The notes below the pieces were generated by a model. That model searched no databases, was not told the DNA's origin, and worked only from the letters and a program-made list of their open reading frames with translations. A program made the translations under genes and the position numbers. Positions 1 through 64,000 of a stretch of DNA of 64,000 nucleotides are shown piece after piece. Source of the stretch: Sphingobacteriales bacterium. GTDB taxonomy: Bacteria; Bacteroidota; Bacteroidia; Chitinophagales; CAIOSU01. The stretch covers positions 1-64,000 of the forward strand of contig JAIXOI010000044.1 in NCBI GenBank assembly GCA_027486795.1, read 5' to 3'. Position 1 is the stretch's first letter. Every line of letters starts with the position of its first letter.

Positions 1-78
1 AACCACCATCAATTTGAAGGATAGGCTGTAATCTTTCTGGGTCTTCCTTGTTAAGTCCCGAACTCTTGTGTTTCCCAT
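1..78 (-). CDS. IS transposase OrfA, N-terminal fragment (cut by window edge)
   Basis: This is a partial reverse-strand frame of 26 codons, open to the window edge. It starts at an ATG (positions 76-78) and reads MGNTRVRDLTRK followed by KDYSLSFKLMVV. The basic N-terminus followed by YSLSFKLxVV resembles the start of the small helix-turn-helix OrfA protein of IS3-type elements common in Bacteroidota; this is recall of the family, not a search. The element's presumed end lies about 40 bp upstream. Most of the transposase is outside the window, so family and intactness cannot be judged. Confidence 0.6.
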   Translation of the reverse strand, partial: MGNTRVRDLTRKTQKDYSLSFKLMVV

Positions 79-118
79 ATAAGTCAACTTTTGTGTCAAC
101 TTATTTCAGGACGGGACA
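1..118 (-). mobile_element. Terminal part of an insertion sequence (IS3-like)
   Basis: Read on the reverse strand, the segment begins TGTCCCGTCCTGAAATAAG at position 118 and runs into the OrfA-like frame. A TGT start, a short non-coding lead and then a small HTH protein fit the left end of an IS3-type element. The outer end falls just downstream of the atpC terminator, so the insertion probably did not break a gene on this side. The other end and any target-site duplication are outside the window. Confidence 0.6.
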
Positions 119-127
119 TACAAGGAA

Positions 128-167
128 TAAAAAAAGGCTGTCTCACTCTTTGAGACAGCCTTTTTTT
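128..167. terminator. Bidirectional rho-independent terminator after atpC
   Basis: An A-run, then GGCTGTCTCA, a 5-base loop, TGAGACAGCC and a run of seven T. The 10-bp stem is perfect and has a T-tract on either strand. It lies 25 bp past the atpC stop codon and also separates atpDC from the insertion sequence. Confidence 0.93.
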
Positions 168-191
168 GATATCCAGGCGTAACGTAAGAGG

Positions 192-443
192 TTAAGCTAC
201 TTCAGTAGCACCTTCTACCAGTACTGTGATGTTATTATTCAAGCACTCAATAAAGCCACTTTCAATCTCGAATTGCTTAGTGCCGGTGGCTGCCGAAACG
301 CGAATTGGACCTTTAACCAAAGCCGAAATTATAGGAGCGTGGCCATTCAACATTTCGAACGAACCTCCTGCACCAGGTACTTTCACACCTGTCACTTCAC
401 CTTCGTACAACTTCTTCTCTGGGGTTAATATAGTCAACTTCAT
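192..443 (-). CDS. atpC: F1Fo ATP synthase subunit epsilon (short form)
   Basis: The 83-residue protein is the N-terminal beta-sandwich domain of F1 epsilon, the central-stalk subunit that contacts gamma and the c-ring. It begins MKLTILTPEKKLYEGEV and contains the family segment VPGAGGSFEMLNGHAPIISAL. Typical epsilon subunits have about 130-140 residues, with a C-terminal two-helix domain that inhibits ATP hydrolysis; that domain is absent and the frame ends cleanly after the sandwich. The short form is common in this phylum. The gene is the last of an atpD-atpC operon, 81 bp after atpD, with a hairpin-forming repeat in the gap and a strong terminator behind it. Confidence 0.95.
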   Translation of the reverse strand: MKLTILTPEKKLYEGEVTGVKVPGAGGSFEMLNGHAPIISALVKGPIRVSAATGTKQFEIESGFIECLNNNITVLVEGATEVA

Positions 444-524
444 AATTCCAATTTGGGAATGTGCTAATTTGAAAATTTGAAAATGCCAAACATTGCCACA
501 TTTTCAAATTCCCGAATTTTCAAA

Positions 525-527
<3 letters not shown>
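444..527. repeat. Inverted AATTTGAAA-type array between atpD and atpC
   Basis: The whole atpD-atpC gap is repeat. TAATTTGAAAATT at 465-477 is the exact reverse complement of AATTTTCAAATTA at 515-527. An inner TTGAAAATG at 477-485 pairs with CATTTTCAA at 499-507. The transcript can fold into a long AU-rich hairpin with a short loop. The outer arm includes the atpD stop codon (TAA, 525-527). Confidence 0.85.
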
Positions 528-2107
<1,580 letters not shown>

Positions 2108-2183
2108 TTAAAAAGAACGAATTATCCACAGAATGGAAATTAAGCGTGGAAATCGCAGCGCATTTTACATTGAGCTGGTAAAA

Positions 2184-3758
2184 TTATTTTTTGTTGCTGA
2201 TAATTTTGATGTTAGCGACTATGCCAATTACCGCTATACCAAGCAGTATTACTTCTACCGAAAAGAACCAAACCGCATACCGATGGTAATCGAAAGTATG
2301 TATAACTGCTACCGTGAGCACCAGTGCAAGTTGGATAAGCATTAGATAACCTGCATAGCAATAGAGTTCCCTATAGCCAATGGGTAATGGCTTCTTCTTT
2401 AGCCAATTATAAAAAAGGAGGAGCCCAAACACCAAAAGTAAGTGAACATAAAAGTACTTGTCGATAAAACTGAGAGGTATCATCAAAGCGAAATTTGACG
2501 ACCAATGCCAATCAGTAATCTGTTCCACCGAAAGTGTTTTTAACTGCCTAGAGAGTTGCCATTCATCCAATTCAGGTTTTTGCGTCATTTCCAATGTCAT
2601 GTCGCGCGCATTATAAAGCTCTACAAACTCCGTTACGTGCAACCTGTCATACCCATCGGCTCCTATGTAGTAGTGCTGCACTTGGTCTGCTATTTTAAGC
2701 AAGTATGTTAGGGGCAATTCTTTTAGTATTCGTTCATCATATTTTTTCTGGAAATCGAGGGTATTGTGTCCGTTATTGAATAACAAGGTATCCATTTTGC
2801 GGTCGTATCCTCCAATTAGCATCGTGTCAACATCAAAGCCCAAGTACTTAAAGTTTTGATGCGCAGCCATTGGCAATACCATGATGCTATCAACTTGTTG
2901 CAAAACTTGGGTGCTTACATTAGTGTGGTTGTTGGCAATATCACGCTGTATTAATGTCTTGGCCATATCGGCGTGGGTATAGAAAAATTGCTTAAAGGGG
3001 AATTCAAACGTATATGGGTCGTGTTTTCTGGCCAAAAATTGCTCTGGCATCCATATGGCCGAGATGAAAAGAACAACTGGCAACGCCATTGGCACTATCC
3101 ACTTTTTAACAGGAATATTGTGCCGGTATAACTCGGCAAGCACAATTAGCAGCATTAGTGGCAGTGCAAACCCCATTCGGGGGCTAAGTATAAAAGTTAA
3201 CAGCGCTAAAAACACGATAGCGCTTCCGTATCGAAGATTTATCCTCTCACTTTTGGCTCCAGCTATCAGTTTTACCAACAACCAAAGCTGTGCTACCAAC
3301 AGCAGCGTGCACAGTGCCTGTGAGGTTATAAAATGTTCATACTGCCATATACTGCTTGCTAATAAAAAAAACGAGCTGCAGCATAATTGCACAGCCATTA
3401 TTACTTTGCTAAGGTTACCTGTTTTAATTTTTGAAAAAAGAGGCTGGTCGAAAATGTTAAAAATAAGAATACCCGTGAGCAGCCCCATGATATGCTGCAC
3501 TGCAGGTATAATAGTAACAGTACCCGATAGCTTCATTAAGCCTGCTATGAACATTGGGTATACAAAGCTGCGCGTGCCTTGATGAAATAGCGTACCATCT
3601 TCGGCCAAACGAACCGCAGGTAAAAAGTAACCGAAAATATCGCCGTCGGCAAATGGCACAGAAGGCAAACTAAACCGGCGTATAGCTGCTATAACAAGCA
3701 CAATGCCGAATATGGCATATCGAGGTTTTATTTGTAGCAGGTTACTGGTGGCCGACAT
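2184..3758 (-). CDS. Polytopic membrane protein, GT-C glycosyltransferase-like
   Basis: A 524-residue integral membrane protein with about ten hydrophobic segments and a soluble middle part (about 240-420). The first extracytoplasmic loop contains PFADGDIFGYFLPAVRLAEDG, with acidic residues before an aromatic, as in GT-C lipid-linked sugar transferases (ArnT/PMT type). That resemblance is weak and no specific family is claimed. It stands alone: atpD is downstream and an unrelated gene is divergent upstream. If it is a GT-C enzyme it would transfer a sugar from a polyprenyl phosphate on the outer face of the inner membrane. Confidence 0.7.
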   Translation of the reverse strand: MSATSNLLQIKPRYAIFGIVLVIAAIRRFSLPSVPFADGDIFGYFLPAVRLAEDGTLFHQGTRSFVYPMFIAGLMKLSGTVTIIPAVQHIMGLLTGILIFNIFDQPLFSKIKTGNLSKVIMAVQLCCSSFFLLASSIWQYEHFITSQALCTLLLVAQLWLLVKLIAGAKSERINLRYGSAIVFLALLTFILSPRMGFALPLMLLIVLAELYRHNIPVKKWIVPMALPVVLFISAIWMPEQFLARKHDPYTFEFPFKQFFYTHADMAKTLIQRDIANNHTNVSTQVLQQVDSIMVLPMAAHQNFKYLGFDVDTMLIGGYDRKMDTLLFNNGHNTLDFQKKYDERILKELPLTYLLKIADQVQHYYIGADGYDRLHVTEFVELYNARDMTLEMTQKPELDEWQLSRQLKTLSVEQITDWHWSSNFALMIPLSFIDKYFYVHLLLVFGLLLFYNWLKKKPLPIGYRELYCYAGYLMLIQLALVLTVAVIHTFDYHRYAVWFFSVEVILLGIAVIGIVANIKIISNKK

Positions 3759-3968
3759 AAATGGTTTTTGCTCGGGCGGAAAATAAAAATAAATAATAAG
3801 TTTTGCTTCAATGCTAGCCTAAACTAGTTAGAAAGCATCATAGTTTACTCAAAAAAGCAAGAGTGCGAGTGATGTTTCAGACCTATAGTGAACGTTAAGA
3901 TACAAGATGCAAACACAAGGCTCGGTGCTATCTCTGTATCTTGCAGGGCAATCACCATAGTTTTAGTT

Positions 3969-5135
3969 ATGAGGATAGAAGAAGTAACAAACCATAGGTT
4001 AGCTAACGAGTTTTTGGAAGTACCAACCTTGATATATAAGCACGACCGGAATTACATAAGGCCTCTTGACGACGATATTAAAAAAGTATTCGACAAGGAG
4101 AAAAACAAGTATTTTAAGCACGGTATCCTTTGCCGCTGGGTGCTATTTGATGACAAAGAAAATGCCATAGGTAGGGTAGCGGCATTTATTAACGATAGTA
4201 CCGCCTACAAATTTGACCAGCCAACTGGTGGTATGGGCTTTTTTGAGTGTATCAATAACCAAGATGCTGCAAATGTGCTACTCAATACCTGTAAGAATTG
4301 GTTAACCGCAAATGGCATGGAAGCCATGGATGGCCCGATTAACTTTGGCGAACGGAATAATTGGTGGGGTTTGCTTATTGAAGGGTTTGACCCACCTAGC
4401 TACGGCATGAACTACCATATGCCCTATTACCGAACCCTGCTTGAAAACTATGGCTTTCAGCTGTATTTCAACCAACTTACTTACGGTTTGGGGGTAAATG
4501 ACGAGAGGCCAGAAATTTATTACACCAAAAGCAAAAAACTCTTGGCCGAAGACCCTAACTACCATTTTAAACACATCAACTTTAAAGAGGCGGAGAAGTT
4601 TACCGAAGATTTTCGCACTATATACAACAAGGCATTTGTAAACAGCCGCGAAGGCCTAAAGGAAATGAGCAACGAGCAAGCCCAAAACCTGATGCACGCC
4701 ATGAAGCCCATTCTAGTTGACGACCTAGTTTGGTTTGGCTATTATAAAGAAGACCCCATTGCCATTTTCTTTATGATGCCCGAGCTAAATGGGTATTTTA
4801 AGCACGTAAACGGCAAGATGAACTTACTGGGTAAGCTTAAGTTTTTATACCATAAGTATACCGGCTCAGTTCGAAAAATGTACGGTATCATGTTTGGTGT
4901 AGTCCTCGAACACCAAGGAAAAGGTGTTGAAGGGGGCATTATTATGGCCGCCAATGCAGTGGTGCAGCCCAAAAAGCGCTGGGACGACATGGAGCTTACC
5001 TGGATTGGCGATTTCAACCCCAAAATGATGAAGGTAGCCGAGAACCTTGGTGCCGTGGTAGTGAAAAAACATGCTACTTTTAGATATCTGTTTGACCGCA
5101 CAAAGCCCTTTGAGCGTTACCCTATGATAGATTGA
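3969..5135 (+). CDS. Acetyltransferase-like (GNAT fold) protein, function unknown
   Basis: A soluble protein of 388 residues from the ATG at 3969 (MRIEEVTNHR). The frame stays open back to 3888, but that 27-residue extension is low-complexity and unlike protein. Conserved-looking features are RRW-type early strands, MDGPINFGERNNWWGLLIEGFDPP in the middle (about 118-141) and a C-terminal half with the alternating pattern of a GNAT domain, including GVVLEHQGKGVEGGII (about 310-325), which resembles the acetyl-CoA loop. I recall this as a conserved Bacteroidota protein of unknown substrate. It is followed 48 bp later by an SGNH hydrolase with its own promoter box, so the pair need not be an operon. 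Confidence 0.8.
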   Translation: MRIEEVTNHRLANEFLEVPTLIYKHDRNYIRPLDDDIKKVFDKEKNKYFKHGILCRWVLFDDKENAIGRVAAFINDSTAYKFDQPTGGMGFFECINNQDAANVLLNTCKNWLTANGMEAMDGPINFGERNNWWGLLIEGFDPPSYGMNYHMPYYRTLLENYGFQLYFNQLTYGLGVNDERPEIYYTKSKKLLAEDPNYHFKHINFKEAEKFTEDFRTIYNKAFVNSREGLKEMSNEQAQNLMHAMKPILVDDLVWFGYYKEDPIAIFFMMPELNGYFKHVNGKMNLLGKLKFLYHKYTGSVRKMYGIMFGVVLEHQGKGVEGGIIMAANAVVQPKKRWDDMELTWIGDFNPKMMKVAENLGAVVVKKHATFRYLFDRTKPFERYPMID

Positions 5136-5170
5136 GGGGCAATATTCTTAGTGCATTAAATATCCTTGCC

Positions 5171-5178
5171 TATATTTG
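5171..5178 (+). promoter_or_regulatory. -7 box giving a probably leaderless mRNA
   Basis: TATATTTG matches the Bacteroidota -7 consensus TAnnTTTG. Only five bases separate it from the ATG at 5184, so transcription would begin at or next to the start codon. At the -33 spacing there is only TTAG, so the upstream half is weak. Confidence 0.5.
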
Positions 5179-5183
5179 AGCAT

Positions 5184-6200
5184 ATGGCAACTCAAGCAAT
5201 GCAACGCAGTGGCAAGCAACTTCAATTTAGGTTAATAGCCCTTTTGCTCGGTTTGCTGTTGGGTTTGGTTTTAGCTACCCTGGCATTAAGGCATTATAGA
5301 GCGAAGCAAGCCCCGCATTTTTTCGGTAATTATGTTATCGAAGGGTTTCAGCCCCATCCATACCTAGGCTATGCTCCTAAGCCATCTAGCACCCTCAACT
5401 CGTGCAAAATGCTTGAACTTGATACTATTTATTGTGCGCAATATCTAGTGGACAAAAGCGGCAGGCGGCAAATGCCAATGTCTGATTCGGCTAGTGCGCA
5501 TCTAATGTTCTTTGGCTGCTCGTATACTTATGGCGAAGGGGTGAACAACACCGAAACATTTACTCACCTATTGGCGCATATATTGCCCAATTACCAAGTT
5601 TACAACTTTGCTTATAGTGGCTACGGCCCGCAGCAAACATTGGCCAACCTTGAGTTTGGCCACATTGCCAGCGAAGTATCTCAACCGCATGGCTATTGCG
5701 TTTACATGCTGCTACCAGAGCACATTTCGCGGGCAGCGGGTGCGCCTTATTACATTCAAGGTTGGGGTACTAGCTCGCCGCATTATGCTATGCAGGCCGA
5801 TTCGCTAGTTTATTTTCCCAATCATAAAGCATGGCGCCCCACCTATGTAGCCTTTCAGCGCTTTTTAGGTTGGTGTGGCTTAGGTAGTTTTGTTTATCCC
5901 CCGCCTAAAACATACACCCACCAAGAGGTTGATTTAACCGTAGCGATACTTAAAGAAGCACAAGCCCGATATTTGGCCCTATACCCTGAAGGTCATTTTG
6001 TTGTAGCGCTACCACCTGCAATAAGTAACGAAGAGAACTTTGTTCAAATAGCCGATGCATTAACCAAGCAAGGCGTTTCAATTTGGGACTTTCACTCAGC
6101 CTTTCATTTAAACTCTCCGTGGGCCATCTATGGCGATGGGCACTTGAGCTCCAATGGCCATCAAGAAGTGGCGAAATTGTTATCAAACTACATTCAATAA
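5184..6200 (+). CDS. SGNH/GDSL-like hydrolase with N-terminal membrane anchor
   Basis: A 338-residue protein starting at the ATG at 5184. A TTG at 5166 in the same frame is rejected because the -7 promoter box lies between the two. One hydrophobic helix (about 15-37) should anchor it or act as an uncleaved signal. The SGNH nucleophile block reads FFGCSYTYGEG (about 107-117), and the C-terminal catalytic block is GDGHLSSNGHQ (about 319-329), giving the Asp and His. GCSYTYG in place of GDS is common in the Bacteroidota branch annotated as SGNH or GDSL-like lipase. The substrate is unknown, probably an ester on an envelope or exported glycan. No obvious operon partner. Confidence 0.75.
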   Translation: MATQAMQRSGKQLQFRLIALLLGLLLGLVLATLALRHYRAKQAPHFFGNYVIEGFQPHPYLGYAPKPSSTLNSCKMLELDTIYCAQYLVDKSGRRQMPMSDSASAHLMFFGCSYTYGEGVNNTETFTHLLAHILPNYQVYNFAYSGYGPQQTLANLEFGHIASEVSQPHGYCVYMLLPEHISRAAGAPYYIQGWGTSSPHYAMQADSLVYFPNHKAWRPTYVAFQRFLGWCGLGSFVYPPPKTYTHQEVDLTVAILKEAQARYLALYPEGHFVVALPPAISNEENFVQIADALTKQGVSIWDFHSAFHLNSPWAIYGDGHLSSNGHQEVAKLLSNYIQ

Positions 6201-6377
6201 GGTCATTTAAATTGTTGAAGTTTTAGCGTGCTAAGCAATGTTAAATGCGCTCCCGTACCCTGTTTAGGGTAACCATTGTCATAGAATTGTCAAGAAAGAG
6301 TTTGAGTGCGCTTCGCCATGAACTAAAGGTCGAATATTGCAGTCTTATTCGTGAACATTACCAAAAACAACTTACTC

Positions 6378-7667
6378 ATGTTTCGCAATTGTATTTTTAT
6401 ACTATTCTGTTCAGTGATGCCATTTTTGGCGTCAGTATCAGTTTTTGCCCAAGGCGCTCCTGTGGCCGACACGGTTACCCTTGGCGCAGGCTACGTAAAT
6501 CAGGTTTATTACAGTATCGTTTCGGGCCAAAAAACAACGGCCCCAGTAAGTGAGTGGGATGTTGCTTTCCAAGCCAACGGCATTACTTACGGTGTATGGG
6601 TAAACAGGACTGCTGGCTACACGGCCCATTTGGTGCCAAACCTTGATGCCAGCGATTGGGGCACTGCTGTTGATACTACTGGCTTTGCTAGCTGGCCAAC
6701 CCTTGAAAACGGAACAAGCAGTTGGGCCGATGGCGCATTCAACAAAAACGCAACCAGCCAGTTCGATGTGGGTTGGGGTCTTTACACAGGCCCTCCGGCA
6801 CATGAAGTAAATGGCGATTCTATTTATTTGGTCAAATATGCCGATGGCTCCTTTAAACAGCTTTTAATCGAGAATTTGAATGTGAACAGGTATGTGTTCC
6901 GTTTTGCCGACCTTGATGGCACCAACGAAGTGGTTGATTCTGTTCTGAAAGACAACAATCGAAATTTCTCTTACTACAGTTTGAAAAATGCAGTTGAAAT
7001 TGACCGCGAACCTTCAAACCAAGACTGGGACCTTTGGTTTACTAATAGCCTAACAGCAAATGTAGTGGTAGGCCCCCCAGGCACTCCGCTAGGCACAGCC
7101 TCTGGTGCGGTGTACATTAACCGCGGTATTCAATCTGTTCGCATATTTGGTGCTCCTGTCGATTCGGCTGATTATTTGACAGCCACGTTTGACAGCACCA
7201 TTTATAAAATTGGCGATACCTACCGTGTTCGCGTTTCAAACCCTCCCCCAGGCGGTTGGGTAGTAGTTGATAGCAATGTTTACTTTATCAAAGCAAAAGA
7301 CACTGAGATATACAAGTTACTGTTTACTAGCTATGAAGGACAAAGCACGGGTAAAATCACTTTCGAAAAGACCCAAATGACCAACAATGCCACCGGAGTA
7401 AATGATATTGCCAGCACTAATACCGTTGTAATTTTGTACCCTAACCCTGCCAAAGAGCAATTGAACGTGGTATTGGATGCAAACCAAGCTGGTATGCATA
7501 ATATAACCGTAACCGATTTGGCAGGTAAAGTGTTATACAACCAAACTATTGGGGTAAATGGGTTGCAAAACTTAACCATACCTGTATCCAATTTCGCAAA
7601 TGGTCTATATTTGGTTTCAGTTGAGGCCAATGGTAACCGCAGTGTTCAAAAATTTGTAAAACAATAA
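6378..7667 (+). CDS. HmuY-like protein with T9SS C-terminal sorting domain
   Basis: A secreted protein of 429 residues. The ATG at 6378 gives an immediate signal peptide (MFRNCIFILFCSVMPFLA, ending SVFAQ); a GTG at 6351 in frame is less likely. The body carries the HmuY-type repeated motif WDVAFQANG followed by GVWVN, and later QDWDLWFTNSL. The last about 75 residues (LYPNPAKEQLNVVL to QKFVKQ) form a type A T9SS sorting domain, implying export and surface attachment or release. HmuY binds haem and passes it to the receptor HmuR. Its stop codon overlaps the receptor start (TAATG). Unusual: HmuY is normally a lipoprotein, and a lipoprotein paralogue follows the receptor. Confidence 0.8.
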   Translation: MFRNCIFILFCSVMPFLASVSVFAQGAPVADTVTLGAGYVNQVYYSIVSGQKTTAPVSEWDVAFQANGITYGVWVNRTAGYTAHLVPNLDASDWGTAVDTTGFASWPTLENGTSSWADGAFNKNATSQFDVGWGLYTGPPAHEVNGDSIYLVKYADGSFKQLLIENLNVNRYVFRFADLDGTNEVVDSVLKDNNRNFSYYSLKNAVEIDREPSNQDWDLWFTNSLTANVVVGPPGTPLGTASGAVYINRGIQSVRIFGAPVDSADYLTATFDSTIYKIGDTYRVRVSNPPPGGWVVVDSNVYFIKAKDTEIYKLLFTSYEGQSTGKITFEKTQMTNNATGVNDIASTNTVVILYPNPAKEQLNVVLDANQAGMHNITVTDLAGKVLYNQTIGVNGLQNLTIPVSNFANGLYLVSVEANGNRSVQKFVKQ

Positions 7668-9919
7668 TGCCTAATAAAGCTCTAGCTACTTTAGCGTTCA
7701 TCATACTTAGTATCCTTGGCTTGGCGGCCCAGCAGCGAACCATTACGGTGGTAAACGATGCAGATGGCAGCCCAGCTGGGGATGCTTATGTTTTGGTAAC
7801 CGCTTTAAACGGGGAGGGCAAAAAATATTCGGTGCTTACTGATGCCAGTGGGGTAGCACCCATAAAATACTCTGGAAGCGTTTACATCGAAGTTTCGCAT
7901 GCGAGCTTTGTTCCTGTTACTGATACTTTGAAAAACGGCGAAAGTAAATTGTATCATTTGTTGCCACTGAATATACAAGTGCCCGAGATGGTGGTTACTG
8001 GTCAGTTTACCCCCGACGACCCTAGGCGGTCGGTTTACTCTGTAAAGGTAATTGACCTAAAAACCATTGAACGCCGCGGTGCCACCAATTTGAAAGAACT
8101 GTTGGGGCAAGAATTGAATATGCGCATTACCCAAGATAATGTGCTGGGCAGCGGACTAAGTTTGCAAGGTCTTAGTGGCGAGCAAGTGAAATATATGGTT
8201 GACGGTGTACCGATTTTGGGCCGTTTAAATGGCGATATCGACATTAGCCAGATTAACTTAAACGATGTGGCCCGCATTGAAGTTATAGAAGGCCCTGTAT
8301 CGGTTCAGTATGGAACCAATGCCTTGGGTGGTGTTATCAATATCATTACCAAAACCGAACAAGCAGATAAAATAAATACCTCGTTAAACAGTTATTACGA
8401 GAGCAGGGGCACCTACAATTTCGATGTATTGGCAGGGTTTAGGGTAAAAAAACATTTTTTTGGGGTAAGTGGTGGCCGTTGGTTTTTTGATGGGTACGAC
8501 GAAGACAAAACCTTGAGAGATGTATCATGGAATCCTAAGGAACAATACTTTGGCAACATAAAATATGGCTATGCCTTTAAGCGCCTGCGCCTAATGTATA
8601 GCAGCAACTTCTTTAATGAAAAGGTTACAAACCGTGGTGAGCCCCGCGCGCCATTCAATATAACCGCATTCGACGATTATTATTATACCTTCCGCAATGC
8701 CAACTCCTTAACCCTGAGTGGCGAAATATTGAAAAATCATTACCTCAACCAAGTTTTTGCCTATTCTTTCTTCCGCCGCAAAAAGAACACCCTTTACAGA
8801 GACTTAGTTGAGTTAACGGAGGTCCCTGCCGAAGATCCTTCATTGCACGATACTACAACATTCAATGCTTTTTTAGCCAGGGGTTTTATAAGCCGAAACA
8901 AAACGGACAAGAAACTCAACTATCAAATTGGTTATGACATAAACCTTGAAAGTGCCAGCGGCAAAAGGATAAAGGATAACAAGCAATTTATTGGCGACTA
9001 TGCCGCATTTGGAAGCATAAGTTATGTGCCTTTTACTTGGTTAACTATACAGCCAGGCATGCGTTACTCATACAACACGGCTTACAAAGCCCCAGTTACG
9101 CCATCGGTGCATTTTAAGATAAACCCAGCTGAGAATGTTATTATTAGGTTGTCGTATGCCCGAGGATTCAGAGCACCTTCCATCAAAGAACTCTATTTTG
9201 ATTTCTTTGATATCAACCATAATATTTATGGCAATCTTGATTTGAAGGCCGAATATAGCAACAACCTTAGTGCGCAGTTGAGCTATTCCAAATTGGTTAA
9301 AGAAAACCACTTGCTGAAATTTACCCCCACCCTCTTTTTCAACGACATTAAGAACGATATAGAGTTGATACAGGATTACAGCGGCGATGGCGGCTCAGGC
9401 AATGTATTACCTTACACCTACGGCAACCTGAGCAGCAACCGTATCGTAGGTTTCAATTTTACAACCAGTTACCAGTTAAAAGAGAATTTTACCATAGGCT
9501 TATCAACGGCCATGAACGGAAGGAAATACCAGTTTAATGATACGCTTAGTTCAGATGGGTTTAGGTTTAGTCCTGAGTTTTCGGCCAATGCCAATTATGT
9601 AATACCTAAGATTAAACTGCGTTTAACGGTATACTATAAGTACAATGGCCAGTTTATAACCCCATATATTGAGTCGGATGGTTCGGTGGCCGAGCAAATT
9701 ATCGAGCCATATGGCCTACTCGATTTTACTATGGGCCGCAGTTTTTGGAAACAACGCATAACCATAGCGGTAGGCGCCAAAAACCTCTTAGATGTAAACC
9801 AGGTAAACACCAACGGCGGCAGCGGTGGTGGTGTCCATAGCACCGGCAGTGCCAGTGTACCTATGGCATGGGGGCGCAGCTATTTTGTGTCGTTAAAACT
9901 TCAATTCTCAAAGTCGTAA
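7667..9919 (+). CDS. TonB-dependent haem receptor, HmuR-like
   Basis: A 750-residue outer-membrane receptor. A signal peptide (about 1-22) is followed by a short carboxypeptidase-regulatory-like domain (about 24-105), a plug domain (about 115-225, with RRGATNLKELLG and VEGPVSVQYGTNALGGVINIIT) and a 22-strand barrel ending in an aromatic-rich strand (FVSLKLQFSKS). In the barrel, FRAP (about 499) is followed by HNIYGNLDLKAEYS. An FRAP box, a histidine and an NPNL-like box in that order is the signature of haem/haemoprotein receptors such as HmuR and HemR. It overlaps the upstream HmuY-like gene by one base and is 4 bp from the downstream one. Energy would come from TonB-ExbBD encoded elsewhere. 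Confidence 0.87.
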   Translation: MPNKALATLAFIILSILGLAAQQRTITVVNDADGSPAGDAYVLVTALNGEGKKYSVLTDASGVAPIKYSGSVYIEVSHASFVPVTDTLKNGESKLYHLLPLNIQVPEMVVTGQFTPDDPRRSVYSVKVIDLKTIERRGATNLKELLGQELNMRITQDNVLGSGLSLQGLSGEQVKYMVDGVPILGRLNGDIDISQINLNDVARIEVIEGPVSVQYGTNALGGVINIITKTEQADKINTSLNSYYESRGTYNFDVLAGFRVKKHFFGVSGGRWFFDGYDEDKTLRDVSWNPKEQYFGNIKYGYAFKRLRLMYSSNFFNEKVTNRGEPRAPFNITAFDDYYYTFRNANSLTLSGEILKNHYLNQVFAYSFFRRKKNTLYRDLVELTEVPAEDPSLHDTTTFNAFLARGFISRNKTDKKLNYQIGYDINLESASGKRIKDNKQFIGDYAAFGSISYVPFTWLTIQPGMRYSYNTAYKAPVTPSVHFKINPAENVIIRLSYARGFRAPSIKELYFDFFDINHNIYGNLDLKAEYSNNLSAQLSYSKLVKENHLLKFTPTLFFNDIKNDIELIQDYSGDGGSGNVLPYTYGNLSSNRIVGFNFTTSYQLKENFTIGLSTAMNGRKYQFNDTLSSDGFRFSPEFSANANYVIPKIKLRLTVYYKYNGQFITPYIESDGSVAEQIIEPYGLLDFTMGRSFWKQRITIAVGAKNLLDVNQVNTNGGSGGGVHSTGSASVPMAWGRSYFVSLKLQFSKS

Positions 9920-9923
9920 GTAT

Positions 9924-10943
9924 ATGCAATACTATTTAGGTTGTTTAGTGGTATTGATGGCTTTGATAACTTCGTGCGTGAAGGATGAAAAGCCGGTTGA
10001 CAAGCCCTCTATTGTTGAAACCGTGCAGATACCCATGGGCGCTGAATACGAAGATCAATTTTATTTTGACTTGGAAAGTAACCAGACCGTTAAGCGGGTT
10101 TCTCGCTTCGATTGGGATTTGGCATTTGAATCTACTGTCGATGGGTACTTAGTTTTTATCAATGGCTACAAGTTTATGTTTGCCTACAACACTGGCAAAA
10201 CAAAGTTTGATAGCACCTATACCTACAGTGCCCTGCTTAGGCGCTGGGATGAGCCCGATGGAGATTTGGGCAAAACCGCATTTGGCGAATGGGGCGATGT
10301 TACATCGCCAGGAACCGTGATAGGCAAAGGCAATATCTATTTAGTTGACAGAGGCTACAATGTAAACTTGGATACCTTTGGCCTACGAAAAGTAATGGTA
10401 AATGGTTTGGAAAACGGTAACTACAGCGTAAGCTTTGGCGCATTAAACAGCGCTACCCCCACAACCGTGGTTATACCAAAAGTAGAGGGCTACAACAAAG
10501 TGTTTCTGAGTTTTGACAATGGCGGTGAGATAGTGAGTATTGAACCGTTAAAAGCAAATTGGGACCTTAACTTTACACGCTATACCCATGTGTTTTATGG
10601 TCCGGTACCTGGGTTTCCGCCAACCGACACGCTACCTTACCAGGTTGTTGGGGTATTGGGCAATTACCTAAATGGCGTTGAAGTAGCGAAGCTTGATTCG
10701 GCAAATTTTACTGCCTTTACTTTGGCCGATGCTGCTAGTGTAACCTTTTCGGGCGAACAGGACGCATTGGGGTTCGATTGGAAGAACTTTACCCTCAGCG
10801 ATGAAAACTATGAGGTGGAGTCGCAAAAATTGTACATCATAAAAAGCGTTGAAGGCAATTATTACAAGTTGCGGTTTGTTGAGTTTTACAACAATGCAGG
10901 CACCAAGGGCTATCCTACATTCGAGGTGCAACTATTGCAATAA
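9924..10943 (+). CDS. HmuY-like haem-binding lipoprotein
   Basis: A lipoprotein of 339 residues. The signal peptide MQYYLGCLVVLMALITSC has its lipobox cysteine at 18, followed by an acidic linker (VKDEKPVDKPS). The mature part repeats the HmuY pattern: RFDWDLAFESTVDGYLVFING near the start and KANWDLNFTRYTHVFYG in the second half. It is 4 bp behind the HmuR-like receptor and last in the operon. The equivalent of the upstream HmuY-like protein but anchored by lipid instead of T9SS. Haem binding is inferred from family and context; a different porphyrin or metal chelate is possible. Confidence 0.8.
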   Translation: MQYYLGCLVVLMALITSCVKDEKPVDKPSIVETVQIPMGAEYEDQFYFDLESNQTVKRVSRFDWDLAFESTVDGYLVFINGYKFMFAYNTGKTKFDSTYTYSALLRRWDEPDGDLGKTAFGEWGDVTSPGTVIGKGNIYLVDRGYNVNLDTFGLRKVMVNGLENGNYSVSFGALNSATPTTVVIPKVEGYNKVFLSFDNGGEIVSIEPLKANWDLNFTRYTHVFYGPVPGFPPTDTLPYQVVGVLGNYLNGVEVAKLDSANFTAFTLADAASVTFSGEQDALGFDWKNFTLSDENYEVESQKLYIIKSVEGNYYKLRFVEFYNNAGTKGYPTFEVQLLQ

Positions 10944-10949
10944 GGGGCT

Positions 10950-11672
10950 TTACATTCTAAAAAGGCCATACTTAAGTATACAGTAAATGGCCCTAAACCC
11001 ATCCTTCCAACTTATTTTCTTGCCTTCGGCATAAGTGCGGCCGTAGTATGATATGCCCACTTCGTATATACGCACATTGGGCAAGCGCGCTATTTTAGCT
11101 GTTACTTCAGGTTCAAAACCGAAGCGTTTTTCTTTTAGTTTCAGGCCCTTCAACAAATCGCTGCGGAATAGCTTATAGCAGGTTTCCATATCAGTTAAGT
11201 TCAAGTCGGTAAACATATTCGACATGAAAGTGAGCATTTTGTTTCCTATGCTATGCCAAAAAAACAAAATGCGGTGCGGTTTACCGCCCATAAACCTTGA
11301 GCCATAAACCACATCGGCAAAACCTGAAATAATAGGTTTTAGCAGCAAGTTATATTCTTCAGGGTCATACTCCAAGTCGGCATCTTGAATAATAATATAA
11401 TCGCCAGTAGCCTCCTTAATACCGCGGTGCAGCGCCGCCCCCTTTCCTTGGTTTTCCCCCTGTTCATAAAGCCTAATGGGTATATCGGGATTTGCTTGTA
11501 TGTAGCTCTTAATAGCATCAAGGGTATTGTCTTTTGATCCGTCATCTACAATAACCACTTCCTTTTTAAAGCCACCCGCTAGCACAACGGATTTTACTTT
11601 GTCCAAAATATGGTGGATGGTTGGGCCTTCGTTGTAGGCAGGAATAACAATAGATAAGGTAAGTGTTTTCAT
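10950..11672 (-). CDS. Family 2 glycosyltransferase, DPM1-like
   Basis: A 240-residue enzyme with the GT-A fold. [10 protein letters not shown] (7-16) and [12 protein letters not shown] (39-50) bind the nucleotide sugar, and [12 protein letters not shown] (about 95-106) carries the DxD-type metal site. Length and motifs fit polyprenyl-phosphate mannose or glucose synthases without C-terminal membrane helices, which load a sugar onto a lipid carrier at the cytoplasmic face. The gene directly upstream (11695-13497, same strand, 22 bp away) is a membrane protein of the kind that uses such lipid-linked sugars, so the two may act in one step of surface glycosylation. It converges with the haem operon with only 6 bp between. 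Confidence 0.9.
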
Positions 11673-11694
11673 AGCTCGCGCGGCTAAGATATTA

Positions 11695-13497
11695 CTATTT
11701 TGCTTTTAATAGTTCTAATTTAATAGTGTCAACATATAAAGTCTGACCGGGATTCTCAAAATAGAGAGCAATACTGTCAGCATCGGCTCTTTTATAAGTA
11801 AGAGGCATTTCTGCCTCTACCAGATACCAAGTGTTTGGCTCAAATAGCCATTGTAGTCGGGTATTGCTAAAGTACCGCTCTTTTCCATCCTTGTAAAACC
11901 GCATACCCAAGCGCGCCATTTTCCATTCATCCCATTCCATTTGGGTATAGTAAATATTTGCCGACACCCGAACCCAATCATCGTTGGTATGAGCAGGCAT
12001 TGGGACAGCTTTTAACAAAAAGTCAGTATTGTCTTTACCCGTTACAAACAACCTTTTATCGCCAAAGCCAGCAACAGTATCAGTAGGTATTACGGTGGTT
12101 AAAATATTTTTATATGCCAACTTCTCATCATCTGGAGCTTCAAACGGCAGGTCAAGGTATTTCCTCAACTCTTTACCACGCTTTTGTTTGATAAAAACCT
12201 CTACCCAATACTTTTGGCTAAGGCCTTCCGGATGCATAGCACCATTAAAAATGTGGCATTCGTAGGTTTGCACCAAGTTAAGCCAAATAAAAGCACTTAC
12301 AATAGATAGCAGAGCAAGCCACCTCAACTTTCGGGCCAATGCCCATTGGCAAAATGCTGCAAACGGTATGAGCCATACTGCATAAGACTGCACCATAGCC
12401 CTAGAGCCAAAACTGCCGCCATACCACCAAATATCCCAACTGAAAGTGATGTAGATATTTAGGATGTTGAAAATTGCAACTGCCCAAAACAACTGGCGTT
12501 GGTTAAGGTATAGAGGCACTAAGCCGGCAAGAGCAAAAGCCATAATCGGCGTGTAAACTAACCACCCTTTTTTAAAGCTAAATAGCCCATCAAACAAATG
12601 AGGGCGCAGAAAGCTAAAGCCTTGGTCTTCGTAGCTATATACTAGCCAATGGCCACTATAGTACTTCCAATAGATAAGTTGTAGGCTACCCACTGCAACC
12701 ATAATCAATACGGCAGTTAGTATTTGCCAATGATGCTGCATGATAAGTTGCCATTTGCGCTGCAGGGTTTGTTTGTTGTATACGCCCCATATAATTGGTA
12801 GAAGCACACAAATTACCTCAGTCGGGCGAGTGAGGCTCGCTAAACCACAAAGCAGCCCAATCCCAGCTGCTGCGAGCATCGTAGGGTTTTGATGCCACCG
12901 TATGGTAAGGTAAAGCAGCGCGGCATACAAAGTAAATAGGTGGTTGTGGGTCATGGCCCCATCAAACGAAACATAATTGAGGTAATTAGTAGCCACCACA
13001 AGCAATATAAGGCTCATGGCTACGGCCTTATCACTAAAGTAGCGCAGCAGTATGTTACGCATCAATGCCAAGCCAGCCAAAGCATAGCATATAGCGCCAA
13101 AAAAGACGGATGCTTGGTATGGATATGACAATCCGTCGGCAGGGTAAGAGGTGAGTTTGGCCCACAAATGCCCCATAAAGAAAAAGGGCAAATAAAAAAT
13201 ACTCTGACCCATAGAGTATTTCATAATGTAGTTGCCCGTGTCTACAGGAAAAGCATGATAATTGAAAGGTGCTGGCTGGTATTGAGCCATTAAACCATCT
13301 AAAAAGTGCAGGCCACCCAAATCATTATAAATAAATAACGCAGGCAAGTATAGGTAGTACCCAAAAACATCCCAACTCAACACCGCCTCGGTACCTGTAA
13401 AAGTCCATTTTGGATACAGGAAAGCAGCAATGATTAATGACACTGCAGCGACAAGCCAAGCTAATAGCGAAATAGGATTGGTTGACTTTTTTAACAA
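11695..13497 (-). CDS. Polytopic membrane glycosyltransferase-like protein (GT-C)
   Basis: A 600-residue integral membrane protein with about 11 hydrophobic segments over residues 1-400 and a soluble C-terminal domain (about 430-600) ending in a beta-rich, jelly-roll-like stretch. The first external loop has [21 protein letters not shown], comparable to the catalytic loop of GT-C enzymes. The start is a TTG (13495-13497), since no ATG is available before the first helix. It precedes a DPM1-like transferase by 22 bp on the same strand, which supports use of a polyprenyl-phosphate sugar. Acceptor unknown. Confidence 0.75.
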
Positions 13498-13613
13498 TTG
13501 AATGCCTTTTTATACTAAGATTAATGATTATTAGTTAAAAGTAATCAATAGCATGCTAAAAGGCGATTAAAGCCAACAGAAAACTAGCAATTAATTTAAA
13601 TGGGGATTGTGGC

Positions 13614-14054
13614 TTATCTGTCGCCACCACGGCCATAGCCGCCACCGCCACCGCGGTTTCCACCACGGTCGCCGCCACCATAACCACCACCGCCACGGTT
13701 TCCACCGCCGCCGCCGTAGCCACCACCGCCGCCACGATTGCCGCCGCCACCACCGTAGCCGCCACCGCCACCAAAGCCACCACCACGGCTTCCGCCACGG
13801 GCGTCACCTTCTTTCTTAGGCTCTGCTTTGTTTACTACAATGGTACGACCCATGACTTCAGCGCCGTTGAGGGCCGCAATAGCTTTTTGACCTTCTGCTT
13901 CATCAGGCATTTCTACGAATCCAAAACCTTTGTTCTGGCGCGTCATCTTGTCGACGATAATTTTTACTGAATTTACGGTACCGTGTTCTTCAAACAGGCC
14001 TCTTAATTCTGCTTCTTCTAACTTGAAAGGTAGGCTTCCTACGAAAATGTCCAT
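13614..14054 (-). CDS. RNA-binding protein, single RRM plus glycine-rich tail
   Basis: A protein of 146 residues. Residues 1-80 form one RNA recognition motif with RNP2 IFVGSLPF (3-10) and RNP1 KGFGFVEMP (about 42-50). Residues 88-146 are almost only Gly, Arg, Asn and Tyr in repeats of GGGGGYGGGGGNRGG. This layout matches the cold-induced glycine-rich RNA-binding proteins of cyanobacteria and Bacteroidota, which probably bind mRNA. It is monocistronic, with a TATATTTG box about 25 bp before the start. The GC-rich tail gives long spurious frames on the opposite strand. Confidence 0.93.
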   Translation of the reverse strand: MDIFVGSLPFKLEEAELRGLFEEHGTVNSVKIIVDKMTRQNKGFGFVEMPDEAEGQKAIAALNGAEVMGRTIVVNKAEPKKEGDARGGSRGGGFGGGGGYGGGGGNRGGGGGYGGGGGNRGGGGYGGGDRGGNRGGGGGYGRGGDR

Positions 14055-14078
14055 GATGGTGTTTTAACAGTCACTCAT

Positions 14079-14086
14079 CAAATATA
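14079..14086 (-). promoter_or_regulatory. Putative -7 box of the RRM gene
   Basis: The reverse strand reads TATATTTG, a full match to TAnnTTTG, 24 bp before the ATG. The -33 position holds only a CTG, so the promoter is half supported. Confidence 0.4.
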
Positions 14087-14149
14087 ATATATTGCTTTCG
14101 CATTTTCAGTAGCTAAATGTAATCTTAACAAACATTTTTAATTGTAGCA

Positions 14150-14842
14150 TTAAAACAAGATGCCCGCTCGCAAAAGCACATACTTAAATGCTTGTTTATC
14201 TTTGTCTTCTGTTTTTACTTTAATGCCGTTGGTAAAGTTGTTTACAAAGTTAACCCCCACCAACAAGGCGGTTCTGTCGTTAAGTGCATATTCAATGCCT
14301 CCTCCTACGCTTAGGCCCAGCGCAAACAGTGGAGCAGTAAAAACTGTTTCGTTGTTTTTATCCAGCTTCTCGTTTTCGTAGCCTAGCGCATCACTATCAA
14401 CCCTGCTACCCACTTTAAAGCCAGGCACAAAACCAACTTGACCGTAATAAGTAATGTAGCCAATTTGGTTGGTTTTTAGCTTTAGGCTAATGGGTATATT
14501 TACATATTGCATTTTAAATCGCGCATCTATTCCGTTTCTATACCCCAACGAGTCGCTAGGGTATACCAATGTATCGTACACCGCATTACCACCTATCAAC
14601 ACCCCAGTCACCCCTGTTTCGAGCACATAGTTTTCTTGGTTTTTTGCCAAGTTTATATTCAGCAGCAAACCATATTCAAGGCCCATGCGCACCTTACCAC
14701 TGCTCACGTTCTTATCGGCACCCTTAAACCAGCTTATAGCAGGGCTTGCGGTTATTCCTACCCTAACTTTTTGGGCATTACTTTGGGCATTTATGATCGA
14801 AAACATAAAACCTAACATCACAATCAATACTATTTTCTTCAT
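14150..14842 (-). CDS. Outer-membrane beta-barrel protein, PorT-like
   Basis: A protein of 230 residues with a signal peptide (MKKIVLIVMLGFMFSIINAQ) and then alternating hydrophobic strands through to an aromatic-poor end (YVLLRAGILF). The pattern VRVGITASPAISWF near the start and GLSVGGGIEYALNDRTALLVGVNFV in the second half is typical of small 8-stranded porin-like barrels (outer membrane protein beta-barrel or PorT families). No specific role can be read from the sequence. It is transcribed divergently from the GldB gene, with about 50 bp between the two starts. Confidence 0.8.
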   Translation of the reverse strand: MKKIVLIVMLGFMFSIINAQSNAQKVRVGITASPAISWFKGADKNVSSGKVRMGLEYGLLLNINLAKNQENYVLETGVTGVLIGGNAVYDTLVYPSDSLGYRNGIDARFKMQYVNIPISLKLKTNQIGYITYYGQVGFVPGFKVGSRVDSDALGYENEKLDKNNETVFTAPLFALGLSVGGGIEYALNDRTALLVGVNFVNNFTNGIKVKTEDKDKQAFKYVLLRAGILF

Positions 14843-14894
14843 CTGGGTCTATTTTAATCTCGAATACCGTAATTTTAAGCGGGTTTTGGATAAT

Positions 14895-15941
14895 ATGAAA
14901 GCAAACACAACTTTTTTAAGAAATTTCTTTTTACTCGCACTCGTGGTCGGCACCGTGCTGTCGGGCTGCAATTGTAACAAATTTAACAAAATTCCCAATG
15001 TATCGGGTATTGAGGTAAATATTGATGTGCAGCGTTTTGAATATGACCTATTGCAAGTTGATACTGTAAATTTGGAACCTAGCCTTGGTAAACTGGAAAG
15101 TAAATATCCTGAGTTTTTGGATGTTTGGGGAAATCGCATTATGGGTCTCGGTAGCCTGCATTTGCAGAGGGCGCAAACGCTTCAAAATTATTATTACTTC
15201 TTGACTGATACATCGATAAGAAACTTATTGAGCCAAACGAATAGTGCATTTACACCCTTTGATGAACAAAAAATGCTATTGGAAGATGCATTTAAACGTT
15301 ACAAATATCATTTCCCAGGCAAGCCAATACCTAAAGTGATAACCTGTATTTCATTCTTTGAGCGTGCTGCCGTTACTTACGACACCACCATACTAGCTCT
15401 CAGTTTGGATATGCATATGGGCGCCGATTTTCCTTACCCTACCAGCATACCCCAGTTTGTGCAACAAACCCTTACCAAAGATTATTTGGTGCCTCATGCA
15501 GTAAAAGTAATGTACGGAATGGCTTTCGAATCGGAGCCCAAAGAAGGTACCTTGCTTGCCGAAATGATACACAATGGCATACAGCTATACTTTATGGACC
15601 TTCTGCTGCCAAACACACACGACCACCTAAAAATAGATTATACTTTGGCTCAAATGCAATGGTGCCAGCAAAACGAGCCCGAAATGTGGAATTTTTTCCT
15701 AGAAAAGGAACTGCTATATGGCACTGATATGTTGACCAATCGCAACTATGTTTATCCTGGACCCTTTACCAGTGGCATGCCGCCTGAGTCGCCGGGCAAT
15801 GCGGGTAGCTGGTTGGGATGGCAGATTGTAAGAAAGTACATGAGTGAATACCCTGATACCCAATTTGAATCGTTACTGAAAATGGATGCGCAGGAAATAC
15901 TTTCGCGCTCAAAATATAAACCTAAACACACTTGGCTATGA
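14895..15941 (+). CDS. gldB: GldB-type gliding motility lipoprotein
   Basis: A 348-residue lipoprotein from the ATG at 14895. The upstream in-frame start at 14685 runs antisense through the neighbouring gene and is rejected. The signal peptide ends LVVGTVLSGC with the lipid cysteine at 25. The body matches the GldB family as I know it: VQRFEYDLLQVD after the leader, the central ISFFERAAVTYDT and LSLDMHMGADF, and the C-terminal PESPGNAGSWLGWQIVRKYM. GldB is required for gliding and T9SS function in flavobacteria, although its molecular role is unclear. Its stop codon overlaps the start of the SPFH protein (ATGA), so the two are translationally coupled. Confidence 0.82.
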   Translation: MKANTTFLRNFFLLALVVGTVLSGCNCNKFNKIPNVSGIEVNIDVQRFEYDLLQVDTVNLEPSLGKLESKYPEFLDVWGNRIMGLGSLHLQRAQTLQNYYYFLTDTSIRNLLSQTNSAFTPFDEQKMLLEDAFKRYKYHFPGKPIPKVITCISFFERAAVTYDTTILALSLDMHMGADFPYPTSIPQFVQQTLTKDYLVPHAVKVMYGMAFESEPKEGTLLAEMIHNGIQLYFMDLLLPNTHDHLKIDYTLAQMQWCQQNEPEMWNFFLEKELLYGTDMLTNRNYVYPGPFTSGMPPESPGNAGSWLGWQIVRKYMSEYPDTQFESLLKMDAQEILSRSKYKPKHTWL

Positions 15942-16747
15942 GAACCGGCTCTCTATATCGCACTATTTTTACCCTCGCTATTGTTATTTTGCTGGTTTGG
16001 GTGTTTTCAAACAAATTGTTTGATAGGGTACCTACCGGGCACCATGGAGTACTAAACAGTAACTTCACGGGCCTAAGCAAAACCAGAGTTTACGAACCTG
16101 GTTTGCGAATGATTTTGCCATGGACGAATATTGTATGCATTGATACGCGTAAGCAAGGCGATAACTTAATTGTGAATGCCAATACTAAAAATGGTCTTTC
16201 GGTTAAGTGTAATATCAATGTTCAGTTCAGGCCTATTCCGGAAAAATTGCCACAGTTGCTTGCGGGTTTAAATGCCGACTATAAGAACCTGTTTGTAAAG
16301 CCTGAGGCACGCGGCGCTGTATCATCTATAATTAGCCGCTATACGGCAGATGAGCTATACTCAACTAATAAGGAGGCATTACAAAAGCAAATGATGGATC
16401 TGTTAGGTCCGGCACTTAAAGAGCATTTTATAATGGTGGATAAGGTTATCATACAGGAAATTACCTTGCCAAAATCCATTAGTGACGCCATTGAGCAGAA
16501 GCTGCAGCAAGAGCAAGAAAGCCAAGAGTACGAGTTTAAACTTAAGAAGGCCGAATTAGAAGCTCAACGCCTATTGATAGAGGCCGATGGGCTGGCAGCC
16601 TACAATAAATCGTTATCGGCAAACTTAACGGATAACGTTTTGAAATTTAAAGGGATTGAAGCTACATTGGAGCTAGCCAAATCGCTGAATACCAAAATAA
16701 TTGTGATAGGCGACAAAGATGGTTTACCCGTAATTTTGAATGACTAA
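15938..16747 (+). CDS. Prohibitin-like SPFH-domain membrane protein
   Basis: A protein of 269 residues. The ATG at 15938 overlaps the gldB stop; a TTG six bases earlier is possible. One N-terminal membrane helix (about 8-24) is followed by an SPFH/band-7 domain (about 30-200, with VPTGHHGVLNSN and SVKCNINVQFRP) and a coiled-coil stretch rich in Glu, Gln and Lys (about 185-215). Prohibitin-like proteins assemble into large rings at the membrane and scaffold proteases or lipid domains. Coupling to gldB suggests a link with gliding or T9SS envelope assembly, which is inference. Confidence 0.88.
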   Translation: MRTGSLYRTIFTLAIVILLVWVFSNKLFDRVPTGHHGVLNSNFTGLSKTRVYEPGLRMILPWTNIVCIDTRKQGDNLIVNANTKNGLSVKCNINVQFRPIPEKLPQLLAGLNADYKNLFVKPEARGAVSSIISRYTADELYSTNKEALQKQMMDLLGPALKEHFIMVDKVIIQEITLPKSISDAIEQKLQQEQESQEYEFKLKKAELEAQRLLIEADGLAAYNKSLSANLTDNVLKFKGIEATLELAKSLNTKIIVIGDKDGLPVILND

Positions 16748-16763
16748 CGTCTAGTTATGGGTG

Positions 16764-16838
16764 TATTGGTTTTTGGTTAACTGGTAATAAACTAATCAAC
16801 CAATAACAAGTCAACCAAATAACTAGTAATCAACCCAA
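16764..16838. repeat. Degenerate AACCAATAAC-type repeat between convergent genes
   Basis: The 75 bp between the SPFH gene and apaG consist of variants of TTGGTTAACTGGTAAT followed by the complementary kind, AATCAACCAATAACAAG, roughly 8 bp apart and forming an imperfect inverted repeat. It fills the space where a bidirectional terminator would be expected. It is an older-looking member of the array family seen elsewhere in the window. Confidence 0.5.
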
Positions 16839-16840
16839 AG

Positions 16841-17233
16841 CTAGTTCATCTTAGGCGTTGCAATCATCTCAAACTCTGGGATGAGCACCTCAAAAATACG
16901 GCCATCGCTAAGGCGTTCAAACTCGTATACGCCATGCATGCGGCCCATTTCGCCCTTTAGGTTGCAGCCCGACACATATTGATACTGGCCCATAGGCTCT
17001 AGAACTGGTTGTTGGCCAACCACACCTTCACCCTCTACCTCGCGGTATTCTCCAGTAGCATATGCATCGTAAATAAACCAATGCCTGCGCAACAACTTAA
17101 TGGTGCTTTCGCTCGAATTTTCAATACTCACGCGGTAAGCAAAAATAAATTCACTTTCCAACGGGTTGGAGTAATCGTCCTGGTAAAAGCTTTCTACACT
17201 TACCCGGACCCCTCTGGTGATCTCAGTAACCAT
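16841..17233 (-). CDS. apaG: ApaG-domain protein
   Basis: A 130-residue all-beta protein that covers the ApaG/DUF525 family over its full length. Hallmarks are VSVESFYQDDYSNPLESEFIFAYRVSIEN at the N-terminus, LLRRHWFIYDA in the middle and the glycine segment VEGEGVVGQQPVLEPMGQYQYVSGC. The ATG at 17233 is preferred to a GTG at 17242. The family is linked to cobalt/magnesium resistance in enterobacteria, but its biochemical role is not settled. The 45 bp up to gmk and the same orientation allow cotranscription with gmk and yicC. Confidence 0.92.
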   Translation of the reverse strand: MVTEITRGVRVSVESFYQDDYSNPLESEFIFAYRVSIENSSESTIKLLRRHWFIYDAYATGEYREVEGEGVVGQQPVLEPMGQYQYVSGCNLKGEMGRMHGVYEFERLSDGRIFEVLIPEFEMIATPKMN

Positions 17234-17278
17234 ACGCCACACTTTTATAGGTAATAGCTAATAATACGTAATCTATAG

Positions 17279-17881
17279 TCAAAAGGTTGTGCGCTCGCTC
17301 CTGATGCCTAAAAATCCTTCTACCAATCGTTCTGCTTCTTTCAAAGCATCCTCCAAGGCATCGTTCACAATAATTGCATCAAAATAATCCTCGTGGCTCA
17401 ATTCAAATTGCATTCTTTCAATGCGTTTGTTCAACTCCTCCTCACTTTCGGTACCCCGTTGTTTCAGCCTTTCTATCAATATCTCTGGGCTTGGTGGTTT
17501 TACAAACACCGATAAAACCCGGTCGCCGTAAAGGTTTTTTACATTTTGGGCACCTTTCACATCTATATCCAATACAAGATTCTTGCCAAGTTCGCTAAGG
17601 CGGTCAACCTCAGAGTGTAACGTGCCATAATACAAGCCTGGATATACTTCTTCTGATTCAATGAACTTATGGTTGCGGATGTGCTCTAAAAACGCTTCCT
17701 CACTCAGGAAGTAATAATGAACCCCATCTTCTTCTCCGTTTCTGCGTTTGCGGGTAGTTGCTGAGACGGAAAAACCTAACCTATCTTTGTATTTAGACAG
17801 CAAATGTCTCACTAAGGTTGTCTTACCTGCCCCCGAAGGTGAGGTAAAAATTATTATGCGGCCTCCATGCTCCTTGCTCAT
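17279..17881 (-). CDS. gmk: Guanylate kinase
   Basis: This enzyme phosphorylates GMP to GDP with ATP, an essential step in guanine nucleotide synthesis. It has 200 residues, the usual length. The P-loop is SPSGAGKTTL (10-19). The GMP-binding region contains SVSATTRKRRNGEEDGVHYYF (about 38-58), and the lid has RLKQRGTESEEELNKRI (about 138-154). It lies 18 bp downstream of the yicC-like gene on the same strand. YicC next to gmk is a widespread gene order. Confidence 0.97.
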   Translation of the reverse strand: MSKEHGGRIIIFTSPSGAGKTTLVRHLLSKYKDRLGFSVSATTRKRRNGEEDGVHYYFLSEEAFLEHIRNHKFIESEEVYPGLYYGTLHSEVDRLSELGKNLVLDIDVKGAQNVKNLYGDRVLSVFVKPPSPEILIERLKQRGTESEEELNKRIERMQFELSHEDYFDAIIVNDALEDALKEAERLVEGFLGIRSERTTF

Positions 17882-17899
17882 TTATAATAACAGCTTGTG

Positions 17900-18775
17900 T
17901 TACAAAATGTTGTTTAATTGCTCCTTGATTTTTTCTAGTTGTTCTTTCATCAAAACAACTAGTTTTTGTAGCTCACCACTATTGCTTTTACTACCTATAG
18001 TGTTTATTTCGCGACCCATTTCTTGGCTCATGAAACCTAGTTTTTTACCCTTTTCGGTTCCTGCTTCGTCAATTATTTCGATAAAATACTGGCAATGGCT
18101 CCTCAATCGCACAATCTCCTCGGTTACGTCCAGCTTTTCGATGTAGTAAATCATCTCTTGCTCTAATCGGTTTTGGTCTATTTTGCCGTCGTCAATAAAG
18201 CTATGCAATTGGGTACTTATCCGGTCGCGCACTTTGTCTTTTCGTCCACCTTCAATGGCCTCAACTTTATCGTTCGCTTCGCTTATCATAGCCACACGCT
18301 CAACCATATCTTTACGCAACTCATTGCCCTCGCGCTTCCGGAATTCTTCGAGCAAGTGCAGTGCTTTTTTTATACCGGGCTCTAATAGCGCCCATTCTTC
18401 ATCACTTAGGGTGGTATTATCGGTTTGCATTACATCGGGCAGCCGCACAATTACGGCCAAAAGGTCTTGATGGCCCAAGCCATTTTCATCGGCTAAGGTT
18501 TTCAGCTCGTTGTAATAGGCATTAAACAGGCCACGATTTATGGTTTGCGTAGGTAGTTCGGCACCCCCATCGGTGGTGATGGTAAAATCTACCTTGCCGC
18601 GTAACAAGTTGGCAGTAATAAGGCTTCTTATCTCAATTTCTTTGTGGCGCAAAACAGAGGGTAGCTTGAGGTTTAGGTCAAGGTACTTACTATTTAAAGA
18701 ACGTGCTTCAATTTGAAATGCCCGACCGTGCAAGTTGGTACTTGCTTTGCCGTAGCCCGTCATGGAAAGTATCAT
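17900..18775 (-). CDS. yicC: YicC-family endoribonuclease-like protein
   Basis: A protein of 291 residues. The N-terminus MILSMTGYGKA is the family signature, and the C-terminal DUF1732 part has KIDQNRLEQEMIYYIEKLDVTEEIVRLRSH and KGKKLGFMSQEMGREINTIGSKS. YicC proteins are reported to act as RNA endonucleases in E. coli. The gene is upstream of gmk by 18 bp, so the two form a likely operon. Full length with no missing parts. Confidence 0.95.
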   Translation of the reverse strand: MILSMTGYGKASTNLHGRAFQIEARSLNSKYLDLNLKLPSVLRHKEIEIRSLITANLLRGKVDFTITTDGGAELPTQTINRGLFNAYYNELKTLADENGLGHQDLLAVIVRLPDVMQTDNTTLSDEEWALLEPGIKKALHLLEEFRKREGNELRKDMVERVAMISEANDKVEAIEGGRKDKVRDRISTQLHSFIDDGKIDQNRLEQEMIYYIEKLDVTEEIVRLRSHCQYFIEIIDEAGTEKGKKLGFMSQEMGREINTIGSKSNSGELQKLVVLMKEQLEKIKEQLNNIL

Positions 18776-18914
18776 GCGTGTGCTTGGTTTGCGATAAAGT
18801 TAAGATAAAATGGCTAATTGATTGAGGGTCCATGGTCAATAGAGCGCCGTCCACGGTTAAAAAGCCAGGAAACATTATTATGCAAACAACCAACGGGTAA
18901 AATGCTAGCGCCAA

Positions 18915-19859
18915 TTACCCAATACAACCGCACGTAGGCTGTACATCATGCCCAGGTTTCACGTAGTATCCCTTAGGGTTATATTCGCGCTTGCGAGGGT
19001 GCTCCTTGCACTCGCTACTACAAGCCCCTTGGTAGGCTTCGCCACAGCCCTCACACATGGGGGCGTGCAGGTTACACTCAGGGTTGGCACAATTTACAAT
19101 GCGTGGGGTAATGGTACCGCAAATATAGCAGGTAGAGATAACGGTGGGGTTCACGTCGTTCACGTCGGTTACTATCCGGTTGTCAAACACATACATTTTG
19201 CCGTCAAAATCTTTGCCACCCGTTTTTTGGTAGTAATTGAGGATGCCGCCATGTAGTTGGTATACTTCCGGGAAACCCTGCTCCATTAAAAAAGCAGTTG
19301 CTTTCTCACAGCGAATACCACCTGTGCAATACGCCAATATTTTTTTATCCTTGTAAGGCTCCAATGCCGCTACTTTACTGGGCAAATCGCGAAAGGCCTC
19401 TATGTTCAAGTGTATGGCGTTTTTGAAATGCCCCGTTTCGAATTCAATAATGTTTCGCGTATCCAATATCACCACGTCTTCGCTGTCCTTCATTTCCAAA
19501 AACTGCTCGGGCTCTAGGTATCCACCGGTAGTTTGGTTGGGGTCTAGGTGAGCCGTTTGGTCGCCGAGAGTCACTATCTCTTTGCGGTAGCGCACGTGGG
19601 TTTTCACAAACGAGGGTTGGTCAACCCACTCCGCTTTAAACCACACATCGCTTAGGCGCTCGTCGGATGTTACGTAATCGGTAAACTCCTTGCACAGTTC
19701 TGGCGTGCCCGAAACCGAGCCATTTATACCTTCATCGCCAACGAGAATGCGGCATTTGATGCCGATTTTTTTGCAAAAGCGGAGCAGGCGGATAGCATAC
19801 TCCTCCGCGTCCGCCAGTTTCACGTACTTGTAAAACAAGAGGGTTTGATACTGTTTCAT
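18915..19859 (-). CDS. trhO: Oxygen-dependent tRNA uridine-34 hydroxylase, rhodanese type
   Basis: A 314-residue enzyme that makes 5-hydroxyuridine at the wobble position of certain tRNAs. The N-terminal acylphosphatase-like domain (1-95) contains GDEGINGSVSGT. The rhodanese domain (about 115-215) carries the active-site cysteine in YCTGGIRCEKA. The C-terminus has a cysteine cluster (CYICG, CANPECN, MCEGCGEAYQGACSSEC), which is probably a metal-binding tail, as in the Bacteroidota/Firmicutes versions. Monocistronic, with a well-formed promoter 49 bp upstream. Confidence 0.95.
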   Translation of the reverse strand: MKQYQTLLFYKYVKLADAEEYAIRLLRFCKKIGIKCRILVGDEGINGSVSGTPELCKEFTDYVTSDERLSDVWFKAEWVDQPSFVKTHVRYRKEIVTLGDQTAHLDPNQTTGGYLEPEQFLEMKDSEDVVILDTRNIIEFETGHFKNAIHLNIEAFRDLPSKVAALEPYKDKKILAYCTGGIRCEKATAFLMEQGFPEVYQLHGGILNYYQKTGGKDFDGKMYVFDNRIVTDVNDVNPTVISTCYICGTITPRIVNCANPECNLHAPMCEGCGEAYQGACSSECKEHPRKREYNPKGYYVKPGHDVQPTCGCIG

Positions 19860-19907
19860 CTTTAAAGCCAGCTACTTTAAGTGTAAATTAAATACCACTA
19901 GCGGCTG

Positions 19908-19938
19908 CAAAGATAAGCGCAATAAAAAGCACGTTCAA
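19908..19938 (-). promoter_or_regulatory. Bacteroidota-type promoter of trhO
   Basis: On the reverse strand, TTG (19938-19936), 20 bp, then TATCTTTG (19915-19908). Both halves and their spacing fit the primary sigma consensus. Confidence 0.7.
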
Positions 19939-20069
19939 CAAAAAGTTATCAATTACCTTATTTGGGGGAATGGAAGCGGTTGATTAATATTTTAGGTTGC
20001 ACATCATATTCCAAGTTTTTCCGCGTTTGGAAGTCAATGTTTATCTTAGCAAGCAAAACTGCCCGAATT

Positions 20070-20633
20070 ATGAAAACACCTTTCTCTCTACTATTAGTGG
20101 TTGCTTTAACGGTTTCAATATCAACAAACGCGCAAACCAAGGTTGGTGATGTAACCGTGCCTAATACCTTTAAAGCAGGAAATACTGCCCTAGTGCTTAA
20201 CGGAGCCGGCATGCGTGTAAAATATTGGTTTGATTTGTATGTGGGTGCATTGTATTTGCAAACCAAAAGCAGTAAAGGAACTGAAATTGCCGCAGCCGAT
20301 AAGCCAATGGCCGTGAAAATGCATATAGTAAGCAGCAAAATAACCCGTGACAAAATGGTAGAAGCTATAAATGAAGGTTTCGCAAATTCGACGGGCGGCA
20401 ATACGGCTCCACTAAACACCAGGATAAAGCAGTTGCTGGATGCCTTTACAAGTATTAAAGTTGGCGATGTATTTGATTTGGTGTACGAGCCAGGTGTTGG
20501 TGTAACGCTTTATAAAAACAACGTTAAGGCCACTACCGTAACCGGTTTCGATTTCAAAAAAGCCCTTTTTGGCATTTGGTTAGGGGTTGATTCCGTGGAT
20601 GATGACCTTAAAAAGGGCATGCTGGGTAGCTGA
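20070..20633 (+). CDS. Exported chalcone-isomerase-like protein
   Basis: A protein of 187 residues from the ATG at 20070. A longer frame from 19962 is rejected because the signal peptide (MKTPFSLLLVVALTVSISTNAQ) begins here. The mature protein matches the bacterial chalcone isomerase-like family: GAGMRVKYWFDLYVGALYLQTKS (about 50-72), then IKVGDVFDLVYEPGVGVTLYKNN and a C-terminal FKKALFGIWLGVDSVDDDLKKGMLG. Plant enzymes of this fold isomerise flavonoids or bind fatty acids. The bacterial periplasmic members have no established reaction; lipid binding is a guess. No operon partner. Confidence 0.88.
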   Translation: MKTPFSLLLVVALTVSISTNAQTKVGDVTVPNTFKAGNTALVLNGAGMRVKYWFDLYVGALYLQTKSSKGTEIAAADKPMAVKMHIVSSKITRDKMVEAINEGFANSTGGNTAPLNTRIKQLLDAFTSIKVGDVFDLVYEPGVGVTLYKNNVKATTVTGFDFKKALFGIWLGVDSVDDDLKKGMLGS

Positions 20634-20815
20634 TTGGACCCATGGTGGTTAGCATTTTTTAGGTAAGCTTTGCCGAGCTAAGGTATTCCCTTGCACGGCA
20701 GTGTGCCAACATGTAGCAATGGCACATGCCCCACCTACACCAATTGACTGTCTCGGAATTGCCTATCGCTTTTACCTACCATTAACTAGGCAACCTGCGG
20801 CTGTAAGTTAAAACC

Positions 20816-22501
20816 TTACATCATCACAAACCGCTTTACGGTAGTTTGGTTGCTGGCTTGTACCCTTAGGATGTAGGTACCAGCGGGTAAATTCAGTGCA
20901 TCGGTTTCCAGAAAGTTCATTCCCTCATAAGCTTGCTTAGTAGTGGAAAATACGGTTTTGCCATTTACATCGAGCACGGTTAATTGCAATTCGGTATCGG
21001 CTTTAGTATTGTAGCTTAAGCGTAAATGCCCTTCAACAGGATTGGGTACAATGGCTACATTATCCTCTAAATATCGCTTAGGGGTTGGGTAAATAAGGTT
21101 AACTAGGCGCTTGTCTTCTGGCGATAGTCCACTGTCGTCCAGCAAACCTCCGTTCATGTATATGTTCAGCTTTATCTGCCCAAACTTGCTTTGCCCATTT
21201 GTTAATCGCGAACCAGGTAAAAAGGTAAGTTCACTGCCCTCGTTCAATTCCATATAAATCTGGTTGGCTTGTGTTTCCCACTCGTACTCAAACATAGTAA
21301 TAGTGCCGCCCACCAAAAGTTCGGACCCTTTGCCTATCTCTATAGTTCCGCCCGATTTTAGGGCCATCATGCCGCGCCCATTTTGCCCATACTGGAAACT
21401 GGCCCCATCGGCCAGCACAAGCTTTCCCCCTTCGCCAAACAAGAAACAGGCTCTGTTGTCGTTAAAATGCACTTCGCCTGATCGGTGTTCATACTTGGCC
21501 CCTTTCTCAAAGCCCTTTTCATAAGACACATTCAAGCAAAGGTTTGCTCCTTCGTTTATTATATTCAGCACATGTCTATTCACGCTATCCCCATCTGGAT
21601 GGGCGCCTTGCAAACGGGTATGGGGCTGAAAAACATAACTAACCGGGTCGAACTGGTATTCGCCCATAACCACATCAATAGTATCAACCGTAGCCGGATT
21701 GGGGTCGGGCAGCACTTCCATATAATACAAATTACCATGGTCGGGATAGCCATTGGCAGTATCATACATAAACAAATAGCTGTTTGCATAATAAAAGTAG
21801 TCTTGGCGCTCATCAAACCTGTATTGATAGCGCCCACCAGCATGCGGCGTAGCAACTAACGGCCCATAAACCTTATTGTTGGAATAGTATTCGGCAATAT
21901 AGGGCGAGTACATAAATACGCTATCATTGCCCAATGTGCCGGTATACTTAAACCTAAAAAATACTTCGGCCAACTTATTGCCATCAACAAAGGCTTCGGT
22001 TGGTATGCAGAAACCATTGCTAGTAGTGCCATGGTACCACCTGTAGTTTACTCCTGTTCCAGCACTATCTGGCACGCTTACAGCTACCGATACGCCTGAG
22101 CAAATACCTTCTACACAGGTATCGGCCAAAGAAACAACACTATTCCCCGAAACTGAAAAATAAGATTCAAACCGATAGAGGGCATCCTCTTGCAGCAATA
22201 TAGGATTAAACAGCGCCCTCACAAACACTGTTTTGCTGGGGTCAACATCGGCAAACTTTACTATCGCTTTGCCGTTGCTGGTACCCGCGGGAGCGAAGTT
22301 GAAACATGAAGAACTATCGCGTGGGCCATTCCATATATCATCTAATGTTTGGTAGGCTTCCCAACCTGCAAACCCACGCACCGATAGGGTACTATCTAAT
22401 GGGCAAGGTTTGGTTTGAGGGGTGTAAAAATCAGGCAAGCTTTGCGCCTGAGCAAAACAAACTGAAAACAGCAAAACAAGAGCGAGTAAATATTTAACCA
22501 T
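20816..22501 (-). CDS. Secreted protein with T9SS type A sorting domain, function unknown
   Basis: A secreted protein of 561 residues with a signal peptide (MVKYLLALVLLFSVCFAQAQ). Residues 30-180 look like a carbohydrate-binding or jelly-roll domain with several cysteines. The middle is extended beta structure with glycine-rich turns (ADGASFQYGQNGRGMMALKSG), suggesting a solenoid. The last about 75 residues (VAIVPNPVEGHLRLSY to TVKRFVMM) are a T9SS sorting domain, so the protein should reach the surface or medium. No catalytic motif is recognised. Single gene. Confidence 0.85.
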   Translation of the reverse strand: MVKYLLALVLLFSVCFAQAQSLPDFYTPQTKPCPLDSTLSVRGFAGWEAYQTLDDIWNGPRDSSSCFNFAPAGTSNGKAIVKFADVDPSKTVFVRALFNPILLQEDALYRFESYFSVSGNSVVSLADTCVEGICSGVSVAVSVPDSAGTGVNYRWYHGTTSNGFCIPTEAFVDGNKLAEVFFRFKYTGTLGNDSVFMYSPYIAEYYSNNKVYGPLVATPHAGGRYQYRFDERQDYFYYANSYLFMYDTANGYPDHGNLYYMEVLPDPNPATVDTIDVVMGEYQFDPVSYVFQPHTRLQGAHPDGDSVNRHVLNIINEGANLCLNVSYEKGFEKGAKYEHRSGEVHFNDNRACFLFGEGGKLVLADGASFQYGQNGRGMMALKSGGTIEIGKGSELLVGGTITMFEYEWETQANQIYMELNEGSELTFLPGSRLTNGQSKFGQIKLNIYMNGGLLDDSGLSPEDKRLVNLIYPTPKRYLEDNVAIVPNPVEGHLRLSYNTKADTELQLTVLDVNGKTVFSTTKQAYEGMNFLETDALNLPAGTYILRVQASNQTTVKRFVMM

Positions 22502-22639
22502 GTCCTTTTTTTATTGACAAGATAGATTAAATATTTATAATGATTTGTCACATTTTTGTCAAACTGTCGCTTCAGTAATTTCTGGATGGATTTTCTTATT
22601 GGCTATTTTTCATTTCATGTTTATCTCTCAACGGAGCAA

Positions 22640-22715
22640 ATCCCTCCCAACCTCCTCCTTCAACTACTGCTCAGGACAGGCTCCCGAAAAAGAGGAGGAG
22701 CTTGCTTATTTTGGG
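22640..22715. repeat. CT-rich palindromic intergenic element
   Basis: CTCCTCCT at about 22651 pairs with AGGAGGAG at about 22694 around a loop reading CAACTACTGCTCAGGACAGG. The layout resembles CCCCTCCTT...AAGGAGGGG within the 30.1 kb mosaic. The remainder of 22502-22742 shows no gene. Confidence 0.5.
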
Positions 22716-22742
22716 GTTTTATCATTTCATATCTCACATTAA

Positions 22743-23210
22743 TCATTTTTCATCGGCCATCACATCCCATGTATGGTCAGCCAATAGGGTAACGGTGGCA
22801 ACATGGGCAGCATATTTAAAGCTCCTACCCCACTCACTTGGCGCTACCATAGATAACACATAGCCGCCATCGTGTTTTTCGTATAAGTGATAGGTGTGCC
22901 CAACTAATGGCTCTGAGCCCATATCAGCTCCATATATCATCTCAGAAACTTGTACCCTGCGCTGTAATTCTTTAGCTTGATTGGCTAAAACCTCCATTTG
23001 CTTATACAATTGTTGCATTTGGCGGTCGGTTTGCTGCACCATGGCTGCCATAGCCCTGCACCTAATCTTGCCTTTGTCTTCAGGCCTAATAACTGCACCA
23101 CCTGCGGTATGAGCGTAAGGTAGCAAACCGGGGGTTTCGGTTATCTTATCAATGTCAATGGGGTTTACAAAATCAGGCCTTGCCTGGGGTGCCTCACGCT
23201 CTTTACTCAT
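22743..23210 (-). CDS. DUF2452 domain protein
   Basis: A protein of 155 residues that I recognise as the DUF2452 family, conserved in Bacteroidota and others. It has FVNPIDIDKITETPGLLPYAHTAG near the start and a helical centre (MVQQTDRQMQQLYKQMEVLANQAKELQRRV, about 62-92). It ends with a small beta domain (MGSEPLVGHTYHLYEKHDGGYVLSMVAPSEW). It has no signal peptide and is probably cytoplasmic. The function is unknown. Single gene; the 504 bp upstream is empty. Confidence 0.85.
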   Translation of the reverse strand: MSKEREAPQARPDFVNPIDIDKITETPGLLPYAHTAGGAVIRPEDKGKIRCRAMAAMVQQTDRQMQQLYKQMEVLANQAKELQRRVQVSEMIYGADMGSEPLVGHTYHLYEKHDGGYVLSMVAPSEWGRSFKYAAHVATVTLLADHTWDVMADEK

Positions 23211-23714
23211 GCTATATAGTTACTTCAATGGCATAAACAGCACAAAGGCGCAAATGTTTCATGGTTTATAATAAATTCTATTTGTGGCAATTAAGGTGCT
23301 GTACGTTCGGTTCAAGTTCTAAATGAACCAATATGGCTACAACAACTTGATTTCTTTATGAATGCTGGTACTTCAATAGCCACGGATGGCAGCAATAGCA
23401 TTGCGCTCCTGGTCAGGGAAACTTAACTGCCCAAAACAATTGGTTTGAACTCGACCTTATAGGACACTACCATTGCCAATACAAAAATTATTAATAAATA
23501 CTTACCTATCGGTTTGTTAGACACAAACATCCGAAAGTGTTGCCGCAATTGATTTTCGAACGCAGTCGACACTGAAGCAGGTTGTCCAATTTAATAATCA
23601 CTGTATATTATTTTGTCTTTTTCAGAGAAAACTACCACCCAGTAAAAAATTATACTTTATATTAGCTAATAGGACATTAAATTACACATCAACAATTACT
23701 GCTGAATAGTTAAT
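23211..23714. other. 504-bp gene-free region
   Basis: No frame with coding character on either strand, no tRNA-like fold and no repeat array. A short hairpin (GGTTCAAGT...AATGAACC, near 23310) and an AT-rich stretch before the next gene are all I see. It probably holds the divergent promoters of its two neighbours, but no clear -33/-7 pair was found. Confidence 0.5.
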
Positions 23715-25148
23715 ATGAAAATTGGGCAGGGCAACTTAATAGTAGGAGTAATTGGGGCGGTGGCGTTTACTTTAATGTTAATGGCACAAATATGCCTATT
23801 TGAAGAGCGAATGATAGTTGATACCGCGGTAAGCACTTTTATCATTGGCGAAACCCATTTTTTTGACATCACCGAAAACCGAGTTACCGTAGGTATTAAT
23901 CAGGTTTTACCCGTTATTGCTTCCCAATTCAGCCCCAATGTAAAGTGGATAATGGTAGCTTATTATGCCAACGACTACTTGTGGTATCTTGCCTTTTTTT
24001 TATTGTTTCTTGTGAAGCTAAAACAACCCGCGGCAGCTCTATCGCTAGTTTTAGGGTACTTTTCTTTAGCAACTTACAATTATTTTATCCTTACCTACTG
24101 TGTGGCACTTACTTGGCCAATAGTGTTGTTGCTAGTGCTCATTTTGAAGCACCAAGCGCTGGCAACAAATTTTACTTTGCGTTGGTTGGCCATTTGCGTT
24201 TGCACCTTTTTCTTAGCGTTTTCAAGTCCTATTGTTACAATAGTGGTAATGCTGTTTTTTGCTTGGTTACTTGCCGAGCATTGGCATGAACACTCTAGCC
24301 GATTGCAGATTCTTATAGCTTTGTCTATATTCCTTTTCTTCGTAATTGCAAAACACGCCGAGCCTAATGCTTACGATGTTGAGCGGGCAACTAGCTTGAA
24401 TTATGAAAGTTTATTTAATCTCAATTGGCAGTACTTTAAAACTTGGTGGGCAGAGTTAAAGATGCTTTACCCTTTGGGTTTGCTGCTCCTTTTATTTGGA
24501 TTCTTAATTTCGATAGGTAAGATATTGGGCAATAAAAAGTGGGCTGGTGTTATACTACTCGGAGGTTTTGTGTATTTGTTGGCCATATTTGTGCTCTACG
24601 GAATTTTTGCCAAATCGCCTTACGATGAGCTGCCCGGCAAAGCCTTTGCACCCATGTTTTTGGTTTGTAGCTATCTGATTTCGCTGTATCTAATAAATGA
24701 AAAAACCGCGTGGCAGCCTTTACTAAAAATTGCGGCCACAACGGTAATTGTTATACTGCTGACAATGAAGTATCAGCTAATTGTAAACAAATACTCCGTA
24801 TTTCCGAAAAAGAAAATTGCTTTGTGCAAAGAACTGATAAATCTGGCACCGAATGATGGCACCCGACATTTTGTTAGGGAAGAGGATTTTAAAGACATGC
24901 CAATAATGACCAGCGTTAATGCAGCGGAAATAATTGTTTTCTCGGCATTAATGGACAACAAACCTTATACATCGCATATTGTTGTGGCAGATAGCTTAGA
25001 ACTGGCAGACCTGATGATGATAGACAATGATGAATTGTTCCATATGAAAGGCAGTTTTTTCAAGGTGCACCCCAACAACCGCATTTTCCACTTCAAGACC
25101 GATACCACCTGGTCCGAATTCAAACCCATATTGACTGTTGAATATTGA
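23715..25148 (+). CDS. Polytopic membrane protein, function unknown
   Basis: A 477-residue protein. Roughly ten hydrophobic segments lie between residues 8 and 355, and the last about 120 residues are soluble (from QLIVNKYSVFPKKKIALCKELINLAP), probably extracytoplasmic. The overall build is like uncharacterised GT-C or O-antigen-type membrane proteins, but the usual acidic catalytic loop after the first helix is not obvious (TAVSTFIIGETHFFDITENR). I do not recognise it. Single gene, convergent with the miaB operon. Confidence 0.75.
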   Translation: MKIGQGNLIVGVIGAVAFTLMLMAQICLFEERMIVDTAVSTFIIGETHFFDITENRVTVGINQVLPVIASQFSPNVKWIMVAYYANDYLWYLAFFLLFLVKLKQPAAALSLVLGYFSLATYNYFILTYCVALTWPIVLLLVLILKHQALATNFTLRWLAICVCTFFLAFSSPIVTIVVMLFFAWLLAEHWHEHSSRLQILIALSIFLFFVIAKHAEPNAYDVERATSLNYESLFNLNWQYFKTWWAELKMLYPLGLLLLLFGFLISIGKILGNKKWAGVILLGGFVYLLAIFVLYGIFAKSPYDELPGKAFAPMFLVCSYLISLYLINEKTAWQPLLKIAATTVIVILLTMKYQLIVNKYSVFPKKKIALCKELINLAPNDGTRHFVREEDFKDMPIMTSVNAAEIIVFSALMDNKPYTSHIVVADSLELADLMMIDNDELFHMKGSFFKVHPNNRIFHFKTDTTWSEFKPILTVEY

Positions 25149-25217
25149 ATTGCAAATAGCACTATGGTAGGAGATTTAAATGGAGGTAAACCCAATTTAC
25201 GCACAAACCATCACTCT

Positions 25218-26531
25218 CTAAATTGCTCTTAAGGCCAGTATCTTGGATTGATACAAGTCTGCCTTCTCTGGATAACGGAGTTTTAAAACTTCGTAAGCCT
25301 CAATTGCTTTGCCCGTTTTCTTCTGAATCTCGTATATGCGGGCAAGGGTTTCGGTTACTAGGTCATCATCCATACTCAGGCTTTTCTTAGCCTGTTCGTC
25401 CATGCGGCGGTTAGCCTCTTCATCTGGCTCCATCAGCTCCTCGCGGGTGGGTGCCGCTTTCGGCGCTAGATCTTCGATAGGCATGGTTATCGACTCTTTA
25501 ACCAAGGTAGCCTCGTAGGTGCCCGCACCAAACAATGCATCTAACGCCGCCTTTTCTTTTAAGTCATGTGCATCCATGGGCACAGGTGCTGCCAACTGCA
25601 ACTCGTGGCGCTTAACGCGTTGTAGCCAACCCGTAAAACTATCTTTTGTAGTTTCCAGTTTTGAAAGCCGCTCAGTATTTCCAACTTCTAAAGTGTTCAA
25701 TTTGTCGTTACCAAGCAACTCAATTGTTACAGGTAATTCCTCAATTGCAATTACCTCAGTTTCTACTAGCAGTTTCGTTTCAGGTGTTTCGTTCCCTACT
25801 ACTTGTTCAATGCTGGCAACGTTTTCTTCTTCAACAGCTACTTCACTTATCGGTATTTCACCTATACCGGTTTCTACAGGTTCCTTTTCTGGCTGGGCTT
25901 CTTCCAACCCTTCCAAATGAGCCAGAGGAATAATGGGAGGTATAAAACTTATAGCACTTAGCTGCTCTATCAGGATGGCCTCAACCGTCTCGGGTTGATG
26001 TATTTCAAGGGCTTCCGCTTGCAAAGTTTCTGGCTCCTCAACTGCTTCCAACGATTCAACAATTATAGAAGCAACGGTCTCCTCAACCCTTGCATTTGTA
26101 TCCACTTGCTCCTCTTGTCCCATGAAGTTTTCGAGCTCGCTAACTGCACTAGGTGTTCGCGTATCAAGGTTTGTATCCTCTATGGCAAAAACCTCCTCAA
26201 CAACTTCCAGTTCGGCAGCAGGAGTGGTTTCTACCACCACAACGTTTGTTGCTATTTCGCTTACTTGCGATACAAATTGTGTGCTTTTTTGCGGTGTTTC
26301 CCGAAGCTGCACTAAACGGTAAAGAGATCGCCTATCGGGTGCATATACGGCAGCTTTGGCAAGCTGGTCATCGTATGCAGGGTGGTCGTTTAACTGGTAT
26401 TGCTTGAGCAGCAGCATTTGCAAACTGGCCGAAAACGGATATTGATTAACCAACTCACGGAGGGCATCTGTGGGTAGTTGGGCTACCAGCAGCGGCGATT
26501 TAAGCAGTTCCGTAAATTGTTGGGCGTCCAT
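25218..26531 (-). CDS. Acidic protein with C-terminal TPR-like segment
   Basis: A protein of 437 residues in three parts. An N-terminal helical region (1-80, MDAQQFTELLKSPLLVAQLP) comes first. The middle (about 95-290) is very Glu/Val/Thr-rich, low complexity and probably disordered. The C-terminal part (about 300-437) ends in a tetratricopeptide-like helical pair (DDLVTETLARIYEIQKKTGKAIEAYEVLKLRYPEKADLYQSKI). Its ATG overlaps the LptE stop (TAATG), so it belongs to the miaB operon. I recall the order sigma-54 activator, LptE, TPR protein as conserved in Bacteroidota. Function unknown. Confidence 0.85.
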   Translation of the reverse strand: MDAQQFTELLKSPLLVAQLPTDALRELVNQYPFSASLQMLLLKQYQLNDHPAYDDQLAKAAVYAPDRRSLYRLVQLRETPQKSTQFVSQVSEIATNVVVVETTPAAELEVVEEVFAIEDTNLDTRTPSAVSELENFMGQEEQVDTNARVEETVASIIVESLEAVEEPETLQAEALEIHQPETVEAILIEQLSAISFIPPIIPLAHLEGLEEAQPEKEPVETGIGEIPISEVAVEEENVASIEQVVGNETPETKLLVETEVIAIEELPVTIELLGNDKLNTLEVGNTERLSKLETTKDSFTGWLQRVKRHELQLAAPVPMDAHDLKEKAALDALFGAGTYEATLVKESITMPIEDLAPKAAPTREELMEPDEEANRRMDEQAKKSLSMDDDLVTETLARIYEIQKKTGKAIEAYEVLKLRYPEKADLYQSKILALRAI

Positions 26532-27202
26532 TACCAGTTTACAAGGGCTTTGTTATAAATGTCTTCCACCAACTGAAAATAAATATCTTCTAACAGTTGA
26601 GCCTCTACGTCCAGTAAATTTTGGGTGCTGCTATAGTCGGCAAAGCGGCTAAAGGTTTGGCTCCATTGGTCTCCAGGCTTGGTATTATTTACAAAATCAA
26701 TCTTCACGGTAAGGGTTAGTCTACTAAGGGCTGTAGTTTGATTGGCTGCAGCGGCAGTACCCAAAACGGTATAGCCCGTTATTGAACCCTTAAACTCAAT
26801 ATCACCATCCACCTCACTGTCAATGGGTAACATGCGCAAATTACTTTGGGTAATAAAACGGTTGCGCAATGCATCGGTCATACCTTGATTTAACTGTGTG
26901 TTGCCATTTGACGACTGGTTAGTAAAATTGAACACCTTTACCGTCTGTATTTCTGGCGGTATCCGCCCCTCTTTGAAAGAATAGCAGGATGTGAAGAAGA
27001 GCGATAGCGCGATGATGGCAAAATAAATCGAGGTACGATTTACGAAGTACGATTTACGATTGAATGAAGAAGAAATCAATGAATTTTTTATTGATAAACA
27101 AAGCACTGATTGAGCAATACGGTTGGCTGCGCCCAATATCCACTGAGCATTTGCACCTTTCAATCGTAAATCGTAAATCGTAAATCGTAAATCCATCATC
27201 AT
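26531..27202 (-). CDS. lptE: LptE-family LPS-assembly lipoprotein, with repeat-encoded N-terminal extension
   Basis: LptE plugs the LptD barrel that places lipopolysaccharide in the outer leaflet. The lipobox FAIIALSLFFTSC is followed by YSFKEGRIPPEIQTVKVFNFTNQSSNGN and a C-terminal LEDIYFQLVEDIYNKALVNW, which fits Bacteroidota LptE. The start is uncertain. The ATG at 27202 overlaps the sigma-54 gene stop (ATGA) but puts about 60 residues before the lipobox, beginning MMMDLRFTIYDLRLKG, the translation of a CGTAAAT array. A TTG at 27079 would give a normal signal peptide (MISSSFNRKSYFVNRTS...). A repeat element may have inserted in frame just after the original start. Confidence 0.85.
   Translation of the reverse strand: MMMDLRFTIYDLRLKGANAQWILGAANRIAQSVLCLSIKNSLISSSFNRKSYFVNRTSIYFAIIALSLFFTSCYSFKEGRIPPEIQTVKVFNFTNQSSNGNTQLNQGMTDALRNRFITQSNLRMLPIDSEVDGDIEFKGSITGYTVLGTAAAANQTTALSRLTLTVKIDFVNNTKPGDQWSQTFSRFADYSSTQNLLDVEAQLLEDIYFQLVEDIYNKALVNW
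27033..27195. repeat. Inverted pair of 7-bp arrays within the lptE 5' region
   Basis: The left arm (27033-27067) has units GTACGAT, TTACGAA, GTACGAT, TTACGAT. The right arm (27165-27192) has four exact CGTAAAT. GATTTACGATTGAA in the left arm is the reverse complement of TTCAATCGTAAATC in the right arm. About 95 bp of unique sequence lies between the arms. The whole block is open in the lptE frame. Confidence 0.85.
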
Positions 27203-28521
27203 TCCACAATCTTGTACTCTTTTATCTTTCGATAAAGGGTTCGTTCCGAAATTCCTAAATCGAGGGCTGCATCTTTTCGGCGGCCTTTATGTTTTTTTAG
27301 GGCCGACAATATCATTTCTTTCTCCTTATCGGCCAATGATAAAGAGGTCTCCTCAGCAACGGCAGCGTGGCGCGCGTAGGCAGGTGGCTGGTCAATAACG
27401 ATGTTTCTGGCAGCTGGCGTATCATCGTCGGTGTCATAATCATCAAGGTGTGCCAGCATGGTTTCGTCAATATGCGACTTTGGAGGTTTTACGTTCGAAA
27501 AATCGGTCTGCTGGTTTCCCACCACGTCAAATATAAACTTCTTTAAGTCGTTCAAGTCCTTCTTCATATCAAAAAAGAGCTTGTAAAGCAGTTCACGTTC
27601 CGAGAAATCGTTGCTGTCTCCTTTGTTCTTTCCGTCTTGCAACACTGCTGGCAAACCGCTGCGGTGTTGAGTCGGCAAAAAGTGTTTTAACTCTGCACCT
27701 GAAATCAGCTTATCGCTAGCCAATGCCGAAATTTGCTCGGCTATGTTCTTCAGCTCCCGTATATTTCCCGGAAAATCATAGGTTGTAAGCAATTGCTGTG
27801 CAGCTTCGTCTAATTGAATGGCCGGACTGCGATGCTTTTCTGCAAAATCAATAGCAAACTTGCGAAACAACAGGTAAATATCTTCCCTACGCTCCCTTAA
27901 TGGCGATACCTTAATAGGCACCGTACTCAGTCGGTAGTAAAGGTCTTCCCTAAACTTACCCCGCTTTATTAGCGCCATCAAATCGACATTGGTGGCAGCA
28001 ACTACACGCACATCGGTTTTCATTACTTTGCTAGAACCTACACGAATAAACTCGCCCGTTTCTAATACCCTCAGCAAGCGTGCTTGGGTTCCTAATGGCA
28101 TTTCGCCTATCTCATCCAAGAATATGGTACCACCCTGAACATGTTCAAAGTAACCTTTTCGTGCATCGGTAGCGCCTGTAAAAGAGCCCTTCTCGTGGCC
28201 AAATAGCTCCGAATCGATGGTACCCTCAGGTATAGCACCGCAGTTAACGGCAATAAAAGGGTTGTGCTTACGGGCGCTTATGTTATGGATGATTTTCGAG
28301 AAAATCTCCTTTCCCACACCGCTTTCGCCGGTAATGAGCACAGTAAGATCAGTAGGCGCTACGCGAACGGCTACACTCAATGCGTAGTTCAGCTCCGGCG
28401 AATTGCCGATAATTCCGAAACGCTGTTTTATGCTAGTTAAATCCAAGTTTGCAATTTGAAAATTTGCTAATTTGAAAATTTGAAAATGCCCAATTTTAAA
28501 TTTTGAATTTTCAATTTTCAA
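27199..28521 (-). CDS. Sigma-54-dependent activator without receiver domain
   Basis: An AAA+ enhancer-binding protein. The Walker A motif is GESGVGKE, the sigma-54 contact loop is GSFTGA in ELFGHEKGSFTGATDARKG, and Walker B is GGTIFLDEIGEMP. A Fis-type helix-turn-helix is at the C-terminus (HKGRRKDAALDLGISERTLYRKI). There is no N-terminal receiver, GAF or PAS domain; AAA+ begins almost at once. The first 25 codons of the long frame (MKIENSKFKIGHFQIFKLANFQIAN) are translated repeat. The likely start is the TTG at 28446 (LDLTSIKQRFGIIGNSPEL), giving 415 residues. It lies between miaB and lptE, and its stop overlaps the ATG at 27202. Confidence 0.93.
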   Translation of the reverse strand: MKIENSKFKIGHFQIFKLANFQIANLDLTSIKQRFGIIGNSPELNYALSVAVRVAPTDLTVLITGESGVGKEIFSKIIHNISARKHNPFIAVNCGAIPEGTIDSELFGHEKGSFTGATDARKGYFEHVQGGTIFLDEIGEMPLGTQARLLRVLETGEFIRVGSSKVMKTDVRVVAATNVDLMALIKRGKFREDLYYRLSTVPIKVSPLRERREDIYLLFRKFAIDFAEKHRSPAIQLDEAAQQLLTTYDFPGNIRELKNIAEQISALASDKLISGAELKHFLPTQHRSGLPAVLQDGKNKGDSNDFSERELLYKLFFDMKKDLNDLKKFIFDVVGNQQTDFSNVKPPKSHIDETMLAHLDDYDTDDDTPAARNIVIDQPPAYARHAAVAEETSLSLADKEKEMILSALKKHKGRRKDAALDLGISERTLYRKIKEYKIVE

Positions 28522-28527
28522 TTCAAA
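28449..28527. repeat. Inverted AATTTGAAA / AATTTTC array between miaB and the sigma-54 gene
   Basis: The left half has units of TAATTTGA and AAATTTG. The right half is AATTTTA, AATTTTG, AATTTTC, AATTTTC, AATTCAA with an exact 7-bp period (28492-28526). The halves are largely complementary. The array contains the miaB stop codon (TGA, 28523-28525) and stays open in the sigma-54 frame. Confidence 0.85.
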
Positions 28528-29989
28528 TTATTTCCCCTAATAAAGTACCAGAGGTACATGCCGTAACTTTTACCTGCACATAGTCTCCTGGTTTTACGCC
28601 TTCTACTTTCGGGAAAACCAACATTTTATTTTGGCTGTTGCGACCACACAATTGCTCGTCCGAGCGTTTCGATGGACCTTCCACCAATACCTCGAACACC
28701 TTGCCCAAATCCTTCTGGTTGCTCACTTCGCACAAGCCACGCTGCAACTCAATCATTTTGGCTAATCGGCGTTTTTTATCCTCAAATGGCACATCATCCT
28801 CAAACTTTTTGGCAGCAGGGGTAGCAGGCCTTTCATTGTAAAAGTACATAAAGGCATAATCGAACTGCGCCCACTCCATTAGTCGCAAGCTGTCCTCAAA
28901 CTCCTCCTCGGTTTCGCTACAAAAGCCCACAATCATATCCGTTGATAGGGCCACATCGGGCATTATCTCGCGTATGCGGGTTATCCAGTGCTTATACTGC
29001 TCCACGTTGTGGCCACGGTTCATTTTCTCCAGCACCCGGCTGTTGCCGCTCTGCACGGGCAAGTGTATATAGTTGCAAATGTTGGGGTATTTGGCCATGG
29101 TTTGCACCACTTCCTCGGTCATGTCGCGGGGGTTGCTGGTACTAAACCGCACCCGCAACAGCGGACTAACCTCGGCAACCATCGCCATCAATTGGGCAAA
29201 CCCAATGGCATTGGCCCGCACTTCTTCCGGCTCTTTATCAAAATCCTTTTTAGGGCCTCCGCCGTACCACAGGTAGCTATCCACGTTTTGGCCCAACAGC
29301 GTTACCTCACGGAAACCTTTTGAAACCAAATCGTTCACCTCATTTAGTATCGATTGCGGGTCGCGGCTACGCTCGCGGCCACGCGTAAACGGCACCACGC
29401 AAAACGTACACATATTGTCGCAGCCACGGGTTATGCTCACAAACGCCGAAACGCCATTGCTATCCAATCGTACAGGGCTAATATCGGCATAGGTTTCTTC
29501 GCGACTCAATAGCACGTTTACAGCCTTTTGCCCTGTATCGGCAGTGGCTACCAAGTTCGGCAGCTCGCGGTAGGCATCAGGGCCCACCACTATATCCACC
29601 AATCGTTCTTCCTCTAGCAATTTCGATTTCAATCGCTCGGCCATACAACCCATTACACCAATCAGGGCATCGGGTTTACTCTTTTTTACAAATCCCAGCT
29701 CGTTCAGGCGCTTGCGCACCCGTTGCTCGGCATTGTCGCGTATGGCACAGGTGTTTATCAATATCAAATCGGCCTCCAAATACTGCTTGGTGGCACGAAA
29801 ACCCTTTTCGGTAAGAATAGAGGCCACCACTTCGCTATCGCTAAAGTTCATGGCGCAGCCATAGCTCTCCATATAAAAGCGCTTGGTACCTGGCGCAATC
29901 ACATCCGCCACCAACGGCGCATACGCCTCACCCTGCCGCTCCTCTCCCAGTAGTTGTTTGGCTGGTCCTTCTAAATGCAAATCAGACAT
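28523..29989 (-). CDS. miaB: tRNA-2-methylthio-N6-isopentenyladenosine synthase
   Basis: A radical-SAM methylthiotransferase that modifies position 37 of tRNAs reading U-starting codons. From the ATG at 29989, preceded by a rare good Shine-Dalgarno (GGAGG), it has 488 residues. The N-terminal UPF0004 domain has the auxiliary cluster cysteines in [23 protein letters not shown] and [10 protein letters not shown]. The radical-SAM motif is [21 protein letters not shown], and a TRAM domain closes the protein ([22 protein letters not shown] onward). First gene of the miaB, sigma-54 activator, lptE, TPR operon. Confidence 0.97.
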
Positions 29990-30010
29990 GTTCCTCCAAA
30001 TATTGAAGGG

Positions 30011-30018
30011 CAAATATA
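30011..30018 (-). promoter_or_regulatory. -7 box of the miaB operon
   Basis: The reverse strand reads TATATTTG, a full TAnnTTTG match, 21 bp before the ATG, leaving a short leader with the GGAGG ribosome site. CTG occurs at the -33 distance instead of TTG. Confidence 0.55.
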
Positions 30019-30050
30019 ACGAAATTGTGACAGAATGGCAGGGGAAATTT

Positions 30051-30470
30051 AATGTGCTGATGTGCTAATGTACCGATGTGCTGATGGGTGTTTTGATGCA
30101 GTGCGTTTATGGCATGTCATCCTGAGCACGTAACAGTTCCCCTCCTTCGAATGGCCCTGAGCGATTGGACAAGGAGGGGGTAGGGGTGGTTGGGTGCGCG
30201 CGTGATTGCCAACCCCATGCTACCTTATGCGTCCTCGCTTAAGGTGATACGTGTACCCAGCCTCTTGGCTGGCTTACAATGCATTGGTAATGTCTCAACC
30301 TCTACGATAATCTCAGCAGGCCACGCGCCCCTCACCTAACCTCTCCCAGAGGGAGAGGGACTTACCTGTTTCGTATACAAAACTAGATGACATGCGGGCT
30401 ACCACCATTCTTTTATTCATTTCACCCATTGGCACATCAGCACACTAGCACATTGGTACATCGGCAAATC
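30051..30470. repeat. Composite repeat block bounded by inverted 8-bp arrays
   Basis: The left edge (30051-30090) has 8-bp units AATGTGCT, GATGTGCT, AATGTACC, GATGTGCT. The right edge (30431-30470) has GGCACATC, AGCACACT, AGCACATT, GGTACATC, the opposite orientation. Between them lie a palindrome CCCCTCCTT...AAGGAGGGG (about 30138-30179) and CTCTCCC AGA GGGAGAG (about 30343-30359). ATGTCATCCTGAGC near 30113 is partly mirrored by GATGACATGC near 30388. No gene is seen in 30014-30487. It looks like several dispersed elements nested together. Confidence 0.75.
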
Positions 30471-30483
30471 ATCCCTAACTTTA
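30453..30483 (+). promoter_or_regulatory. Promoter of rsmE, -33 half inside a repeat unit
   Basis: TTG (30453-30455), 20 bp, then TAACTTTA (30476-30483). The GTG start follows four bases later, so the mRNA would be leaderless. The TTG belongs to the 8-bp array that ends here. Confidence 0.5.
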
Positions 30484-30487
30484 CACC

Positions 30488-31195
30488 GTGCAATTATTCT
30501 ACGTACCACAGCTACAAACTACCCAGCCCTTTGCGTTGCCAGCCGATGAGGCGAGACATTGCTTGAAGGTGCTGCGCAAAAAGCTAGGCGATACCGTGCA
30601 TGTAACCGATGGCCTTGGGCATTTGTATTTGGCAGAGGTGGTGGCGGATAGATATGAGGATTGCCAATTGCAGGTGCTGCACCCTATTGCCGACGAAACC
30701 GCCCGCCCCTACAAGCTTACCATTGCCGTAGCGCCCACATATGATGGCGATAGGCTGGAGTGGTTTATTGAAAAAGCAACCGAATTGGGCATTGATGCCA
30801 TACAATTGGTAATAACTGCCCGAACCGAGCGTTTTAAGTACAAGGCCGAGCGGTTGCAGAAGATACTCACGGGGGCTTTGAAACAATCGGGCAGGGCGAC
30901 TTTGCCGTTGTTAGACGAGCCGCAGGAGTGGAAAGACTTTATCAAGGCTTCGGCGGGTTTTAAGGGCAAAAAGCTCATTGCTGCTTGCTTTGGCGAACGA
31001 AAAACACTGGCCGAGCTTTATACGGTTGGCGAAAATGTATTGGTGATGATTGGCCCTGAGGGCGATTTTACGCCCGAAGAGGTGGATGCCGCTGTGCAAA
31101 GTGGGTTCCAACCCGTAACTTTAGGCGCTGCAAGACTTAGGGTGGAAACAGCCGCCCTAGCCGTAGTGCAAACCATTCATGTATTGAACGGATGA
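30488..31195 (+). CDS. rsmE: 16S rRNA m3U1498 methyltransferase
   Basis: This enzyme methylates N3 of U1498 in the decoding region of 16S rRNA using S-adenosylmethionine. It has 235 residues with a GTG start at 30488. An N-terminal PUA-like domain (MQLFYVPQLQ to about 70) is followed by a SPOUT domain with the trefoil-knot motifs VMIGPEGDFTPEEVDAA (about 179-195) and LGAARLRVETAALAVV (about 206-221). ATGA overlap couples it to the downstream DUF4159 gene. Confidence 0.96.
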   Translation: MQLFYVPQLQTTQPFALPADEARHCLKVLRKKLGDTVHVTDGLGHLYLAEVVADRYEDCQLQVLHPIADETARPYKLTIAVAPTYDGDRLEWFIEKATELGIDAIQLVITARTERFKYKAERLQKILTGALKQSGRATLPLLDEPQEWKDFIKASAGFKGKKLIAACFGERKTLAELYTVGENVLVMIGPEGDFTPEEVDAAVQSGFQPVTLGAARLRVETAALAVVQTIHVLNG

Positions 31196-31851
31196 TGTTG
31201 AAACGAGTTAGCTTATTAATGATATTGTTGTGCGGCCTAATGGTACAGGCGGCAAACCCTGCCCTGCGCATTGCCCTGCTTAAGTATAACGGTGGCGGCG
31301 ACTGGTATGCCAACCCTACTTCGTTGGGCAATTTGGTGGACTTTTGCAACAAAAACCTGGGCATGAACATTGACCCTGAACCAGAAACGGTGGAGGTGGG
31401 CAGCCCAGAGTTGTTCAATTACCCGTTTGTGCACATGACGGGCCATGGCAACGTGGTATTTAACGACCAAGAGAGCCAAAACCTACGCCAATACCTTACC
31501 GGTGGTGGGTTTCTGCATATTGACGATAACTATGGCATGGATGCCTATGTGCGTGCAGCGATGAAAAAGGTTTTCCCAGAATTGAACTGGATTGAGCTAC
31601 CTTTTAACCATGAGATTTATAACCAGAAATATTCTTTCCCGAACGGTTTGCCGAAAATACACGAGCATGACGAGAAGCCTGCACAGGGTTTTGGTTTGTT
31701 TTGGGAAGGCCGCTTGATTTGTTTCTATAGCTACCAATGCGACCTAGGCGATGGCTGGGAAGACCCCGAAGTACACAAAGACCCTGAAGCCACCCGCCAA
31801 AAAGCCCTACAAATGGGCGCCAACTTGGTGCAGTATGTGTTTACGAGGTAA
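31192..31851 (+). CDS. Exported DUF4159 protein
   Basis: A protein of 219 residues with a signal peptide (MMLKRVSLLMILLCGLMVQAANP). It matches the DUF4159 family with ALLKYNGGGDWYANPTSLGNLVDFCNKN at the start, YPFVHMTGHGNVVFNDQESQNLRQYLTGGGFLHIDDNYGMD in the middle and PFNHEIYNQKYSFPNGLPKIHEHD later. The fold is glutamine-amidotransferase-like, and no catalytic role is established. Translationally coupled to rsmE (ATGA); it converges on pyrD with a 3-bp gap. Confidence 0.9.
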   Translation: MMLKRVSLLMILLCGLMVQAANPALRIALLKYNGGGDWYANPTSLGNLVDFCNKNLGMNIDPEPETVEVGSPELFNYPFVHMTGHGNVVFNDQESQNLRQYLTGGGFLHIDDNYGMDAYVRAAMKKVFPELNWIELPFNHEIYNQKYSFPNGLPKIHEHDEKPAQGFGLFWEGRLICFYSYQCDLGDGWEDPEVHKDPEATRQKALQMGANLVQYVFTR

Positions 31852-31854
31852 CAG

Positions 31855-32880
31855 CTACCTTATCAACCCCTTGTTTATCTCACTAACAATATTTGGCCCG
31901 CCATACACAAAGCCGGTGTATAACTGCACCAAAGAGGCGCCAGCATCAAGCATTTCTTTAGCATCAGCAGGAGTCATGATGCCACCTACCCCGATGATGG
32001 GGAAACTACCGCCAGAGTTTTTATGGAGATAGCGTATCACTTCCGTGGCGCGCTTACGTAAAGGTTTGCCGCTCAATCCGCCAGCACCAATGTTGTTCAA
32101 GGTATCATAAGCAGTAGTAAGCCCGCTGCGGTCAATAGTAGTATTGGTGGCAATGAGGCCATCCAGCTTGGTTTCCTTTACTATGTCAATAATATCATCT
32201 AGCTGGCTGTCGGTAAGGTCTGGGGCTATTTTAAGGAGGATTGGTTTCTGTTTAGCCTTACGGTCATTGAGGCCCTGCAGGGTTTTCAATAGGTGCGTAA
32301 GCGGTTCCTTTTCCTGCAGCTCGCGCAAGCCTGGGGTGTTGGGTGAGCTTACATTTACCACAAAATAATCAACATACGGAAAAAGACCTTCGAAACAGAT
32401 GATGTAGTCGTTTACGGCCTCATCGTTGGGAGTTACTTTGTTTTTGCCGATGTTGCCACCCACAATAATATTTGGGTTGCGGCGCTTTAAGCGCTCTACG
32501 GCAGCATCTAGCCCGCCGTTATTAAAACCCATGCGGTTAATGAGGCCTTGGTCTTGCTGCAAACGGAACAAGCGTGGCTGTGGGTTGCCGTCTTGCGGCT
32601 TTGGGGTAATGGTGCCAATCTCGAAAAAGCCGAAACCGAAGCACGCCAAATCCTCATAATGCTTAGCATCCTTATCAAACCCAGCCGCCAAACCCACCGG
32701 GTTCGGGAATTTAAGGCCAAACACCTCGCGCTCTAAGCTCGGGTGCTTTACGGTATACAAGGCATTTAAAATGGCCTTCATACCGGGTACCATCAGCGCA
32801 AAACTCAATAGACCAAGGGTTACCTTATGTGCCTTTTCGGGCGAGAGTGCAAATAGGATGGGACGAAGAAGGGAGTACAT
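31855..32880 (-). CDS. pyrD: Dihydroorotate dehydrogenase (quinone), class 2
   Basis: This FMN enzyme of the inner membrane oxidises dihydroorotate to orotate in pyrimidine synthesis and passes electrons to quinone. It has 341 residues, with an N-terminal amphipathic part ([19 protein letters not shown]) typical of class 2. Motifs include [33 protein letters not shown] with the catalytic serine region, [13 protein letters not shown] and [12 protein letters not shown]. An ATG start directly follows a TAACTTTACACC promoter box. Confidence 0.97.
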
Positions 32881-32884
32881 GGTG

Positions 32885-32892
32885 TAAAGTTA
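32885..32892 (-). promoter_or_regulatory. -7 box of pyrD, leaderless
   Basis: The reverse strand reads TAACTTTA then CACC and the ATG, the same arrangement as rsmE (TAACTTTA CACC GTG). The region where a -33 box belongs is entirely the ACACAAG array, with no TTG at 19-20 bp. Confidence 0.45.
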
Positions 32893-32923
32893 GACACAAG
32901 ACACAAGACATAAGACACAAGAC
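32893..32923. repeat. Short GACACAA array upstream of pyrD
   Basis: Four 7-bp units: GACACAA, GACACAA, GACATAA, GACACAA, plus GAC. The same 7-mer in the opposite orientation forms the ten-copy array at 51212. It abuts the pyrD -7 box. Confidence 0.9.
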
Positions 32924-32959
32924 TGGAAAAAAGTTATTTTGAGCTGCTAACGAGCAAAC

Positions 32960-34459
32960 TCACTCTCCTGACAAGTTACCTTGCTTCTTCTTTATCTCCT
33001 TTAGCAAATAAACCAGCTCCGCATCAATGCTTGCATCGTTTCCAAAATTTTGGAATAGAATATCTGGCAATACTCCCCGTCCGGGTTCAGCTGGAAGTGG
33101 AATATCGTTATAAAAAGTTACTAAAGGTACCTTGACTAATATTTTAGAATTAGGTAGCTCGGCCTCACCGCTCACGCCAGCCGTTATGGGGTCGCAAGTA
33201 CCACCCGACTCAACACCCACTACTGTAGCTCCTTCATTCGCTTTTAGGTAACAAGCCAATTCTGAAGCGGCAGAAAAAGTGCCCCCATTAACCATTACGA
33301 ACACATCGCCTTGGTATGTATTGGGTTTCAATCTATAAGTGCTTCCCACTTCATCTGCTACTAGATTGCCGTTTTCTTTAGGTTTAGCTCGCTTTTCAAG
33401 CCTTTGGTAATCCTTTTTATAATCAATCCTAAAAAGCTTATTGGTGTCGCTAATGCTTTTATACCTTACTTCGTTGGTGAGGCACATAGAGGTTACATCC
33501 GCATTAAAAAGCCTAATTACGGCCTCAGCATAACTAGGGCTTCCACCTGTGTTATCCCGTAAGTCAAGAATCAGATGGGCTGGTTTTCTCTCCGTAATGC
33601 TTTTATAACTATCGCTTAGAAACTTGTAAAAGCGCTGCTTTCCGTATTTAATCGTATAGAAATCGAAACTCTTAATTTTAAGTATTGCAGAGTTGGTTTC
33701 CTCGTCAAAGGTCAAATCCAACTGCTTTTCCCTGCCAACATAACTGTTGTATAAATAAGTTGGGTTTTTATAGTCCCAAGCAGGCAAAGTAACCTCCTTA
33801 ACCACCCATCCACTATCCGTCCGTTGCTCCAGCAAGTAAGTGTAACTTTCCTTATCAGCCATATGCCGGTTGTAGTAATCGGTAAACCAACCTTGCTGTA
33901 AAGCCCAAATTGCGCCTGTCGCAATATATCCGTCTTTGTAAATGTAACGGTACATTTGGGCAATAATGCTATCCATGGGTACTCCATCAATTGTACGAAC
34001 CAAGGTAAATCCGGGGCCAATTAAATGTTCAAACTCTCCTACTACCATTGCATCATGGCCATGCACTGTTATGTGCAGCGGCGGATAGTATGAGTATAGA
34101 TAAAAATACCGCTCAATGTCTTTTGGATACGAAACAGATAAATGTCCACAACCAATAGCCACACCCACATGCGTGAGCTCGTTATACAGTTCAGCATAAG
34201 TCAATTTACCTGCCCTGGCTTTGATGAGTGCCAGCATAGAATCAATTTGCGCCTGCGAGATATACCTATACAGGTCGGGATGGCCCGCTTGCAATACCCT
34301 CGAAAAATATTCTACGTCTTCAACAACTTGCTCGGCAGTTAATATGCTACTGAGTTGTTTGCGGGGTGCATCAATTTTGGATGCTTGACCAGAAGCTGCT
34401 TGCGAATGAAACAGTAACAACAGCGCTAAAAAAACTAAACCTATTATTTTGTTTGTCAC
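32960..34459 (-). CDS. S41-family peptidase-like exported protein (copy 1)
   Basis: A protein of 499 residues with a signal peptide (MTNKIIGLVFLALLLLFHSQAASG). An N-terminal helical part (about 40-130) is followed by a long beta region and a C-terminal S41/tail-protease domain: HLILDLRDNTGGSPSYAEAVI (about 300-320) and VFVMVNGGTFSAASELACYLKAN (about 395-417), with the presumed serine nucleophile in SAAS. The canonical Ser-Lys partner motif (GKG in CtpA) is not seen; VGVESGGTCDPITAG stands there. No clear PDZ domain. The next gene upstream is a paralogue of the same length and layout. Confidence 0.85.
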   Translation of the reverse strand: MTNKIIGLVFLALLLLFHSQAASGQASKIDAPRKQLSSILTAEQVVEDVEYFSRVLQAGHPDLYRYISQAQIDSMLALIKARAGKLTYAELYNELTHVGVAIGCGHLSVSYPKDIERYFYLYSYYPPLHITVHGHDAMVVGEFEHLIGPGFTLVRTIDGVPMDSIIAQMYRYIYKDGYIATGAIWALQQGWFTDYYNRHMADKESYTYLLEQRTDSGWVVKEVTLPAWDYKNPTYLYNSYVGREKQLDLTFDEETNSAILKIKSFDFYTIKYGKQRFYKFLSDSYKSITERKPAHLILDLRDNTGGSPSYAEAVIRLFNADVTSMCLTNEVRYKSISDTNKLFRIDYKKDYQRLEKRAKPKENGNLVADEVGSTYRLKPNTYQGDVFVMVNGGTFSAASELACYLKANEGATVVGVESGGTCDPITAGVSGEAELPNSKILVKVPLVTFYNDIPLPAEPGRGVLPDILFQNFGNDASIDAELVYLLKEIKKKQGNLSGE

Positions 34460-34527
34460 CTTTTGCTTCTTTTACCTAAGTAAAAATACGTAGCAATTAG
34501 CAAAATTTGTAAACTTAACTCAATTTG

Positions 34528-36024
34528 TTATTCAACACCCTGAAGGTTGATAAACTCCAAGAGTTGATCCAACTCCGGGTCGGGTATGGAGTCAGTGGCT
34601 CGTAAATGCTGCGGTATATCGGGCATCAAACCATGTCCTAGTATACGTGGTTGTTTTATGTCCTTCTCAAACGAAATTAAAGGAATATTGACGACAATAC
34701 CTGTATGAGGAAGCGTTGCTAAGCCATACATACCCGCCGTAACCGGGTCGCAAGTGCCACCCGTTTCAGTGCCAACTACAATGGCCTCAACATGTTGTTT
34801 GAGGTAACAGGCAAGCTCCGACGCAGCTGAGTATGTGCCGCCATTAACCATAACATACACTGTGCCTTTATAACTGTAAGGAAAATTGGTCACGTATCTT
34901 TCCGTGAATTGCTTCAGCTCTCTGTTTCCATTTTTAGCCAGCATTGAATGCTTTTGCATCTTTTTGTATGCTCTTTTGCCTTTGATACTTACAATAGGCT
35001 TACCGCTTGCAAGGCTATTGTACCGTATCTGCATATTGCGGTACAACCTAAAAGGTTCGTTGCTCAAAAAAGCAATAATGGCTTCTGGATAAAATGAGCT
35101 ACCACCTTCGTTGCCCCTTAAATCAATGATCAATTGCTCCGGTTGCTTTTGCACAATTTGCCAAAATGCCTGCTTTATGAACTTCTCGAAGTTTTGTCTC
35201 CCTTTTGCAATCTCCTTTGGGTCGAAACTTTCCAGCGTTAAAATGGCTGTTTGGTTATCATCATCAAACTTCAAGTGCAACTTTGGGGTAGGCTTTTCGC
35301 GCTTATACCTTTGTATTCTCATTTTCTGAAAATCATACCCCTGCAAAGTCAGCTTTTCATTCACCCAGCCACTATCCGTCAGCATTTCAAGCTCGTAGGT
35401 ATAAGTATTACTATCAGGCCAAAAACGGATATAGAATTCATTGAACCAGCCATTTTCTAGCAGCCACTCGTTTGCCGAAGTTATGTATCCATCTCGAGTG
35501 AGGTATTGCTGCATGCGCAACAGCATGCTATCCATTGGCACCCCATTAATTGATCGAACTATGGCATTCGTTACCTTAACGCTGTCAATAAAACTCCTCA
35601 TAACCACTACTGCACTATCGTGCAGCTCAATGTGCAGTGGCAAAAAGTAGGCGTACTTTAAGAGATACTTTTCCAGTTCTTTAGGGTAGCTGAGTATCAA
35701 GTGCCCGCAACCGACAGCCGATGCGATGTGGTTGAGTTGGTTATACAGTTCTCTACAGTTTATTTGCCCAGCTTGACCCTTTAAACGGTCCACCAGCAAA
35801 TCCATTTGGGGCTTTTTGATGTACCTGTATAAATCAGGGTGTGCTGCTTCGAGTGCCTTAATAAAAAAATCAATGTCTTCAACTACCTGCTGGGCAGGGT
35901 AAACCGTATTAAACCCACTCCGGTAGCTGTCGCGCTTGGAAGTTTGTGCATTTGCGTTGCTCAAAACAAACAGCAATAATAGCCCGAACATTAAAAACCT
36001 AAGTGTTATTTGCAGCACGCCCAT
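34528..36024 (-). CDS. S41-family peptidase-like exported protein (copy 2)
   Basis: A protein of 498 residues from the ATG at 36024, which begins the signal peptide (MGVLQITLRFLMFGLLLLFVLSNANAQ); a start 25 codons earlier is less likely. It is collinear with the downstream copy: PAQQVVEDIDFFIKALEAAHPDLYRYIKKPQMD near the N-terminus, QLIIDLRGNEGGSSFYPEA and YVMVNGGTYSAASELACYLKQH in the protease domain, then GTETGGTCDPVTAG. The pair arose by tandem duplication and has diverged strongly. Exported to the periplasm or surface; substrate unknown. Confidence 0.85.
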   Translation of the reverse strand: MGVLQITLRFLMFGLLLLFVLSNANAQTSKRDSYRSGFNTVYPAQQVVEDIDFFIKALEAAHPDLYRYIKKPQMDLLVDRLKGQAGQINCRELYNQLNHIASAVGCGHLILSYPKELEKYLLKYAYFLPLHIELHDSAVVVMRSFIDSVKVTNAIVRSINGVPMDSMLLRMQQYLTRDGYITSANEWLLENGWFNEFYIRFWPDSNTYTYELEMLTDSGWVNEKLTLQGYDFQKMRIQRYKREKPTPKLHLKFDDDNQTAILTLESFDPKEIAKGRQNFEKFIKQAFWQIVQKQPEQLIIDLRGNEGGSSFYPEAIIAFLSNEPFRLYRNMQIRYNSLASGKPIVSIKGKRAYKKMQKHSMLAKNGNRELKQFTERYVTNFPYSYKGTVYVMVNGGTYSAASELACYLKQHVEAIVVGTETGGTCDPVTAGMYGLATLPHTGIVVNIPLISFEKDIKQPRILGHGLMPDIPQHLRATDSIPDPELDQLLEFINLQGVE

Positions 36025-36153
36025 AAATCTACAGCAAACATAACGATTGGTATAACTCGGAAGTTGTAATTGCATAAAAAGAAAAAACCTCGGAAGCACT
36101 GGCTGGAACCTCCAAGGCCATGAAGCTAAACCATTTGCATAGTAATTTGGAAA

Positions 36154-36807
36154 TTAAGCATCTAATTTCTTTTTATGAAATTCGAATCGAAAAATAGGCT
36201 CTAAATCTTCAATTTCGTCAACCATACAGCCCAAATCCTTTATTCGGCCATCGGCAAGGCCATACACCCAACCATGCACTTGCAAGCTCCGGGAGGCCCA
36301 TGCCTTCTGCACGATGCTTGTTTTGGCAAGGTTGTGCACCTGTTCAAACACATTAAGCTCTACCAATCTATTAGAGCGCATTTGCATATCGTTAATGGCG
36401 TCAAGTTCGGTTTCGTATTTGGCGTAAACCTCTTTAATGTTTCGCAGCCATTTGTTTACCAAACCATTATTAATTGAACCCATAGCCGCGTTTACTCCAC
36501 CGCAGCCGTAGTGGCCACAAACAATTATGTGCTTTATCTTAAGCACCTCAACGGCATACTGCAGTACGCTCATAAAGTTAAGGTCGGTATGCACTACCAT
36601 GTTAGCAATATTACGGTGCACAAATATCTCGCCAGGCTCGGTATTGGTTATTTCGTTGGCAGGCACACGACTATCGGAGCAGCCCACCCACAAAAATTCA
36701 GGTTGCTGGCCTTTGGCACTATCGCTAAAATAATCTGGGTCAAGGTCTAGTTTCTTTGCGGCCCATTCTTTGTTGTTTTCTATCAGTCTGTTATATGAAG
36801 CTTTCAT
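36154..36807 (-). CDS. can: Beta-class carbonic anhydrase
   Basis: A zinc enzyme interconverting carbon dioxide and bicarbonate, 217 residues. The zinc ligands are visible as Cys43 in WVGCSDSRVPANEI and His99/Cys102 in CGHYGCGGVNAA; the Asp45-Arg47 dyad is intact. No signal peptide, so it is cytoplasmic. The start is 12 bp behind the SulP transporter on the same strand, a clear operon. Transporter plus carbonic anhydrase suggests bicarbonate handling, and SulP members such as BicA transport bicarbonate. Confidence 0.96.
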   Translation of the reverse strand: MKASYNRLIENNKEWAAKKLDLDPDYFSDSAKGQQPEFLWVGCSDSRVPANEITNTEPGEIFVHRNIANMVVHTDLNFMSVLQYAVEVLKIKHIIVCGHYGCGGVNAAMGSINNGLVNKWLRNIKEVYAKYETELDAINDMQMRSNRLVELNVFEQVHNLAKTSIVQKAWASRSLQVHGWVYGLADGRIKDLGCMVDEIEDLEPIFRFEFHKKKLDA

Positions 36808-36819
36808 GGTATCAAGTGT

Positions 36820-38400
36820 TTAATGTCCTTTATTAGGGATAAATCCGTTAAAATCAACGTTTAGTAATTCTACTTTTATATTCCGCTGGTCGGCATTTTC
36901 AAAAAAGTTATAGAGCACTTCCTGCACATCATAGTCTATTTGTACGGTTTTGCTTCCATCAATAACTATGTGGCTGTGATTGGCCAATCCATCTAAAGTG
37001 AGCTGAATGCTGCCCTTATTTAAAAAACTTACATGCTCTGATAGCTCTAATCTAAAAGAGCCATTGTCTAACGTTTTGAAGAAATAAGGTGTTGTATAAT
37101 TGTCTTTGAGAATGTAGAAAAAAGCCACTACCATGCCCACGCCTACACCTACCAGTAAATTGGTTGCAAGCATAACTGCTATAGTAACGATAAAAGGCAC
37201 CAATTGGCGAATACCTAGCTTATACATCTCCTTAAACAACGACACGTTGGCAAGCTTATAACCAACGAGAAGCAACAAACCTGCAAGCCCCGCCTTAGGT
37301 ATAAGATTGAGTACGGTAGGAATAAAAATGGCACAAACCAATAATAACACACCATGAATAATGGCTGACATTTTGGTTTTGGCACCTGAGTTTGCATTTG
37401 CCGAGCTGCGTACAATAACCGCCGTAATGGGCAACCCCCCTATCAAGCCACTCAACATATTGCCTACCCCCTGCGCTTTCAGCTCTTGGTTAGTTGGCGT
37501 ACTGCGCTTGTAGGGGTCCATTTTGTCAGTGGCTTCAACGCTCAAGAGCGACTCAATACTGGCTATGATAGCAATAGTAAATGCTACCTCGTAAACCTTA
37601 AAATTGGCAAGGCCTTTAAAATTGGGAAAGGTAAAAAAGGATGCAAACTCGCTTGGTGACTTTGCCACCGGTAACTGAATCAAATGCCCATCGGCAAGGG
37701 TTAAGCCTGGGCTAAACAGAGCAAATGCTTGATTGAGTAATACACCTAGTATAACAGCCAACAATGCACCCGGTATTATCTTGAAAAACTTGAACTGCTT
37801 TAGTTTTGGGTTATCCCAAACCAATAAAATGAACATAGTTGCCAAGGCAATGATAACGGCCCCAAGCTGGTACTCGTTTATAGCCAACCAAATAACATAA
37901 AGGCCCTCCACAAACTTATTTGATAACGCCTTACCGCTTGGCAGGCTAATGGCTTCGTCTTCCATGGCGGCCAAGTCATAACCTAAAGCATGCGGAAACT
38001 GGGTGATTATTAGGGTAATACCTATACCGGCCAACATACCTTTTATTACCGCCGACGGGAAATAATACCCTACAATACCCGCTTTGGCAAAGCCAAGTAA
38101 TACCTGTAATGCTCCCGCCAAAACTACTGCAACCAAGAAAATGTCAAATTCTTTTAACAATTCAATGGCTCCAAGCACAATTGCAAACAGCCCTGCTGCA
38201 GGACCGCTTACACTTAACGGCGACCCACTGAGCGAGCCAACCACAATACCCCCCACAATGCCCGCAATAAGACCTGCAAACAGAGGGGCGCCCGACGCCA
38301 AGGCTATGCCAAGGCAAAGGGGCAACGCAACTAAAAAGACAACTAACCCAGCAGGGGCATCGCTTTGTAGCTCACTAAACAAACCTTTTGGCGTTATCAT
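36820..38400 (-). CDS. SulP-family anion transporter (carbonic-anhydrase-linked)
   Basis: An inner-membrane transporter of 526 residues from the ATG at 38400; the frame extends to a GTG at 38427. The family signature is GLVVFLVALPLCLGIALASGAPLFAGLIAGIVGG, then SLSGSPLSVSGPAAG in the first repeat and NMLSGLIGGLPITAVIVRSSANANSGAKT in the second. About 14 helices, 7+7 inverted. A C-terminal STAS-like domain (about 435-526) is reduced. The substrate may be bicarbonate, sulfate or chloride; the cotranscribed carbonic anhydrase favours bicarbonate. A paralogue lies at 59254. Confidence 0.93.
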   Translation of the reverse strand: MITPKGLFSELQSDAPAGLVVFLVALPLCLGIALASGAPLFAGLIAGIVGGIVVGSLSGSPLSVSGPAAGLFAIVLGAIELLKEFDIFLVAVVLAGALQVLLGFAKAGIVGYYFPSAVIKGMLAGIGITLIITQFPHALGYDLAAMEDEAISLPSGKALSNKFVEGLYVIWLAINEYQLGAVIIALATMFILLVWDNPKLKQFKFFKIIPGALLAVILGVLLNQAFALFSPGLTLADGHLIQLPVAKSPSEFASFFTFPNFKGLANFKVYEVAFTIAIIASIESLLSVEATDKMDPYKRSTPTNQELKAQGVGNMLSGLIGGLPITAVIVRSSANANSGAKTKMSAIIHGVLLLVCAIFIPTVLNLIPKAGLAGLLLLVGYKLANVSLFKEMYKLGIRQLVPFIVTIAVMLATNLLVGVGVGMVVAFFYILKDNYTTPYFFKTLDNGSFRLELSEHVSFLNKGSIQLTLDGLANHSHIVIDGSKTVQIDYDVQEVLYNFFENADQRNIKVELLNVDFNGFIPNKGH

Positions 38401-38627
38401 TGTACCAAACGATTTAAAGGATGGCACAAAGGCTTGCTAACCAATACAGGCATGGTTAATGAGTGCGCAGGATATAGTTTACCGTAAAATAGAAATAGTA
38501 ATGAATCGGTCAGGAAGACCATGCTCATGTAAAGCTGTATGTTCATGAAGATTTGCTGATGTCGTATGACCATTAATTAAAAAGTAGCACGCTAGCACAA
38601 CTTGTTGTATAGCGAGATTCTGTTCAA

Positions 38628-39005
38628 TCAGCAAAAGTCGGGAGGGGGCATAACGACTGAAAAAACATGGGTCTTTAAGTCAGGAGTATACTTGTAATAA
38701 TTATGCTCAACATCAGAGAAAGTGAGCAGTAGAAAATCAATATCGGTTGTTTCGGTTAAGTGCAGGTCTTCTAGTGTTTCTTCGTTAAGCGAAGTGCTGC
38801 TAGTGGCTGTATTATGCATGTTGGCATAAGTCAAGTCGGATTCGTGGACAAAACCCTCTGCGATCAGCTCTATCAAGCTTTCCGTTAAGTCAGTTTTTAC
38901 ATTTCCAGGATGCATCCACGAAGGAACAAATAACGACATGTTTACCAACTGCACACAAAGCAGAAGGCACATTGCTACATTAAATATGCTCTTATAAACC
39001 TTCAC
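38628..39005 (-). CDS. Small exported or membrane-anchored protein upstream of SulP (copy 1)
   Basis: A protein of 125 residues I do not recognise. One hydrophobic N-terminal segment (about 7-28, IFNVAMCLLLCVQLVNMSLFV) should act as signal or anchor. The middle is acidic (SLNEETLEDLHLTETTDID), and the end is hydrophobic with VEHNYYKYTPDLKTHVFSVVMPPPDFC. It is 227 bp upstream of the SulP gene on the same strand. A small protein of the same build precedes the second SulP gene. A role linked to the transporter is inference. Confidence 0.6.
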   Translation of the reverse strand: MKVYKSIFNVAMCLLLCVQLVNMSLFVPSWMHPGNVKTDLTESLIELIAEGFVHESDLTYANMHNTATSSTSLNEETLEDLHLTETTDIDFLLLTFSDVEHNYYKYTPDLKTHVFSVVMPPPDFC

Positions 39006-39086
39006 CGATATAAAAGTAGGAATAAAGAATTGATAACTGAATTACGGTAATTTAAACATTGAGTGTCCTACAAACGTTTAACGCCA

Positions 39087-40373
39087 CTACTTGACTGCCG
39101 CCTTCTTGGCATCTTTAATTTTTTTACGCGCACGTTTCTTTTGGTCGTGTACCAGTTTTGCTTTACTAATATTCACTAGCATGCGCTTAAAAACAGGACC
39201 CTTTTTGCCTTTAGTGCTGCCATCAACAAAACTATCAAACCACATTTTGGTGTATATAGAGGTATAAAGCGCGCAAGTACCATGCCCAAACTTTTTGCCA
39301 CTGTGCCGCAATTTCACGTTTTGGGCACCGTTGCGCTTCATGGTCTGTTCTGCTTTTAGCGAGTTTTTATAATTGACTTGCTCGTCGCTTTGGCAATAGC
39401 ACAATAGCACCGGCGCTTCGGGTTTCCAGTCGTAAACATCATTTGCCTGCAAGGCCTTGCGGAAAGCAAAACTAGTATCTTCTAAAAAGGCTTTTACTAT
39501 ATCATCGGCAATCATGTCCTTTGGCACAGTGGGCAGCAATTTGTTTATCTCGTTCATAGAATGGTTACCATCAAACAGGGGTGGCAATATGCTATCATAA
39601 GGGGCCTTAAAAAGCGTTCTGCTATCGGCAACAAACTTATAAGCCTCCTGATAAGAATAAATTAAGTAAGGCAAATACCCTGGATGGGAGTATGGCTTAA
39701 ACATTACGGTGCCTTGATCGCCCGAAACATCGTAAGGCCCAGACATAGGTGCCGATGCTGTTACTTTAAATTCGTCTGGAAAATCGCGTTGCATTTTCAA
39801 ATGGGTGGCCATGGCCGCATGGCCACCTTGCGAATAGCCTGTAAGAAACAATTTATCACCCCACGAAACACCTTCTTTTATGTTTAAGGCCTTTACACTT
39901 CGGTACATATCAATGGCCGACAAAGCCTCGGTTTCGGCATGTACGTATAAATGTTTTTGCTCCCCTTTACCTAAGCCAAAATAATCGGGCATCAAAACCG
40001 CATACCCATCGGCCGCAAAACCCACACAAATGCCTTGCTCGCCGCCCAACTTAATTTTTCGCTCTTTTTCTATTCGGGTACCATGGTGGTAGATAACCAA
40101 TGGCAAATCGTTTCGCTTGCCTTGCGGCACAAAGTACAAACCCGATGCCTTTACAGGCGAACCATCAATCCAAGTACTTACGTATATCACCTCATACAAA
40201 TCGACCCCATAATTGACCGGAGCAATAAACTGGGGTATGTTTGCTTTTTTCCAGAAAGCTTTCAGGTCCTCCAAGCTATACGAAGCTACCTTTTCATAGG
40301 AATCGAGATAAGGCTCAATGGCCCATAGTTGAATGCTGAAAAGGCATAACAAAATTGATCCGACGAATTTCAT
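39087..40373 (-). CDS. Exported alpha/beta hydrolase
   Basis: A protein of 428 residues with a signal peptide (MKFVGSILLCLFSIQLWA). Alpha/beta hydrolase core: oxyanion strand PLVIYHHGTRI (about 94-104), nucleophile elbow GYSQGGHAAMA (about 179-189), then LCYCQSDEQVNYKNS holding the likely acid and KFGHGTCALYTS the histidine. It resembles the secreted lipase / prolyl-oligopeptidase-like esterases of Bacteroidota. The C-terminus is strongly basic (KKRARKKIKDAKKAAVK). Substrate unknown. Single gene. Confidence 0.85.
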   Translation of the reverse strand: MKFVGSILLCLFSIQLWAIEPYLDSYEKVASYSLEDLKAFWKKANIPQFIAPVNYGVDLYEVIYVSTWIDGSPVKASGLYFVPQGKRNDLPLVIYHHGTRIEKERKIKLGGEQGICVGFAADGYAVLMPDYFGLGKGEQKHLYVHAETEALSAIDMYRSVKALNIKEGVSWGDKLFLTGYSQGGHAAMATHLKMQRDFPDEFKVTASAPMSGPYDVSGDQGTVMFKPYSHPGYLPYLIYSYQEAYKFVADSRTLFKAPYDSILPPLFDGNHSMNEINKLLPTVPKDMIADDIVKAFLEDTSFAFRKALQANDVYDWKPEAPVLLCYCQSDEQVNYKNSLKAEQTMKRNGAQNVKLRHSGKKFGHGTCALYTSIYTKMWFDSFVDGSTKGKKGPVFKRMLVNISKAKLVHDQKKRARKKIKDAKKAAVK

Positions 40374-40495
40374 GGCTCTTGGAAATGTTTTTCAAGGGTA
40401 AGTGACACTAAAAAGTACTTATAAGACCGTAATTTCAGCAAAATAGTTTGGCTTTGCGTCAAAAAATACAAATCAAGTGTCTTTTGTTTAAAAAA

Positions 40496-41392
40496 CTACA
40501 ACAAAGCCAACAAAGCATCGGCAAACAACCCTGCCGACTGCGGGTACTTCCGCATCCAAAGTTCAGGTTCAATAAGCTCCAGTTCCACTAATGCCAGCTG
40601 GTTATTACTGTCCCACATAACATCTACTCGGGCATAAACAGTCACAGGTCTGCATTGAGCGGTTACATATTCGGCATATTGCACTTCAGCTTCGCTAGCT
40701 TCATACGCATAAACCGTTCCGCCGTGGTCGTCTTGCACCCTAAAGTCGCCAGCTTTAGCACGCTTCAGCACCGAGTGGCTGTATTTACCACCAAATACCA
40801 TATGCGACACCTCGCCATGAGTTTCCACGGTATTCATAAAAGGCTGCAACAGCATGGCTTCCTCGGCTACAAGTTGTTTAAATATAGCTTCGTGGGTAGG
40901 TATCTGCTCTTGGGTCATTCGATAGGTATGCCTTGCTGCGCCTGAAATGGCAGGTTTAATGATCACTTTCTGCCAACCAGTAGCATCCACAAGTTGCTGC
41001 AAGGTTTGGGTCTCTCCTATCTCTATGAACCTTGTAGGCACTATATTTACCCCACGGATGGCCAAATCTTGCAGGTAGTGCTTATCCATGTTCCAGCGAA
41101 GCGTCTCAGTAGGATTGACAAGACGGGTAAGTTGTGACACTTTATTAAGCCAAGCGGCAAACTCCTTTGGCCGATTGAAATAATCCCAAGTGGTGCGCAC
41201 CACGGCCATCTCGGTAGTAGCCCAATCAAAAGTGGGGTTATCCCAACTAGTGCGGTATACACGTAGTCCTTTGGCTTGTAGCGCTTCGGCAATCAATCGG
41301 TCTTCAAGCAATACGTTTTGCACGTATTCGGTGGTACTAGTTGGGTTTTCGTAATCGTGGCAAGTAACTAAGGTTATATCAAAGGCTTTCAT
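40496..41392 (-). CDS. ATP-grasp domain protein (glutathione-synthetase-like)
   Basis: A 298-residue protein starting at the ATG at 41392; the longer frame from 41437 runs into a repeat. N-terminal Rossmann-like part (FDITLVTCHDYENP, then WDNPTFDWATTEMAVVRTTWDYFNRP) and a C-terminal ATP-grasp part (KVIIKPAISGAARHTYRMT, about 143-161, and VDVMWDSNNQLALVELELIEPELWMRKYP, about 255-283). Such enzymes join a carboxylate to an amine or thiol using ATP; the substrate cannot be told. It is not canonical GshB. The promoter is probably leaderless. Confidence 0.88.
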   Translation of the reverse strand: MKAFDITLVTCHDYENPTSTTEYVQNVLLEDRLIAEALQAKGLRVYRTSWDNPTFDWATTEMAVVRTTWDYFNRPKEFAAWLNKVSQLTRLVNPTETLRWNMDKHYLQDLAIRGVNIVPTRFIEIGETQTLQQLVDATGWQKVIIKPAISGAARHTYRMTQEQIPTHEAIFKQLVAEEAMLLQPFMNTVETHGEVSHMVFGGKYSHSVLKRAKAGDFRVQDDHGGTVYAYEASEAEVQYAEYVTAQCRPVTVYARVDVMWDSNNQLALVELELIEPELWMRKYPQSAGLFADALLALL

Positions 41393-41397
41393 GAGGG

Positions 41398-41405
41398 CAA
41401 AGATA
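41398..41405 (-). promoter_or_regulatory. -7 box of the ATP-grasp gene, leaderless
   Basis: The reverse strand reads TATCTTTG, then CCCTC, then the ATG. Five bases between box and start codon imply initiation at or next to the ATG. The nearest TTTG upstream is 23 bp away, inside a CAAAATT array. Confidence 0.5.
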
Positions 41406-41428
41406 AATTTTGTTGCGATGGATAATTT

Positions 41429-41450
41429 CAAATTCAAAATTCAAAATTGG
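41429..41450. repeat. Short CAAAATT array upstream of the ATP-grasp gene
   Basis: CAAATT, CAAAATT, CAAAATT with a 7-bp period. The unit matches the AATTTTG/AATTTGA arrays at 28449 and 465. Confidence 0.7.
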
Positions 41451-41574
41451 GGATGGCCATATTATCAAACAGATAGCAACTAGAATGATTATTGCAAAGG
41501 AAACAATCTTTTGAAGGAGCCATTTGACCTGCCGCTCAGCTTGTAGATTTTGTAAGGTAGTTATGGAAAATGCC

Positions 41575-42864
41575 CTACCCTTTTACCGCAGGCTCTACCT
41601 TCAAATCGACCATGGGTTTATAATACAAACCCAACACCAAAGCGGTGATTACCATAAATGCCCCGAAAATGCCCATAACCCATACGATGTGACCGCTGTG
41701 GTAAAAGAAGGGCAGCATAAATAACACCAAAAACCCAATGCGCATAAGCAAGTTGGTAACCATAAACACACTACCCGTGCGGCCAATCAGTTGATTGGGT
41801 GTATGCTGAAACATGTAAGTAACGCGCATAATGCGCGAGCCAGCATTGGCCAGCCCCAACATAAAGGCAAGGCCAAAAAACACCACCAAATTGGTATTGA
41901 ACGAATAGGTAAAAAACACCACTGCTGCCACCAAATGTAAAATGATAATGGCTTTAGGCGTATTGGTATGCATAAATATTCGCCGTATCATGAGCCCCGC
42001 AAAGAGGCTACCCAGGGCAAAGTATATCTCGTAAGTTGCATATACATCAGGGCCCAGTTTTAAGTGCTCGGCCACATATACCGGTTTCAAGAAAAAATTG
42101 ATGACGATAATAGCGACAAATATATTGCTGGCAAACGTGCCGAATAGCAAAAGCATGGGGTTGCGCTTCAAAAAACTGAACCCAACCTTGATGCGCTGCA
42201 ATATTGGCTCTGGCTCGTAGTTGCGGGTGGCCACCGCTTCGTATTTAACAAAAGCCACCAACCCAAACGCCACGAGATAGGTGGCAGCATCTAGCAGAAA
42301 CACCCGCTCCAGACTCCAGCCCTCAAAGGTAAAGTTTACGGGTATCTCCAAACCAATCAACCGAATAAACCCATCTGTAGAGCCGCCCAGTAATATGGCA
42401 GCCATAGCCCCTGCAATGGCAGTGGTAAACTGGCCCTGTATTTCGATATAGGAGCTTACGCGTCCGTAATCTTTCGGTTCGCTTATTTCTTGTATAAAGG
42501 CATACAGGTTTGGGTAATGGATGTTGTAAATGAGGAACGTACCTGCAAACACCGCCCCTACCGTAAACGCATCCATTTCGCCTGTGAGCATGCCCTTGGT
42601 GGCGGCTACTACCAACATGATACTGCCTGCCACACAAACACCCATGTAAATGCGCTGCCTATTGAACCTGTCGATGAGCGAGCCGCTATACACGCCCCAA
42701 AAGATGGAGATAACCGAAACCAGTAGCATTATTTGGGCAAACAACTGCGGCAACCCTAGCACATTGGTAAAGTGCCACGGTATGGCTATCATACTGATGC
42801 CCTGGGCAAAGCCTGATATACTATTGGCCACAAACAGCAGCCCGATGGCACGTTTATTTCTCAA
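41575..42864 (-). CDS. Major facilitator superfamily transporter
   Basis: An inner-membrane carrier of 429 residues with 12 predicted helices. A TTG start (42862-42864) is used because no ATG precedes the first helix (MRNKRAIGLLFVANSISGFAQ). The MFS loop 2-3 motif is seen as SGSLIDRFNRQRIYMG (about 60-75). The family type is like drug or macrolide efflux (MFS_3), but the substrate is unknown. It is on the same strand as the ATP-grasp gene with a 182-bp gap that holds the latter's own promoter. Confidence 0.9.
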   Translation of the reverse strand: MRNKRAIGLLFVANSISGFAQGISMIAIPWHFTNVLGLPQLFAQIMLLVSVISIFWGVYSGSLIDRFNRQRIYMGVCVAGSIMLVVAATKGMLTGEMDAFTVGAVFAGTFLIYNIHYPNLYAFIQEISEPKDYGRVSSYIEIQGQFTTAIAGAMAAILLGGSTDGFIRLIGLEIPVNFTFEGWSLERVFLLDAATYLVAFGLVAFVKYEAVATRNYEPEPILQRIKVGFSFLKRNPMLLLFGTFASNIFVAIIVINFFLKPVYVAEHLKLGPDVYATYEIYFALGSLFAGLMIRRIFMHTNTPKAIIILHLVAAVVFFTYSFNTNLVVFFGLAFMLGLANAGSRIMRVTYMFQHTPNQLIGRTGSVFMVTNLLMRIGFLVLFMLPFFYHSGHIVWVMGIFGAFMVITALVLGLYYKPMVDLKVEPAVKG

Positions 42865-43017
42865 GGAAGGGATTTTCGCTGGGCGAAATTACGGGATTTT
42901 TGTGGGTCAATAACAGGCGGTAATATCGGCTATGGTAAGTAAGCATTTTTTCGATGCACTTCTCTATCATCAAAAATTCCCTATTTTTAATACCCAACAT
43001 CAACCCGCTACCCCCTC

Positions 43018-44505
43018 ATGAAACACTACACCTTACTAGCCGCACTTTGGCTACTTACGTTTAGCGCTTGCAAAAAAGACGATAACCAAACCGAAACCGA
43101 CCAAACCCTTTACGCCACCTTGGGCACCGATGCGGGCATATACGACCGCGATGGGCGCTTTGTGCTGCTGCGCGGTGTAAACTACAACGTGCTGGGCGAT
43201 TATTGGCAAGCCAACCCAACAGTGCCCGCTACTAAAGCATATGCCAGCAGCGATATGGAGCAAATGGCATCGTATGGGTTTAATTGCGTGCGGTTACTGT
43301 TTAACTGGAGCAAACTAGAGCCTACACCTGGCCAATACGATATGGCTTACATACAAAGCATTAAAATGGCCATTGAAGACGCTGCCCGATATGATATGTA
43401 TGTGCTGCTGGATATGCACCAAGATGCTTGGGGCAAATACATTGCCACGCCTGCCGATACTGTTTGCACACTGCCCAACAAGGGCTGGGACGGCGCACCG
43501 GAATGGGCCACTTACACCGACGGACAATCGACGTGCACGGTGGATGGCTCTCGGGAATCGGCACCGGCAGTAGTAACTGCATGGGGCCATTTCTGGAACA
43601 ATCGCAATGGCATACAAGACAATTGCATAAAAGCTTGGCAAGCCGTGATTGCCGAAACCGCACAATACCAAAACGTGGTTGGCTACGACCTGATAAACGA
43701 ACCCGGCTTTGGCTATGTAACCATAGGAGAGGCCATTGACCAAATTGGTAGTTACTACAACAGGCTTATCACGGCCATCCGCACTACCGAAAGGGCAAAT
43801 GGCAATTTGAGCCACATTATGTTTGTTGAAATGGGTATTGGCCTTGGTGGTTTGGGCAGCATTGTGCTACCGCCTGCTGGTTTTACGTCGGATGAAAATA
43901 TGATTTTTGCCCCGCACTCCTATTTCGAATCCATCGGAAATTTACCCTTTACCATTGAAGATGGCTTTAACCTCTACGATGGGGGCAGTGCATCGTACAA
44001 CACCCATTTCTTTATTGGCGAATGGGGCTTTTTTGGAGACCCTGCCACCGATGCGGCTAAAGTAAAACGCTTTGCTGCTGCCGAAGACAGCTATTTCGTA
44101 GGCTCTACCTGGTGGCAATGGTGCCAAGCACCCGGCGACCCGCACGGCATTAGTTGGGATGGCAATAACTACGGGGCTACATCCATGCATTTGGTTGAGC
44201 TTGATGCATCGGCCAACCTTACCGGCAATACCAACCCTTACTACTTGGATATACTGAGCCGCACGCGCCCCAATGCCATTGTAGGCAAGCCTGTGAGCCT
44301 TACTTCAAACCCTGACACTGGTGAAATGGAGCTAAACGCAACTACCACCGCTGAAGGCGTTACCGAACTGTGGATACCCAACCGTTTTGGCACACCAACC
44401 ATTACGGGCACCAACGCTACCCTAAAAGAACTACGTACCGTAAGCGGCGGCTATATTGCTGAGGTAGCGGTATCAGGTAGTTACAGTATTTTGGTTGGGT
44501 TTTAA
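43018..44505 (+). CDS. GH5-family glycosidase lipoprotein, endoglycosylceramidase-like
   Basis: A protein of 495 residues. The lipoprotein signal is LLAALWLLTFSAC, with cysteine 18. The (beta/alpha)8 domain begins DRDGRFVLLRGVNYNVLGDYW (about 43-63). LLDMHQDAWGKY (130-141), the acid/base Glu228 in YDLINEPGFG and the nucleophile Glu335 in FIGEWGFFG are intact. A small beta domain (about 410-495) follows. The long insertion after DMHQDAW resembles endoglycoceramidases, which release glycans from glycosphingolipids. Other beta-glycosidase activity is equally possible. Single gene. Confidence 0.9.
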   Translation: MKHYTLLAALWLLTFSACKKDDNQTETDQTLYATLGTDAGIYDRDGRFVLLRGVNYNVLGDYWQANPTVPATKAYASSDMEQMASYGFNCVRLLFNWSKLEPTPGQYDMAYIQSIKMAIEDAARYDMYVLLDMHQDAWGKYIATPADTVCTLPNKGWDGAPEWATYTDGQSTCTVDGSRESAPAVVTAWGHFWNNRNGIQDNCIKAWQAVIAETAQYQNVVGYDLINEPGFGYVTIGEAIDQIGSYYNRLITAIRTTERANGNLSHIMFVEMGIGLGGLGSIVLPPAGFTSDENMIFAPHSYFESIGNLPFTIEDGFNLYDGGSASYNTHFFIGEWGFFGDPATDAAKVKRFAAAEDSYFVGSTWWQWCQAPGDPHGISWDGNNYGATSMHLVELDASANLTGNTNPYYLDILSRTRPNAIVGKPVSLTSNPDTGEMELNATTTAEGVTELWIPNRFGTPTITGTNATLKELRTVSGGYIAEVAVSGSYSILVGF

Positions 44506-44573
44506 TTGCCCCATGTTCAACAAGTGGTCTCAGTTTTATTATTATCCATATTTTTGGACAACTTAGCTAACTA

Positions 44574-45977
44574 TTGAGACCACCATTAGCCACAACCTTA
44601 CTAATCATTGCCATAGCGGCTTCGTTATGGTTGCCCAACTTGTTTACCTACGGCATGTTTTTAGATGGGGTAATAAATGCCAATGTGGCTAAACAATACG
44701 CCAACGGCATAGGCTCTTTTTTTAGTTTGCAAGAATGTAACTGCCCCAATGGCGCTTACGTTGGACATCCGCCTTTGGCGTTTGCCATACAAGCCACTAT
44801 GTTCAAAGCATGTGGCAGTGCCTTTTATATGGATAAGGCATATTCGCTGCTTTGCGCCGTGGCCCAACTGTTCCTTATTGGGGTACTATGGCTAAAAGCA
44901 GTTCCTCAACATAATTTAAAGAAACTGGTATGGCTGCCCTGTCTGCTTTGGCTACTCTCCCCTATTATTAGTTGGGGCTATAGCAGCAATCTGCTGGAGA
45001 ACACCATGAGTATGTTTACCACCGCCACACTAATAGTCATGATTGCTTATATGCGCGGTGGTAAGCTGGTGTGGCTGTATGCAATAGCTGCGGCACTGCC
45101 TAGTTTTGCGGCATTGCTGAGCAAGGGCCCTGTGGCAATGTTTGTATTGGCGGCACCAATAGTTTTTGTAGGAGCTTATGAAGGTTATAACCTCCGAAAG
45201 GCATTGTCATTTATGACCGTTTATTTAACCGCACTAACCCTATTTGCCCTAGCAATTTGGGTGCTACCTGAGGGCAACTCTTATATTAGAGCCTACTTTG
45301 AAGCGCAGCTAATACCTTCGTTAAACCCTTCAGAAGCTTCAGTGATAGCTAGATTGAGGATAATACCGTTCCTACTGAAGGCCTTGTTGCCTATTCTGGC
45401 AATCGCAATTGCCGCTTATGCCGCCACTAAAACCAAGTGGCTCAATAACATGAAAGTTGATTTGGGAAACAAAGCAGCCTACCGCTTTTTAATATTGGGC
45501 CTGTGCGCTACGTTGCCCATCATGCTAAGTAATAAGCAAAGTGCTTTTTATGTAATACCTGCTATTCCGGTGTTTGCTATTGGCTTTGCACTGATTATTG
45601 CCGAGGTGGCTTCAATGCTGATTGATAGTTATCGCGCTCCAATTTTTCACAAAGCTATTGGTTGGCTGTCGTTAATGGTTATTGCAAGTATGGTTTCCCT
45701 ATCGGCATATAATTATGGTAGCGTGCTTCGCGACAAAGAAATGCTTGCCGATGCGGAGCAGTTGAATAGTTTACTGCTGGGCGATAATGTAATAGCCGAC
45801 CCATTGTACCAGTTTGTGGATGAGTACCAGTTAAAGGCTTATTTAAACCGCCTATACAGCATCTCTGTGCACAACGATATGCCCACTAAATGGTACCTCG
45901 TTAAACCAGAAACAACCTTGCCCGAAAAAGCAGAACTTGTTTACAAAGGCAAAACGTTGAGCGTGTATACTTTATAG
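44574..45977 (+). CDS. GT-C glycosyltransferase, PMT/ArnT-like membrane protein
   Basis: A protein of 467 residues with about 11 membrane helices. The TTG start at 44574 is the only one before the first helix. The first external loop, FTYGMFLDGVINANVAKQYANG (about 23-44), carries the catalytic aspartate of the GT39/ArnT type. The second conserved motif GHPPLAFAIQ (about 63-72) is the usual HPPL. The soluble C-terminal part is short. It should transfer a sugar from a polyprenyl phosphate to protein or lipid at the periplasmic face. Confidence 0.85.
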   Translation: MRPPLATTLLIIAIAASLWLPNLFTYGMFLDGVINANVAKQYANGIGSFFSLQECNCPNGAYVGHPPLAFAIQATMFKACGSAFYMDKAYSLLCAVAQLFLIGVLWLKAVPQHNLKKLVWLPCLLWLLSPIISWGYSSNLLENTMSMFTTATLIVMIAYMRGGKLVWLYAIAAALPSFAALLSKGPVAMFVLAAPIVFVGAYEGYNLRKALSFMTVYLTALTLFALAIWVLPEGNSYIRAYFEAQLIPSLNPSEASVIARLRIIPFLLKALLPILAIAIAAYAATKTKWLNNMKVDLGNKAAYRFLILGLCATLPIMLSNKQSAFYVIPAIPVFAIGFALIIAEVASMLIDSYRAPIFHKAIGWLSLMVIASMVSLSAYNYGSVLRDKEMLADAEQLNSLLLGDNVIADPLYQFVDEYQLKAYLNRLYSISVHNDMPTKWYLVKPETTLPEKAELVYKGKTLSVYTL

Positions 45978-46024
45978 CCAATCACCATCTGTGAAATCAG
46001 CGTAATCCAAAATAATCTGCGGTC

Positions 46025-47290
46025 CTAGGTTTTTTGCTTTTTCTTCTTTGCTGCGGGGAACAGTACGTTGTTCAATATCAAGCGGTAGCCTGGTGAGTTA
46101 GGGTGCAATGCCAAGTCGGTTTTCGGGTCGCCAACAAAGTGCTGGAAATCCTCTGGGTCGTGGCCGCCATAAAAAGTCCACATGCCATTGCCCAACTCCC
46201 CGTGTATGTAGCGCGTTTCGCTGGCCGATTTGTTTTCGCCCATAACCAATACTTCAGGCTTCATTACTCCTTTTACAAACGACGTGGTTTGGCCCATAAA
46301 TCCTTTAATGGTGCGCGTATGGCACTGGGTAAGCATGGTAGGCACGGGGTCCCATTTGGCCGAAAAATCGAACAAGGTAAAGTAATCCAAATCGTTGGGC
46401 ACATTGCGGGTTTCGGTTGCATCAATGTTTGAGTACTCGTATTGATAAGGATTCTGTATCAAACTAAAATCGCGGAAGGCCAGCGATTTACTAAAATCAA
46501 GTTTTTGCTGCGCTTGCGGGTCGGCGGCGTCACCATCAAACATGTAATCGCAAATATCTAAACCTTCTGCCGCAAGAGCAATATCGTAAGTATCGGTAGC
46601 CGAACACATGGCAAACAAAAAACCGCCACCTAACACAAAGTTTTTGATTTTAAGTGCAACGCCCAATTTCAATTGCGACACTTTTTTGTAGCCAAACTTA
46701 GCAGCAGTGCTTTCTTGCAGGCGCACATCTTCTAGGTACCAAGGGGCATTTTGGTATCTCGACCAAAACTTACCGAACTGGCCCGTAAAATCTTCGTGAT
46801 GCAGATGCAGCCAATCGTACTTGGGCAAGTCGCCATTCAATACCTCATCATCGTATATCACATCGTAGGGTATCTCGGCATAGGTAAGGGCCATAGTAAC
46901 GGCATCATCCCAAGGCAGCTTGTTTTTGGGTGAATAAACGGCAATTTTAGGTGTCTTTTCCAGTTTCACCACATCCATATTCGCTTCGGGATTGGCTATA
47001 TCTGCCACTATCCGGTTGTATTGTGCATCGGCAATCATTTCATAGCTCACGCCTCTTATCAAGCACTCACTTTCCATTTGCTTAAGATGCGGAAAGGCAA
47101 AACTTCCGCCACGATAATTCAATAGCCAATCAACCTCTACCCCATTGCTCACCACCCAATAGGCTATGCCATATGCCTTTAAATGCTCCTTTTGTGCGCC
47201 ATCCATCGGTATCATCAAATAGGCAGCACGCGCCTGGCTAATGCCAAGGGTAAGCAATAAGACAAACAGAATGCGGTACAACATGAACAA
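46025..47290 (-). CDS. Conserved exported protein (often labelled asparagine synthetase B)
   Basis: A protein of 421 residues with a signal peptide (MFMLYRILFVLLLTLGISQARA). It starts AYLMIPMDGAQKEHLKAYGIAYWVV, and the centre has LHLHHEDFTGQFGKFW and GGGFLFAMCSATDTYD; the C-terminus has YGGHDPEDFQHFVGDPKTDL. I recall Bacteroidota homologues in databases under asparagine synthetase B. That name does not fit: there is no N-terminal glutaminase cysteine, no SGGxDS ATP-pyrophosphatase loop, and the protein is exported. The glycine-rich middle and GGHDPED suggest a glutamine-amidotransferase-like fold. Function unknown. Confidence 0.8.
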   Translation of the reverse strand: MFMLYRILFVLLLTLGISQARAAYLMIPMDGAQKEHLKAYGIAYWVVSNGVEVDWLLNYRGGSFAFPHLKQMESECLIRGVSYEMIADAQYNRIVADIANPEANMDVVKLEKTPKIAVYSPKNKLPWDDAVTMALTYAEIPYDVIYDDEVLNGDLPKYDWLHLHHEDFTGQFGKFWSRYQNAPWYLEDVRLQESTAAKFGYKKVSQLKLGVALKIKNFVLGGGFLFAMCSATDTYDIALAAEGLDICDYMFDGDAADPQAQQKLDFSKSLAFRDFSLIQNPYQYEYSNIDATETRNVPNDLDYFTLFDFSAKWDPVPTMLTQCHTRTIKGFMGQTTSFVKGVMKPEVLVMGENKSASETRYIHGELGNGMWTFYGGHDPEDFQHFVGDPKTDLALHPNSPGYRLILNNVLFPAAKKKKQKT

Positions 47291-47385
47291 TTTATTTTGA
47301 TACGGTATTAGGAATAAAGATAAAACTAAATTGGCGGTACATGTAAACTTAACGACGGTACACGCTATTTAGTTTGCCCAACTGG

Positions 47386-48741
47386 TCATTTAACAAATTT
47401 TGCCAAAGCCCTGCCAATAGCACCAACTAGCATATCTACCTCCTCTTGGTTAACAATTAAAGGTGGCACTACCCAAATGCCAAATTTATCGGCAGGCACG
47501 TAAATGTTTTCTTCCTCTAGCAAAAATCGTGCTATATCGCTCACTACAGTTTTGGTATATTTTTCAGTGGTTTTGCGCAGCGGTGTTTTGCTCTCACGGT
47601 CATGTACCAGTTCCATCGTCCAAAAAAGGCCCATGCCACGCACATCGCCTACTTGAGTGTACTGGCTGCCCAGTTGCTTTAGTGCATCACCCAGATATTG
47701 GCCCATTGCTACGCAGTTCTCCATCACACCGTCTTCTTGCAACACCCTGATGCTCTCCAAGGCCGCCGCGCAGCCCAGCGCATGCCCAGAAAAACTTTGC
47801 CCATGTCCGAAAATATTATCATCAAACACGCGGCTCACTTCTTCGCTCATAATACATGCCGATAGCGGACAGTATACGCCAAGTGCCTTACCCATTACTA
47901 TAATATCGGGTACTACATCAAAATGCTCAATGGCAAAAAACTTGCCCGTGCGGCCCATTCCGCTCATGGTTTCGTCGGCAATAAGCAACAAACCCCAGCG
48001 GTCGCATATTTCGCGCACCCGCTGCATGTAGCCTGGCGGAGGGGGTATTATACCATTTGAGCCAACCACTGGCTCGAGCAATACCGCAGCAACTTTATTG
48101 CTGCCCCCTTCCTGCTCAATAATATATTCCAAATAGTCGGCACTCCATAGTGGGTCGTTTTCGGGCGCACGATATGCGTTAGCCTCCGGGGCAAATACCA
48201 CACCGGGCACTGTAAAGGGCTCTTGAAACCACCGCCTTGGGTCGCCACCGACCGAAGCAGCGCCACTGGTGCTGCCATGCCACGACTTGTAGCGAGCTAT
48301 TATTTTATAAGGGTAAGGGTATTGATTAGGTGCATCTACCAGCTTCCCCTCCTTGAAAGTACGTATATACTGAAACATCCTTGCTGCTTTAATAGCCGCT
48401 TCAATTGCTGCGGCACCACTTTGCCCAAACCAAACCTTTTTATTTGGGTTTCCAGGGGCCAGTTGGGCAAGTTTTTGCGCTAACATTGCTGTAGGGGCTG
48501 TTGCAAAATCATCGGTTACATATATAACCGAGTCCATTTGGCGCTTCATGGCTTCAATTACAGTTGGGTGATTAAAACCTAGGTTAATACATTCATGAGC
48601 ACTTCTTAAATCAAAAATTTTTCGTCCGTCGGCAGTATATATATAGCAGCCCATTGTATGGCTCACCTCAACAGGCTTATAGTTAGCCTGAGACCCCCAA
48701 CACTGCATAAAGTGTTGCGCCTGAATATTTGATACGTTCAT
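47386..48741 (-). CDS. Class III aminotransferase
   Basis: A PLP enzyme of 451 residues. The PLP lysine is Lys285 in IIVMGKALGVYCPLSA, and Asp256 in LLLIADETMSGMGRTGKFFA contacts the ring nitrogen. WFGQSGAAAIEAAIKAAR and YKSWHGSTSGAASVGGDPRRW are the usual substrate-side motifs. The substrate is not determined; the class includes omega-amino acid, taurine and DAPA transaminases. The motif DETMSGMGRTG differs from the more common DEVQTGFGRTG. Single gene. Confidence 0.92.
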   Translation of the reverse strand: MNVSNIQAQHFMQCWGSQANYKPVEVSHTMGCYIYTADGRKIFDLRSAHECINLGFNHPTVIEAMKRQMDSVIYVTDDFATAPTAMLAQKLAQLAPGNPNKKVWFGQSGAAAIEAAIKAARMFQYIRTFKEGKLVDAPNQYPYPYKIIARYKSWHGSTSGAASVGGDPRRWFQEPFTVPGVVFAPEANAYRAPENDPLWSADYLEYIIEQEGGSNKVAAVLLEPVVGSNGIIPPPPGYMQRVREICDRWGLLLIADETMSGMGRTGKFFAIEHFDVVPDIIVMGKALGVYCPLSACIMSEEVSRVFDDNIFGHGQSFSGHALGCAAALESIRVLQEDGVMENCVAMGQYLGDALKQLGSQYTQVGDVRGMGLFWTMELVHDRESKTPLRKTTEKYTKTVVSDIARFLLEEENIYVPADKFGIWVVPPLIVNQEEVDMLVGAIGRALAKFVK

Positions 48742-48906
48742 AACGACTAGCTTTAGACTGCAAAATAAAGACTAGAAAGCACTATTTGTTTTTGTTTGCT
48801 TAGAATTAATACTGGCCACGCTAGATAAAAATTTGCAATAAATACCTTTTTACCGAAACAAACTAAGCGTAAAGACGTAAAAGCAAAAGCACACAAAAAT
48901 TACCAT

Positions 48907-49314
48907 ATGCTGGAGGGAAAGAACAACAAGGTAGGGCACGGTGCAGCCATTCGAGGTAGGAAGGAAGGACCAACCCGATATGATCTGCAATATTTGCGCG
49001 AACTTTCGGGGAACGATGTTGAGTTTATCAAAGAAATTGTTCAAATGTTTATTGATGATGCACCAGTGCTTTTGAAACAAGCAGTAGTGTACCACAAAAA
49101 CGAGAACATTACACTATTGAAAGCCAGCGTACACCGCATGAAATCGTCAGTAAAAATGATGGGAGACTATCCTTTGGCCGCATTAATTGAGCGAATCGAA
49201 TCGCATTGCATTGGCGTTACTGTTGAAGAAAACCTACCAGCTTTGATGATGCAACTAAATCGCGACCTTACCAACTTAGTAAATGACCTAAAAAACGAAA
49301 TGCAATCTTTGTAA
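48907..49314 (+). CDS. Histidine phosphotransfer (Hpt) domain protein
   Basis: A protein of 135 residues with one Hpt four-helix domain. YDLQYLRELSGNDVEFIKEIVQMFIDDAP opens it, and the phospho-accepting histidine (about 77) is in VHRMKSSVKMMG, the HxxKS form. It relays phosphate between a hybrid kinase and a response regulator encoded elsewhere. No kinase is adjacent. The first about 20 residues are basic and look unstructured. Confidence 0.9.
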   Translation: MLEGKNNKVGHGAAIRGRKEGPTRYDLQYLRELSGNDVEFIKEIVQMFIDDAPVLLKQAVVYHKNENITLLKASVHRMKSSVKMMGDYPLAALIERIESHCIGVTVEENLPALMMQLNRDLTNLVNDLKNEMQSL

Positions 49315-49384
49315 GCATTTTCGCCTCTTATGACATAATCTTTAATTAAAAGAAGCGTTATTCCCTTATTCTGTTATAAAGTCC

Positions 49385-49392
49385 TATTTTTG
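49385..49392 (+). promoter_or_regulatory. Putative -7 box
   Basis: TATTTTTG matches TAnnTTTG 24 bp before the ATG at 49417. No TTG is at the -33 spacing. Confidence 0.35.
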
Positions 49393-49416
49393 GCAGGAAG
49401 GAAAAACCACTCGTAA

Positions 49417-50145
49417 ATGAAACGTTTCTTATTGATGCTGGTTTGCAGCATTCTCACCTTTGGCGTATACGCCCAAGAAGACACCATAGCAGAAAAGAAA
49501 AAAGTAACGGAAAAAGTTGCCCAAACCGGCAGCAGAGACCGTATTGTTATTGAACTTGGCTTTGACCATTGGAACCAAGCCGATGGCAAAACTACCGATG
49601 TAAAATGGTTCAGCCGCAGCTATGGAATCTATTTTATGTATGATATTATTATCAAAAAATCTCGTTTCAGTTTAGCACCAGGTTTAGGTTTCGGCATAAG
49701 CAATGTGTTTACTAGCAAAGGATTGGTCGAAGATAGTGTGTCTACTTATTTTACGAACTTTAAAGATGCCTACGGGGTTGAAAACGACGACGTAAAAAAG
49801 CATAAACTGGTAACCTCGTTTATTGATGTACCAGTAGAGCTTCGTTTCCGCGCTAAGCCAAACAAGCACAATAAGAGCTTTAAAGTTGCTGTAGGTTTCA
49901 AAGCAGGGGTATTGTTTGATAGCCACACCAAATTGAAATACACCACCGCTACCCGCGACAAGCCAAGGGTTGAAAAAGTGAAAAACTATGCCGATTTGAA
50001 TCGTTTCCGTTACGGGCCCACTTTCCGTATCGGTTATGGAGCTTTTAATGTTTTTGGGTTCTATAACCTAGGCGAAGTATTTAAAGATGGCGGGCCAGCT
50101 GGCATTCACCCTTATACTGTAGGCTTCTCTATTAACGGTTTATAA
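49417..50145 (+). CDS. Outer-membrane beta-barrel protein
   Basis: A protein of 242 residues with a signal peptide (MKRFLLMLVCSILTFGVYAQ). A short charged linker is followed by amphipathic strands: RIVIELGFDHWNQ, SFKVAVGFKAGVLFDSHTKL and RYGPTFRIGYGAFNVFGFYNL. It resembles PorT-like or generic small barrels of Bacteroidota. No specific function. A perfect rho-independent terminator follows it directly. Confidence 0.8.
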   Translation: MKRFLLMLVCSILTFGVYAQEDTIAEKKKVTEKVAQTGSRDRIVIELGFDHWNQADGKTTDVKWFSRSYGIYFMYDIIIKKSRFSLAPGLGFGISNVFTSKGLVEDSVSTYFTNFKDAYGVENDDVKKHKLVTSFIDVPVELRFRAKPNKHNKSFKVAVGFKAGVLFDSHTKLKYTTATRDKPRVEKVKNYADLNRFRYGPTFRIGYGAFNVFGFYNLGEVFKDGGPAGIHPYTVGFSINGL

Positions 50146-50157
50146 CCTGTTTAAGTT

Positions 50158-50197
50158 ATTAGCCCCGTTCTGCATCAGCAGAACGGGGCTTTTTTGT
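50158..50197 (+). terminator. Rho-independent terminator
   Basis: GCCCCGTTCTGC, loop ATCA, GCAGAACGGGGC, then TTTTTTG. The 12-bp perfect stem ends the 49417 barrel gene. Confidence 0.95.
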
Positions 50198-50233
50198 GCC
50201 GAAACAACATTCTAAAATTATAATACAAAAGTC

Positions 50234-51028
50234 ATGAACGCTCACGAAATTGATTACCGCATATTAGGCGAAGAAATGCAGTGTGTTGAAATAGAACTTG
50301 ACCCACAGGAAACCGTAATTGCCGAAGCCGGCTCGTTTATGATGATGGATGAAGGCATAAAGATGGCGACCGTGTTTGGTGACGGCAGCAAAAACGAAGG
50401 TGGTTTCTTTGGCAAGCTGTTGTCGGCAGGCAAAAGGGTACTTACCGGCGAAAGCCTTTTTATGACCACTTATACCAATGAGGGCTATGGCAAAAGACGC
50501 GTTTCGTTTGCATCGCCTTACCCTGGCAAAATCGTCGCCCTAGATCTAAGCGCATTCAACGGCAAGGTTATTTGCCAGAAAGATTCCTTTTTGTGTGCTG
50601 CACAAGGAGTAAGTATTGGCATTGAGTTTCAGCGTAAGCTAGGCACCGGTTTCTTTGGTGGCGAAGGATTTATAATGCAAAAGCTTGAAGGCGATGGTTT
50701 GGCGTTTGTGCACGCCGGCGGCCTCATTATTGAACGCACTCTTGCCGCTGGCGAACGCCTTAAAGTTGATACCGGCTGCCTAGTGGCCTTTACCAGTGGC
50801 GTAGACTATGATGTTGAAATGGTGCAAGGAGTAAAAAATGTACTGTTTGGTGGTGAGGGCCTCTTTTTTGCTACCCTCAGCGGCCCTGGTAAGGTTTGGA
50901 TACAATCATTGCCGTTTAGCCGCTTAGCCAACCGCATCTATCAACATGCCCCAAGCAATGGCGGTGCACGCCGAGAAGAGGGCAGCATGCTAGGCGGGCT
51001 TGGCGATTTGTTGGATGGGGATAGATGA
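50234..51028 (+). CDS. AIM24 / TIGR00266-family protein
   Basis: A soluble beta-rich protein of 264 residues. [45 protein letters not shown] opens it in the way typical of the family. [43 protein letters not shown] and [29 protein letters not shown] continue the repeated double-psi-like beta prism. Related to the yeast mitochondrial protein Aim24; the bacterial role is unknown. No signal peptide. Single gene. Confidence 0.93.
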
Positions 51029-51064
51029 TAGAGCATTCACTCCGCAACAAGTCGAACTTTGAGT

Positions 51065-51100
51065 AAAAAAGTGCCCAGCGACCACTACATCGCTGGGCAC
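51065..51100 (-). terminator. Rho-independent terminator of the 51288 receptor
   Basis: On the reverse strand: GTGCCCAGCGA, an 8-base loop, TCGCTGGGCAC, then TTTTTT. The 11-bp stem with a T-run only on this strand serves the receptor mRNA, about 190 bp past its stop codon, beyond two repeat arrays. Confidence 0.88.
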
Positions 51101-51133
51101 CACTCTTGCTACTACTGCTGTTGATTTTTGAAT

Positions 51134-51161
51134 GTACAAAGTACGAAGTATATAGTACGAT
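51134..51161. repeat. GTACGAA array
   Basis: Four 7-bp units: GTACAAA, GTACGAA, GTATATA, GTACGAT. The unit is the complement of GTACTTT at 56433 and is related to the arm at 27033. It lies in the 3' untranslated region of the receptor gene. Confidence 0.75.
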
Positions 51162-51211
51162 TTGCTATAAATGTTGGCGACACTGAACCATTTTTTAAAC
51201 CAAGACTGAAA

Positions 51212-51281
51212 CTTGTGTCTTGTGTCTTGTGTCTTGTGTCTTGTGTCTTGTGTCTTGTGTCTTGTGTCTTGTGTCTTGTGT
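51212..51281. repeat. Ten exact tandem copies of CTTGTGT
   Basis: Ten perfect 7-bp units in a row, ending 6 bp from the stop codon of the receptor gene. The lack of any mismatch suggests recent expansion. The same 7-mer, reversed, precedes pyrD at 32893. Confidence 0.97.
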
Positions 51282-51287
51282 CTTATT

Positions 51288-54119
51288 TTATTGTATGGTA
51301 TATGCAAACCCTATTGTAAAGGTTCTGCCTGGTACCAAACGCTGGAAGATGGCAGGGTCGGCACCATAATAACTTTCATACTGCCCTACAAAATCATCGC
51401 CAATCAAGTTCTGGCCCTGAAGGCTTAATTTAAACTGATCTTTCTTGCCACACACTTCGGTTAGTTTAAAGTTTAGGCTATGAAATGGCATTTCGTAAAC
51501 ATCTGGTGCACGTCCGCCGCCAACTACCGATAGGCGCTTGCCTTGCACATTGTAAGCCAACGTTGCAGTTAGACCAATTTTCTCGGCAGTATAACTCAAA
51601 TTGGCATTTACAAGGTACGGCGACTGCCCATACATAACTCGCTTCTTACTGATATTATATCCATCTTTCACCCATTTGTTGCGGCCTTCAAGCTCGGCAG
51701 GGTTCATTTCTGTAGCCGATTTTACCCAAGTTACGTTAGCACCTATTTCCAAGTTTTCGAGCTTACTATGAATAAATTTGAAGTTTTTGCGGAACTCCAA
51801 TTCAAGACCATAAGCCCTTGCGTTCGATACGTTTCTTGGGGTAAAATCGCGTGGTGCCACATCAGAGAATACAACTACTTCAATTGGGTTGGTAAAGTTC
51901 TTAAAGAAAGCACTCGCAGAAATCATCTCGCCACTGCCAAAGAAATACTCCCAGCGAAAATCAACATTATCAATATCGGTCTGCTTCAAATCGATGTTAC
52001 CGATAAATGTAATTTCGGTAACAGGATCGAAAATTTGCGCCAACGATTTTTCTTTGAAAGAAGGACGAGCAACAGTGCGTGAATAAGATACACGCAAGTT
52101 CATGTTCTCAATAACGTTGTAAATCATATTAAGGGCAGGCAAAAAGTTGATTTCGTCTAGCACTTTTTTGTTGTTGAATTTATCCGTTTCCGGAATTAAA
52201 ATCTGTTGCTTTTGGCCCGTAAAAAAAATGTCAGCCTTCTCTATCCTCAAGCCATAAACCACATTAAAACGGTTTGTAATTGGCAACTCGTTCATTACAT
52301 AACCCGCCAGCACATTCATACTAGCATTAAAGGTGTTAGATATATCTTGCTGACCAGTAACATAAGTGCCAGTTGTATTGGTCTCGGCATTCCAGATGTT
52401 TTGCTCGGCAAGTATGTAATCGGCACCACCTTCTATTTGCAAGCCATTGTTTTCCAACTCTACCACATACGATTGAAAGTTGCGGCGCTTATATGTGTCG
52501 AAAACACCAAACTTAAATTTTGAAGTTAATCCTTTCCATAGCTTAAATGGCAGTGTAAAATCGGCTCGGAAATTCTCGGTTATTTCAGATAAGTCACGGA
52601 ACAAGCGGTTTGAGCGAGAGCTGCCTCCTGCTTCTAGGGTTGTATCTGAATTAACTACCCTAAACTGCATAATTCGCAAATCGGGGTCTGATATTTTGGA
52701 GAAGGTAAATGAATTTTTCCACTCCATTTCTATCTTGTTCAGTTTGTGCTTACCTGTTACCAAGGCATTAGAAATGGAACGTTGAGTATAGATCAAGATA
52801 TCGGAAACAGTATTAACATCGTTAAAACCAGCATCATACTGCGCCCTTTTGCTGGCTGTGCTTTCCCCGTTTTGGGTATGGAAAAGTTGCAAGGTGTATT
52901 TGTTCTTTTGCGTTTTGTAAGCAGCAGCCACCAAGGCACTCCAAATTACGTTATTCGAACCCTGGGGTCCGCTTGATACGCGATAATTCTCTTTGTCAAA
53001 CTGCAGCACTGAAGAGTTTGCATCGTGCTGGTATTCGCCAAGTTCTACCTTATCATAAAACTGATAGGTATTGCGGTATGTAATGCCGGTATTGATACCA
53101 AAGCTTTTTCCGTTTTTGTTATACTGGTTACCAAAACCGATAAAATAGTTTTGGTTGAGAAACGCCAATTCCTTTTTGGCTTCTAGCTGCCTTGAAAAGC
53201 TGCGGGTATATTCTTCCAGCTTAGGATCCTTATTAACGGCTAAGCCATTGCCAATAGTGAGGTCGTAGCTAAAGGGTAACTTACGGGTCCCGTCATCAAA
53301 ACCCAAAGCATCGGTTTTGCCACCTTTGTATAGTATAAAGTCGTTGTTAAAGGTCGTTCCAGAAGTAATGCCCCAAGTACCACCTATGGTAATTTGTTTA
53401 CGCTCTTGGAAGCTCTTGGTAGTTATATCAACTACACCACCTGTAAAGTCGCCAGGTAAGTCAGGTGAAAATGTTTTGTACACAATCAGGTTATCAATCA
53501 AATTCGACGGGAAAATATCCATCTGAACGGTATTCCTATCTGGGTCAAGACCCGGAATATCCATGCCATTCAACATGGTTTTGGTATATCTGTCTCCAAG
53601 GCCACGCACATAAACATATTTGCCCCCTTCAATTGAAACGCCCGGTACACGCCGAAGTGCATCAGCAGCATTATTGTCGCCTGTTTTGCTTATCGATTGA
53701 GACGAAATACCATCCAGCACTACAGTTGAGTTCTTTTGGATAGTAAGCAGCGCAGTCTCTGTATTTTTAGTGCGCTCGGCCGAGATAGTTACTTCATTAA
53801 TTACTTCAGTTTCTGCAGCCAAGCGAAGGTCAATAACGGTAACCTCTCCCGATTTAACTACTACATCAGTTACCTTTTTGGTAGCATACGAAATGTAAGA
53901 GAAAACAACTGTGTAATTACCTGCTGGGGCTGAGATATTATAATTACCATCTAAGTCGGTAATAGTGCCATTGCTGGTACCCTCCAGCAATACTATAACA
54001 CCTATAAGGGTTTCGCCAGATTTATCGTCAATTAAGGTTCCTCGTATGGTTCCGTTCTGTGCTTGAGCTACGCCCAATGAACATACTAGTAGCAGTAGCA
54101 AGAAGTTGAAAAATTTCAT
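51288..54119 (-). CDS. TonB-dependent receptor with carboxypeptidase-regulatory domain
   Basis: A 943-residue outer-membrane receptor. Signal peptide (1-20), then a CarboxypepD_reg-like domain (about 23-108, GTIRGTLIDDKSGETLIGVIVLLEG). The plug (about 125-250) contains GDNNAADALRRVPGVSIEGGKYVYVRGLGDRY and FTGGVVDITTKS. The barrel ends RTFTIGFAYTIQ. The substrate is unknown. It is downstream of a beta-helix lipoprotein on the same strand with a terminator-like hairpin between, and the pair is divergent from a PhoB/PhoR-like system, so regulation by phosphate is a reasonable guess. Confidence 0.92.
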   Translation of the reverse strand: MKFFNFLLLLLVCSLGVAQAQNGTIRGTLIDDKSGETLIGVIVLLEGTSNGTITDLDGNYNISAPAGNYTVVFSYISYATKKVTDVVVKSGEVTVIDLRLAAETEVINEVTISAERTKNTETALLTIQKNSTVVLDGISSQSISKTGDNNAADALRRVPGVSIEGGKYVYVRGLGDRYTKTMLNGMDIPGLDPDRNTVQMDIFPSNLIDNLIVYKTFSPDLPGDFTGGVVDITTKSFQERKQITIGGTWGITSGTTFNNDFILYKGGKTDALGFDDGTRKLPFSYDLTIGNGLAVNKDPKLEEYTRSFSRQLEAKKELAFLNQNYFIGFGNQYNKNGKSFGINTGITYRNTYQFYDKVELGEYQHDANSSVLQFDKENYRVSSGPQGSNNVIWSALVAAAYKTQKNKYTLQLFHTQNGESTASKRAQYDAGFNDVNTVSDILIYTQRSISNALVTGKHKLNKIEMEWKNSFTFSKISDPDLRIMQFRVVNSDTTLEAGGSSRSNRLFRDLSEITENFRADFTLPFKLWKGLTSKFKFGVFDTYKRRNFQSYVVELENNGLQIEGGADYILAEQNIWNAETNTTGTYVTGQQDISNTFNASMNVLAGYVMNELPITNRFNVVYGLRIEKADIFFTGQKQQILIPETDKFNNKKVLDEINFLPALNMIYNVIENMNLRVSYSRTVARPSFKEKSLAQIFDPVTEITFIGNIDLKQTDIDNVDFRWEYFFGSGEMISASAFFKNFTNPIEVVVFSDVAPRDFTPRNVSNARAYGLELEFRKNFKFIHSKLENLEIGANVTWVKSATEMNPAELEGRNKWVKDGYNISKKRVMYGQSPYLVNANLSYTAEKIGLTATLAYNVQGKRLSVVGGGRAPDVYEMPFHSLNFKLTEVCGKKDQFKLSLQGQNLIGDDFVGQYESYYGADPAIFQRLVPGRTFTIGFAYTIQ

Positions 54120-54130
54120 AAAGCAGTTTT

Positions 54131-54169
54131 AAAAAAATTTCCCTCCCGGGTAGTGGACCGAGAGGGAAA
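54131..54169 (-). terminator. Hairpin with T-run between lipoprotein and receptor (attenuator-like)
   Basis: On the reverse strand, TTTCCCTCTCGG, an 8-base loop, CCGGGAGGGAAA, then TTTTTTT. It lies between the lipoprotein stop (54198) and the receptor ATG (54119), only about 12 bases before the latter. The form is that of an intrinsic terminator; the position suggests partial read-through. Confidence 0.8.
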
Positions 54170-54197
54170 CCTTAAAAATTATAATAGCAATGAGTTA

Positions 54198-55436
54198 TTA
54201 ATCAAGCAAGTTGGCATTTGAAGCCCAAGTCCAAGAGGCGAATACTGATTGAGTAGCACCTACTGTTGGAGTTGTAACGGCGGTGTTTGAACCACCAGCA
54301 AGAATAGTATTTAAAGCTGCAGTCAAAGTACTATCGCTAGAAGTAATTGTTGAAGCAATGCTAGACTTAACAAATTGGCTATTGGTAAATTCCAATTCGC
54401 CGCTCTGGAAGTTAGCGTTTGCGCTACCACCTTCTACTGATACCCAGTTAGTAAAGCCAGTAAACGCTACATTGTTGATAGTACCTTGCGCAGCACTTTT
54501 CAAAGTTGCAGCACGACCTGAAGCGCTACTTGGGTTTTTAACGGTACCGTTGTTCAAAGTAAATTTACCTGAAGTGTAGGTAGAACCTTCTGGGCCGTCA
54601 ATTTCCAAACCAGCATTACCAGCACTTGCACCAGCATGAATAACTAGGAAGTTGCTAATTGAACCAGAGTAGTTTTGGTCAAAATCCAATGCATCGTCTT
54701 GGCAATAAACAACCAATATATCGCTCAATACAGCAGCACCACCGAAAATCTCGATACCGTCATCAGAGCTAGCAAAAATTTCAACGTGGTTGATGGTAGT
54801 TGCGCTACCAACACCGCCCAAGGTAAGGCCTTGTAGCTCTTGGTCAGGCTTCAATTCAGTACCGCTGTGGCGGATAGATACAAAAGAAAGGCTACCAGAG
54901 TTGTCAGCATCGTTAGTGCCACCATACAAACCAAATGTGTAGTCGGCAGGGATACCTTCAATTTGCCCTTCAGTATCAGCAGCAGTGGTAGATACTTTGG
55001 CGTTACCCAACAAAATCAAACCGCCCCAAAGGCTAGAGTTATCTTTAGTAAGATTGGTTCCGAATTTTTGACCTACAGTAATGTTATCCAATACTGAAGT
55101 GAAAATGATAGGCTTAGCAGAGGTACCAACGGCATTAATCTTAGCGCCACGAGCAATAATTAAAGCAGAAGCAGCTGCACCAGAACCTTCGCGAGCTTTA
55201 ATAATAGTGCCTTCGTTAATGGTAAGGGTAGCACCACTATCAACTACTACATAGCCAGCTAGTTCGTAGATAGTATCAGCGCTTAAGGTGCGATTAGCAT
55301 TGATTGAACCACTTAAAACTACGTTAGCTGTAGTTTTTGAATCGTTGTTGTCTTCGTCTTTGCTGCAAGATGAAACAATTACTGAGGTTGCCACTAGAAG
55401 CAGCAATGTTCTAAAAATTGTGATGTTATTTAACAT
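54198..55436 (-). CDS. Beta-helix surface lipoprotein
   Basis: A lipoprotein of 412 residues. Signal TLLLLVATSVIVSSC (cysteine about 24) and an acidic linker (SKDEDNNDSKTT). The rest is a right-handed beta-helix-like succession of short hydrophobic strands (GYVVVDSGATLTINEGTIIKA, SLSFVSIRHSGTELKPDQELQGLTLGGVGSATTINHVEIF, DGIEIFGGAAVLSDILVVYCQDDALDFDQNYSG). I recall homologues next to receptors of the 51288 type in Bacteroidota, often misnamed multidrug transporter. Probable extracellular partner of that receptor; ligand unknown. Confidence 0.85.
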   Translation of the reverse strand: MLNNITIFRTLLLLVATSVIVSSCSKDEDNNDSKTTANVVLSGSINANRTLSADTIYELAGYVVVDSGATLTINEGTIIKAREGSGAAASALIIARGAKINAVGTSAKPIIFTSVLDNITVGQKFGTNLTKDNSSLWGGLILLGNAKVSTTAADTEGQIEGIPADYTFGLYGGTNDADNSGSLSFVSIRHSGTELKPDQELQGLTLGGVGSATTINHVEIFASSDDGIEIFGGAAVLSDILVVYCQDDALDFDQNYSGSISNFLVIHAGASAGNAGLEIDGPEGSTYTSGKFTLNNGTVKNPSSASGRAATLKSAAQGTINNVAFTGFTNWVSVEGGSANANFQSGELEFTNSQFVKSSIASTITSSDSTLTAALNTILAGGSNTAVTTPTVGATQSVFASWTWASNANLLD

Positions 55437-55557
55437 AGTTTTGGTTTTGGTGATTATCTTGTTTCAATAGTCGATGCAAAACAACACACAGCGTCTTAAC
55501 CTGAAGTGATTGGCTTATTAAGAATGTTTTATTAAAATCAATGTTAAGCTTACCCAT

Positions 55558-55575
55558 TTTAACCTATCTTTAACA
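55558..55575. promoter_or_regulatory. Pho-box-like direct repeat
   Basis: TTTAACC, 4 bp (TATC), TTTAACA: two 7-bp direct repeats at 11-bp pitch, the layout bound by PhoB-type regulators. A looser third unit may lie just upstream (GTTAAGC). It is in the divergent region between the lipoprotein and the response-regulator gene. Confidence 0.45.
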
Positions 55576-55606
55576 TTGCCGAAACAATACCCAAAGGATG
55601 CAACTT

Positions 55607-55614
55607 TAACTTTG
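55607..55614 (+). promoter_or_regulatory. -7 box of the response-regulator gene
   Basis: TAACTTTG matches TAnnTTTG, 16 bp before the ATG at 55631. There is no TTG at the -33 distance, as expected of an activator-dependent promoter. Confidence 0.55.
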
Positions 55615-55630
55615 CGTAAAATAAATAACC

Positions 55631-56308
55631 ATGTCTGAGAAAATTAAAATTTTGATTGCCGACGACGAACCAGATATCTTGGAGTTTCTACAGTATAACT
55701 TAGAGCGCGAAGGATATGAAACTATTTTGGCAGAAAATGGTCGCGAAGCCATTGTTAAAGCCAAAGCCCATAACCCACAAATGATTTTGCTGGACATCAT
55801 GATGCCTGAGTTAGATGGTATAGAAACCTGCAGGGAATTGCGCAATTTGCCTGATTTCAAAAACACCCTTATCGCTTTTTTAACTGCACGCAACGAAGAT
55901 TACTCGCAAATTGCTGGTTTTGATGTTGGGGCCGACGACTATATAACCAAACCCATCAAGCCGCGCGTGCTCATTAGCCGCATCAAGGCACTCATGCGCA
56001 GGTTTGGTAGCGAAGTACAAGAAGAAAACGTAAGCCTAGGCTCCATTGAAATTGACCGAGAAAAATATTTGGTATACAAAGACGGCGAAAAACTTAGCTT
56101 ACCAAAGAAAGAATTTGAACTACTAAGCCTTTTGGCCTCCAAGCCTGGCAAAGTATTCTCGCGCAAAGAAATAATGAGCAAAATTTGGGGCAACGATATT
56201 ATTGTAGGAGACCGCACCATTGATGTTCATATACGTAAGCTGCGCGAAAAAATTGGTGAAGAACAATTCAAAACCATTAAAGGCATCGGGTATAAGTTTG
56301 ATATGTAA
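55631..56308 (+). CDS. OmpR/PhoB-family response regulator
   Basis: A two-domain regulator of 225 residues. The receiver (1-120) has the acidic pair Asp11-Asp12, phospho-acceptor Asp55 in LLDIMMPE, Thr in FLTARNED and Lys107 in YITKPIK. The winged-helix output domain (about 130-225) ends with GDRTIDVHIRKLREKIGEEQFKTIKGIGYKFDM. PhoB-like by similarity. It is 172 bp upstream of a histidine kinase on the same strand. Confidence 0.93.
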   Translation: MSEKIKILIADDEPDILEFLQYNLEREGYETILAENGREAIVKAKAHNPQMILLDIMMPELDGIETCRELRNLPDFKNTLIAFLTARNEDYSQIAGFDVGADDYITKPIKPRVLISRIKALMRRFGSEVQEENVSLGSIEIDREKYLVYKDGEKLSLPKKEFELLSLLASKPGKVFSRKEIMSKIWGNDIIVGDRTIDVHIRKLREKIGEEQFKTIKGIGYKFDM

Positions 56309-56432
56309 TTGTAGGATGTGCAATATGCGATGTACCCTATTAGTAAAGGATGAGCTAAGAATAAGTTATTTACGCGTGTTGCATTGAAAAGGGTTTCCAT
56401 TTCATCCCAGTGCGCGTAATGCAGAAAAAAAT

Positions 56433-56474
56433 GTACTTGGTACTTTGTACTTTGTACTTTATACCTCGTACATT
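56433..56474. repeat. GTACTTT array upstream of the histidine kinase
   Basis: Six 7-bp units: GTACTTG, GTACTTT, GTACTTT, GTACTTT, ATACCTC, GTACATT. It ends 6 bp before the kinase ATG at 56481 and is open in its frame, giving the false N-terminus MYFVLYTSYIK. Confidence 0.9.
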
Positions 56475-56480
56475 AAAACA

Positions 56481-57527
56481 ATGAAGAATCTTTCGCCACG
56501 CGATTTAGTAGTTGCATTAAACGGCAGTTTATCTTTAATGATATTAATGGTGCTTTACGGGCTCACCAGCCTAGCAGGCGTGCAATTGCCTATTTGGGCA
56601 ATATTGGGCATTCCGGTAGTAAACTTCGTTATTGGGTACTTTTTACTTTCCGCGCTGCTCGAAAAATTCATCTATCGCCGGGTAAAGGTTATTTATAAAA
56701 CCATTAACAACCTAAAAGCCCCTAAACATGCCGCTCCACTTCAGCTAAAAATAAACGATGATGTGCTTTCTAACGTTGAGCGCGAAGTAGTGGACTGGAC
56801 CAAACGCCAATCGCAGGAAATTGAAATGCTGAAAAGCTCTGATAACTATCGAAAAGAGTTTATCGGTAATGTTTCGCACGAGCTGAAAACACCCATATTC
56901 AACATTCAAGGTTATATTCACACCCTTATTGATGGTGGCCTGCACGACGAAAAAATTAACAAAAGCTACTTGTACAAGGCAAGCCAAAATCTTGACCGCC
57001 TCAGCGCAATTGTAGAAGACCTGGAAACTATTAGCCAACTAGAAACAAATGCCCTGATACTCGATATCCGAAAGTTCGATTTTGTGAAACTGTTAAAGGA
57101 GGTATTCGAGAACTTGGAGATGCAGGCCGATCTTAAAGACATAAACCTGATAATGAAAGAAGGGTCGCCTAAAATTATAAACGTATTGGCGGACAGAGAG
57201 CGTATACGACAAGTAATAACCAACTTGCTCACCAACTCTATAAAATATGGAAAGCAAAAAGGCACTACTTCAATCGGCATATACGACATGCACGACAATT
57301 TATTGATTGAAGTAACCGATGACGGAATAGGAATAGCTGAGCAACACTTACCTCGCTTGTTCGAGCGCTTTTACAGAGTGGATAAGAGCCGAGCAAGAGA
57401 CCAAGGAGGAACAGGCTTAGGCTTATCTATTGTAAAACATATAATAGAGGCCCATCAGCAAACCATAAATGTGCGTAGTACTGTTGGTATTGGTTCTACT
57501 TTTGGCTTTACGCTAAAAAAAGCATAG
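56481..57527 (+). CDS. Sensor histidine kinase, PhoR-like
   Basis: A kinase of 348 residues from the ATG at 56481 (MKNLSPRDLVV); the 12 codons before it come from the repeat. Two membrane helices (about 9-32 and 38-60) with almost no periplasmic loop, a short linker without PAS domain, a HisKA domain with phospho-accepting His133 in FIGNVSHELKTPIFNIQGY, and an HATPase domain (NLLTNSIKYG, EVTDDGIGIAEQHLPRLFERFYRVDKSR, GGTGLGLSIVKHIIEAH). Without a sensing loop, the signal may come through a membrane partner, as PhoR senses through PstSCAB-PhoU. Confidence 0.93.
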   Translation: MKNLSPRDLVVALNGSLSLMILMVLYGLTSLAGVQLPIWAILGIPVVNFVIGYFLLSALLEKFIYRRVKVIYKTINNLKAPKHAAPLQLKINDDVLSNVEREVVDWTKRQSQEIEMLKSSDNYRKEFIGNVSHELKTPIFNIQGYIHTLIDGGLHDEKINKSYLYKASQNLDRLSAIVEDLETISQLETNALILDIRKFDFVKLLKEVFENLEMQADLKDINLIMKEGSPKIINVLADRERIRQVITNLLTNSIKYGKQKGTTSIGIYDMHDNLLIEVTDDGIGIAEQHLPRLFERFYRVDKSRARDQGGTGLGLSIVKHIIEAHQQTINVRSTVGIGSTFGFTLKKA

Positions 57528-57880
57528 CGGCAGTGCTATAACTTAGACAACAAGGGCTGGAGCAAAAAACGGTGGCGCTTTTTCGAACTTCGAGAAAAGA
57601 TTTATTACAAAGAATCCCAACAATAAACAATTGACAAGTAACCGCCACTAATACAAAAAGTATTATCCCAACGCAAACACATTTTAAGTTTAATTACTTA
57701 ATTATTTGTACTTAATAGATTGCGTTTGCTAACACAAGTATTATCCATTGTAATAATATTGAACCCGAAAAAGCTACACTTTTAATTATTTTAGCTTTAA
57801 AGTAGGATATATTGTGGAATAATTCGGCGGAATGATGTAATATAGCAGTGGGAAAATTTGTTAACGATTAATTAATAACT
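57528..57880. other. 353-bp gene-free region
   Basis: AT-rich, with no coding frame. AACGCAAACAC near 57670 and TTGCGTTTGCT near 57720 form an imperfect inverted repeat about 50 bp apart. It probably includes the promoter of the small gene at 57881, but I see no clean -33/-7 pair. Confidence 0.4.
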
Positions 57881-58087
57881 ATGGCTGCTAAAGTAGAAGG
57901 CTATCAAGCCAAATTTATAACACTAGAAGAAGCTCTAAGCGATGCTAAAAAACAATCAGCAAAACTAGGAACTAAATTGAGTGTAATTCAATCAAAAACC
58001 ATTTATTACGTAGATACAAATATTGTAGTTAGGGATTGGGAAACCCTACACGGTATGTACGAAAATGGCAAAAAAGTAAAAATTTAA
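57881..58087 (+). CDS. Small cytoplasmic protein, 68 residues, function unknown
   Basis: A charged soluble protein: MAAKVEGYQAKFITLEEALSD, then AKLGTKLSVIQSKTIYYVDTNIVVRDWETLHGMYENGKKVKI. A helix followed by three strands is likely. It looks genuine: ATG after an AT-rich leader, strong terminator directly behind, balanced composition. I have a faint memory of similar short proteins in Bacteroidota but cannot name a family. It is probably monocistronic and, from the isolated strong terminator, perhaps well expressed. Confidence 0.75.
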   Translation: MAAKVEGYQAKFITLEEALSDAKKQSAKLGTKLSVIQSKTIYYVDTNIVVRDWETLHGMYENGKKVKI

Positions 58088-58106
58088 AAACAAGCTATAA
58101 AGCACA

Positions 58107-58143
58107 CAAAACCAGCAGTGTATTAAGCATACTGCTGGTTTTG
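58107..58143. terminator. Bidirectional rho-independent terminator
   Basis: CAAAACCAGCAGT, loop of 11, ACTGCTGGTTTTG. The 13-bp perfect stem has A/T ends on both strands. It serves the 57881 gene and the convergent 58144 gene. Confidence 0.92.
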
Positions 58144-58590
58144 TTATTTAGCTAAATGTAGCTTTTTGCTCAAGGTAAGGTAAATAAGTTCAATCATAAT
58201 ACCGAACCCTACCCAGAGCGGATAATAATCGAGCCGAATGTAACCCATTACGTGCCATCCTGTGGTATACTCCCATGGGCACCTACCGGTAGTTACATCC
58301 AACACCCAGCCAGTTACAAATTCAACGGCCAATATAGCTATGCCGTATAATGCCCACCGTAGGGCAGAAGGCCACTGCTTTAGCCTTCCATAAATTAGAG
58401 GAAGCGCTATGCCCGCAAGCCCATAAATGGGAAACATCCATATATACGACGTACCTAGTAATCGCCAATTGATAGGCTCGTTTTGCTGCACAGCGGTTAT
58501 AGCATCAACTATAGCGGTAAAAAAAATCTCGGTAGTGATGCCAATGCAGCCAAATGCAGCAAATAGAAAAAGATAGTTAGCTCTGCTCAT
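58144..58590 (-). CDS. Small four-helix membrane protein (putative type IV ABC transporter permease-like family)
   Basis: A protein of 148 residues with four membrane helices. The C-terminal part has EFVTGWVLDVTTGRCPWEYTTGWHVMGYIRLDYYPLWVGFGIMIE, which fits the PF06541-like family (E...G, W.Y....G.I.L....W). That family name is historical and transport is not proven. Single gene, convergent with the small protein gene. Confidence 0.75.
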   Translation of the reverse strand: MSRANYLFLFAAFGCIGITTEIFFTAIVDAITAVQQNEPINWRLLGTSYIWMFPIYGLAGIALPLIYGRLKQWPSALRWALYGIAILAVEFVTGWVLDVTTGRCPWEYTTGWHVMGYIRLDYYPLWVGFGIMIELIYLTLSKKLHLAK

Positions 58591-58715
58591 GATGTAAAAA
58601 TGGTTAAGAAACCTTAATTTACAATCATCATATCTGAAAATGTAAACAATAATTTGCTTGACTCGTATTTATTGATGTAGCTTTGTGCTACTTAATTTTA
58701 AAGTTAAGTCAGGTA

Positions 58716-59150
58716 TTGGCAACAAAAAAACAACGCTTTATACTTTTGCTACTTACCCTACTTTTTGTTTGGGTGAACGGGATAGTTGCGCCCTACCAAT
58801 GCAGTCAGAATGCAAATGCTAAGTCGCAAATCATCTTATCCGCCTCAGAAACCACTGACACTTCGCTCAAAAGCCTGCTAACAGTTCCTGGCCAAGCATC
58901 GGTGCAAATGCCCGCTGAAGATGGAATAAGGCATATGCACAGTGCATATCCTGCGGAAGAAACGTTTGAAGAGCAAGAAGAAGTAGACCACAAAGACGAA
59001 GAAGGTTTGCGGTACTTTCAGCTGCCCGATTACCTGAAACCAATAATCAATGCAACTTATAACACCCTACTAACGGTAACGCACCACGAACAATATAGCG
59101 CTACCCGCAAGCAGTCAACCTATCTGTTGGACTGTAGTTTTCTGATTTGA
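58716..59150 (+). CDS. Small exported or membrane-anchored protein upstream of SulP (copy 2)
   Basis: An unrecognised protein of 144 residues from a TTG at 58716 (MATKKQRFILLLLTLLFVWVNGIVAP), since no ATG occurs earlier. Hydrophobic segment about 8-24, then a polar stretch with an acidic core (EETFEEQEEVDHKDEEGLRYF, about 80-100) and a C-terminal part NTLLTVTHHEQYSATRKQSTYLLDCSFLI. It is 103 bp upstream of the second SulP gene, the same position and build as the gene at 38628. The sequences are too divergent for me to claim homology. Confidence 0.6.
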   Translation: MATKKQRFILLLLTLLFVWVNGIVAPYQCSQNANAKSQIILSASETTDTSLKSLLTVPGQASVQMPAEDGIRHMHSAYPAEETFEEQEEVDHKDEEGLRYFQLPDYLKPIINATYNTLLTVTHHEQYSATRKQSTYLLDCSFLI

Positions 59151-59253
59151 GTTAAATAGCATTTTCAAGCAAGCCCGTATTCAGAGACCAGCCAATGGAC
59201 CTGACTAGTAGCTGCTCCAATCTATTTCAATTCCAAATCCAGAAACGTATTTT

Positions 59254-60879
59254 ATGAGTTATAATATCCTTCCGAAAGACGGTATTGCCGGTCTAAAACA
59301 AAACTGGAAATCCGATTTGCTTTCAGGTTTCCTAGTTTTTCTAATTGCCCTACCGCTATGTCTTGGCATAGCTATGGCCAGCGGGTTTCCGCCAATAGCA
59401 GGCATCTTTACGGCTATTATCGGTGGTTTAATTGTAAGCCCAATGATGGGCTCTCGACTATCCATAAAAGGCCCCGCGGCAGGGCTCATCGCTATTGCCG
59501 TGGCGGCCGTAGCCGATTTGGGCCAAGGCGATGCCATGCTTGGTTATAAACTTGCCCTTGCGGTGGTAGTAGTTACCGGTTTTGTGCAAGTAGCATTTGC
59601 ATTGTTGCGTTTAGGTCGCTTTGTCGATTTTTTCCCTACTGCAGCTGTACATGGCATGCTTGCGGCCATAGGCATTATCATCATTGCCAAGCAATTTCCG
59701 GTAATGCTTGGCGTAAAACCAGAAGCCAGCAACCCACTTTTGATATTGGCAGAAATACCATCTATGCTTGCCAACCTCAACCCCGAAGTAGCTATAATTG
59801 GCGGTTTGAGCCTACTAATCTTGTTTGGGTTGCCAATGATAAAAATAGGTTGGGTTAAGAAAATACCCGCCCCAATGTTAGTATTGTTTATGGCTATTCC
59901 TCTTGGTTTTGCTTTCGATTTAAGCCATGAGCACCAGTATCTTTTCCTTGATCACCACTTTAGCCTGGGGCCCCGCTTTTTGGTTACCTTGCCCGATAAT
60001 ATTACTGACGGTATAAACTTCCCCGATTTTAGCCAAATATTTACGGGCACTTCCATTAAGTACATCATTATGTTCGCATTAGTTGGAAGCCTAGAATCGT
60101 TGCTGACTGTTAAAGCAATAGATGGTTTAGACCCTTACCACCGCAAATCAGACCCTAACCGCGATTTGCTTGCCGTAGGTGTTGGAAATACCTTGAGCGG
60201 TTTCGTTGGCGGCTTGCCCATGATTGCAGAAGTGGTGCGCAGCTCGGCAAACGTAAACAACGGCGCAAAGACCCGTTGGGCCAATTTCTTTCATGGCGCT
60301 TTGTTATTGTTTTTTGTAGCATTAGTACCTAACTTGATACACCAAATACCGCTAGCGGCATTGGCTGCAATGCTAGTATACACCGGTACTCGGCTAGCTT
60401 CTCCAAAGCTCTTTAAAGAAACTTACCAAGTTGGTAAGGAACAGATAGCTGTTTTCATGATTACCGTTATTGTAACCCTTGCCGAAGACCTTTTGGTGGG
60501 CATTGCAGCAGGCATTGTGCTCGAATTATTAATCTATCTTTTCTCGGGGGCAAAATTAAGCAGCCTGTTTAAGTTAAAAATTGACGCTACCGAGTTGCAA
60601 GAAGAAATAACCATAAAGCCCTCCGAATCGGCCACGTTTGCCAACTACTTGGGCTTTAAGAAATGCTTAGATAACATACCCTTGGGCAAAAAAGTGACCA
60701 TTGATCTTTCAGGCATGAGCTTGATTGACCATACTTGCATGGAACAATTACATCACTTTGAGCACCAATACCCTAGAACAGGCGGCAGCGTGCACATTAT
60801 TGGCCTTGATACCCTTAGGGCTTCGTCTTCGCATCCATTGGCTGGACGAAGAGCCCCTAAAAAACAAAAAGCACATTAA
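59254..60879 (+). CDS. SulP-family anion transporter (porin-linked)
   Basis: A protein of 541 residues. Signature LVFLIALPLCLGIAMASGFPPIAGIFTAIIGG, then MGSRLSIKGPAAG and GNTLSGFVGGLPMIAEVVRSSANVNNGAKT, collinear with the copy at 36820. The C-terminal STAS domain (about 440-541) is fuller than in that copy (KKVTIDLSGMSLIDHTCMEQLHHFEHQ). The anion is unknown: sulfate, bicarbonate or chloride. A porin-like barrel gene follows by 195 bp. Confidence 0.93.
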   Translation: MSYNILPKDGIAGLKQNWKSDLLSGFLVFLIALPLCLGIAMASGFPPIAGIFTAIIGGLIVSPMMGSRLSIKGPAAGLIAIAVAAVADLGQGDAMLGYKLALAVVVVTGFVQVAFALLRLGRFVDFFPTAAVHGMLAAIGIIIIAKQFPVMLGVKPEASNPLLILAEIPSMLANLNPEVAIIGGLSLLILFGLPMIKIGWVKKIPAPMLVLFMAIPLGFAFDLSHEHQYLFLDHHFSLGPRFLVTLPDNITDGINFPDFSQIFTGTSIKYIIMFALVGSLESLLTVKAIDGLDPYHRKSDPNRDLLAVGVGNTLSGFVGGLPMIAEVVRSSANVNNGAKTRWANFFHGALLLFFVALVPNLIHQIPLAALAAMLVYTGTRLASPKLFKETYQVGKEQIAVFMITVIVTLAEDLLVGIAAGIVLELLIYLFSGAKLSSLFKLKIDATELQEEITIKPSESATFANYLGFKKCLDNIPLGKKVTIDLSGMSLIDHTCMEQLHHFEHQYPRTGGSVHIIGLDTLRASSSHPLAGRRAPKKQKAH

Positions 60880-61074
60880 CCCTTACAGGCAGTTTGGAGA
60901 TGGGGTCTTCGTTCATTTCAAAAGAAAAGAAAGAAGGCCCCAATATCAATAATTTTATTCGGGAGTCTATTTTTTGTTGCGGCATGTGATTAACCAGGCT
61001 TGCCTTTTAATCGCTCACATTCGGCAATTGGCTGCTATTAATCAATGCATCCCAACTCACTCAAGTTACTTAAC

Positions 61075-62388
61075 ATGAAAAGGATAACCATACTCTTGGC
61101 ATTTGCCATTGCAACTTTTGCTACGCAAGCCCAACAAATAAAAGAACTGAAACTAAAACTCAATGAAAGTGGCGATTTATACATTAAAGCCACTTTTCTA
61201 AACCAAACTTGGCTACGATATAACCAAAGCAACCCTGGCACCTTAGCAAACAACAACCCCGCCAGCAATACTTTTGATATTGGCCTGCGCCGAACACGCT
61301 TGCAGCTATTCGGCCAAATTACGCCACGCATATTTTTTTACACCCAATTGGGCATGAACAACTTCAATTATGCTAGCCAAAATGCAGGCAATCGTAAATT
61401 TCAAGTGTTTTTTCATGATGCGTTGGGTGAATTCAAAGTATTTAAAAACGATAACAAGTTAAAGTTAGGTGCGGGTTTGACCATAGCCAGTGGCTTATCT
61501 CGTTATAGCCAACCAGGCATTACCAGTATTATGACCATGGATGTGCCAGTGTTTGCGCAAGCAACCGTAGAGCAAACTGATGAGTTTGCCCGCAGCTTGA
61601 GTTTCTATGCTCGCGGTCAAATTGGTCACTTTGATTACCGAGTGGTATTAAGCGACCCATTTTTGGTACAAACCAATGGCACCACGCCGCCTGCAATATC
61701 AGAAAATGCCACTTTTGCCCTTAAAGGCCATCACATGAAATACCAAACGCTCTTAATTTGGAATTTCTTTGATAGCGAAAACCACACCACCCCTTACATG
61801 GCGGGTACCTATCTCGGCACAAAAAAAATACTGAACCTTGAGGCAGGAGCTATCATTCATCCTAAAGCGTTATGGAGCAGTAACGGCATAGATACAAGCT
61901 ACCATACTATGGTTCTGTGGAGCATTGCCGCATTTTTAGATATGCCCATTAATGACAAAGGCGCAGCCGTAAATGCATACTTAGGATACTTTAATACCGA
62001 CTATGGCCCAGGTTATATACGCAACAACGGTATAATGAACCCTGCCAGCGGGAGCGATGGTAAAAGCTTTAATGGCGGTGGAAACGCATTACCCATGTTT
62101 GGCACTGGCCAAGAAATATATGCCCAAACTGGCTACAAATTTAAAGACAACCTCTTTGGCGAACTGGGTACCTTGATGCCATATGCAAGCAGCACCCTGT
62201 CGTTTTACGAAAGGTTGGCCGACCCCGTTCTTGTTTACAACATTGGCCTTAACTGGCTGATAAATGGCCATACCAGCAAAATTACGCTAGACTATCAAAA
62301 CCGCCCAGTGTTTATACCAACTGCCGATAAGCCAGTGGCCAACGGAAGGCGTTCATCACTTACATTGCAATATCAAATATACTTTTAA
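61075..62388 (+). CDS. Porin-like outer-membrane protein
   Basis: A protein of 437 residues from the ATG at 61075 (MKRITILLAFAIATFATQAQ, signal). Early strands carry DIGLRRTRLQLFGQITPRIFFYTQLGMNNF, a pattern seen in OprO/OprP-like anion porins. Strand-turn repeats continue to the end (RRSSLTLQYQIYF), with the terminal aromatic expected of barrels. It lies behind the SulP gene on the same strand and so may admit the anion across the outer membrane. The substrate is inferred only. Confidence 0.8.
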   Translation: MKRITILLAFAIATFATQAQQIKELKLKLNESGDLYIKATFLNQTWLRYNQSNPGTLANNNPASNTFDIGLRRTRLQLFGQITPRIFFYTQLGMNNFNYASQNAGNRKFQVFFHDALGEFKVFKNDNKLKLGAGLTIASGLSRYSQPGITSIMTMDVPVFAQATVEQTDEFARSLSFYARGQIGHFDYRVVLSDPFLVQTNGTTPPAISENATFALKGHHMKYQTLLIWNFFDSENHTTPYMAGTYLGTKKILNLEAGAIIHPKALWSSNGIDTSYHTMVLWSIAAFLDMPINDKGAAVNAYLGYFNTDYGPGYIRNNGIMNPASGSDGKSFNGGGNALPMFGTGQEIYAQTGYKFKDNLFGELGTLMPYASSTLSFYERLADPVLVYNIGLNWLINGHTSKITLDYQNRPVFIPTADKPVANGRRSSLTLQYQIYF

Positions 62389-62415
62389 TATCGTCGGTTG
62401 CAGCTTGCCCCTCTG

Positions 62416-62453
62416 CTCCTGCTCAATTTCATCAATTGGTCGGGAGTTTTTTT
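62416..62453 (+). terminator. Probable terminator of the porin gene
   Basis: CTCC...CAATT, loop, AATTG...GGGAG followed by seven T. The stem is interrupted but the position and T-run fit, about 30 bp past the stop. Confidence 0.7.
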
Positions 62454-62685
62454 GTATGCACCATTATCTCCATCAATTCCTGAAACGGAGGCGCCTCTTT
62501 GTGCTTGCGATCGCTGTAAATATTCTAAACTAATTTTAATTCACTTGGATCATTTTCTTCTAGATATACTCTATCAAAACATTACTATATCGTTGCGAAA
62601 AAACAGCCTACGGTAATCAGCTTTCGCGCTAAAATAACATTGCGCCAATAGTATGTTGAACCAAAAAATAGGACAAAATATTCCT

Positions 62686-62714
62686 AAAAAAGCCCCCCAT
62701 TACTGGAGGCTTTT
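62686..62714 (-). terminator. Terminator of the repeat-rich T9SS gene
   Basis: On the reverse strand, AAGCCTCC, loop AGTAAT, GGGGGGCTT then a T-run. It lies 22 bp past the stop codon at 62737. Confidence 0.8.
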
Positions 62715-62736
62715 AAACTATTTTGGCTGTTTGCCA

Positions 62737-64000
62737 TTAATGTGTTTTTACTATCTTTTGGTTGACTATTTCTTTCCCAACACTTGCTTTGATGTAATAC
62801 ACACCCACTGCATGGCCCGACAAGTCAACTGCTACTTCTTTATTTGCGGTTACTGTGTTTTGAAAGATAAGCTGCCCCAAACCGTTGTACAAGTTCACCT
62901 CGACCTCATCGGCGCCCCTCAGCATCAAGTAAACAATACCGTTAGTTGGGTTAGGATAAGCCGATATTACCCAATCATTGTCTAACTCGGCCACACCAAC
63001 AGGCAAATATTCGTAGGCATCAGAAGTTACCAAGCAAATACTCTCATCGCTTACCTTTACTGAGTAACTTCCCTCATCGTTGGCTACTATTTGATTTGAT
63101 GTTTCGCCTGCCAACTCGCCGCCATCCAACAACCATTGATATGAAACGTAAACAGCCGGAACCGAAAGTATGTTGTTGCTAACTGTTATTACTGGTTTGG
63201 TTGGCGCAAATTTTAACCCAACTTGGGTTACATTATAATCAAAACAACCATTTGCATTTACTATGGTATCGGTATACATACCATCGGTATAATACCAAGT
63301 GTTACCCAGCTTAATACTATCACCATTGCAAATGTATATTTTGTTTAGTATGGTTTGGCTCTGGAAGTAGGTAAGTTGCAGGGTTCGTATACTGTCGCAG
63401 CCATTGGCAGCGGCCAAAGTATCTACATACACTCCTGTGGTACTATACCCATCAACAACATCGCCTTGGCAGGCTACTACATCGCTTATGTAGGTTATTT
63501 GAGGCAATACGGTCAGCGTTAAAGTTCGCACACTATCGCAGCCATTGCTTGCAGCAAAAGTATCCACATACATACCCGATTGGTTGTAGCCTGAATAAAA
63601 CTCGCCAAAGCAAATAGTTTGGGTTATAAAGGTTTGCGGGTTAGCCACCACTGTTAAGTTCAGGGTGCGTATACTATCGCAACCGCTGGTGGCCACAAAT
63701 GTATCAATAAATGTACCCGAACTGCTGTAACCTAAATAACTTTGCCCATTGCAAATAGTATGGTTTACCACTGTAGCTATCATTGGCCTAACAGTAAGAT
63801 TAACGGTACGTATGCTATCGCAACCATTGGCGGCCATATAAGTATGCCTATACACGCCAGTAGCACTATGCCCCTCAAAAATATCGCCAAAGCATATGGT
63901 TGCAGTTACCGTGCTCGACGCATGTGGCAATACGGTTAGTTGCAGCTGGCGTGTACTATCGCAACCTGCTGATGTGACAAAAACATCAGTATAATTTCCA
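62737..64000 (-). CDS. Repeat-rich secreted protein with T9SS sorting domain (N-terminus outside window)
   Basis: The frame continues past the window edge. The visible codons from 63999 read GNYTDVFVTSAGCDSTRQLQLTV, so the apparent start at 63930 is internal. At least five repeats of about 45 residues follow the pattern ICFGxxxxGYxxSGxYxDTFxASNGCDSxRTLxLTV, each with two cysteines that may pair. A non-repeated domain (KPVITVSNNILSVPAVYVSYQWLLDGGELAG) and a T9SS type A sorting domain (ISAYPNPTNGIVYLML to NQKIVKTH) end the protein. A large adhesin-like surface protein; the ligand is unknown. Confidence 0.9.
   Translation of the reverse strand, partial: GNYTDVFVTSAGCDSTRQLQLTVLPHASSTVTATICFGDIFEGHSATGVYRHTYMAANGCDSIRTVNLTVRPMIATVVNHTICNGQSYLGYSSSGTFIDTFVATSGCDSIRTLNLTVVANPQTFITQTICFGEFYSGYNQSGMYVDTFAASNGCDSVRTLTLTVLPQITYISDVVACQGDVVDGYSTTGVYVDTLAAANGCDSIRTLQLTYFQSQTILNKIYICNGDSIKLGNTWYYTDGMYTDTIVNANGCFDYNVTQVGLKFAPTKPVITVSNNILSVPAVYVSYQWLLDGGELAGETSNQIVANDEGSYSVKVSDESICLVTSDAYEYLPVGVAELDNDWVISAYPNPTNGIVYLMLRGADEVEVNLYNGLGQLIFQNTVTANKEVAVDLSGHAVGVYYIKASVGKEIVNQKIVKTH

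Follow-up and report, generated by a model that had tools for sequence, protein, structure and literature searches.

Three adjacent genes of a Sphingobacteriales bacterium raise the question why one TonB-dependent receptor would be accompanied by two HmuY-like proteins with different export signals, and which compound such a set would take up. The genes lie in a 64-kb window, i.e. the whole stretch of DNA that was analysed, and encode a T9SS-sorted double HmuY protein (T9Y), an HmuR-like TonB-dependent receptor of the haem type and a double HmuY lipoprotein (LPY) (Table 1). Reading frames and sequence place them nearly gapless on the plus strand. An initial annotation had described the trio as a T9SS-exported HmuY-like protein, a receptor with FRAP, His and NLDL boxes and an HmuY-like lipoprotein; profiles, motifs and the lipobox bear out the identity and position of all three. 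The close spacing that it reported was found as well: the receptor ATG overlaps the T9Y stop by 1 base and the LPY start lies 4 bases past the receptor stop. It is fairly probable that the trio forms an operon for haem salvage and represents a variant of the HmuY/HmuR system: T9Y exported by the T9SS would capture haem, LPY would act at the receptor and the TonB receptor would perform import.

Table 1 Features of the trio locus (positions in the window)
Feature	Position	Strand	Basis
Upstream element, candidate regulator site	6257..6292	+	inverted repeat ACCCT-AGGGT, then direct repeat ATTGTCA-N4-ATTGTCA
T9Y (T9SS-sorted double HmuY protein, 429 aa)	6378..7667	+	Pfam HmuY and Por_Secre_tail, TIGR04183, model pLDDT 89.4
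T9Y HmuY repeat 1	6456..6941	+	aligned by hhalign to repeat 2 (94% probability) and to single-domain HmuYs (127 columns)
T9Y HmuY repeat 2	6942..7385	+	hhalign with LPY repeat 2, E 7e-35
T9Y T9SS type A C-terminal sorting domain	7434..7658	+	Por_Secre_tail, TIGR04183, VIA-align Z 11.5 to mirolase CTD 8qb1 and PorU 6za2
TonB-dependent haem-type receptor (HmuR-like, 750 aa)	7667..9919	+	Pfam Plug and beta-barrel; TIGR01785 best NCBIfam match, below cut-off
Receptor box: FRAP (501-504), His518, N-L-D-L (523-526; N-x-x-L)	9167..9244	+	alignment of 74 receptors
LPY (lipoprotein double HmuY, 339 aa)	9924..10943	+	Pfam HmuY 65.7 bits, model pLDDT 94.6, VIA-align Z 15.7 to HmuY 3h8t
LPY lipobox Cys18	9975..9977	+	lipobox LITSC; Cys invariant in 70/70 rows; VKDE next
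LPY HmuY repeat 1	10005..10460	+	hhalign; conservation
LPY HmuY repeat 2	10461..10940	+	aligned by hhalign to single-domain HmuYs (138 columns, 94.6% probability)

Organization of the locus

T9Y starts at ATG 6378 and stops at 7667; an alternative upstream GTG at 6351 gives a protein of 438 aa. In the window the trio is flanked by a weakly GDSL-lipase-like protein and a glycosyltransferase, and neither hmuS (CobN-like) nor hmuTUV is present among the neighbouring genes on both sides. The candidate regulator site upstream of T9Y is conserved across the aligned upstream regions of four congeners, and its pattern matches once in the window versus 0.14 matches expected. No riboswitch or other Rfam family matched positions 5000-12000, and a B12-type regulation of the trio was rejected on this ground. 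Scans for sigma-70 promoters (13 found, 9.8 expected) and terminators (3 found, 6.0 expected) were uninformative. The genome to which the window belongs (3.9 Mb, 97.6 % complete) is matched by the HmuY profile at the trio locus only. T9Y used as query matched 39 places in this genome, nearly always with the sorting tail alone at the other places, indicating that T9SS cargo is plentiful in this organism.

Export signals and folds of the two HmuY proteins

T9Y starts with a signal peptide whose last residues are AQ and scores 34.3 bits against Pfam HmuY (PF14064), only 7 bits above the cut-off of 27. Its tail scores 53.4 bits against Por_Secre_tail (cut-off 27) and 43.6 bits against TIGR04183 (cut-off 23) and also displays the fold of a CTD, which identifies it as a type A sorting domain by profile as well as by fold. 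The structure model (pTM 0.73) superimposes on PinO (6r2h) with a VIA-align Z of 14.1, an rmsd of 3.1 and 135 aligned residues, and on HmuY with a Z of 13.5 over a superposition spanning residues 25 to 336. T9Y is thus a member of the HmuY family by profile cut-off and by fold, and the HmuY fold on which the initial annotation depended is indeed seen in the model of the T9SS protein. The modelled fold of the tail agrees with a predicted delivery of T9Y by the T9SS to the cell surface.

The match of LPY to Pfam HmuY lies well above the cut-off of 27, at 65.7 bits. Its model (pTM 0.87) superimposes on HmuY 3h8t with an rmsd of 2.4 over 140 aligned residues that span residues 28 to 339, and LPY is likewise a family member by both profile and fold. 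The lipobox Cys of LPY stands behind a signal peptide, and acidic residues just after this Cys were found in 48/70 LPY relatives versus 5/65 at the corresponding position of T9Y relatives. The VKDE stretch behind Cys18 resembles the lipoprotein export signal of Bacteroidota. Lipobox and acidic residues agree in suggesting that LPY is held on the cell surface. Foldseek searches with the whole models gave low TM-scores, and the VIA alignments were used instead.

Two HmuY domains in each protein

Both proteins consist of two HmuY repeats. Repeat 1 aligns with repeat 2 of the same protein in T9Y (hhalign probability 94 %, E 9e-8) and in LPY (92 %, E 8e-7). Like repeats are closer between the proteins, with E 2e-22 for the two first repeats and E 7e-35 for the two second repeats, which indicates that the domain duplication is older than the split of T9Y and LPY. 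Furthermore, single-domain HmuYs were compared with the repeats in a set of two sequences from relatives; two further loci, L012 and L030, yielded no reading frame through the filter and were left out. These sequences gave end-to-end alignments, of moderate probability, with T9Y repeat 1 over 127 columns (75 %) and with LPY repeat 2 over 138 columns (94.6 %), while their matches to LPY repeat 1 and T9Y repeat 2 are weak.

A single HmuY domain interrupted by a large insert was considered, as it is the two ends of each protein that are covered by the Pfam stretches and by the structural superposition. This reading was rejected in view of the alignment of repeat 1 with repeat 2 and by the end-to-end alignment of single-domain HmuYs with single repeats. 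Instead, we infer for each protein an interlocked tandem, since the 140 aligned residues are too few to fill the span from 28 to 339 in LPY. One classical HmuY fold would be built jointly by the beginning of repeat 1 and the end of repeat 2, and the other halves of the two repeats would presumably lie between these parts; only the first and last aligned residues and the Pfam stretches were used in this reading. The HmuY family would then extend from single-domain lipoproteins to tandem proteins with two delivery routes.

Receptor and candidate ligand residues

The best NCBIfam match of the receptor, to the TonB-hemin model TIGR01785, reaches 132.1 bits where the cut-off is 316.85. The His of the box, His518, stands between FRAP and N-x-x-L and is kept in 73/74 receptors. 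A FRAP/N-x-x-L motif with a His has been described for haem receptors (accessible part of PMC9331221).

The initial annotation had proposed structure prediction as a check for the HmuY fold and haem ligands in the two proteins. The fold was found in both. P. gingivalis HmuY has two axial ligands, His134 and His166. In a profile alignment that covers the second of them, His166, so numbered from the chain length of 3h8t, faces a column of the LPY profile that is neither His nor Met. Haem binding must therefore use other residues. In T9Y, His142 (repeat 1, codon 6801-6803) is His in 60/65 aligned rows. In LPY, Met85 (repeat 1, codon 10176-10178) is Met in 58/70 rows, His222 (repeat 2, codon 10587-10589) is His in 51/70 and Met38 is Met in 47/70. 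Judged by conservation, no His or Met residues of the mature proteins other than T9Y His142 and LPY Met85 and His222 stand out strongly enough to be considered as ligand candidates.

Spread and gene order among relatives

An HmuY match was found in 31/60 relatives, many with the same trio. A contig scan with the LPY alignment confirmed 384 relatives, from which 80 loci were kept; these loci are not independent, as L127/L140/L141 and L149/L154 share coordinates and are probably near-identical, L075 and L135 belong to one genome and several of the 80 repeat genomes of the relatives' set. The receptor is present in 77/80 loci and T9Y in 68/80, 67 of them with a detected tail. All three genes occur in the order T9Y-receptor-LPY on one strand in 67/80 loci, and the arrangement is thus not due to chance. 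In eight of the 12 loci lacking T9Y the contig breaks off close to the receptor or LPY, while T9Y is missing from L093, L104, L143 and L152 despite more than 4 kb of upstream sequence. Besides Chitinophagales, Flavobacteriales, Bacteroidales and Taibaiella, the titles of the loci include Kapaibacterium and Ignavibacteria. The loci closest to that of the window come from MAGs, among them 'Loclat_bin-14753' (L075), with an LPY 96 % identical to that of the window, and a pond MAG (L077); in Taibaiella the trio is found in named strains (L083, L092). At a second locus of a congener (G002; L042, L135), LPY comes immediately after T9Y without an intervening receptor gene.

The initial annotation had set the trio against a usual operon with one HmuY, implying that the arrangement is rare. 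This view proved too narrow: rarity is ruled out by the 67/80 loci, and 70/75 genomes of the class that match the double-HmuY profile have at least two matches. In this branch of the family, HmuY-like proteins normally come in pairs.

The distances between the genes differ. LPY starts -26 to +57 bases from the receptor stop in 68/77 loci. The gap between T9Y and the receptor is at most 162 bases in 38/67 loci, 435 and 514 bases in two and 1.1-4.4 kb in 27. The tight coupling of the receptor and LPY genes suggests that LPY is the close partner of the receptor and T9Y a forward collector. In SusCD and BtuBG complexes a lipoprotein forms the lid of the receptor. LPY might be such a lid rather than a free hemophore, with T9Y as the sole hemophore; this would fit the coupling in 68/77 loci and the invariant lipobox (70/70) with acidic residues behind the Cys (48/70), but it is LPY that matches the HmuY profile better (65.7 versus 34.3 bits for T9Y), and we regard the lid as an unlikely role. 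It is also doubtful that T9Y and LPY are parallel hemophores for different sources or of different affinities, each delivering straight to the receptor without a relay. If both were parallel, one would expect them to be lost singly more often, whereas they are kept together in 67/80 loci, which points to both being needed. Consistent with parallel action are the differing positions of the conserved His and Met residues (T9Y His142; LPY Met85, His222) and the two genomes in which T9Y lies on another contig than the receptor-LPY pair, i.e. G013 (L048/L049), which also has a full trio (L050), and G044 (L055/L056).

Accompanying genes and probable ligand

Several loci carry further genes. The genes hmuT, hmuU, hmuV and hemS accompany the trio in 9/80 loci, and in the sister genus G005 hmuTUV-hemS is located between T9Y and the receptor. 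Loci with hmuTUV and hemS at that place or beside the trio (L102, L114, L129, L145, L092, L108; also L137, L094, L143, L045) form a fuller haem-import cluster than that of the window. A lipoprotein resembling CbiX/ferrochelatase-type chelatases was found in 15/80 loci, in most cases accompanied by a membrane protein of the PepSY_TM or FMN_bind/Fer4_5 type; in L078, L079, L082, L084, L121, L133 and others it is encoded between T9Y and the receptor. Possibly this lipoprotein acts as a haem de-chelatase without being related to HmuS. The combination of a chelatase and an electron-carrying membrane protein is reminiscent of the B. thetaiotaomicron haem de-chelatase HmuS (accessible part of PMC12583661). 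DUF6607 and DUF6686 proteins, to which no function is assigned, stand beside the trio in 9/80 and 10/80 loci, respectively, and may belong to haem handling.

As the hmuTUV/hemS and chelatase sets handle haem, tetrapyrroles or iron, haem is the likely ligand of the trio. That the ligand would instead be another tetrapyrrole or an iron chelate (cobalamin, porphyrin, siderophore) is very improbable. The receptor does reach 93 bits against TIGR01779, the model for B12 receptors, which is below the cut-off, and the CbiX-type chelatases of 15/80 loci are relatives of cobalt and iron chelatases, but the match to the model for haem receptors is stronger (132 bits), hemS occurs in 9/80 loci, the region of the trio is devoid of Rfam matches and the system is associated with lost haem synthesis, as described below.

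Association with the loss of haem synthesis

Neither ferrochelatase (PF00762) nor HemB (PF00490) was matched in the window genome or its four congeners, and no HemS was found in the window genome. The haem-copper oxidase profile (PF00115) has two matches in the window genome, and this oxidase is kept by the four congeners. The absence of two genes is no proof of haem auxotrophy. Nevertheless, with haem-copper oxidases present and both synthesis enzymes absent, the window organism probably takes up haem as a cofactor as well as a source of iron. Congener G003, which lacks both synthesis genes, has no PF14064 match.

Among 60 relatives read by hand, ferrochelatase is missing in 23/31 genomes with HmuY versus 11/29 without. 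The survey was extended to the class with 197 genomes, each at least 90 % complete, of which 75 match the double-HmuY profile and 128 have ferrochelatase. The system is present in 50/69 genomes without ferrochelatase versus 25/128 with the enzyme (odds ratio 10.8, Fisher p 6e-13, a p value inflated by kinship), and in 50/73 genomes without HemB versus 25/124 with HemB. When 65 families were classified by majority, 13 had the system and no ferrochelatase, 6 had both, 7 had neither and 39 had ferrochelatase only (p 6e-5). In a test that treated each family as a stratum, the odds ratio was 4.8 (CMH p 0.034), and the association is weak within families. Ferrochelatase is kept in 25/75 system-positive genomes. 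Conversely, 19 genomes without ferrochelatase, and without HemB as well, lack the system and 16/19 of these have no HmuY match at all, indicating that other haem routes exist. Three genomes (G006, G037, G049) have HemB and no ferrochelatase match; in these, the pathway may have a different final step or be undergoing loss.

Comparison with known systems

The trio resembles the HmuY/HmuR system of P. gingivalis (hmuYRSTUV) in the HmuY fold (Z 15.7 for LPY, 13.5 for T9Y), the haem-type TonB receptor and the adjacency of the genes. HmuY of P. gingivalis, however, is a one-domain lipoprotein of 216 residues (3h8t numbering), whereas the locus studied here encodes two paralogues of two domains each, one of them exported via the T9SS; furthermore, His166 is not conserved and the window trio has no adjoining hmuSTUV. 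The other comparisons draw on the accessible parts of the papers cited. Flavobacterium psychrophilum has an iron-regulated receptor, HfpR, and an HmuY-family haem-binding protein, HfpY; HfpY was reported to bind haem and its operon to respond to iron. In that account one HmuY-like protein is reported, encoded behind the receptor and a DoxX gene, and the FRAP/NxxL motifs of HfpR are said to be only partly conserved (PMC9331221). Tenacibaculum maritimum has a tandem HmuR-HmuY pair (PMC5561996; PMC10288586).

A precedent for a T9SS-exported HmuY is C6N29_01035 of Flavobacterium columnare, a T9SS-secreted protein with an HmuY domain and Por_Secre_tail, although the table of the accessible text has no paired lipoprotein or receptor under heme uptake. 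Deletion of this T9SS-secreted HmuY left growth in low-iron medium like that of the wild type, which counts against the haem-salvage reading (PMC9618737). In the HmuY locus PIOMA14_I_1196 of Prevotella intermedia, an iron-regulated hmuY adjoins a gene for a protein with a T9SS type A sorting domain, with expression raised 116- and 104-fold; in the accessible text this T9SS protein is not termed HmuY-like and no receptor is named at the locus (PMC10434189). No earlier description of a paired double-domain HmuY operon was found among the open-licence papers searched. The wide spread of the trio, the double-domain nature of its HmuY proteins, the hmuTUV/hemS and chelatase neighbours and the lack of two haem-synthesis enzymes all go beyond the initial annotation.

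Proposed function and significance

In the haem-salvage operon that we favour, T9Y would be a two-domain hemophore that is exported by the T9SS to the cell surface or the medium and captures haem there. Its paralogue LPY, a two-domain lipoprotein, would be held in the outer membrane and docked at the receptor, where it would take haem from T9Y in a putative transfer, or acquire it directly, and feed the receptor barrel. The receptor would then move haem across the outer membrane with TonB energy, via its FRAP/His/N-x-x-L box. We tentatively suggest, as a possibility that falls somewhat short of an even chance, that in free-living respiring Bacteroidota lacking haem synthesis a main means of haem acquisition is such a two-stage hemophore, made of two double-HmuY proteins of the interlocked kind, of which the first is sent out via the T9SS to gather scarce haem and the second is fixed at the receptor.

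Haem auxotrophy has been reported to be common in uncultured bacteria, and according to the accessible part of the same source a haem receptor was not found in 60 % of the genomes of natural-habitat auxotrophs and uptake is nearly unstudied (PMC11139205). If the suggestion is true, the two-stage hemophore would explain the haem supply of natural-habitat auxotrophs, in which known haem receptors were mostly not found. The trio is a concrete and widespread candidate for such haem uptake that can be found with a simple profile, and its presence predicts for uncultured Bacteroidota whether haem has to be supplied in the medium.
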